From: an uncultured bacterium | GTDB taxonomy: Bacteria; Cyanobacteriota; Vampirovibrionia; Gastranaerophilales; Gastranaerophilaceae | DNA: 33,237 nt | Direction: 5' to 3' | Assembly: GCA_902777385.1 (NCBI GenBank) | Contig: CACYTP010000018.1 | Coordinates: 1 to 33,237, forward strand | Shown here: piece by piece, positions 1-33,237 of the stretch | How positions within the stretch are numbered: position 1 is the first letter of the stretch | Layout of the letters: every line of letters starts with the position of its first letter | Position numbers and translations under genes: made by a program | Notes under the pieces: generated by a model | Databases searched by the model: none | Told to the model about the DNA's origin: nothing | The model's input: only the letters and a program-made list of their open reading frames with translations

Positions 1-99
1 CTTGATACGGAACACTCTGCTCTTCAACAGGAATATGAATCAGCTAAAGCCGTTATTACAAAGAATACCGAAAGAACATTAAAGATGTATTCCGCTTAA
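1..99 (+). CDS. 3' end of a CDS, product unidentified
   Basis: The first 32 codons visible are open in frame 1 and end at TAA 97-99. The peptide is helical and charged (it includes EYESAKAVITKNTERT and ends KMYSA), which looks like the C-terminal coiled coil of a longer protein. It resembles the tails of a hook-associated-like hypothetical family I recall from gut Melainabacteria, but that is recognition only. The start lies outside the window. The 52 bases between its stop and the tRNA hold nothing I can identify. Confidence 0.6.
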   Translation, partial: LDTEHSALQQEYESAKAVITKNTERTLKMYSA

Positions 100-151
100 C
101 CCATAAATTATAAATATAAAGCATTTATATAAATAAAAGACAAAAGAAATT

Positions 152-224
152 TGCGCCTGGCGCGATTCGAACGCGCGACCTCTCCCTTAAAAGGGGATTG
201 CTCTACCGGCTGAGCTACAGGCGC
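152..224 (-). tRNA. tRNA-Lys (anticodon TTT)
   Basis: Read on the minus strand this folds as a complete cloverleaf. The acceptor stem is GCGCCTG/CAGGCGC with discriminator A at 152. The D arm is GCTC..GAGC. The anticodon loop is CTTTTAA, giving TTT on a stem ATCCC/GGGAG. The T arm is GCGCG-TTCGAAT-CGCGC. The 3' CCA is not encoded, so it must be added after transcription. It reads AAA and AAG lysine codons. Confidence 0.97.
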
Positions 225-284
225 AAATGCTTTTTAAGACTATTCAATTTCGACGTTCGACCCAATTGAGCCTCAACGAATACT

Positions 285-313
285 AATTTAGCAAGAACAA
301 AATTCAATGTCAA
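285..313 (-). promoter_or_regulatory. Promoter of tRNA-Lys
   Basis: On the minus strand there is a perfect -35 TTGACA (313-308), a 17-bp spacer and a -10 TAAATT (290-285). A TGC just before the -10 gives it extended -10 character. The predicted start is near 278, leaving a leader of about 50 nt before the mature tRNA 5' end at 224. Confidence 0.7.
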
Positions 314-429
314 TAGGCTTAGCTAAATTGTGTATTGTTAAATATTTTTAAATTTTTGATAATTTGTAAAAATTAGTCTAATATTCATATTACTGTTTGT
401 AAAGATTTTTTCTGCATGGTAGCAAAAAA

Positions 430-475
430 TATAATTCAGATGTATTTAACACATAGTTTGCATTTATAACAGGAG
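430..475 (+). promoter_or_regulatory. Possible -10 and ribosome binding site of the GT5-like gene
   Basis: A perfect TATAAT lies at 430-435, but I see no convincing -35 at normal spacing. AGGAG at 471-475 sits 7 nt before ATG 483 and fixes that start. Apart from the tRNA promoter on the other strand, the stretch 225-482 holds only AT-rich sequence. Confidence 0.35.
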
Positions 476-482
476 TCAGTTT

Positions 483-3344
483 ATGGGCATAAGTGTAGGT
501 AAAGTATCATTAAAAAACACACTCAATTTCAATGGTACATCGGATAATTCTGCTTCAAAAATCAGTAATACAGCATCCTTACTAAATAAACCAACAGATT
601 TGAATTCAACACCTGCTCAAAGCTATCCCGTAACCGACACGCAGCCTGCACAAACACAACAGACAAATACAACTGCTGACAAAAATTTTCTTAAAGACAA
701 TTTTGGATACATAAACGCAGGTTTGGCTCTTGTTTCACTTGGAGTTGCCTCATACGCAATAATAAAAAACGGCAATACAAAAAGTTTATATAACAACATA
801 AATTCTAAAATTGGTGACATTAATTCGCAATTTGGAATTATATCGGACAGATTGACTGAAGTCGCTGCTAAAAATTCTTCGATAGATGCAAAACTTACTG
901 CAGTTGAAAATACAGCACGCTCAAATGCGAACGAAGTTGACAAAGTAACAAGAGAGTTAGGTGACACAAAAAGATGGTACGATGGTTATCTATCCTCATT
1001 AAGTGAAGATATGAAAAGTATGCAGCTTTACAAAGCAATGGAAGCCGCACCTAAAGAAAGAAACTTAGGCAGTATTGACGGAATTCCTCTTCTTAGAAAT
1101 CTTAAAAATGACGGTTCTCCTATTGAACTAAGTAAAGGGCTTAAAACATGGCTCAGTGATGCAGCTGATATATTTATAAACAACAGAACAGACAGAATGC
1201 CTAAACCGAAGCCATTAACAAAAGATTCAACGATATGGTCTTTAACTTCGGAGTCTATCCCTGAAAAAGAAGGCGGTTTAGGAGAAGTACCTGTTCAAAT
1301 AGCTAAAAATTTAACGAAAGAATTTAACATTGACAATTATCTTGTAAGACCTGTCAGCTTAATACACGGAAAGTCAAAGCTTGAACAGGTAGGAAATGTT
1401 TACAAATACACTTATGATTTGGATAAACCTAAACATTTTGAAATAACATTAGACAAAGTTGCAGAATTTAATACACAAGCCTTCCGTAATGACAGAGTAG
1501 AAAACCAGACGGTTGAAGTGTTTGTGGGCAACGATCCAAGAGGATTTAAGCGTTTAATGTTCAAAAACAACGATTATTTTACAGCCAACGGATTATATAC
1601 TGATTCTCAAAAAGTTTCTGAAGCTGAAAGATATGCTTTCTTCTCAAAAGCTGTTTATGAATTTATGAAAATAAAAGCTGACCCAAATTCTCAGACATGC
1701 TTGAAAATATGTAATCCTGACAAATTTAAAGAAATAAAAACTCCTGATGCAATGATACTTAACGATTGGCACGCAGGAGCTATTGCTCCGTTATTGAGGT
1801 TAAAAGCTCCTTGCGAAGCTGAAATGAAAGAGTTATCATCCCGTGCTGCCGAGATGTTTAAGTCTATGAATCTGATAAATATCGACCACAATTTAGATTA
1901 TCAGGGTACGAGTTGGAAACATACCTCAGAAATTTTAAATACATTATTTGATAAATATGCATACGACATACATCAACATGCAAATACAGGTTTTGAATAT
2001 GATGCACTTAAAAAAGTTTTGGTAACGGATAATCAGGTAAATCTTGCGAATATGGGTGCATGCCTGTCAAACAAGATGAAACCTGTATCGCCGACATACG
2101 CAAATGAGCTTGCGGAGCAATCCGAAAGAAGCCACGCTATGCAGCACATCTGCAGCATAAGAAAAGAAAACGGAACACTACAGGGGGCAAGCAACGGCTG
2201 GGACAGAAGTGTAAATGAAGTAAGTCAGGCAAATATTGCAGGATTTATAAATTCAATAAACAGCGATAAGCTGACACTATTCCAAACCACATTGAGAAAC
2301 TTATCCGGAATATCTGACATACAAAGAGCTAAAATGGAAGAAGTACTTTCAGGAAAACTGGATGCCGGAAACCTCAGAACAAAAATTGAACAGTTAAGGG
2401 AAATCGGTTCTGAATGTATTAATACAGCACTTGAAGCTATGGAAGCAAAAGGTACAACAACATTAAGAGAATTTAAATCATATACACACGCAGACACAAC
2501 CGAACATATACTGCTTAACAGACACCACAATAAAGAAGTATTTATAGAATATCTGAAAAGCATGATTGAACATAACAAAAAGCGTGGAGATAACCTGTTC
2601 AATATTGGCGAAGCTGAACTAACGGATTTATCACATATCAAAACTGAAGATTTAGACAATACAATGGTTCTAAATATGGGTGTCAGATTTGTAAGTCAAA
2701 AAGGTGTAGATGTAGCTTGTAACGCTATTCGCAGGGTAATGAATGAATGGAGTACAAAATATCCTAATAAACCTAAACCTATTATCGTCATAGGCGGTGC
2801 TGACGGTGAAGGCGGAAAAATTAGAGCCATTGTGCAAAATCTTAAAAAAGAACTCGGATATGATATGGGTAAACAGCTTGTATGGCAGGACGGATACACC
2901 GCTAATAATATATTCCAGGCAGGCAGTGACTTCACACTATATTCAAGCCACTTTGAACCGGACGGGGCTAAATGGGAATCTTTATACAAAGGTACCCCTG
3001 TAATATGTACCCGTGTAGGCGGTCATGTTGACAGCGTAAATGACGGAGTCAACGGATTTTTAACCGGACGTACCGTTCCGCAAATTAAGTCAGGAACAGG
3101 TGACAATTACCAAGCATACCTAAATGAATTGAGCAATGACTTTACTGATGCAATATACAGAGCTGCCGATACATTCTATGATAAGCACGCCTACGCAGAT
3201 ATGATAAGACACGCTATAGACGGAGATCAAAGCTGGGTTATTAAAAATGAAGCCGGAGAAATCACAGGCGGAGCATTACTTGGTCACATGAAAGACTTAG
3301 GCTTTAACCTTAAAGATTTTACAAACATTAAATTAGCTGAATAA
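483..3344 (+). CDS. Membrane-anchored GT5 starch/glycogen synthase-like protein
   Basis: This 953-residue protein has a glycogen-synthase-type GT-B fold behind a long N-terminal extension. Residues 1-18 carry the lineage box ending NFNG. Residues 20-70 are Ser/Thr/Asn-rich. Residues about 76-95 form one hydrophobic segment, and about 101-185 look coiled-coil. GT5 motifs follow: KEGGL (262-266, the ADP/UDP-glucose loop), NDWHAG (427-432), a counterpart of the HNLAYQG loop (467-475), VSPTYA (535-540), RFVSQKG (735-741, with the conserved Arg and Lys) and HFEPDG (823-828). The family catalytic Glu is kept, but the usual Cys of FEPCG is Asp. Ordinary GlgA is about 480 residues; the excess is the N-terminal half plus a helical insertion near 580-725 between the two lobes. 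It probably transfers glucose from a nucleotide sugar, at or tethered to a membrane. The acceptor is unknown and activity is not certain. Confidence 0.75.
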   Translation: MGISVGKVSLKNTLNFNGTSDNSASKISNTASLLNKPTDLNSTPAQSYPVTDTQPAQTQQTNTTADKNFLKDNFGYINAGLALVSLGVASYAIIKNGNTKSLYNNINSKIGDINSQFGIISDRLTEVAAKNSSIDAKLTAVENTARSNANEVDKVTRELGDTKRWYDGYLSSLSEDMKSMQLYKAMEAAPKERNLGSIDGIPLLRNLKNDGSPIELSKGLKTWLSDAADIFINNRTDRMPKPKPLTKDSTIWSLTSESIPEKEGGLGEVPVQIAKNLTKEFNIDNYLVRPVSLIHGKSKLEQVGNVYKYTYDLDKPKHFEITLDKVAEFNTQAFRNDRVENQTVEVFVGNDPRGFKRLMFKNNDYFTANGLYTDSQKVSEAERYAFFSKAVYEFMKIKADPNSQTCLKICNPDKFKEIKTPDAMILNDWHAGAIAPLLRLKAPCEAEMKELSSRAAEMFKSMNLINIDHNLDYQGTSWKHTSEILNTLFDKYAYDIHQHANTGFEYDALKKVLVTDNQVNLANMGACLSNKMKPVSPTYANELAEQSERSHAMQHICSIRKENGTLQGASNGWDRSVNEVSQANIAGFINSINSDKLTLFQTTLRNLSGISDIQRAKMEEVLSGKLDAGNLRTKIEQLREIGSECINTALEAMEAKGTTTLREFKSYTHADTTEHILLNRHHNKEVFIEYLKSMIEHNKKRGDNLFNIGEAELTDLSHIKTEDLDNTMVLNMGVRFVSQKGVDVACNAIRRVMNEWSTKYPNKPKPIIVIGGADGEGGKIRAIVQNLKKELGYDMGKQLVWQDGYTANNIFQAGSDFTLYSSHFEPDGAKWESLYKGTPVICTRVGGHVDSVNDGVNGFLTGRTVPQIKSGTGDNYQAYLNELSNDFTDAIYRAADTFYDKHAYADMIRHAIDGDQSWVIKNEAGEITGGALLGHMKDLGFNLKDFTNIKLAE

Positions 3345-3400
3345 ATACTAATAACTGTTACAAAAAATACATTCCCATAACTTCTTTTTCATGTTTTTTG

Positions 3401-3406
3401 TATAAT
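3401..3406 (+). promoter_or_regulatory. -10 element upstream of the CNT transporter
   Basis: A perfect TATAAT lies 30 bp before the start codon at 3436, with AGAGGG as ribosome binding site at 3426-3431. No good -35 is present at 16-18 bp. A short leader of about 23 nt is implied. Confidence 0.4.
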
Positions 3407-3435
3407 CAGATTATAAACATTTTAAAGAGGGTTAT

Positions 3436-4716
3436 ATGAGCAGATTTTTTGGAATTTTTGGGATTGTATTTATATTTTTACTGGCATACTTGATGTCTAA
3501 CAATAAAAAAGCAATAAACTATAAAACCATTGGGACAGGATTTGCACTACAAGTATTGCTGGCAGTATTCATTTTTAAAGTACCATTTGGAAGAGCCTTG
3601 TTTATGAATATAGGTTTAGGCGTTCAAAAAATCCTTGATTTTGCAAAAGACGGAGGAAGCTTTGTCTTTGGTCCTCTGCTTAATAACACTAAACTTGCAG
3701 AAATATTCGGAATGGGTGCAAATGTATTTGCATTACAGTTAATATGCTCACTAATATTTATGATGATACTTGTAAACATACTGTATTATTACGGCATTAT
3801 GCAAAGAATTATACCAATTTTCGGAAAAGCTATGAACAAATTAATGTCTGTCAGCGGAGCAGAAGCTTTGTCTAATGTAGCCAGTGCATTTGTTGGTCAA
3901 ATATCGGCACAAATCATGATTAGACCTTATTTAGCAAAACTTACCCGTTCTGAATTACTTGCATCAATGGCAGGAAGTATGGCTTGTATATCGGGTGCGA
4001 CAATGCCGATTTATATTTCAATAGGAATTCCGGCACATTATTTGTTAGCATCATCAATAATGGCAGTTCCCGGAGCAATGATTATAGCAAAAATAATGTA
4101 TCCGGAAACACACACACCTGAAACAAGCGAGAATTTCTCAATAACATACAGCAAAAGAAGAAAACCATATATAAATGTATTTGATGCAATATCGGCAGGT
4201 GCATCAGAAGGGATGAAAGTTGCTATTAATATTGTTGCAATGATATTAGCACTTGTCGCCCTCGTTGCGATGATTGATTATATTTTAGGCGGAGCAGGTA
4301 ATTTAATTGTCAAATATCTGCATATAAATTTCGCAACCTTTGACTTAACACAGCTTTCACTAAAAATGATACTAGGCAAAATATTTGCAATATTTGCATA
4401 CCTTATGGGTTGTCCGATGAACGAATCAACAACAGTCGGAAGTCTTATGGGTACAAAACTTGTTTTAAATGAAATGGTTGCTTATGTTGATTTAACAAAT
4501 CTTCCGCAGCAATTATCTCAAAAAAGTTACCTTATTGCTTGTTTTGCTTTATGCAGTTTCGGGAACTTCGGTTCTATTGCAATCCAACTGGGAGGTATAG
4601 GAGAGCTTGCTCCAAACCAGAGAAAAAATCTTGCAAGATTAGGGGTAAGAGCATTAATAGCCGGAACTTTAGCCTGCTATCTTTCAGCAGCAATTGTAGG
4701 TATTTTATTTAATTAA
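3436..4716 (+). CDS. CNT (NupC-type) concentrative nucleoside transporter
   Basis: This 426-residue polytopic membrane protein has the complete CNT architecture. The N-terminal helices are followed by re-entrant motifs GQISAQ (154-159), RPYLAKLTRSEL (163-174), the YISIGIP segment, NEMVAY (345-350) and SFGNFGS (374-380), then the GELAPNQRKN loop and a final helix pair. These proteins import nucleosides with Na+ or H+. In the Vibrio cholerae CNT, ribose is held by a Glu, Asn and Ser that correspond to E346, N377 and S380 here. The base is read by a Gln-Thr-Glu triplet, which here is Gln155-Ile156-Ser157. The substrate may therefore differ from uridine. It stands alone, with its own -10 and ribosome binding site. 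Confidence 0.85.
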   Translation: MSRFFGIFGIVFIFLLAYLMSNNKKAINYKTIGTGFALQVLLAVFIFKVPFGRALFMNIGLGVQKILDFAKDGGSFVFGPLLNNTKLAEIFGMGANVFALQLICSLIFMMILVNILYYYGIMQRIIPIFGKAMNKLMSVSGAEALSNVASAFVGQISAQIMIRPYLAKLTRSELLASMAGSMACISGATMPIYISIGIPAHYLLASSIMAVPGAMIIAKIMYPETHTPETSENFSITYSKRRKPYINVFDAISAGASEGMKVAINIVAMILALVALVAMIDYILGGAGNLIVKYLHINFATFDLTQLSLKMILGKIFAIFAYLMGCPMNESTTVGSLMGTKLVLNEMVAYVDLTNLPQQLSQKSYLIACFALCSFGNFGSIAIQLGGIGELAPNQRKNLARLGVRALIAGTLACYLSAAIVGILFN

Positions 4717-4793
4717 GTATTGTAAAAAAATATATTACAAGCATAGTAAGAAAAGCTTTTTTATTTTATTATTTGACAATAAGGGATAATGAA

Positions 4794-6170
4794 ATGAAAA
4801 TATACGGCATAGCAAACAGCCCCACATTCGGCTACAATAAAAAACTTAATGAACAAGTACAGAAAAAGTTGAAAGATGAAGAATTATACGGCAAAGATCT
4901 TGAGCAGCGAGAGATTGCTCAGGAACTTCGAATATTGAACAAATCTGTTATGGAAATGGAGGACACCCTAAGAGAAGCAACAATGCTTAATAATAAAGAT
5001 TTAACGGAGTTCTATTCGGACATATTTGTAAACCAAAAAGTTGCGGTAGTAAAACAAATTGACAAAAAATATCCGTCAATGCACTACAAAATGAAAGAAT
5101 ATAATACCTACATACAGGAATTGGCAGAAGACGGTATCCCTGGGGAAGCAAAATGGATTTATGATTTGATTGGAAAACTTGATAGCACTTCTGACAAGGA
5201 AAACAATACAAAAGTTCAGACAACAGAAAAAGCGTCCAATGCCACAAAACCTAACAATACTCCGCAAGTTAAAGAAAAAAAGAAACGAGAACCGAATACA
5301 CTCGTAGAAGAATTTGTACCTTCAGAATTTTCTCCTAAAGATTTTTCAAGCATTGCAGGCATGGACAAAGAAAAAACAAAGATAAATAATATTTTAATTA
5401 CACCGTTAAAGAATCCTGAAATTGCAAGGCTGAATGAAATAGAATACGGCAAGAAAATGCCAAGAGGAATACTTCTATACGGGCCTCCGGGATGCGGTAA
5501 AACATACTTTATGGAAGCTATAGCTCAGGAAACCGGACTGCCAATGTTCAAGTTTAAAGTTTCAAAAGTGGGTTCAACATTTGTAAACGGCTCGTCAATT
5601 CAAACGCAGGAAGCTTATGATTATATAAAAGATATCGCAAAAGAATCAGGCAAACCTGTATTTATGATGATGGATGAAATGGAATCCCTGACTGCAAAGA
5701 GAGATTCTTCAGGCACTCATGCCGAAGGCAACAAACTGGTCAGCACGCTGCTCCAAATAATAGATCAGGCAAGAGGAGATAATATCATAATCCTTGGTGC
5801 AACAAACAACTTTGATCTTGTAGATGATGCAATAAGAAGCCGCCTGACATATAAAACTTATATTGGCTTACCTGACGACAACCAGAGACAAAATTTAATT
5901 ATTATGAGATTAAATCAATTTCCGAAAGGTATTGAATTAGCATCTTCCGCATCAGATATAGAAAAACTTGTTAACATGACAAGAGGCTTTTCTAACAGAG
6001 ATATAACCGTTCTGATAGATGATGCAACAGAAACCGCTATTAACGACAACCGCAGAAATGTCAAATTGGAAGATTTTATAATTCCAATACAGGAAAATCA
6101 AAACATGAAAGTTAAAGAAACTTTATATAAAGACCGCACAGCACAGGCTAAGATTGGCTTTACAAAATAG
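4794..6170 (+). CDS. AAA ATPase of the FtsH/Cdc48-like class, with N-terminal helical domain
   Basis: I start this at ATG 4794 (458 residues) because AAGGGA at 4781-4786 lies 7 nt upstream; a TTG at 4773 would add seven residues without a binding site. Residues 1-14 include the SPTFG form of the recurrent N-terminal box. Residues about 15-130 are charged and helical, followed by a Lys-rich linker (about 135-170). One AAA module follows: Walker A GPPGCGKT (230-237), Walker B MMMDE (291-295), sensor 1 ATNN (336-339), candidate arginine fingers R348 and R350, and a C-terminal helical lid (GFSNRD). There is no transmembrane segment and no HExxH protease site. It is probably an unfoldase or remodelling ATPase of unknown target. 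The DnaJ gene lies 60 bp downstream on the same strand. Confidence 0.8.
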   Translation: MKIYGIANSPTFGYNKKLNEQVQKKLKDEELYGKDLEQREIAQELRILNKSVMEMEDTLREATMLNNKDLTEFYSDIFVNQKVAVVKQIDKKYPSMHYKMKEYNTYIQELAEDGIPGEAKWIYDLIGKLDSTSDKENNTKVQTTEKASNATKPNNTPQVKEKKKREPNTLVEEFVPSEFSPKDFSSIAGMDKEKTKINNILITPLKNPEIARLNEIEYGKKMPRGILLYGPPGCGKTYFMEAIAQETGLPMFKFKVSKVGSTFVNGSSIQTQEAYDYIKDIAKESGKPVFMMMDEMESLTAKRDSSGTHAEGNKLVSTLLQIIDQARGDNIIILGATNNFDLVDDAIRSRLTYKTYIGLPDDNQRQNLIIMRLNQFPKGIELASSASDIEKLVNMTRGFSNRDITVLIDDATETAINDNRRNVKLEDFIIPIQENQNMKVKETLYKDRTAQAKIGFTK

Positions 6171-6195
6171 TCACAAAAATTTCTCCATGATAATG

Positions 6196-6223
6196 TTGAA
6201 AAAATTTATAACGTCATTATAAA
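6196..6223 (+). promoter_or_regulatory. Promoter of the dnaJ-like gene, implying a leaderless transcript
   Basis: TTGAAA (6196-6201), a 16-bp spacer and TATAAA (6218-6223). Initiation 6-8 nt downstream falls at 6229-6231, directly on the ATG at 6231. No Shine-Dalgarno sequence precedes that ATG. Confidence 0.45.
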
Positions 6224-6230
6224 TAAATAT

Positions 6231-7328
6231 ATGACAATAAAGTGTAAGAAAAATTATTATGATATTCTTGGAGTTACCCCTGACAGCGATAATGCAGAAG
6301 TAAAAACTTCTTACAGACATCTGGCAAGGATATACCACCCTGACGTAAATAAATCTCCCGAAAGCATCGAGAAATTCAAAGACATAATCGAAGCTTATGA
6401 AACACTGTCCGACGAAATCAAACGAAAACAGTATGATATGCTTAACGGATTTTACAAAACGCCTAACAAAGGGTTTGAAAAAAAATCCGAAACCAAGAAA
6501 GAAGACAAAAAACCTGAATTCAAAGAAACATCCTCTGCAAAATCCTCATCATTTGTTGAAAAAGAAAATAATAATGATAAAGAAGGAAAACAAACTCAAA
6601 ATAAGAAACAAGATATATATGAAACTTATACACAAAAATTTTTTAAGGATAAAGTTTCATCCATACTTGATGAAATAAGCAGGAAACACGCCGAAAAAGC
6701 ATCTAAAAGACAACCTAAAGACGGCGATGATGTACATACAGAGGTATCCATAACATTAACGGAAGCCGTTAGGGGATGCGAAAGGGTTTTAAACATAATG
6801 CATAAAGAATTATGTCCTCATTGCAGCGGCAGAAGATTTATAAATTCTTCAAAATGTCCAAAATGCGGAGGAACAGGAGTCTATCAAACCAACAGAAAAC
6901 TTACCGTAAAGATTCCGAAAGGAGTACGCAACAATTCAAAATTAAGACTTGCCGGAGAAGGTAATCCCGGATTTTTCGGCGGAAACAACGGAAATCTTTA
7001 CATTACAATAAAAGTCGAAAAAGATGAACACATGCAGCTTGACGGGAATAATGTGATTTATAAGCTTCCCATATCTCCGTTTGAAGCTGTATTAGGCTCA
7101 ATTGTAGAAGTACCTGCGTTTGATGGGAATATTAATCTTACAATTCCTCCAATGACACAATCAGGGCAGAAATTCAGAATAGCAAACAAAGGAATAATGA
7201 CAAACGGACAAGTTGGTGATATGATAATTTCAGTAGAAATTCAGCTGCCAAAAACACTTTCTGAAGACGAAGTTTCAATGTATACAAAGCTGAAAAAGAT
7301 GTCACAAAATTCCGTAAGAGATTATTAA
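6231..7328 (+). CDS. DnaJ-family co-chaperone with a half zinc domain
   Basis: This 365-residue Hsp40 would stimulate a DnaK ATPase and deliver unfolded clients. The J domain is at residues 8-72 with HPD at 36-38. The usual Gly/Phe region is replaced by a Lys/Glu/Ser-rich linker of about 85 residues (75-160). The zinc domain has only two CxxCxG motifs (C195/C198 and C209/C212), enough for one zinc, whereas classical DnaJ has four motifs and two zincs. The C-terminal beta-sandwich client domains follow (TVKIPKGVRNNSKLRLAGEG region, about 225-345). The end is about 20 residues shorter than classical DnaJ. It lies directly after an AAA ATPase and 1 bp before queE. It is more likely a specialised second J protein than the main DnaJ. 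Confidence 0.85.
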   Translation: MTIKCKKNYYDILGVTPDSDNAEVKTSYRHLARIYHPDVNKSPESIEKFKDIIEAYETLSDEIKRKQYDMLNGFYKTPNKGFEKKSETKKEDKKPEFKETSSAKSSSFVEKENNNDKEGKQTQNKKQDIYETYTQKFFKDKVSSILDEISRKHAEKASKRQPKDGDDVHTEVSITLTEAVRGCERVLNIMHKELCPHCSGRRFINSSKCPKCGGTGVYQTNRKLTVKIPKGVRNNSKLRLAGEGNPGFFGGNNGNLYITIKVEKDEHMQLDGNNVIYKLPISPFEAVLGSIVEVPAFDGNINLTIPPMTQSGQKFRIANKGIMTNGQVGDMIISVEIQLPKTLSEDEVSMYTKLKKMSQNSVRDY

Positions 7329-7329
7329 A

Positions 7330-8004
7330 TTGTCAAAAGTAAACATCAGAGAAATATTTTTATCGGTACAAGGAGAAGGTCCTTATGTTGGCGAACGCCA
7401 GTTATTTATCCGTTTTTGCAGCTGCAATTTAAATTGCCGTTATTGTGATACGGATTTTGAATTATCAAAATCAACAGAATATTCACCGCAAGAATTAATA
7501 ACAGAAATTAACAAATATGGGGAAAATTTAGTTCTTTCTCTGACAGGGGGCGAGCCTCTGGTATCAGTAGAGTTTTTATCCGATTTTTTACCCCTTGCAA
7601 AAGCCAACAGACACAAAATTTATCTTGAAACAAACGCTACTTTGCCTGAAAACTTAGAACAAATAATAAAATATACTGATGTTATTTCAGCTGATATTAA
7701 ACTTGAAAGTGCAACAGGTCAAAAACAAAACAAAGAGAATATAGAAAAATTTTTTAAAATTGCATCCTCTAAAGACACTTTTGCAAAAATAGTGTTTGAT
7801 AATCACATAACGGAAGAGGAAATTTTATTTGCAATAAAGACAGCCCAAACTAACAATATTTTAATTATCCTGCAACCCAAAATGGAAGGGAATAAATTTT
7901 CAGTCAGTACAAATTTTTGTGAAGAAATATTTGACAAATTTTATACAAAATACAACAGAGTTCGCATAATACCGCAAATGCACAAATTTCTGAACGTAAG
8001 ATAA
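7330..8004 (+). CDS. queE: 7-carboxy-7-deazaguanine synthase (radical SAM), queuosine pathway
   Basis: This 224-residue protein converts 6-carboxytetrahydropterin to 7-carboxy-7-deazaguanine, the ring-contraction step toward queuosine in tRNA. The N-terminus carries the QueE signature (FLSVQGEGPYVGERQLFIRF), then the radical SAM cluster motif C-NLN-C-RY-C followed by D, and the SAM-binding LTGGEPL. The start is TTG, one base after the dnaJ stop, so expression is probably coupled to dnaJ; the upstream purine run (AAGAG) is weak. No other queuosine gene is in the window. Confidence 0.92.
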   Translation: MSKVNIREIFLSVQGEGPYVGERQLFIRFCSCNLNCRYCDTDFELSKSTEYSPQELITEINKYGENLVLSLTGGEPLVSVEFLSDFLPLAKANRHKIYLETNATLPENLEQIIKYTDVISADIKLESATGQKQNKENIEKFFKIASSKDTFAKIVFDNHITEEEILFAIKTAQTNNILIILQPKMEGNKFSVSTNFCEEIFDKFYTKYNRVRIIPQMHKFLNVR

Positions 8005-8008
8005 TAAA

Positions 8009-8044
8009 TTGCAAATACGCTCAATTTATAGTAAAATTACTATA
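8009..8044 (+). promoter_or_regulatory. Promoter of def with an overlapping palindrome
   Basis: TTGCAA (8009-8014), a 17-bp spacer and TAAAAT (8032-8037). The -10 lies inside a perfect inverted repeat, TATAGTAA-AA-TTACTATA (8027-8044), which has the size and position of a repressor operator. A transcript would start near 8044, leaving a leader of about 18 nt with GCGAGG before ATG 8062. Confidence 0.5.
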
Positions 8045-8061
8045 GGCGAGGTAAATTAGTT

Positions 8062-8625
8062 ATGGCTATCAGAAATATATTAAAATACGGAACAAAATCG
8101 TTAAGAGAACCTTCAAAAGAAGTTCATAAGGTATCAAAAAAAATAACGGAATTAGTAAATGATTTATTGGAAACTATGTATTCTGCAAACGGTGTCGGAC
8201 TTGCAGCACCGCAAATAGGTGTAAATTACAGGGTATTCGTTCTTGATGTATCTTCAAATGATGAGCCTTTACGCCCAATGGTTTTCATAAATCCCAAGAT
8301 TATCAAAAAATCAGGTGCAATTATCAGCAACGAAGGCTGCCTAAGCTTTCCGGAAGCATATACTGATGTAAGAAGATATAAAAATGTAACAGTAAAAGCA
8401 CTGGATTCTCACGGGCGTCCGTTTGTTCTGGAAGCAAACGGAGGAACATTGCTAACCCGTTGTATTCAGCACGAATTTGATCATCTTGACGGAATTTTGT
8501 ATATAGACCACTGTATAAACAGATTTGAAACAAATGAAACACTTGCTAAATATAATCTGCCTCCGATTGAAGAAGATAAACTTCTTGAAGAACCTGAATT
8601 GGAGGAAGAATTAAAAAATGATTAA
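8062..8625 (+). CDS. def: Peptide deformylase
   Basis: This 187-residue enzyme removes the formyl group from the N-terminal methionine of new proteins. All three family motifs are intact: GVGLAAPQ (44-51), EGCLS (91-95, with metal ligand Cys93) and QHEFDH (136-141, with ligands His137 and His141 and catalytic Glu138). The C-terminal 20 residues are acidic. It overlaps fmt by 8 bp, so the deformylase and the formylating enzyme are translationally coupled. Confidence 0.97.
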   Translation: MAIRNILKYGTKSLREPSKEVHKVSKKITELVNDLLETMYSANGVGLAAPQIGVNYRVFVLDVSSNDEPLRPMVFINPKIIKKSGAIISNEGCLSFPEAYTDVRRYKNVTVKALDSHGRPFVLEANGGTLLTRCIQHEFDHLDGILYIDHCINRFETNETLAKYNLPPIEEDKLLEEPELEEELKND

Positions 8626-9532
8626 AATTGTTTTTTTCGGAACTCCAGACATAGGGCTGAAATCTCTTGAGTATCTTCATAACTCGAATAATATTGAAGT
8701 TGCAGCAGTAGTTACTCAACCCGACAAACCCGCAGGACGGGGAAACAAAATAACAATGTCTCCGATAAAACAGTTTGCACTGAAACATAATATTTCTGTA
8801 TATCAGCCAAAATCTATAAGGAAAGAACCTGATATACAGGAAGAATTAAAGAAATTAGAGCCTGATTTCTTTGTTACATTTGCGTTTGGGCAAATTTTGT
8901 CACAGGAAGTTCTGGATATACCTAAATATGAAACTATAAACCTGCACGCATCACTTCTGCCTAAGTACAGAGGTGCAAACCCTATTCAGCGTGCAATTAT
9001 AAACGGAGATAAAGAAACCGGCATTTGCACAATGATTACGGAACTCGGATTAGATTGCGGAGATATATGTAAACGCCTTGTTATACCTATTTCCGATACA
9101 ATGAACTGCGAACAATTGTATGAAGAAATAAGCGAAAAATCTCCAAAGATGATAGAAGAAACGCTATTAGGTCTGGTAAACGAATTAATTAAACCGATTC
9201 CGCAAGGCGAAGATGGCGTCTGTATGGCTAATAAACTTCAAAAGGAAGAAACAGAAATAGATTTTTCAAAATCTGCTTCTGATATCCATAACCTTGTAAG
9301 AGGAGTTTATAAGTCCCCATCCGCATATTTCAAATACAATGACAAAATAATTAAAGTGTTGGAAACAAAAGTCTGTGAAGGGTCAGGCAAATCCGGAGAT
9401 TTTACTGAAATTACCAAAGAAGGCATCAAAGTTGCCTGCGGCAAAGACAGCATAATGCTTATTAAAGTAAAACCTGAAGGAAAAGGCGAAATGTTTGCCC
9501 GTGACTGGTATAACGGATTAAGAAACAAATAA
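8618..9532 (+). CDS. fmt: Methionyl-tRNA formyltransferase
   Basis: This 304-residue cytoplasmic enzyme uses 10-formyltetrahydrofolate to formylate initiator Met-tRNA. The N-terminal Rossmann-like domain starts IVFFGTPDIG. The catalytic region is NLHASLLPKYRGANPIQ (108-124) with the essential Asn108 and His110, and D146 lies in ELGLDCGD. The C-terminal oligonucleotide-binding domain is about 205-300. The ATG is inside the end of def, with GGAGGAAG as binding site. It forms a def-fmt-aroH operon. Confidence 0.96.
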   Translation: MIKIVFFGTPDIGLKSLEYLHNSNNIEVAAVVTQPDKPAGRGNKITMSPIKQFALKHNISVYQPKSIRKEPDIQEELKKLEPDFFVTFAFGQILSQEVLDIPKYETINLHASLLPKYRGANPIQRAIINGDKETGICTMITELGLDCGDICKRLVIPISDTMNCEQLYEEISEKSPKMIEETLLGLVNELIKPIPQGEDGVCMANKLQKEETEIDFSKSASDIHNLVRGVYKSPSAYFKYNDKIIKVLETKVCEGSGKSGDFTEITKEGIKVACGKDSIMLIKVKPEGKGEMFARDWYNGLRNK

Positions 9533-9545
9533 CGGGAGATAGAAA

Positions 9546-9887
9546 ATGTTAAAAGGCATAAGAGGAGCAACAACCGCAGATGAAAACTCCATTGAAAGCA
9601 TAAAAAATGCTACATTAGAGCTTTTCTCAGAATTAATTAAAAAAAATTCTCTGACAGAGGATATTGTTTCTTACGTTGAATTCTCAGTTACAAAAGACTT
9701 AGATGCCGTATATCCTGCAAAATTCATCCGACAGAATTTAGGTTGGAACAAAACAGCTTTTATGTGCGTACAAGAAATGACGGTTAAAAATTCTCTGCCG
9801 AAATGTATTAGAGTATTAATACTCGCTGACATAAAAAGTGAACCTGAATTTATATACCTTAAAGGTGCATCTGGTTTAAGAAAGTAA
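9546..9887 (+). CDS. aroH: Chorismate mutase, AroH class
   Basis: This 113-residue monofunctional enzyme converts chorismate to prephenate for Phe and Tyr synthesis. It matches the trimeric Bacillus-type fold rather than AroQ. The active-site set can be read off as Arg6, Arg62, Cys74, Glu77, Arg89 and Tyr104, matching Arg7, Arg63, Cys75, Glu78, Arg90 and Tyr108 of the B. subtilis enzyme. It begins 13 bp after fmt, with CGGGAG as binding site, as the last gene of the operon. The hairpin 9925-9939 lies downstream but has no U-tract on this strand. Confidence 0.93.
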   Translation: MLKGIRGATTADENSIESIKNATLELFSELIKKNSLTEDIVSYVEFSVTKDLDAVYPAKFIRQNLGWNKTAFMCVQEMTVKNSLPKCIRVLILADIKSEPEFIYLKGASGLRK

Positions 9888-9939
9888 AACAGCCTGAAAT
9901 TTTGTATTCCGGTGGCATATAAGAGCAGGCTTAGCCTGC

Positions 9940-9970
9940 AAAAAAAAACCCTATCTTAAAGATAGAGTTT
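9940..9970 (-). terminator. Rho-independent terminator of small RNA A
   Basis: On the minus strand an 11-bp stem (9970-9960 with 9956-9946, loop TTAA) is followed by nine Ts. One stem position is a U-G wobble on the minus strand but a C-A mismatch on the plus strand. That, with the T-run only on the minus side, fixes the orientation. Confidence 0.65.
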
Positions 9971-10069
9971 GGAATCTTTTTAATGATCCCTCGTGTGTGT
10001 AGAAGGTTAGTGTGTAGTAGTAGGTAGTGTAGTATGTTTTATAATCTCGTGTTATTTAATTCGTTATTG
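9940..10069 (-). ncRNA. Candidate small RNA A
   Basis: The 435-bp gap between aroH and glnA has no credible ORF. On the minus strand a conserved -10-like element (see 10070-10094) is followed by about 130 nt ending in a terminator. The middle of the RNA is C/A/U-rich and nearly G-free (about 9990-10040), so it should be unpaired. It contains ACCUUCU, which could pair with ribosome binding sites. The transcript would run antisense-free between two plus-strand genes. The start near 10069 is inferred from spacing. Confidence 0.45.
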
Positions 10070-10094
10070 CTTACATTTATATAAAGTATTTTTA
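10070..10094 (-). repeat. 25-bp element, copy A (identical to 18110-18134)
   Basis: The 25 bases are identical to those at 18110-18134. On the minus strand they contain TATAAA (10081-10076) and end at the predicted start of small RNA A. No TTGACA-like -35 is found at 17 bp in either copy, so a -10 with an upstream activator site, or a regulator-binding element, is likely. Confidence 0.75.
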
Positions 10095-10227
10095 TGATAT
10101 ATAATTGCTATATACATATAATATCGTTACAAAAATTAATAATTAAAGTAAAAAGCTTAAAAATAGCTGATTGTAAACTAACATTAAGGGATAAAATATA
10201 ATATTATACGACAATTCAGAATTTTAT

Positions 10228-10284
10228 ATATTCTTAATACGAAATATATTGACCTTTTTGATAAAAAGTATTCTAATAAGAATA
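10228..10284 (+). promoter_or_regulatory. glnA promoter with two inverted repeats
   Basis: TTGACC (10249-10254), a 17-bp spacer and TCTAAT (10272-10277). A perfect inverted repeat TATTCT-AATA-AGAATA (10269-10284) overlaps the -10. An imperfect relative with the same TATTC half-site lies upstream of the -35 (10228-10247). The layout suggests a dimeric regulator. I see no NtcA-type GTA-N8-TAC site. Confidence 0.5.
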
Positions 10285-10322
10285 GTTTATAAATTTGCCT
10301 TTGCATGGCAGGAAGAGGGATT

Positions 10323-11687
10323 ATGAAAGAATTTATGCACAAGAGGCTTGACGGCAAAAATTTTACCGATGATGAAATTAAATCACTGATAAAAAAATAT
10401 AACATTAAATTTATAAAATTGCAGTTTGTTGATATCAACGGACAGGTAAAGAATATGACAATCCCATCAGAGCATATAGACAAAGCACTAAACAATGAAA
10501 TCATGCTGGATGGTTCTTCAATAAAGGGATTTCGGAGCATTGAAACATCTGATATGTTTTTCCACCCGGACAGAAATACCTTTCAAATATTACCTTGGAG
10601 AGACAGAGATGGTATAAATTCTGCAAGATTAATATGCGACATATATAATGCAGACAACACCCCGTTTGAAGGTTGTCCTCGATGCAACTTAAAACGTGTA
10701 ATGAAGGAAGCTGAAGACATGGGCTATTCAATGAACATAGGTCCTGAAGCAGAATTTTTCTTATTTGAAAAAGACAAAGACGGAAGAGTTACAACATCAA
10801 CTCAGGACAGAGCCGGATACTATGATGTGGGGCCTGAAGATTTAGGTGAAGACATTCGCTCAGATATTGTTTTAACCTTACAGGAAATGGGCTTTGATAT
10901 TGAAGCTTCTCACCACGAAGTAGCAGACGGACAGCATGAAATAGATTTCAGGTATGCTGATGTGCTGACTGCTGCGGATAATGTAGCAACATTTAAGATA
11001 GCTGTAAGAGCAATCGCCGCAAAACACGGATTACATGCGACATTTATGCCAAAACCGATATATGGAATTAACGGTTCCGGCATGCACTGTAACGTTTCTT
11101 TATTCAAAGGTAATAAAAATGCCTTTTATGATGCGAAGGCAGAATATGAGCTTTCTGATACTGCCAGATATGCTATTGGCGGGATGTTAAAACACGTTAA
11201 AAGTATAACAGCAATATTAAATCCTACTGTTAACAGTTACAAAAGACTGGTACCGGGTTATGAGGCTCCTGTGTATTTAGCATGGTCACTTGCGAACAGA
11301 AGTGCGTTATTGAGAGTTCCTGCAAAACGAGGAAAGTCCACCCGTGTAGAATTAAGATCACCTGATCCTGCGTGCAACCCATATCTGGCATTTGCTGCAA
11401 TACTGGAAACTTGTCTGGACGGAGTCAGAAATAAAATAGATCCGCCTGCACCTGTAGAAAGTAACATATACAAACTAACGACAAAAGAACGTAAAAAACA
11501 GAGAATAGACTCTCTGCCGGGTTCATTGGCAGAAGCTTTGGAAAATCTGGACAAATCGCTTGTCGGACGTGCGGCACTTGGAGAACACGCATTTAATGAA
11601 TTTATGTCATCAAAGCGTAAAGAGTGGGATTCATTTAGAACTTACGTTTCGCAATGGGAAATTGACAAATATTTAGAAAGATACTAA
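10323..11687 (+). CDS. glnA: Glutamine synthetase, type I
   Basis: This 454-residue enzyme makes glutamine from glutamate, ammonia and ATP and forms a dodecamer. I start at ATG 10323 because GGAAGAGGG lies immediately upstream; an ATG at 10305 would put that binding site inside the gene. Visible motifs include the beta-grasp segment LQFVDINGQVKN, LDGSSIKGF, the metal-site EAEFFLF, the ATP-site NGSGMHCN, NPTVNSYKRLVPGYEAP, and RSPDPACNPYL. Length and the NIYKL segment fit the shorter GSI type rather than the adenylylated enterobacterial form. It stands alone between its own promoter and a strong terminator. Confidence 0.95.
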   Translation: MKEFMHKRLDGKNFTDDEIKSLIKKYNIKFIKLQFVDINGQVKNMTIPSEHIDKALNNEIMLDGSSIKGFRSIETSDMFFHPDRNTFQILPWRDRDGINSARLICDIYNADNTPFEGCPRCNLKRVMKEAEDMGYSMNIGPEAEFFLFEKDKDGRVTTSTQDRAGYYDVGPEDLGEDIRSDIVLTLQEMGFDIEASHHEVADGQHEIDFRYADVLTAADNVATFKIAVRAIAAKHGLHATFMPKPIYGINGSGMHCNVSLFKGNKNAFYDAKAEYELSDTARYAIGGMLKHVKSITAILNPTVNSYKRLVPGYEAPVYLAWSLANRSALLRVPAKRGKSTRVELRSPDPACNPYLAFAAILETCLDGVRNKIDPPAPVESNIYKLTTKERKKQRIDSLPGSLAEALENLDKSLVGRAALGEHAFNEFMSSKRKEWDSFRTYVSQWEIDKYLERY

Positions 11688-11690
11688 AAA

Positions 11691-11726
11691 AATAGGGTTG
11701 CAACTCAAGCAACCCTATTTTTTTTA
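11691..11726. terminator. Bidirectional terminator between glnA and the HNH-like pair
   Basis: An 11-bp perfect stem AATAGGGTTGC/GCAACCCTATT (11691-11701 with 11709-11719, loop of 7) is followed by a T-run on the plus strand. An A-run precedes it, so it also works for the minus-strand genes that end at 11734. Confidence 0.92.
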
Positions 11727-11733
11727 AATATAA

Positions 11734-13026
11734 TTACAGACCATTATTTTTATTATGCTTTTTAGATTTTAATTTCATTTTTCTGGCGGCTCTTCGTTCA
11801 TTCTTTGTTGGAGTCAATCCCTCATTTGCGGTCATATATTTATACTTTTTACCTTTCTTAGTCGGTTTTAACAAATCTAATTTTGCATTTAACAAGCCAT
11901 AAGATTCGCTGCAAAAAGTTTTATTTTGCTGAGTAATATAAGATTTTTCCACTTTACCCATCTTATGAATTTTACACAATCTTGCCATATATCTTGGGTA
12001 ATTTGATAACATTGCAGGATTTTCCGAAATTTGTTCAATAATATAATCCGAACCATGACCATTATTATCCGCAGCACACTCAACTGCAAGATTTTTAGGT
12101 TCTGTTGTTCCATTCCTAAACTGAGCCTTTATATGCTCGACCGTAGCAAGCGAATTGCTCAACATTCTGAGAGCAATTTTTTGGTCAGGATTTGCACCCT
12201 TATAATCTCTTTTTGCATATTTTACGATAAAGGCATCAATATTATTACGAGCAATAGGCAATTCTACAGCTTTTTCAATAATTATATCCTGTAAAGGCGT
12301 ATATATCCAGTTATCATTTAAATTAACTCTAAAATTTTGTCTGACAGTTTCCGGAACAAAAATATTTTTTAATTTATTAATAAATATTCGGCGACTAAAA
12401 CGTGATGTTTCTCTTGGATCAAAAATTCTTGCGAATGTTTCATTCAAAAGAGCTTGAAGTTGAGTTCTATTATCGATCGATAGATTTCTGGATAAAATTC
12501 CTATTTCTGAAAATATTTTGGCTTGAGTTTGAACAATTTTTCTTTCAGAAACAGGCAATTTTGACTTTAATATGTCATGTAAAGAATAGTCTGAATGGAA
12601 ATTACGTTCCTCTTTCATCATTAAAAAGATTTTTCTTTCAACCGGATGCAAATATTTTTTTAGTTCATCAATATAACTCAAAATTTCATCAGGATTTGTA
12701 GTGGACAAAACTTTTTGCTCAAAGTCATTGAACTTTTCTACATCTAACATAATACGGCCACATACAGGACATGGTAAATCAAATTTTGCTAAACGTAAAA
12801 CATTATATCTCAGCACATCAACAGCTTTTGTTCTTTTAATCAAATCTTCCATTGTAGGAGCGACTATACTCGGGATTTTTCCGTTAAAATTAACAGTATC
12901 CTGTGCCAACTGACCTTTTAACACTAAATTATTATGCCGGCTATCAGTAACATTATTAATGCTACGGGAAGCAGTTAATGGCTGTGAATTAATGCTTTGG
13001 AAATTATTAATGCAAAATACTCTCAT
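11734..13026 (-). CDS. Degenerate HNH-like protein, second of a tandem pair
   Basis: This 430-residue protein is not a family I can name. Residues 43-49 (DTVNFNG) carry the recurrent N-terminal box. A zinc-knuckle-like C86-PV-C89 follows, then a long helical region. Near 264-325 there is a block shared with the upstream gene: FIVKYA, then a TVEH motif (E297, H298), then N312, then C317-AA-D320-N321. This spacing resembles an HNH nuclease core (EH...N...CxxCN..KG) in which the second Cys is Asp. The C-terminal 45 residues are very basic, which fits nucleic-acid binding. The start codon overlaps the stop of the upstream paralogue (TAATG), so translation is coupled. Nuclease activity is only a hypothesis. 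Confidence 0.7.
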   Translation of the reverse strand: MRVFCINNFQSINSQPLTASRSINNVTDSRHNNLVLKGQLAQDTVNFNGKIPSIVAPTMEDLIKRTKAVDVLRYNVLRLAKFDLPCPVCGRIMLDVEKFNDFEQKVLSTTNPDEILSYIDELKKYLHPVERKIFLMMKEERNFHSDYSLHDILKSKLPVSERKIVQTQAKIFSEIGILSRNLSIDNRTQLQALLNETFARIFDPRETSRFSRRIFINKLKNIFVPETVRQNFRVNLNDNWIYTPLQDIIIEKAVELPIARNNIDAFIVKYAKRDYKGANPDQKIALRMLSNSLATVEHIKAQFRNGTTEPKNLAVECAADNNGHGSDYIIEQISENPAMLSNYPRYMARLCKIHKMGKVEKSYITQQNKTFCSESYGLLNAKLDLLKPTKKGKKYKYMTANEGLTPTKNERRAARKMKLKSKKHNKNNGL

Positions 13027-14408
13027 TATTTTTCACCTCCCTTCAATGCGGACAAATCAACCTCAACATGCCCTTGCTCCTTCAATGTCAAAGCCTGTCC
13101 TTCTATATCGGAAGGACTAATTAAATTTTCTTCATTTGAAATTTTTATTACATCATCAAAGTAAACTTGCGGATTTTTCTTGTTCCACCTGTCCAAATAA
13201 ACATATTGAGGCATGGAACCGCGATCAAAATTATCGGCATTACATGCCAGTACGCAATTAGATAAAGCGTCACTGCCACCGCTTGTACGAGTTTGTTCAT
13301 GTTCTATGGTTGTAATTGATGGTTTTAAAAGCTGATAACCAATTGTATCAGAATTTGAATATCTGTGTTTTACTACAAAGGAACTCATATTACTGTTTGA
13401 ACTCGGCAATTTTCTTGAAATTGCAAGCATATCGTAATAAACGGGATTTGGTCTTAACTCGGCTAACTCAACCTTTGCTAATTCTTTAAGAAATTCTTTA
13501 TTGGAAAACGGAATAATTACTTTTTTCCCTTCAATCATTCTCTGCGAAGTCCTACATAATCTGACAATATCCTGCCTGTCAAGTCGTTCTCCGATTTTTT
13601 GGACTCTGTATATTACATATTCACTAAAATCTTTTGCCGTGTGCAATTTATCAATTCTACTGCTTGTCATTTGCAATCCGAGTTCTCTTGGAATAAGATT
13701 TTCAGGGTTCTTAAACTTTTCTGTAGTCATAGGAGCAGTTATTCTCAGCAAATATCCTCTCAACTCAGGATTTGGAACAGATTGAACCATTTTATGAACT
13801 TTGTATGCAAAAGTTTCAGGATTAAACTTTTCCTGATACGGAATTTCATATAACCTTTTATGCTGTACTTTCATAAATTGACGAAATCTTTTCTGCATAT
13901 CCGGAGGCAGTTTCTTTGATTCTTCAATAAGTAATTTAAAAATTCTTGCCTGAGTTTTCACAAGTCGTTTTATCGAGTTTTGATGAAGCAATTGTAAAAT
14001 TTCTTCGAGGTGAGTTTGCGGACATTTTTCGGCATATTTAGCAATCTGGTCAAAGACTTGCTGCTGACCTCTTTTCATATAATCTCTATATGGAGAAATT
14101 TCCTTGACGAATTCGGACACAGGACCGCTGAAAACTCCTCTGGCAAGCATGTCTCGCAAAGTTCCATGGTATATTAGAGGTTTCTTACAATAGATACAAT
14201 GAATTACATGATCTTTTGTAAGCATTCTGAACTCTTTATGGTTAGTAACGGGAGTTTTTATACCAAAAGAAACAGTATCCGAATAAGAATTCTTATTACT
14301 TATAGTCGGACAAATTGGATTTCTACAATAACCAACAGAAATACCTGAGGAATTTTTAGCAATTCCTACACGATTGTATGCAATTAAGTTTACTCTCGAT
14401 ATCAGCAT
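13026..14408 (-). CDS. Degenerate HNH-like protein, first of a tandem pair
   Basis: This 460-residue protein is a diverged paralogue of the next gene. Shared features in order are: DTVSFG box (44-49), zinc-knuckle-like C71-IY-C74, a VKTQARIF helix (150-157; VQTQAKIF in the partner), FVVKH (344-348), and an HNH-like core. The core has E369-H370, Gly377-Gly378, N384, C389-NA-D392-N393 and R396-G397, better preserved than in the partner. It lies downstream of tsaB by 51 bp on the same strand, and the nearest purine-rich site (AGGTGA) is rather far from the ATG. No signal peptide or transmembrane segment is visible. Function unknown; an HNH-derived DNA- or RNA-binding protein is the best reading. 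Confidence 0.7.
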   Translation of the reverse strand: MLISRVNLIAYNRVGIAKNSSGISVGYCRNPICPTISNKNSYSDTVSFGIKTPVTNHKEFRMLTKDHVIHCIYCKKPLIYHGTLRDMLARGVFSGPVSEFVKEISPYRDYMKRGQQQVFDQIAKYAEKCPQTHLEEILQLLHQNSIKRLVKTQARIFKLLIEESKKLPPDMQKRFRQFMKVQHKRLYEIPYQEKFNPETFAYKVHKMVQSVPNPELRGYLLRITAPMTTEKFKNPENLIPRELGLQMTSSRIDKLHTAKDFSEYVIYRVQKIGERLDRQDIVRLCRTSQRMIEGKKVIIPFSNKEFLKELAKVELAELRPNPVYYDMLAISRKLPSSNSNMSSFVVKHRYSNSDTIGYQLLKPSITTIEHEQTRTSGGSDALSNCVLACNADNFDRGSMPQYVYLDRWNKKNPQVYFDDVIKISNEENLISPSDIEGQALTLKEQGHVEVDLSALKGGEK

Positions 14409-14459
14409 ACACTATCAAATCACCTAATAAATTTTTTTTGCGAGTATGTTAAGAAATCT

Positions 14460-15074
14460 TTACCCCATTGGAGGCGGCTGAATATACAAAGGTTTTAATT
14501 TACGCCAATTACACTCGTCAGTCTCAGATTTATTTATTGCAAGTTTGATAAGAATTTCACCAAGATTAACATTAGTATTCTGGTAAGACTCGCCTCCCAA
14601 AATTGGTTTTAATTTATCATCCGTAACCAAAGATTTTTCTGAAACAAGAGTTTTAACCTCTTCCAAATCAACAGCACCTTTAATTTCACTATCGAAATAT
14701 AAATATGCCTTATTTTTTCTTGCGTCGAGTGCTACGGCATGCTCTTGTCCATCTATCCTTGATAATATCTCAAGAGAAGAAACACCTATTGCTTTACAAT
14801 TAAGCTGCTGAGCCATAACTCTTGCAACAGTAGTGCATGCTCTTATACCTGTAAAACTGCCCGGTCCGATATTAGTGGCAATTAAATCTATATCAGAAGG
14901 CTCAAGATTATTTTTTTTCAGAATATCTTTTATTGAGGATATTAAAAAAGCAGAATGATACTTCTCGTCATGGTTCACAACAATTTCTGATGAAAGAATA
15001 TCCGTACCGCTTGCCAGTGCAATATACATCTTATCCAAACATGTATCAAACGCCAATGTTATCTCTTTATCCAT
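14460..15074 (-). CDS. tsaB: tRNA t6A biosynthesis protein TsaB
   Basis: This 204-residue ASKHA-fold protein is the scaffold partner of TsaD in forming N6-threonylcarbamoyladenosine on ANN-reading tRNAs. The signature is NIGPGSFTGIR (68-78), with an N-terminal LAFDTC strand. It overlaps tsaE by 8 bp, so the two are translated together. TsaD and TsaC are not in the window. Confidence 0.93.
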   Translation of the reverse strand: MDKEITLAFDTCLDKMYIALASGTDILSSEIVVNHDEKYHSAFLISSIKDILKKNNLEPSDIDLIATNIGPGSFTGIRACTTVARVMAQQLNCKAIGVSSLEILSRIDGQEHAVALDARKNKAYLYFDSEIKGAVDLEEVKTLVSEKSLVTDDKLKPILGGESYQNTNVNLGEILIKLAINKSETDECNWRKLKPLYIQPPPMG

Positions 15075-15534
15075 TAATCAATCCTTCTATAATTGCATCC
15101 CCGTATGGCTCGTTTGATTCGAATGTATATAACCTTGAATCATCATCATTATATGTAACATTTATCTTTAAATGCCTAAACGGGATTTCATTTTGCGAAA
15201 ATTCAGCCCATTCAACAAAAGTAAGTTTTTTACCTTCAGAATATTCTCTTAGTTCATCAAGAATTGTCTTTACGCCTTCGTTTTCAAGCCTGTATAAATC
15301 AAAATGATATACAGGAATTACACCGCTATGATACTCATTAAGGATAACAAAACTTGGAGATGTAACTTTTTCTTTAATTTCGAGGGCATCAGCTACCAGC
15401 TTTACAAAAGCTGTTTTTCCAGCACCAATTTCTCCGTATAAATTTACAAAGCAACCGTTTGTAACAAGTTTTGAAAATTTCTGTGCCAATTCCTTTGTAT
15501 CATCTATTGTCAAGCAAGTCTTTTCGTACTTCAT
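15067..15534 (-). CDS. tsaE: tRNA t6A biosynthesis ATPase TsaE
   Basis: This 155-residue P-loop protein drives turnover of the TsaBD complex. The Walker A is GEIGAGKT (34-41), followed by the family TSPSF segment (58-62), HFDLYRL (77-83) and FVEWAEF. It is the first gene of tsaE-tsaB, which matters for decoding AAA by the tRNA-Lys in this window. GAGG lies 8 nt upstream of the ATG. Confidence 0.95.
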   Translation of the reverse strand: MKYEKTCLTIDDTKELAQKFSKLVTNGCFVNLYGEIGAGKTAFVKLVADALEIKEKVTSPSFVILNEYHSGVIPVYHFDLYRLENEGVKTILDELREYSEGKKLTFVEWAEFSQNEIPFRHLKINVTYNDDDSRLYTFESNEPYGDAIIEGLING

Positions 15535-15554
15535 TTATAATCCTCAATAAAAAA

Positions 15555-15563
15555 ATTATATCA
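15555..15563 (-). promoter_or_regulatory. Extended -10 promoter of tsaE-tsaB
   Basis: The minus strand reads TGATATAAT (15563-15555), a perfect TATAAT with the TGn extension. That would explain the absence of a clear -35. The start near 15548 leaves a leader of about 14 nt. Confidence 0.5.
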
Positions 15564-15583
15564 CGAAATTAAAACCTATACTA

Positions 15584-15613
15584 TTGCTTTTTATTAAAAA
15601 AACATTATATAAT
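15584..15613 (+). promoter_or_regulatory. Promoter of the exported protein, near-leaderless
   Basis: TTGCTT (15584-15589), an 18-bp spacer and TATAAT (15608-15613). Initiation near 15620 falls within about two bases of ATG 15622. The only purine run (AGG, 15617-15619) is too close to the ATG to act as a normal binding site. Confidence 0.5.
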
Positions 15614-15621
15614 TTACAGGT

Positions 15622-16122
15622 ATGTTGAAGTTTTTTAGAATATTATCAATATTGTTTTTTGTATTTTACACCGCAATAATGCCAACATTTGCGACAACAC
15701 TATCCGCCGGAATTTCTCACAATGAGGAAATCCCTGCCGATTTAATAGGAACTTGGAGAGTAGTATCTAAACTTGAAGAAACAGATAGCCCTGCAAATTT
15801 TAAAAATGCAGGACTGGATATATGGAACTTATCTAAATATGGTGACGTCATAAATTTAACAAACCCAGTAACAGGAGCATCCGCTTATGTAAAAGTCGAA
15901 TATGTTAAGGGGAATACCATCAGATTTGTTAAGGAAGGGAATTATGACAATCAAACATTATTAGATACTGTAGAAATCACTTTAAGCGAGAATAAGTTTG
16001 TTGGAAAGAATTATTTAAGCTTAAAAACTTTTTCTGCTGATAATTCTTTAAAAAGTGAAAAAACTGCAACTTATACCTTGCGTGGAAACAAAATTTCTGG
16101 TACAAGTATATTAGAGAAATAG
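15622..16122 (+). CDS. Small exported protein, lipocalin-like start
   Basis: This 166-residue protein has a clear signal peptide: positive start, a hydrophobic run to about residue 21, then likely cleavage after PTFA (residue 25). The mature part begins with a charged stretch and DLIGTWRVVSK. That resembles the first strand of lipocalin-like beta-barrels, and the rest alternates short beta strands. No cysteine follows the signal, so it is not a lipoprotein; it should be periplasmic or secreted. It is 16 bp upstream of trxB and probably co-transcribed. Function unknown. Confidence 0.75.
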   Translation: MLKFFRILSILFFVFYTAIMPTFATTLSAGISHNEEIPADLIGTWRVVSKLEETDSPANFKNAGLDIWNLSKYGDVINLTNPVTGASAYVKVEYVKGNTIRFVKEGNYDNQTLLDTVEITLSENKFVGKNYLSLKTFSADNSLKSEKTATYTLRGNKISGTSILEK

Positions 16123-16138
16123 AAGGGGAAAGAGGTAT

Positions 16139-17077
16139 ATGCAAAGTTATAATTTTGACACGGTTATATTAGGCGGTGGACCTGCCGGTTTATCTGCAGG
16201 TATTTATGCAAGCAGAGGTGCTGTTTCAACCGCTATAGTTGATATAAATATGTTTGGCGGACAGCCTTCCAATTACTTGGAATTAGAAAATTATCCAAGC
16301 TATTCCACTGTTGGCGGATACGATTTAATGGAAAAATTTGAAGAACATGCCGATAAATTTAATGTTCAAAAATTTCCAATGCAGGAAATTACTGAAGTCG
16401 ATTTAATAAACAAATCAATCAAAACAACCGAAGCAGAATTCAACGCAAAGACTATTATTCTTGCTACAGGAGCTCAACCCATGAAACTTGGAGTTCCGGG
16501 CGAAAAAGAATTTGTCGGAAGAGGTGTTAGCTACTGTGCAGTATGCGATGGGGCTTTTTATCGAGATAAAGTTGTCGCCGTTGTCGGTGGTGGTAATGCG
16601 GCTGTAGAAGAAGCTATGTACCTTACAAAATTTGCAACTAAAGTTTATCTTATACACAGAAGAGATGAACTTCGTGCTGACAAAATTGTTCAGGAAAGAG
16701 CTTTCAAAAATGATAAATTAGAATTTATATGGGATACAGTAGTTGAAGAAATTAAGGGCAAAGACCTTGTTTGTTCTGCAACAATTAAAAACGTAAAAAC
16801 TAACAACGTTTCAGATTTGCAAATTGACGGAATATTCCCTTACATCGGAATGACACCGAATGTTGACTTATTTAACGGTCAACTGGAACAAGATGCAAGA
16901 GGATTTATCATTACGGATGAAACAATGAAAACATCACTTGATGGTGTTTACGCTGTAGGGGATGTCAGAACGACTCCTCTGAGACAAGTTATAACAGCAG
17001 CAGCAGATGGTGCTGTTGCGGCTGTATACGCAGTACGATATCTTGAAACATTAAAAGATATTCCGCAAAAGGTTTAA
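16139..17077 (+). CDS. trxB: Thioredoxin reductase
   Basis: This 312-residue flavoenzyme passes electrons from NADPH through FAD to thioredoxin. The FAD site is GGGPAG near residue 12. The redox pair is C133-AV-C136 in the SYCAVCDGAF context. The NADPH site is GGGNAAVEEA (150-159) with HRRDELRA (173-180), which specifies NADPH. The C-terminal FAD motif is YAVGDVRTTPLRQ. It is complete and of normal length. A purine-rich site (GGGGAAAGAGG) precedes the ATG. Confidence 0.95.
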   Translation: MQSYNFDTVILGGGPAGLSAGIYASRGAVSTAIVDINMFGGQPSNYLELENYPSYSTVGGYDLMEKFEEHADKFNVQKFPMQEITEVDLINKSIKTTEAEFNAKTIILATGAQPMKLGVPGEKEFVGRGVSYCAVCDGAFYRDKVVAVVGGGNAAVEEAMYLTKFATKVYLIHRRDELRADKIVQERAFKNDKLEFIWDTVVEEIKGKDLVCSATIKNVKTNNVSDLQIDGIFPYIGMTPNVDLFNGQLEQDARGFIITDETMKTSLDGVYAVGDVRTTPLRQVITAAADGAVAAVYAVRYLETLKDIPQKV

Positions 17078-17079
17078 CA

Positions 17080-17932
17080 CTGCAAAAACAGAAAATATTT
17101 TTGGTATTTAACACATCACACCTCGGGGATACATTGTTATGTAATTCACTTTGTCAGAATATAAAGAACGTATACCCCGATTCTAAAATTGTGTTTACAT
17201 AAGGGGTTGCTGAGTCGCATTAAATTTATTTTAAAGTTTCCATATAAACATGCTGATTACGCATTTGTTACATACAGAAATAATACTAATTCACTAATTC
17301 CCAGACTAATCATGAGTAAAAAAATTATAGAGTACACAAAAAAGAAAATTACAGTACCGATGCAGGAATATTTTATAAACTTATTAAAAAATATTACAGA
17401 TACCCCTTTACATCCTGTACCTATAAAATTTGAAGTATCAAAAGATTTACCTTTGCCTTTACAACAATTGCTGCCAACCGGCAAAAAATATATTGGCTTA
17501 TGTACGCTAACGACTAGTAAAATAAAGGATACACCTATCGACACAGCAATTGCCGTAATAAATCAATTAGTTAAAAAAGATTATATTCCTGTATTCATGG
17601 GGGCAGGGGATGATGCCAAAATATATGCGGAAACATTAAAACAAAACCATTGTTTATTTATTGATTTAGTAGACAAAACATCAGTTAAAGAAATTGGCAC
17701 TGTTTTACGAAACTGTAATGCCCTAATAAGTGCTGATACCGGATTGGTTCATGTTGCATGCGGTGTAGGAACTCCGGTTGTTGAAATATTTAATACAACT
17801 GAAACGATTAACCAATGGGCACCCGATGAAAATTTATACAAAATATCAATAATTTACAAAGATAAAACTGCTCTTAATATTGTTAATAAATTAGAAAAGC
17901 TATTAGAAAAAAATACGACTATACCTGTATAA
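17080..17932 (+). pseudogene. GT9 heptosyltransferase-like glycosyltransferase, broken by an internal deletion or frameshift
   Basis: Two frames together give one GT9 protein. From CTG 17080 to TAA 17200 the peptide contains NTSHLGDTLLCNSLCQ and YPDSKIVF, the typical GT9 N-terminus. The frame then stops. From about 17198 a second frame gives HKGLLSRIKF, YAFVTYRN, GKKYIGLCT, VFMGAGDD and SADTGLVHVACGVGTPVVEIF, the rest of the family up to a normal C-terminus at 17932. Intact relatives have roughly 25-30 more residues between these parts, so a segment has been lost and the frame shifted. The expected ATG also appears as CTG, 7 nt after AAGG. A 247-residue ORF from TTG 17189 remains open but lacks the N-terminal Rossmann half. 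An intact enzyme would add a sugar to a surface glycan. Confidence 0.75.
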
Positions 17933-17969
17933 ATAATAAATATATACCTACAACGCCCTATTTATTAAC

Positions 17970-17996
17970 AAAAAAAAGTTGCCAAGAATTGGCAAC
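17970..17996 (-). terminator. Rho-independent terminator of small RNA B
   Basis: On the minus strand a perfect 8-bp stem GTTGCCAA/TTGGCAAC with loop TTC is followed by eight Ts (17977-17970). On the plus strand the hairpin is followed by ATTAAATAAA, so it does not serve the gene to the left. Confidence 0.85.
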
Positions 17997-18109
17997 ATTA
18001 AATAAACACGAGGATATTAAGAGAGAGAGAGTATAAAGTCTGATATTATTTCGCTTAATTAATTTCGTTTAAGGTTTTATTATCTTTCCAATTTAAATGA
18101 TTTAATTCC
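17970..18109 (-). ncRNA. Candidate small RNA B
   Basis: The gap between the GT9 pseudogene and pilT has no credible ORF. On the minus strand, downstream of an identical 25-bp element, about 140 nt lead to a textbook terminator. The centre has a CU-repeat (18022-18031) and UCCUCGUG, which is complementary to purine-rich binding sites. Length, polarity, promoter-proximal element and terminator position match candidate A; the bodies share only short pieces such as GAATTAAAT. Confidence 0.45.
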
Positions 18110-18134
18110 CTTACATTTATATAAAGTATTTTTA
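18110..18134 (-). repeat. 25-bp element, copy B (identical to 10070-10094)
   Basis: All 25 positions match copy A while the flanks diverge at once on both sides. It carries TATAAA on the minus strand, at the same distance from the predicted RNA start. Confidence 0.75.
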
Positions 18135-18227
18135 GCTCCATAAATTGATATATTTATTATAAATATTAAGAAATTGTAATATTTAAAAAGCCCTTATACA
18201 TCAAATGGTCGGTATTCTCAAAAAATC

Positions 18228-18256
18228 TTGTCAAAATTGAACGTTAATGTTACAAT
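18228..18256 (+). promoter_or_regulatory. Promoter of pilT-recO
   Basis: TTGTCA (18228-18233), a 17-bp spacer and TACAAT (18251-18256). The predicted start near 18263 lies downstream of the ATGs at 18247 and 18262, which supports translation from ATG 18295. Confidence 0.6.
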
Positions 18257-18294
18257 TGATAATGAAAGAAGAGAGATACAAAGATAGGATAGTT

Positions 18295-19413
18295 ATGGAT
18301 TTCGATATTGAAGATTTTTTAAGAAAAGCCGTTGCAATTGGAGCTTCCGACGTTCACTTAGCTGTTGGGGAACATCCTACAGTTCGTAAAGACGGAAGAA
18401 TTCTTAAAATAAACATGCCGGTTTTAACCGATGATGATGTAGACAAGGCTTATGATGGACTATTACCTCGTACGGCAAGAGAAAACATGGAAAATGTTTA
18501 TGATTTGGATTTTGCGTATGAAATACCCGGAGTATCACGTTTTCGTGTTAACTTATCCAGACAGTTAGGCAAAAGTAAACTTGTAATTCGTCTTATTCCA
18601 TATTATGTTCCTAAAATCGGTGAGTTAAATCTTCCTTCTTCATTAGAACAGTTTGCCATGCTTAATCATGGTTTGGTGTTGGTTACAGGCCCTACAGGTG
18701 CAGGTAAGTCAACAACTATTGCATCTTTGATTGACTATATTAATACTAATTATCCAAAACATATTATCACAATTGAAGATCCGATTGAGTTTATTTTTAA
18801 TAATAAAAAATGTATAATTTCACAGCGTCAAATTTTACTTGATACGGCATCATTCCCTGATGGGGTTAAATATGCTTTAAGACAAGATCCGGACGTAATA
18901 TTTATTGGTGAAATTCGTGACAGAGAAACTATTACGGCAGCTCTTAAAGCTGCGGAAACAGGGCATTTAGTATTTGCAACTATTCATACTAATGACGCTG
19001 TTCAAACTATTAACAGAATTATCAATATGTTTGAACCTTCCGACAGAGATGTCGTTCGTAATCAGTTAGCAGCATTAGTAAGAGGTACGGTTTCTCAAAA
19101 ACTTATTCCTTTAAAAGATGGCTCAGGAAGACGTCCGGCATGTGAAGTTTTGGTAGTCACATCAACTGTTAAAGACTTTATTGAAAAGGATGAATTAGAT
19201 AACATTTATGACCTTGTTAAGAAAGGTTCATTCAATTCAATGATTACTATGAACATGTCATTGTATAACATGTTTGTTAACGGTTATATCTCAGAAGAAG
19301 TTGCTATGGAATTTTCTGATGATAAGACGGAATTGGTACAAATGATTAAGGGAGTGTATAGTGGTACCAAAGCCGGCGGCAGTATGTCCGAAGATGACGA
19401 TGATGACTTTTAA
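18295..19413 (+). CDS. pilT: PilT-like type IV pilus retraction ATPase
   Basis: I start at ATG 18295 (372 residues): it has AGGAT just upstream, lies after the predicted transcription start, and gives the standard PilT beginning (FLRKAVAIGASDVHLAVG). The hexameric ATPase powers pilus retraction at the inner membrane. Motifs are Walker A GPTGAGKST, the Asp box IITIEDPIEF, Walker B DVIFIGEIRD, and the His box GHLVFATIHTNDA. The retraction motif normally AIRNLIRE is altered to DNIYDLVKKG, and the tail is strongly acidic (DDDDDF). A PilT paralogue such as PilU is possible. It is followed by recO 12 bp downstream. No other pilus gene is in the window. Confidence 0.88.
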   Translation: MDFDIEDFLRKAVAIGASDVHLAVGEHPTVRKDGRILKINMPVLTDDDVDKAYDGLLPRTARENMENVYDLDFAYEIPGVSRFRVNLSRQLGKSKLVIRLIPYYVPKIGELNLPSSLEQFAMLNHGLVLVTGPTGAGKSTTIASLIDYINTNYPKHIITIEDPIEFIFNNKKCIISQRQILLDTASFPDGVKYALRQDPDVIFIGEIRDRETITAALKAAETGHLVFATIHTNDAVQTINRIINMFEPSDRDVVRNQLAALVRGTVSQKLIPLKDGSGRRPACEVLVVTSTVKDFIEKDELDNIYDLVKKGSFNSMITMNMSLYNMFVNGYISEEVAMEFSDDKTELVQMIKGVYSGTKAGGSMSEDDDDDF

Positions 19414-19425
19414 TATATAAATATA

Positions 19426-20193
19426 ATGTCTAAAGCTTCTTATATTACAAATGCAATTAATTTAAAATCTTATACCCTTAGCGAGTCAGATAAGATAGTT
19501 GTTATGTACTCAAGAGATAGAGGGTTAATTCGTGGTGTTGCAAAAGGAGTTAAAAAGCCTAAAAGTAAACTTGGTGCGAGAATGGATTTGCTTGTGGCTA
19601 ATCGGTTGATGTTACATCCGGGAAGAAACTTAAATACCATATCACAAGCAGAAGCTCTGAACACATTTAACAAGACCAGACAAGACATGGATAAAATTTG
19701 CTATTCAATGTATATATCAGAAGTTGTTAGTAATTTTGGGATAGAAGATGATCCTTGCTCTGCAGCTATTTACGATTTACTATACGAAGCATTGGATACA
19801 ATTTCAAAGGCTGACAATAAAATTACTATTATTAATACTGTACTTAAATTCCAATTAAAAATGATGCGTATATCGGGATTTTCACTTGAATTGGATAAAT
19901 GTCTGTGTTGCGGGAAACCCATAGAAAATGAAAATATGTATTTTGCGACAAAAGTTGGCGGTGTTATTTGTAATGACTGTAATAGTACATATCACTTGCA
20001 TGACATAATGCACTACAAATTAAGAAATTATCTTTCAGTGTTGGCAAACACAGAATTTGATGAGCATTCCGATTACGAAAAAAAATCAACCGAAAAAATC
20101 TGCACAGTATGCTTTGAAATACTAAAATCGTACATCAATGCACATGCCGCAAAAAAACTCAAGTCTGTGGATATATTACAGGAAGTCTGCTAA
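19426..20193 (+). CDS. recO: DNA repair protein RecO
   Basis: This 255-residue protein loads RecA on SSB-coated gaps with RecF and RecR. An N-terminal OB fold (residues about 5-80) contains LIRGVAKGVKKPKSKLG. A helical domain follows, with a zinc finger formed by C-LC-C and C-ND-C near residues 155-185. No Shine-Dalgarno sequence precedes the ATG (upstream is only TATATAAATATA), so it may rely on re-initiation after pilT. Confidence 0.9.
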   Translation: MSKASYITNAINLKSYTLSESDKIVVMYSRDRGLIRGVAKGVKKPKSKLGARMDLLVANRLMLHPGRNLNTISQAEALNTFNKTRQDMDKICYSMYISEVVSNFGIEDDPCSAAIYDLLYEALDTISKADNKITIINTVLKFQLKMMRISGFSLELDKCLCCGKPIENENMYFATKVGGVICNDCNSTYHLHDIMHYKLRNYLSVLANTEFDEHSDYEKKSTEKICTVCFEILKSYINAHAAKKLKSVDILQEVC

Positions 20194-20234
20194 TATTTCT
20201 CGGTTTATAGACTAAACTTATTAAAATAACTGAA

Positions 20235-21278
20235 TTATAATTTTATATAATTATAATCAGGATTTGTCTTTAGTTTTTCTTCAATTTCCTCAAAAGTTAG
20301 TAAGCCTTCAGTTGCACCAAATGCAGATACAACACCTGCGGCATTAACTGAAGCATACATTAAGGATTTACCGATATCCAAGTCAGTCTTTGCTAAAGCT
20401 CCGCAGAAGGTTGAAGCGAAGGCATCACCGGCACCCAAAGTAGATACAACAGGGCCATCCCATACAGGACAAATATAATAGTTATTACCATCATAAGCAT
20501 AAGCACCTCTGCCGCCATCGGTAATTACTATTACCTGATAATCAGAGACCTTCAACTTTTTAAACATTTCTTTTATATCAGGATGAATTATTTCTTCAGA
20601 ATATTTAATATCCTTTGTATCAGGTCGAACCTGAATATTAGTTGCCATCATAGCCTCTTCTTTATTCATAACAACAATTTGTGCTGTCTCAAGTATTTTC
20701 TTCAGATAATTAAATCCTTTTTTAATACTTGTTGAACCTGCGTTAAAACATACATAAACATTATTTTCTTTTGCAAAATGCACAATATCATCTAAAACCT
20801 TATTACTATCACCATTTAAAGGTGCAATATATAAAAATTTTGAATTTTTAATAGCTTCAAAATTAATTTCTGATTTTTTAATATGAGCATTCGCACCTCT
20901 GTGGGCTAGAACTGTTCTGTCACCTTCAAAACTTACAAGAATAATCGAAAATCCTGTAGAATCTTTTGGATCTTGAATTTTATTAGACAAATCGACATTT
21001 GTATTCTCAAAAGATTTAACTATACCCTGAGAATAAATATCATCACCAATTTTAAAAATAGCACTTGTCGAGAATCCTAAATTTGAAAAATTAACAGCCG
21101 TATTTACACCGCCGCCACCGACTTTTGACGCAAAATCAGAAATTTCAAGTTTTGCACCATATCTGTAGCTCATAAACTCAGATTTTTTATTTTTTGCAGA
21201 AACAGAGACAACGTTCGCGTCCTCGCACTCTACAAAAACATCCATTGTCGCACTACCAATAGTTATAACATCAAACAT
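20235..21278 (-). CDS. PfkB-family carbohydrate or nucleoside kinase
   Basis: This 347-residue ribokinase-fold enzyme phosphorylates a sugar or nucleoside hydroxyl with ATP. The N-terminal substrate signature is GGGGVNTAVNFSNLG (54-68). The C-terminal signature is TLGAGDAFAS (280-289) with catalytic Asp285 and the anion-hole Gly-Ala-Gly. The usual D-T-x-G-A-G-D is S-T-L-G-A-G-D here, so the first Asp is replaced. Sequence alone does not settle whether the substrate is ribose, fructose, adenosine or another. It is monocistronic and convergent with recO; a weak AT-rich inverted repeat lies at its 3' end. Confidence 0.88.
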   Translation of the reverse strand: MFDVITIGSATMDVFVECEDANVVSVSAKNKKSEFMSYRYGAKLEISDFASKVGGGGVNTAVNFSNLGFSTSAIFKIGDDIYSQGIVKSFENTNVDLSNKIQDPKDSTGFSIILVSFEGDRTVLAHRGANAHIKKSEINFEAIKNSKFLYIAPLNGDSNKVLDDIVHFAKENNVYVCFNAGSTSIKKGFNYLKKILETAQIVVMNKEEAMMATNIQVRPDTKDIKYSEEIIHPDIKEMFKKLKVSDYQVIVITDGGRGAYAYDGNNYYICPVWDGPVVSTLGAGDAFASTFCGALAKTDLDIGKSLMYASVNAAGVVSAFGATEGLLTFEEIEEKLKTNPDYNYIKL

Positions 21279-21304
21279 AGTATTCTCCTTTTCATCCTAT
21301 ACAG

Positions 21305-21313
21305 ATTATAACA
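21305..21313 (-). promoter_or_regulatory. Extended -10 promoter of the PfkB kinase gene
   Basis: The minus strand reads TGTTATAAT (21313-21305), a perfect -10 with TGn extension. TTTACA further upstream is at 20 bp, too far for a good -35. AAAGGAG precedes the start codon at 21278. The divergent gene at 21415 shares this 136-bp region. Confidence 0.5.
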
Positions 21314-21414
21314 TAAATGTATTAATTAATTGTAAAATTATATTCATATCAGAGCAAATTTTTATATTGAGTTAGTTTGTATAGATAAAGATTAATTAAA
21401 AGGAAATTATACGG

Positions 21415-23664
21415 ATGATTATTAACAAAGTAAACTTGACCCCTATTCACAATTTTTATAAATCTGAAACCACAGCAGAACCTGCCAATATTCCACAATA
21501 TAGACAAATTAAAGAGCTATCAGGCATTACATATCGGGATTTTAATATAAATTTTGGAGCAAGATTATTTAGAAGTCCTGAGAACTTCTATGAACAGCCT
21601 TTTAATCAAAAAAATATGCCTGATTCAATGAGGGAATATCTTTATACTGATTATAATGAAAGAAAGAATATCCCGCCTGCACTTATGATGAAATTGGTAT
21701 TTGAAGATATAAATAGCATAAATTCACTTGATTTTATAAAACGTCATTACAAAAATGAACCGTTATTTGAAAACTTGTCTGATAAACCCAAAAGACAAGC
21801 AAGAAAAGGTATTGTATCAGAAATAGAAGCCCTAAAATCAGAAATGGATGAAATACCTCTTTTTAAAGACGGAAATTCTAACTTTGGGGTTTATGTATTA
21901 AGAAAAATATACTTTGAAGGAAAAACGCTAAATGAAATCAATAAAGATTTTAAAAAGGATTTATCTGAAGCATACGAAGGTTTAATAACATCACAAATAG
22001 ATTACGATGATATAAATGCCTACGGCATAAAGTTTCCCAAAACACCATTCTGGAAATCATTTATCGTAACAAGAGAAGATTTTCCTTATGTATACAGACC
22101 AAGAAAAGCCGGAGAGCAAAACGCTTTATCAAAAGAACGAACACTATCAGACATAATGTCAGGGAATTATACAACAACCCCAAGAACTAAAAAACAACGT
22201 TATAAAGTAAAAGACAATGATGAAGCTAAACGAATTGGAGATGCTCTGATTAATGGTCATGGAAATGTTCAAAGCACTGAAAAAGCACTCCGAAGCAAAG
22301 GTATTAGAGATACAGAAAGGCTATCTTTCGTAAGCAAATACCTTAGCCAGATTATGAGCATCGCATTAGAAAAAACGCATGCTTCAGACGAAATGCGAAG
22401 CTTCTTTGAAAACTATGACAACATGAATAAAAAGCAAAAGGAAAAACTTGAAGCATATTGGAAGAACAACTCACAAATGAGGGAACTCCAATCTTTAGCA
22501 ATTTCGGACACTATAAAGTTGTTTTTCGAAGTTTATGAAGACGGCACAAACATGGACGAATTTCAGGAATTACTTGATTATGCCAATTCAATAAAACCAA
22601 ATAGAGAAGCCTATTTGAAAGAATTAGAAAAGAAACAGCTTATGTATGAGGACATATTTAAAGACTACAATCCTGAAAAACATAATAATACAGCTTCAAT
22701 ACCAATCGACACAGCTGCTCATAATACAGCTAAAACTACAGATGAACTGCTGGTAGAAGAAGCAATGAAAAATGGAGCAGAAATTTTCAGTTTTATAGCA
22801 GCTAACGGCAAGGAATATAAATTTGTATACAGTCCCGATGAAATGTGGAGAAAAAAGTATAAAGACGAATATTACCTCATGCCAACAGCATTTGTCAACA
22901 AGTGTATAAATTTCGTACAAAATTCAAAATTGGCAAATGAGGATTACTATAGAATAATGGCTCTTAGCCATACAGTTCCCAGCAATGAACTCGAACGAAT
23001 TATGCCATCCGAAGAGTACAACAAAATATCTGAACAAATAAGCAAGGAATTCAGCAAGAAAAATATTCGTGCATCCATTGCCGCACAACAAGCAGCGGCG
23101 GAAGCGTTGATATCCAGACTTGGTGAAGAATATATAGAACTTATGGGTATTACAGCTTATGATATGTGCAATCAGGCAAAGGAAAAATTTAAGATTAATG
23201 AATGGACTCCGGAAGAACGTACTTTAGTTGATGCAAGATATCATGACTATATGCAGCCATTATCAGATAAGCATGTGATAAATGAATTGTCTAAAGCAAC
23301 AGTAGAAAATCTTGCAAAACTTGGAACAAATGCTCAAAAAGTGTTTGTTTGCGACGACATGGATAACTTGCTCGGAGCAAATTTAAGAGAAAATCCTGAA
23401 CTAAAATCTCAACTTGCTAAGGCACTTAAACAATTTAAAGTATTTACTGACTATGGCAGTTCCTCAAGATTTATACTAAGAGATGATGTATCCGACGCAA
23501 TGAAAATGTATAAAGCCAGATTAATCATAGAACAATTTATGGAAAATCACGCTGATGACTATATACCATACTTATTAGTTAACTATGACAACATAGGGAA
23601 ATATATAACGGAACCTGACGTTAAAATGGCTTTATATAACAAATACTATCAAATTAAAAAATAA
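21415..23664 (+). CDS. Large unknown protein with N-terminal hxFxG-type box
   Basis: I do not recognise this 749-residue family. It starts MIINKVNL, close to MLISRVNL of the HNH-like protein at 13026, and has NINFGA at residues 44-49, the same position as the box in the HNH-like pair. The rest is mostly helical and charged, without signal peptide, transmembrane segment or cysteine clusters. A Ser/Thr/basic stretch (about 245-265) separates an N-terminal and a central helical part. A short globular-looking segment near residues 460-485 precedes an Ala-rich helix (about 555-570). The C-terminal 130 residues are denser in hydrophobics. Upstream AAAGGAAA is a modest binding site. It ends at a shared terminator. 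Confidence 0.75.
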   Translation: MIINKVNLTPIHNFYKSETTAEPANIPQYRQIKELSGITYRDFNINFGARLFRSPENFYEQPFNQKNMPDSMREYLYTDYNERKNIPPALMMKLVFEDINSINSLDFIKRHYKNEPLFENLSDKPKRQARKGIVSEIEALKSEMDEIPLFKDGNSNFGVYVLRKIYFEGKTLNEINKDFKKDLSEAYEGLITSQIDYDDINAYGIKFPKTPFWKSFIVTREDFPYVYRPRKAGEQNALSKERTLSDIMSGNYTTTPRTKKQRYKVKDNDEAKRIGDALINGHGNVQSTEKALRSKGIRDTERLSFVSKYLSQIMSIALEKTHASDEMRSFFENYDNMNKKQKEKLEAYWKNNSQMRELQSLAISDTIKLFFEVYEDGTNMDEFQELLDYANSIKPNREAYLKELEKKQLMYEDIFKDYNPEKHNNTASIPIDTAAHNTAKTTDELLVEEAMKNGAEIFSFIAANGKEYKFVYSPDEMWRKKYKDEYYLMPTAFVNKCINFVQNSKLANEDYYRIMALSHTVPSNELERIMPSEEYNKISEQISKEFSKKNIRASIAAQQAAAEALISRLGEEYIELMGITAYDMCNQAKEKFKINEWTPEERTLVDARYHDYMQPLSDKHVINELSKATVENLAKLGTNAQKVFVCDDMDNLLGANLRENPELKSQLAKALKQFKVFTDYGSSSRFILRDDVSDAMKMYKARLIIEQFMENHADDYIPYLLVNYDNIGKYITEPDVKMALYNKYYQIKK

Positions 23665-23687
23665 TAAAATAAAAACAGATGCAAAAA

Positions 23688-23716
23688 AAATCCCGATTTT
23701 AACATCGGGATTTTTT
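23688..23716. terminator. Bidirectional terminator between the unknown protein and the TpsB-like gene
   Basis: A 10-bp perfect stem AAATCCCGAT/ATCGGGATTT (23688-23697 with 23704-23713) has T-runs on both strands. It serves the convergent genes ending at 23664 and 23735. Confidence 0.92.
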
Positions 23717-23734
23717 CTATTTTTGTTAGAACCG

Positions 23735-25771
23735 TTACAATGAACCGCCAGCACCATCATTAAAGTAATCATAGTGACGAATATCATCGTAATTCTTAAC
23801 AGGTTGAGCCGGAGCCGGTTGCGGTTTTGGCTGAGGCGGAGCCGGTTGTGGTTTAGCCTCAACATGACGGCGTCTCAACAATGCATCGAAGTTAGGTTCC
23901 ATTGTCAATTCAAAGTGGAATCGTCCAACTTTTCTGTCACGTTCCAAGTATTGGCTGTTTATCAAAGGGAAACCCCAATACAAACGACCTGTCAAGTCAA
24001 ATGGTAACTGAATTCTTAAGCCCATACCGATGGATGCCATGAAGTAAGATTTACTAACTCCAAATCCGGCATCATAACCGTACTGATATTCTCCAACCTG
24101 AGGGAATACACCACCGAAGTCAGCAAATACGGCACCTTTTACGAACTTTCCTACAAACGGTATCTTTTCACCAGTTCTACGACTTGTAATCTGTCTAGGA
24201 AGTAATGGGAACATCAATTCTGCACTTGTGAAGAATCCGTTTTTACCAATCATACATCCTTCAGGATAACCTCTAACAGTTGCCATACCACCTGCCTGGA
24301 ACTGGTCAATATACGGAATATATCTGCTGTCGCTACGATGGCCCATACCGGGAACAATTTGATAATTACCTCTCAATTGACCGATAACACCGTGTGAAAA
24401 ATCGTGTAATCTAACAGCACCACCAAATATTTTGAAGTAGTTTTCACCTTTACCAAGATTTATATTATAACTGCCGCCCTGATTTAAATACCAAATACCA
24501 TATCTGGTATCTTTTCTCATATTCAAAGCGAGGTCAAATCCAATAATATCATCTTTACCAAGATTAGGATCAAAGCCAAATTCTTTTAAGATTCCCATCT
24601 CAGAAAGAGCTCTTTTATAATTTGCAGCTACATAACTTTTTAACTCAAAACCAGGTTTTCTAACTAATGGTTGAGTATAGTACAATGAATAAGTATATGC
24701 ACGGCTTCTTAAATCCATATCAGAGTATGGACCCCATTTAATCTTAGAGAAAGTTGAACTAAACATAAAGCCAACACGACCATCCCTACTATTAATCGGG
24801 ATATTATAATCGGCGAATGGACTAACAGAACCACCTGCGAAATAAGAACCGAAACTTAATTTATCCCTCTGATGGAATAAACTATCAGCAGAAAGCATTA
24901 CACCGCCACGAATTTTACCTGTCGTATAACGTCCTGCATTGTCCATCATTGCTGTCAAATGGAACGGGAATCTTTCATGAGCTTTTAACTCAATATCTGT
25001 TGTTCCTTCTGTCTGACCTGCCTTTAGGTTTGCAGTTAAATTTACACCCTCATTGTATCGGTTAAAGTCCATGATATCTCTTTCTAATTCAACGATATCA
25101 AATAATTCACCTTCTTTTGGATGTATTCTCTTTTTAATGAAATTATCAGTAGTCCAACGGTTATCTTCAACAGTAACATTACCAACTTTACTTTCTACAA
25201 GTTCTATTCTAATATGTCCGTTATCGACTGACTGTTCAGGCAAAAATGCACGAGCAGTAACAAAACCTTTATTAGCATACATTCTGTTAATTTGTTCAAC
25301 AGCAGCCTTCAAATCAGAAACATAAACATTTTTACCTATAAGAGGCTGTACAACGGCATTAACATCTTCTTTTGATAAAATCTGAGAAGGTGAAACCTCT
25401 ACAGAATTTACATACACGCTTTGATTATCAGCTTGGTTTATAGAACCTTCCATATACCCTGAACCGGCTCTGTCATCAACGACACCGCCAGGAGTATTAG
25501 GATTGCCGCCACGACCATAATCGGCATACTCTTGATATGTACTGTTTACATTTTGATTTTGAATATAATGTTTATACATCAAATCATCTTCAGCGTGTTT
25601 GTAATTCAAACCGCCTTGCATTTCCGCTTCCGTACGCAAACCTGCCGGAACCGGCATTCCCGGATCATAAGCAAGTGCCGGGACAACGGATGCAGGTAAA
25701 GCAAATGCTATAAGGGTCCCTAATCCCAAAATTGCTTTAATTGTCTTAGTATTCTTTGTTGTCTTTTTCAT
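23735..25771 (-). CDS. Omp85-superfamily outer-membrane transporter, TpsB/ShlB-like
   Basis: This 678-residue protein has a signal peptide cut after residue 34 (PALA). A Gly/Asn-rich linker (35-118) and two POTRA domains follow (about 119-193 and 196-265); the first is of the ShlB type. A beta-barrel spans about 268-625. The L6 loop motif VRGYPEG (499-505) is the hallmark of the superfamily. FhaC/ShlB proteins secrete large exoproteins or haemolysins across the outer membrane; other members insert outer-membrane proteins. Unusually, about 50 residues follow the last barrel strand, including a Pro/Gln/Ala repeat (640-657) and an aromatic, acidic end, whereas these barrels usually end on the final strand. 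GAAGG precedes the ATG. It is divergent from the Skp-like gene. No TpsA-type partner is in the window. Confidence 0.85.
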   Translation of the reverse strand: MKKTTKNTKTIKAILGLGTLIAFALPASVVPALAYDPGMPVPAGLRTEAEMQGGLNYKHAEDDLMYKHYIQNQNVNSTYQEYADYGRGGNPNTPGGVVDDRAGSGYMEGSINQADNQSVYVNSVEVSPSQILSKEDVNAVVQPLIGKNVYVSDLKAAVEQINRMYANKGFVTARAFLPEQSVDNGHIRIELVESKVGNVTVEDNRWTTDNFIKKRIHPKEGELFDIVELERDIMDFNRYNEGVNLTANLKAGQTEGTTDIELKAHERFPFHLTAMMDNAGRYTTGKIRGGVMLSADSLFHQRDKLSFGSYFAGGSVSPFADYNIPINSRDGRVGFMFSSTFSKIKWGPYSDMDLRSRAYTYSLYYTQPLVRKPGFELKSYVAANYKRALSEMGILKEFGFDPNLGKDDIIGFDLALNMRKDTRYGIWYLNQGGSYNINLGKGENYFKIFGGAVRLHDFSHGVIGQLRGNYQIVPGMGHRSDSRYIPYIDQFQAGGMATVRGYPEGCMIGKNGFFTSAELMFPLLPRQITSRRTGEKIPFVGKFVKGAVFADFGGVFPQVGEYQYGYDAGFGVSKSYFMASIGMGLRIQLPFDLTGRLYWGFPLINSQYLERDRKVGRFHFELTMEPNFDALLRRRHVEAKPQPAPPQPKPQPAPAQPVKNYDDIRHYDYFNDGAGGSL

Positions 25772-25987
25772 TACGCACCTTCAATTTAGTAATTAATCAA
25801 TATTTTCGCTAATACCATTTTGTTACTTAATAACCAAATAAAAACAGTTCTTATATTTTTGTTGCATTATTTTTACAAAAATTCACAAACTAGCAAATTT
25901 CTTTATTCAGCTAACATTATTATAAAGAATAATTGTATCTGTGTAAAGTTGCTTATAAAAAGTTCACATTTATATACTAGAATTTCT

Positions 25988-26015
25988 TTGCAATTTCATA
26001 TACTTGTAGTAGAAT
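25988..26015 (+). promoter_or_regulatory. Promoter of the Skp-like gene
   Basis: TTGCAA (25988-25993), a 16-bp spacer and TAGAAT (26010-26015), giving a leader of about 24 nt. The remainder of the 274-bp divergent region is AT-rich, with no ORF or strong hairpin that I can see. Confidence 0.6.
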
Positions 26016-26045
26016 ATTAGCAGACAAAGTATGAAGGAGGGTAGA

Positions 26046-26552
26046 ATGAATACAAAGTCTAAATTTTTAACAATAGCAGCTGTTGCATTTGCTGTTGGAA
26101 TGGGGGTTAATAACTTCGCAATGTCTGAAATTCCTGGAAATTACAGAATTGCAGTTGTAGATGTGCAACAGGTTGTTGCAGCATCTTCTCAAGTTAACGA
26201 ATTAAAACAAGAAAACCAGGCTAAGACTACTGAAATTCTTTCATTTATTGAAAAAGCAAGAAAAGATGTAGCTGCTGCTACTGATGCCGATAAGAAAAAA
26301 TCTTTAGAAGAAAAATATACCAAAGAATTAAATTCTAAACGTGAAGCTTATGGTGCTGAATACAATTCAAAGATGATGGATATTCAAAAGAACATTCTTA
26401 ATGCTGTAAATGAACAAGCCAGAGCAAATAACTACGATATAGTAATATCTAAAGATGTTGTTCTTTATGGCGGTGAAGATATTACAGGTTCTTTAAGAAC
26501 AGCTGTTGCAGCAATTAAGACTCCGGCTAAAAATAATAAAAAGAGAAAATAA
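26046..26552 (+). CDS. Periplasmic chaperone of the OmpH/Skp family
   Basis: I start at ATG 26046 (168 residues), 5 nt after a strong AAGGAGG; the ATG at 26031 lies upstream of that site. A signal peptide covers about residues 1-25. The mature protein begins with the family strand RIAVVDVQQVVAAS. A charged helical hairpin (about 55-120) and a C-terminal strand (YDIVISKDVVLYGGEDIT) follow. Skp trimers hold unfolded outer-membrane proteins in the periplasm on the way to an Omp85 machine, which fits the divergent TpsB-like neighbour. The Lys-rich end is typical. Confidence 0.88.
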   Translation: MNTKSKFLTIAAVAFAVGMGVNNFAMSEIPGNYRIAVVDVQQVVAASSQVNELKQENQAKTTEILSFIEKARKDVAAATDADKKKSLEEKYTKELNSKREAYGAEYNSKMMDIQKNILNAVNEQARANNYDIVISKDVVLYGGEDITGSLRTAVAAIKTPAKNNKKRK

Positions 26553-26574
26553 ATTTTGTTTTTATTAAGTCATT

Positions 26575-26606
26575 AAAAAAGCAGGTATTTAATACCTGCT
26601 TTTTTA
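26575..26606. terminator. Bidirectional terminator after the Skp-like gene
   Basis: AAAAAAGCAGGTATT pairs with AATACCTGCTTTTTT around a single T. It serves both the plus-strand gene and the minus-strand nfeD-qmcA operon ending at 26645. Confidence 0.92.
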
Positions 26607-26644
26607 TATTAAAAAGGAACTTTATAACGAGTTTTTTTAAATAC

Positions 26645-27622
26645 TTATTTCCCTGCCTTATCAAACATTTGTTTAATACCGTCTACAGAAGATAAAATAC
26701 CTGTAGCTTCGTATGGCATATAAACAACTTTGTTATTCTGACCTTTTGAAATATCGGACAATGCTTCTAAATACTTCATAGCAATCAAATATTTATCAGG
26801 TTGACCTTTATCTGCAAGTGCATCAATTATACGTTTGATAGCTTCTTTTTCAGCTTCTGCTTCAATTATACGAGCTTTTGCAACACCTTCAGCTCTTAAA
26901 ATTTCTGCCTGTTTAGCACCTTCAGCTGAACGGATTGCGGCTTCTTTTTCACCTTCAGCTTTTCTGATGGCAGCTTCTTTTTGACCTTCTGCTTCTGTTA
27001 CGGTAGCAGTTTTTTCTCTGTCTGCTTTCATAAGCTTGTTCATGGAAGCCTGAATATCGGCAGGAGGGAATATATCCTGAATTTCTACACGATTTACTTT
27101 AACACCCCACTTATTGGTAGCCTCATCAAGAATCGCTCTTAACTCGCTATTAATAGTATTACGGGAAGTCAAAGTTTTCTGCAAATCCATCTGACCTACA
27201 AGGTTTCTCAATGTAGTTTGAGTAAGTTTTTCAATAGCATCTGGAAGGTTAGCAATTTCATATACTGCCCTTTGTGAATCAAATATCTGGAAATAAATAA
27301 GAGCATTAATAGTAATAGAAACGTTATCCTCCGTAATTACATTTTGTCTTGGAAAATCGTAAATCTGTTCACGTTTATCGATTCTATCAACTTTTTTTAT
27401 AAATGAATAGCTCTGCCCATCAAGTCCTCGTTGTTGAACTTTAGTTAAAATACCTCTCGGAGCTTCCAAAATAGGATAAATAAAATTCAAACCTGCTCGT
27501 AAGGTTTTTTCATATCTTCCCATTCTTTCAATGATAACTTCCTGCTGTTGCTGAACAATCAGGATACCTTTTGCAATATAGATAATTACACCTACAAGTA
27601 ATACTAATAAAAAGATTTCCAC
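26645..27622 (-). CDS. qmcA: SPFH/band-7 membrane protein, QmcA-like
   Basis: This 325-residue protein has one N-terminal membrane helix (3-23), an SPFH domain, then a helical region with AEG repeats (about 210-255), and a short C-terminal segment. This is the order seen in E. coli QmcA (YbbK) and stomatin relatives, which form membrane microdomains. Compared with E. coli QmcA as I recall it, there are roughly 18 extra residues near 65-83. The start is GTG, with AGGAG 7 nt upstream. It lies 12 bp after an NfeD gene, the conserved partner of this family. Confidence 0.9.
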   Translation of the reverse strand: MEIFLLVLLVGVIIYIAKGILIVQQQQEVIIERMGRYEKTLRAGLNFIYPILEAPRGILTKVQQRGLDGQSYSFIKKVDRIDKREQIYDFPRQNVITEDNVSITINALIYFQIFDSQRAVYEIANLPDAIEKLTQTTLRNLVGQMDLQKTLTSRNTINSELRAILDEATNKWGVKVNRVEIQDIFPPADIQASMNKLMKADREKTATVTEAEGQKEAAIRKAEGEKEAAIRSAEGAKQAEILRAEGVAKARIIEAEAEKEAIKRIIDALADKGQPDKYLIAMKYLEALSDISKGQNNKVVYMPYEATGILSSVDGIKQMFDKAGK

Positions 27623-27634
27623 AATAATTCTCCT

Positions 27635-28066
27635 TTATACTTTCTCTACATATAATAATAAACTTTCAGATTTAATAATTTTAACCTCTGAGCCTTCCGG
27701 AATATCCTCAGCATCTTCAGTTGCAAGTCTTGCATCCCAGCGTTCCTCAAAAATAGTTACCGTACCTGAAGATTTTGTAATCGGCTCAACCACTTTTGCG
27801 ATTTTACCTATATACATGTTTTCAAGTTCTTCACTTTTTTGGTCAGCCTTGCGAGATTTCAATAACAGAGGTCTTATCAATAAGATAGAAAGCATAGATA
27901 AGACAACGAAGACTATTATTAAAGAATAGAAACTACACACAAAAAAGGATGTAATAGCCGTTAAAAAGCCGGCAACAGCGAAATTTAAGAAAAATCCGGA
28001 AGGAATCACTATTTCCAAAATTAACGCAACCAGACCGACTATGCCAAACATCTGCCAAAATTCCAT
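27635..28066 (-). CDS. NfeD-family membrane protein (short form)
   Basis: This 143-residue protein has membrane helices near residues 7-24 and 28-67, then a C-terminal OB-fold domain (about 80-143) with IGKIAKVVEPI and EVKIIKSESLLLYVEKV. It lacks the N-terminal protease domain of long NfeD proteins. Short NfeD proteins are paired with SPFH proteins and thought to bind them; here it precedes qmcA in one operon. AGGAG precedes the ATG. Confidence 0.88.
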   Translation of the reverse strand: MEFWQMFGIVGLVALILEIVIPSGFFLNFAVAGFLTAITSFFVCSFYSLIIVFVVLSMLSILLIRPLLLKSRKADQKSEELENMYIGKIAKVVEPITKSSGTVTIFEERWDARLATEDAEDIPEGSEVKIIKSESLLLYVEKV

Positions 28067-28104
28067 AATCTGAAACTCCTGTTTTTAGCTACTATAACGC
28101 ATTG

Positions 28105-28133
28105 AGTATATCATTTTTTTAGGGATTCGTCAA
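28105..28133 (-). promoter_or_regulatory. Promoter of nfeD-qmcA
   Basis: On the minus strand TTGACG (28133-28128), a 17-bp spacer and TATACT (28110-28105). The leader is about 30 nt. The only other items between 28067 and 28240 are the hairpin described next and AT-rich sequence. Confidence 0.75.
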
Positions 28134-28200
28134 ATAACCTTTAAGATAATAACTGCCATTAATCATATTATAAAAGGAATTTCTAAAAGTTTATAAAAAA

Positions 28201-28232
28201 TCTTCCGTACATCAAATTTATAATACGGAGGA
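28201..28232 (+). promoter_or_regulatory. Hairpin that sequesters the ribosome binding site of the 53-codon gene
   Basis: TCTTCCGTA (28201-28209) pairs with TACGGAGGA (28224-28232) over nine positions, one of them a U-G wobble, with a 14-nt loop. The right arm contains the GGAGG that should initiate translation at 28241. The structure would hold translation off until melted or bound. The start of transcription is not clear from the sequence; a TATAAT at 28219-28224 would start the RNA inside the hairpin and remove the left arm. Confidence 0.5.
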
Positions 28233-28240
28233 AATAAAAC

Positions 28241-28402
28241 ATGGCAAGAATAATTGAAGGGGAAAGAAGAATAATCAAAATATCAACTGATGACGTAATT
28301 GCAATTGTCCGCAATTATCAACAAACAGCACAAAAGGCATGTTGTTATGAGCATTTAAGAGAATTACTGGACAAAACAGACTTTTACATACCTGAAGATT
28401 AG
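28241..28402 (+). CDS. Small conserved-looking protein, 53 residues
   Basis: ATG 28241 follows GGAGGAA at a spacing of 7 nt, the best binding site in the area, and the frame is open to TAG 28400-28402. The product begins MARIIEGERRIIKIS and ends KTDFYIPED. It has a short beta-like start, one amphipathic helix and a CC pair at 34-35. It has no signal peptide or membrane segment. It fills the gap between two minus-strand genes and stops 8 bp short of the end of glmU. Codon choice looks like its neighbours. I do not recognise a family. Confidence 0.7.
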   Translation: MARIIEGERRIIKISTDDVIAIVRNYQQTAQKACCYEHLRELLDKTDFYIPED

Positions 28403-28410
28403 CTAAAATC

Positions 28411-29688
28411 TTATTTAATTTTCTTCTTAACCCAATCTGTTAAAATTTTTAACGGGGAACGGGTTAATCCTAACGCCCATGCAGGAATATCCTTTGTAAC
28501 AACAGAACCTGCACCGATATTTGCACCTTCCTCAACAGTTACAGGAGCTACCAGAACGGTATTTGAACCTATTTTCACAGAATTTTTGAGAATAGTTTTA
28601 CTTTTTATTTTACTTAAAGGATCATAATTAGCTGTAATTGTTCCTGCACCGATATTGACCTGTTCACCAAGTTCACTGTCCCCAATGTATGACAGATGTC
28701 CTACATTGGTATTTGACTTGATATGAGATTTTTTAACTTCTACAAAATTACCAATCTTTACATTATCATCGACAACAACATCACCTCTTAAATGGGCACA
28801 TGGACCAATACTACATTTAGAACCGATTACATTCTTCCCTTCTATATAAGTAGCAGGATAAATAATCGTATCTTTACCTATTTGAGTATCCGCACTAATC
28901 CATGTAGAAGCAGGATCAACAATTGTTACGCCGTTGAACATTAGATTATTTAATACACGGTCAGTTAAATATCGTGCAGCCTGTGCAAGATTTAATCTTG
29001 AATTTATACCGTAAATTTCTTTGTTATCTTCAAGAATATAGGCATTTACATTTAGTAAATGCTTTTTACCCCATTCTATAATATCTGTTAAATAATACTC
29101 CCCTTGGGCATTATTACTTGTTAATTGAGAAAAAGCTGCTTTTATTTTACCCCAATTTAGGCAATAAATACCCGCATTAACTTCTTTTACGGCTTTTTGT
29201 TCAGGAGTTGCATCTTTTTCTTCAACAATACATTTTAAAGAATTATCGGCTTCCCTGATTATCCTTCCGTAATTTGTAGGATTATCGAACAAAGTACTCA
29301 TAACAGTTAAATCAGAATTTGTTGAATTATGATATTCAACAAACTTTCTAAGTGTTTCTTCAGTAATCAATGGGGTATCACCGCATAAAATCAAAACTAA
29401 CCCGTCATAGTTCTCTAAATTAGGACAAACCATAGAAACAGCATGACCGGTACCAAGCTGCGGAGACTGCAATACTGTTTTTGCATTATTATAATTAAGA
29501 TTTACAAATGCTTCGACCTCTTCAGCATGATGTCCGACAATAACAAAGTTTTCATCAGTTATATTTTTTACACTGTCCAATACATAACCTAATAAAGTCT
29601 TACCATAAATTTTATGCAAAACTTTCGGGGTATCTGATTTCATTCTTGTACCCTTACCTGCTGCCAATATAACCGATTTAATATTCAT
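28411..29688 (-). CDS. glmU: Bifunctional GlmU: N-acetylglucosamine-1-P uridyltransferase and glucosamine-1-P acetyltransferase
   Basis: I start at 29688 (425 residues) because GGGAG lies just upstream, and the longer frame to 29742 runs through the promoter. The enzyme makes UDP-GlcNAc for peptidoglycan and lipopolysaccharide. The N-terminal pyrophosphorylase has LAAGKGTRM (8-16) with PKVLH. The C-terminal half is a left-handed beta helix of hexapeptide repeats with HLRGD, the HLSYIGDSELG active-site segment and NIGAGTITANYD. The usual NYDG is NYDP here. The protein is about 25 residues shorter than the E. coli enzyme, mostly at the C-terminus. Confidence 0.95.
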   Translation of the reverse strand: MNIKSVILAAGKGTRMKSDTPKVLHKIYGKTLLGYVLDSVKNITDENFVIVGHHAEEVEAFVNLNYNNAKTVLQSPQLGTGHAVSMVCPNLENYDGLVLILCGDTPLITEETLRKFVEYHNSTNSDLTVMSTLFDNPTNYGRIIREADNSLKCIVEEKDATPEQKAVKEVNAGIYCLNWGKIKAAFSQLTSNNAQGEYYLTDIIEWGKKHLLNVNAYILEDNKEIYGINSRLNLAQAARYLTDRVLNNLMFNGVTIVDPASTWISADTQIGKDTIIYPATYIEGKNVIGSKCSIGPCAHLRGDVVVDDNVKIGNFVEVKKSHIKSNTNVGHLSYIGDSELGEQVNIGAGTITANYDPLSKIKSKTILKNSVKIGSNTVLVAPVTVEEGANIGAGSVVTKDIPAWALGLTRSPLKILTDWVKKKIK

Positions 29689-29710
29689 AACTAACACTCC
29701 CTTTTTCACG

Positions 29711-29739
29711 ATTATATGAAAAATAAAAAGGAACGTCAA
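29711..29739 (-). promoter_or_regulatory. Promoter of glmU
   Basis: On the minus strand TTGACG (29739-29734), a 17-bp spacer and a perfect TATAAT (29716-29711). It starts transcription near 29704, leaving about 16 nt of leader. Confidence 0.8.
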
Positions 29740-29740
29740 C

Positions 29741-29775
29741 AAAAAAGCCGTAATCGTTTTTGATTACGGCTTTTT
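29741..29775. terminator. Terminator after the response regulator gene
   Basis: GCCGTAATC (29747-29755) pairs with GATTACGGC (29762-29770) around GTTTTT, with six As on one side and five Ts on the other. In use it ends the minus-strand regulator gene just before the glmU promoter. Confidence 0.9.
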
Positions 29776-29791
29776 ACACTAAAATATTGAA

Positions 29792-30496
29792 CTACACTAA
29801 TCCTTCTCTAACAGCCTTAACCGCAGCCTGAACCCTATCATTTACACACATTTTTTGCAAGATTGAACAGACATGAGCTTTTGCTGTATGAACACTTACA
29901 ATCAGTTCTTTAGCTATCTCTGTATTACTCTTACCTGTCACAAGATGCTTTAAAACTTCATATTCACGTTCTGTCAAAGGCACCATTGTTTCATCCTGAT
30001 GCTTATTTTGCAGTAGATTTAAATTATCTGATTTAGGAAATGAATTAAGTGCAAGTTGAGAAACCACAGGATCAATCCAGCAAACACCCTCATTAACATC
30101 TCTTATAACATTGGCAAGTTTTTCCGGATCTATGTCTTTCAGACAATATGCACTTGCACCTGAGCTCAAGGCGGCAACAACTTCTTCTCCTCTATCGTGT
30201 GAAGTTAAAGCTATTACTTTCATATCCGGAAACATTTCTTTCAGCTTTACAGTAGCCTCAATACCGTTCATTACAGGTAATCCCAAGTCCATCAAAACGA
30301 CATCCGGATGTTCTCTTTCTATAGATTTTAGCCCTGTAATCGCATCTTCAGATTCAGTCACAACATTAATATCCTCATTTGCATTTAATGCACATCGCAG
30401 ACCAACTCTTGTCAACTTAAAATCTTCAATAATTGCAACTTTAATAATTTTTTTTGCAGTTTCGTTTTCCGTTTTTGTTTTTGTAGCATTAATCAT
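29792..30496 (-). CDS. NarL/FixJ-family response regulator
   Basis: I start at ATG 30496 (234 residues), with AGAGAGG 11 nt upstream; a TTG at 30526 would place that site inside the gene. The receiver domain has acidic pocket residues IIED, phospho-acceptor Asp70 in VLMDLGLP, the switch Thr in ALTSHD and the conserved Lys in CLKD. The C-terminal LuxR helix-turn-helix is LTEREYEVLKHLVTGKSNTEIAKEL, followed by SVHTAKAHV. No histidine kinase is adjacent, so it is an orphan here. Target genes cannot be read from the sequence. Confidence 0.92.
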   Translation of the reverse strand: MINATKTKTENETAKKIIKVAIIEDFKLTRVGLRCALNANEDINVVTESEDAITGLKSIEREHPDVVLMDLGLPVMNGIEATVKLKEMFPDMKVIALTSHDRGEEVVAALSSGASAYCLKDIDPEKLANVIRDVNEGVCWIDPVVSQLALNSFPKSDNLNLLQNKHQDETMVPLTEREYEVLKHLVTGKSNTEIAKELIVSVHTAKAHVCSILQKMCVNDRVQAAVKAVREGLV

Positions 30497-30687
30497 AGTT
30501 TGTAAATCCTCTCTGTTTATTTTCAACAGAATTATTTAACAAAAAGCATATTGCACGGTCTATTACCCGACAGGCTAGAATCAGGAAATATCAACCATTT
30601 GATTTAGAACTTTATAAAAATTTAATTTTTATTTATTTTTTTTGGTGTATTATATTGGTAATAATACATTTGTTACAGAGGCTAAAA

Positions 30688-32304
30688 ATGAAATATTCCA
30701 AATATTCAACAGTTATAATCGGCAGTGGTATTGCAGGACTATATGCTGCGTTAAAAATAGAACAACAGGCAAATTTACCCGACGGACTTCTCGTAATAAC
30801 AAAATCCAAACTCGGAGAAAGTAATTCCAGATACGCTCAGGGTGGAATGGTAGGAGTACTAAAGGAAAATAAAAAAGATTCCGTTACATCTCACGTTATT
30901 GATACGTTGAAAGCGGGAGCCGGACTTAGTGAATTAAACACCGTAAAATTTATATCCGAGAATTCGGATAGGGTTATAAAAGACCTGTTGAATTTCGGCG
31001 TTGAATTTGATCGAAATGAAAAAGGTGAATTAACATTTACTCTTGAAGCCGCTCATAGTGTAAACAGAGTATTACACGCAGGCGGCGATGCAACAGGTAA
31101 AATGATTGAAAAAGCACTATGCAAAAAAGTTTCCGAAAATGACAATATAGACATATATGAACAATCACTTGCAGTAGAATTGTTGGTTAACAGTAATTCC
31201 GAATGTAAAGGATGCATCATTTTCAACGAAGTAACCAATGAATATGAAACGATATATTCACCTGTAATCATCTTAGCTACAGGCGGCATCGGTCAATTAT
31301 ATAAATATACGACTAATCCGATTGGTGCAACAGGTGACGGGTTATCAATTGCATACAACGCAGGGGCAGTTATGCAGGATATGGAATTTGTACAATTTCA
31401 TCCGACAGCTTTAGCTATTGATGGGGATGAAAACAGATTTTTAATTTCTGAAGCTGTAAGAGGAGAAGGTGCTAAACTCGTTGATGCAGACGGTATTGAA
31501 TTCATGCACAAGTATGATGACAGGTTAGAGTTAGCTCCGAGAGACATCGTTACAAGGGCTAATTTTAATGAAATGAAATCTAACAATACAGATTGTGTTT
31601 ATCTGAATGCAACCTGTATTGACAGCAAAAAAATTGCTAAACGTTTTCCTAATATATCTAAAAAATGTATTGAAAACGGAATTGATATGACAAAAGACTT
31701 TATTCCCGTAGCTCCGGCAGCACATTACTATATGGGTGGTGTAAAAACGAATATTGAGGGGAAAACATCTGTTAGCGGTCTTTTTGCCATAGGTGAAGTT
31801 TCTTCAACAGGTTTGCATGGCGGTAACAGACTGGCAAGCAATTCTTTACTTGAATGCGTAGTTTGTGCTTACGAAGTAGCCGATACATTAAAGAAATACG
31901 ACCTTTATGCCCCTAAACAAATTGATGAAAAAATCAAAAATACTATTGACATATATTCTTCTGAAATTGAAGATAATAAAATTGATGTCAAGGCACTTAA
32001 AACAGAATTAAAGGAAATAATGTGGTCATGTGTCGGTATTTTGCGTGATGAAAAATCTTTACTGGAAGGATTGAACCGACTCAATATTTTAAGTTCAAAG
32101 TTTAGCAGAACATCAAAATGCTTGACGAAAGACGAATATGAATTCAGAAATATGCTGTGTGTTGCAAAACTTATTACGACCTGTGCCCTGAACCGAAAGG
32201 AATCAAGAGGGGCACACTATAGACTGGATTATCTTAATACCAAAGACAAATCGACTCATAGCTGTCTGACCAAAAAAGAAGGAGAACTTTGTTTTGTTAA
32301 GTAA
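30688..32304 (+). CDS. nadB: L-aspartate oxidase
   Basis: This 538-residue FAD enzyme oxidises aspartate to iminoaspartate, the first step of de novo NAD synthesis. ATG 30688 is chosen because AGAGG lies 6 nt before it; a longer TTG start has no such site. Motifs are GSGIAGLYAAL (FAD), SRYAQGGM, QFHPTAL, EAVRGEGAKL, and HYYMGG followed by LHGGNRLASNSLLE. The helical C-terminal domain is complete. It overlaps nadC by 11 bp. The divergent gap 30497-30687 contains AT-rich sequence with several possible -10 boxes and no clear promoter. Confidence 0.95.
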   Translation: MKYSKYSTVIIGSGIAGLYAALKIEQQANLPDGLLVITKSKLGESNSRYAQGGMVGVLKENKKDSVTSHVIDTLKAGAGLSELNTVKFISENSDRVIKDLLNFGVEFDRNEKGELTFTLEAAHSVNRVLHAGGDATGKMIEKALCKKVSENDNIDIYEQSLAVELLVNSNSECKGCIIFNEVTNEYETIYSPVIILATGGIGQLYKYTTNPIGATGDGLSIAYNAGAVMQDMEFVQFHPTALAIDGDENRFLISEAVRGEGAKLVDADGIEFMHKYDDRLELAPRDIVTRANFNEMKSNNTDCVYLNATCIDSKKIAKRFPNISKKCIENGIDMTKDFIPVAPAAHYYMGGVKTNIEGKTSVSGLFAIGEVSSTGLHGGNRLASNSLLECVVCAYEVADTLKKYDLYAPKQIDEKIKNTIDIYSSEIEDNKIDVKALKTELKEIMWSCVGILRDEKSLLEGLNRLNILSSKFSRTSKCLTKDEYEFRNMLCVAKLITTCALNRKESRGAHYRLDYLNTKDKSTHSCLTKKEGELCFVK

Positions 32305-33127
32305 TTTTTATATAGAAGATCACGTCAAAGCAGCATTAAACGAAGATATTGGTTTCGGCGATATCACAACCGAAAATCTTACCGGAGAAAGTGATACGTT
32401 ATCAGCAACCCTTGACACAAGAGTTGACGGGATTCTGTGCGGCAGCGAAGTTTTCAAAACCGTATTTAAAATTTTAAATCCTGCCGTCGAAGTTAAATTT
32501 TATTTTAAAGACGGAGATAAGATAAAAAAGGGTGATAAAGTCGCAGATATTAAAGGTCCTGCAAGGGCTGTTCTTATGGGAGAAAGAGTTTCTCTAAATT
32601 ACATCCAGAGAATGAGCGGTATTGCAACGGAAACTAATAAATATCAAACAGCAATCGGCAATCTCCCGGCTAAAATCGTTGACACAAGAAAAACAACGCC
32701 AAATTTTAGAGCTTTCGAAAAATATTCCGTAAAAATTGGCGGTGGAGCATTACACAGATTTAACCTTTCAGATTGTGCAATGATTAAAGATAATCATATT
32801 AAATTTGCAGGCTCTATAACTAATGCCGTGAAACAACTAAGAGAAAATATCTCGCACGCTCATAAGATTGAAGTTGAATGCGATACAATTGAACAGGTAA
32901 AAGAAGCTGTAGCTGTCGGAGCTGATATTATAATGCTTGATAATATGCCTTGTGACAAAATGAAAGAAGCTTGTAAGATTATAAATAAAAAAGCTATAGT
33001 CGAAGCAAGCGGTAATGTAAATTTAAATACAGTCAGACAAATTGCAGAATGCGGAGTTGATATTATATCATCCAGTGCAATAGTGGCAAAAGCCCCTACA
33101 TTAGACCTTGGACTGGATATTTTTTAA
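32294..33127 (+). CDS. nadC: Nicotinate-nucleotide pyrophosphorylase (quinolinate phosphoribosyltransferase)
   Basis: This 277-residue enzyme joins quinolinate and PRPP to give nicotinate mononucleotide. Signatures are NEDIGFGDITTENL, SGIATETNKY, DTRKTTPNFRAFEKYSVKIGGG, HRFNLSD, IKDNHI, EVECDTIEQ and EASGNVNL. The start is TTG at 32294, with AAGGAG 10 nt upstream, inside the end of nadB, so translation is coupled. nadA is not in the window. Confidence 0.95.
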   Translation: MLSNFYIEDHVKAALNEDIGFGDITTENLTGESDTLSATLDTRVDGILCGSEVFKTVFKILNPAVEVKFYFKDGDKIKKGDKVADIKGPARAVLMGERVSLNYIQRMSGIATETNKYQTAIGNLPAKIVDTRKTTPNFRAFEKYSVKIGGGALHRFNLSDCAMIKDNHIKFAGSITNAVKQLRENISHAHKIEVECDTIEQVKEAVAVGADIIMLDNMPCDKMKEACKIINKKAIVEASGNVNLNTVRQIAECGVDIISSSAIVAKAPTLDLGLDIF

Positions 33128-33142
33128 TATTCTGCTTTCACT

Positions 33143-33160
33143 TATGTAACAAAATGTAAC
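33143..33160 (-). promoter_or_regulatory. HLR1-type direct repeat (RpaB box match)
   Basis: The minus strand reads GTTACATT-TT-GTTACATA, an exact fit to the cyanobacterial RpaB box (G/T)TTACA(T/A)(T/A)NN(G/T)TTACA(T/A)(T/A). It lies just after nadC and about 65-80 bp before a possible start codon at 33224. No RpaB gene is in the window. Confidence 0.4.
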
Positions 33161-33195
33161 AAAAGAAAACAAAAGCCTAAAGATTTCATTTAATC

Positions 33196-33217
33196 TTCCG
33201 ATATATATAGTACGGAA
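33196..33217 (+). promoter_or_regulatory. Inverted repeat related to the 28201 hairpin
   Basis: TTCCG (33196-33200) and CGGAA (33213-33217) are separated by 12 nt. The left arm lies in AATCTTCCG, identical to the nine bases at 28199-28207, and the right arm in TACGGA, as at 28224-28229. ATG 33224 and AAGGG after it suggest that a gene begins at or beyond the window edge. Confidence 0.4.
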
Positions 33218-33237
33218 ATTAAAATGAAAGGGAACAA

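Follow-up and report, generated by a model that had tools for sequence, protein, structure and literature searches.

The question raised by this locus is whether a short, unlisted open reading frame is a gene at all and, if so, whether its translation is governed by a hairpin that pairs its entire ribosome binding site. In the window (the whole stretch of 33,237 nucleotides analyzed here), a preliminary description had placed an unlisted 53-codon gene in an otherwise empty gap, and indeed this ATG-initiated frame, which lies on the forward strand and codes for 53 amino acids, is the only gene between an nfeD-like and a glmU-like gene (Table 1). The homologue search that the description had called for was positive in 152 of the 191 genomes of the same family, with one copy per genome. 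A profile search over a phylum-wide sample recovered the protein in 131 of 339 genomes, all except one in that family, and homologues were present in 131 stretches of GTDB-220 contigs. The titles of the homologue contigs correspond to “Candidatus Gastranaerophilales,” gut relatives of cyanobacteria. Across the alignment of homologues, the start, the stop, and the reading frame are all kept, differences at the third codon position predominate, and dN is far below dS wherever dS could be estimated (0.16 versus 1.45 between the window and the L003 homologue). Judged from its codons, the gene is under strong purifying selection, and the frame proposed earlier has turned out to be a real gene. The alternative, that positions 28241 to 28402 do not form a gene and that the region is merely a promoter or a spacer, could appeal to a frame that is short, unlisted, and without a family match, but it is already contradicted by the conserved start, stop, and frame and by the low dN, and we give it practically no credence. 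A scan of IMG/VR gave no relative of the protein and thus, within that collection, nothing to suggest a phage gene.

The product had been described as soluble, which agrees with the prediction of no membrane segment. In its predicted fold, two helices come after a beta-hairpin (mean pLDDT, 82). Neither Pfam, NCBIfam, nor PHROGs gave a convincing match to the protein or its relatives, and nothing exceeded the Pfam or NCBIfam cut-offs. Fold searches gave no clear match either (best Foldseek E value, 4.0; best VIA-align Z, 3.9), and this missing PDB fold match was not counted as evidence of a new fold. A PDB profile match to residues 55 to 92 of the T4 Dam methylase (E value, 0.003) was short and unsupported and was discarded. 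As far as the libraries searched show, the family is uncharacterized, and the kind of gene is one already known. A small-protein family, conserved across this gut cyanobacterial family, is added in this way.

Table 1. Features at and around the 53-aa gene (positions in the window)
Feature	Position	Strand	Basis or remark
nfeD-like gene	27635-28066	-	Divergent neighbor upstream of the 53-aa gene
Predicted sigma-28 -35 element AAAAGTTT (consensus TAAAGTTT)	28185-28192	+	Weight matrix, published consensus
Hairpin left arm TCTTCCGTA	28201-28209	+	Overlaps the -10 element; predicted untranscribed
Predicted sigma-28 -10 element TCCGTACA (consensus GCCGATAA)	28204-28211	+	Weight matrix; 11-nt spacer from the -35 element
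Predicted transcription start	~28217	+	~6 bp past the -10 octamer, inferred from aer spacing
Hairpin right arm TACGGAGGA, contains GGAGG (28227-28231)	28224-28232	+	No pairing in the fold that begins at 28218
53-aa conserved small protein gene (MARIIEGERRIIK...CCYEH...DFYIPED)	28241-28402	+	Homologues, dN/dS, structure prediction
glmU-like gene	28411-29742	-	Convergent neighbor downstream of the 53-aa gene

The regions upstream of the homologues share the motif AAAGTTT-N10-12-GCCGATA, which corresponds to the published consensus of the Escherichia coli FliA (sigma-28) promoter, TAAAGTTT-N11-GCCGATAA (PMC2859248). When 102 homologous upstreams other than that of the window were used to train a weight matrix, the site AAAAGTTT-N11-TCCGTACA obtained 17.2 bits (17.18), the top score in the 33 kb on both strands (runner-up, 11.9), and none of 2,000 shuffled versions of the window upstream reached this value. 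Among 116 distinct homologous upstreams, which come from related genomes so that the counts are not fully independent, 101 scored at least 10 bits (5 of 1,160 shuffles did), 85 matched the a priori E. coli consensus at 11 or more of its 14 positions (2.9% of shuffles), and 24 matched it perfectly (none among the shuffles). In the homologues, the sigma-28-like promoter is mostly found 17 to 37 nt ahead of the start codon. About 13% of them have no clear site of this type, and none scores in the single homologue that does not belong to the family. The genome itself codes for a FliA/WhiG sigma factor (TIGR02479, 242 bits against a cut-off of 189.6), and the same was found above the cut-off in all 75 good genomes of the family that were examined. 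A FliA/WhiG-type sigma factor gene was located at positions 8222 to 9073 of L102 (G000:C8). As in the E. coli FliA promoters (aer, tar, and tsr; PMC2859248, PMC4183435), the same two elements are found with the same spacing, the start codon lies shortly downstream, and a FliA-family sigma factor is present in the host genome. In contrast to them, the gene served here is an orphan coding for a small protein, the genome has no detected flagellin, and the -10 element is degenerate, TCCGTACA departing from the consensus GCCGATAA. We consider, with a probability of roughly 0.85, that the 53-aa gene is a stand-alone gene read from its own predicted FliA/sigma-28-type promoter.

At the E. coli aer promoter, transcription was measured to begin 6 bp past the -10 octamer (PMC2859248), and because this distance was applied to the octamer found here, the start is predicted at about 28217; the leader would therefore be 24 nt long and devoid of the left arm of the hairpin. 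Predicted leaders across 101 homologues are also short, mostly 12 to 32 nt. In computations that used 85 nt of upstream sequence, the accessibility of the binding site in the window was 0.94 from the predicted start versus 0.00 from position -60, and the RNA folded from 28218 (MFE, -0.1) leaves the site unpaired. The left arm shares six bases with the -10 element and ends before the predicted start. It would thus lie outside the predicted transcript, and control of such a sigma-28 transcript by the hairpin would therefore be impossible. In the mechanism that we propose, the FliA-type sigma factor would read the gene from the promoter at 28185 to 28211, transcription would begin near 28217 and yield a short, open leader, the GGAGG would remain unpaired in this short mRNA so that translation would proceed without hairpin control, and the small protein, with no predicted membrane segment, would be made alongside other sigma-28-controlled proteins.

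The preliminary description had favored control by the hairpin (a thermosensor, autoregulation, or a small RNA). According to this explanation, the transcript would come from upstream of 28201, and TCTTCCGTA would hide the GGAGG until the stem was opened by temperature, by the product, or by a small RNA. The nine-position stem reported there does exist and closes the whole site, in keeping with the accessibility of 0.00 from -60: eight Watson-Crick pairs and one G-U join the two arms around a loop of 14, and the stretch folds at -10.3 kcal/mol. However, the stretch folds more stably than average only to a degree that chance can account for (z-score, -1.86; 10 of 200 shuffles were equally stable), and when the binding site was kept and the part upstream shuffled, a stem of at least nine positions over the site appeared in 199 of 3,000 cases (6.6%). 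The comparative alignment suggested in the same description also argues against the switch, since the pairing is not kept in the relatives: members of the genus and those closest to it can form only 2 to 6 of the 9 pairs, 49.3% of the homologue cells are paired versus 47.6% after shuffling, and the covariation score of the stem is no higher than that of the control (0.151 versus 0.172 shuffled). Moreover, the left arm and the predicted -10 element share bases, the leaders predicted for the family are mostly too short to contain the stem, sigma-70-like sites do not exceed the level of chance in this region, and an Rfam scan of the whole window had a tRNA as its sole match, with none at 28201 to 28402. 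RNA thermometers of the fourU and ROSE types are comparable in that the stem here is able to pair the whole binding site, but they differ in that this stem is unconserved, its left arm is predicted to be untranscribed, and Rfam gave no match. A translational switch has, in our opinion, little chance of being the correct explanation.

A combination of both models could also be conceived, in which sigma-28 would produce the open, translated short mRNA and a longer transcript carrying the hairpin would be silent. The sequence of this single genome would allow either geometry, and the hairpin could be part of a longer mRNA if an unseen promoter lay further upstream. Nevertheless, the gene upstream is divergent, no promoter stands out in a search of the upstream region, and the stem is absent in the relatives, all of which leaves such a choice between promoters with very little chance. 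The hairpin is most likely a chance complementarity between a CCG-bearing -10 element and a CGGAGG binding site, as far as can be judged from sequence comparison. The idea of hairpin regulation, plausible as it was, is probably wrong. The description had also held that a transcription start at 28230 or later would exclude the left arm; the exclusion is predicted to hold, but that limit was too lax, as any start after 28209 suffices. In general, when one arm of a stem is a promoter element, the pairing of a ribosome binding site by the other arm should not be taken as evidence for riboregulation.

The exact consensus TAAAGTTTN10-12GCCGATA was found 32 times in 14 genomes of the family and not once with the reversed control. 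Downstream of these hits, there were proteins of 46 to 57 aa, a 174-aa family, a family of about 480 aa starting with MGMAASQARLL, and an HD_5 protein, a list of sigma-28 regulon members that was drawn from pattern hits only. Further proteins of 50 to 57 aa were seen directly after sigma-28-like sites in L085, L092, L097, L202, and L213, and those of L097, L202, and L213 resemble one family by eye. Proteins of about 270 to 480 aa with an MG(L/M)A(A)(S/G)Q(A/C)R start follow sigma-28-like promoters in L203, L206, L215, L219, and L229. One piece of them gave no match when searched against Pfam, and we regard these proteins as candidates for export. Within the window itself, a weaker sigma-28-like site (positions 33172 to 33205, 10.2 bits) lies right at the contig end; a possible ribosome binding site comes after it, and any gene there is truncated.

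What the small protein might do was approached through the flagellar genes. Homologues of FliE, FliF, FliH, and FlhA lie in a row in the same genome (L199, 4682-10830; G000:C1:225000-244000), and a Flagellin_N search of this genome gave no match. From its gene content, this appears to be a retained partial flagellar export block. According to an earlier study (Soo et al. 2014, PMC4040986), six of the nine genomes available at that time for the Gastranaerophilales had only a subset of flagellar genes. As a weak working guess, the 53-aa protein may be a substrate, a chaperone, or a regulator of this partial (FlhA) export apparatus, a link drawn from co-regulation and gene content only. More broadly, we tentatively suggest that the apparently nonflagellated Gastranaerophilaceae might have kept FliA and FlhA-type export as a repurposed secretion system, in which the 53-aa protein, acting as a substrate, a chaperone, or an anti-sigma factor, would be a conserved core member of the sigma-28 regulon and one of several small, unannotated proteins whose production would follow a common signal. 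Among the genera that have the protein are some in which FlhA scores in full, and it is missing from several genera with FliA, so that no tight partner was identified. As the sigma-28 regulon is apparently kept where flagellin was not found, the purpose of the retained flagellar export genes becomes testable.

The protein could also replace FlgM functionally as an anti-sigma factor that feeds back on FliA, a role that would be compatible with the sigma-28 promoter. Like FlgM, the protein is small and has its own predicted sigma-28-type promoter; it is present in one copy per genome, and FlgM was above the cut-off in none of 45 genomes (in the genome studied here, not even at an E value of 0.1). 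Against this role, it has no detected similarity to FlgM in sequence (no Pfam match to PF04316) or fold, it is absent from several FliA-bearing genera, and ORFs of about 110 aa with weak FlgM-like matches in several genomes suggest a separate, divergent FlgM. We therefore see this role as unlikely. Regarding the export genes, a second, partial FHIPEP-like ORF was observed at G000:C12:37668-38693 (L198 and L200), matching profile positions 310 to 653 with 161 bits within an open frame of 497 codons.
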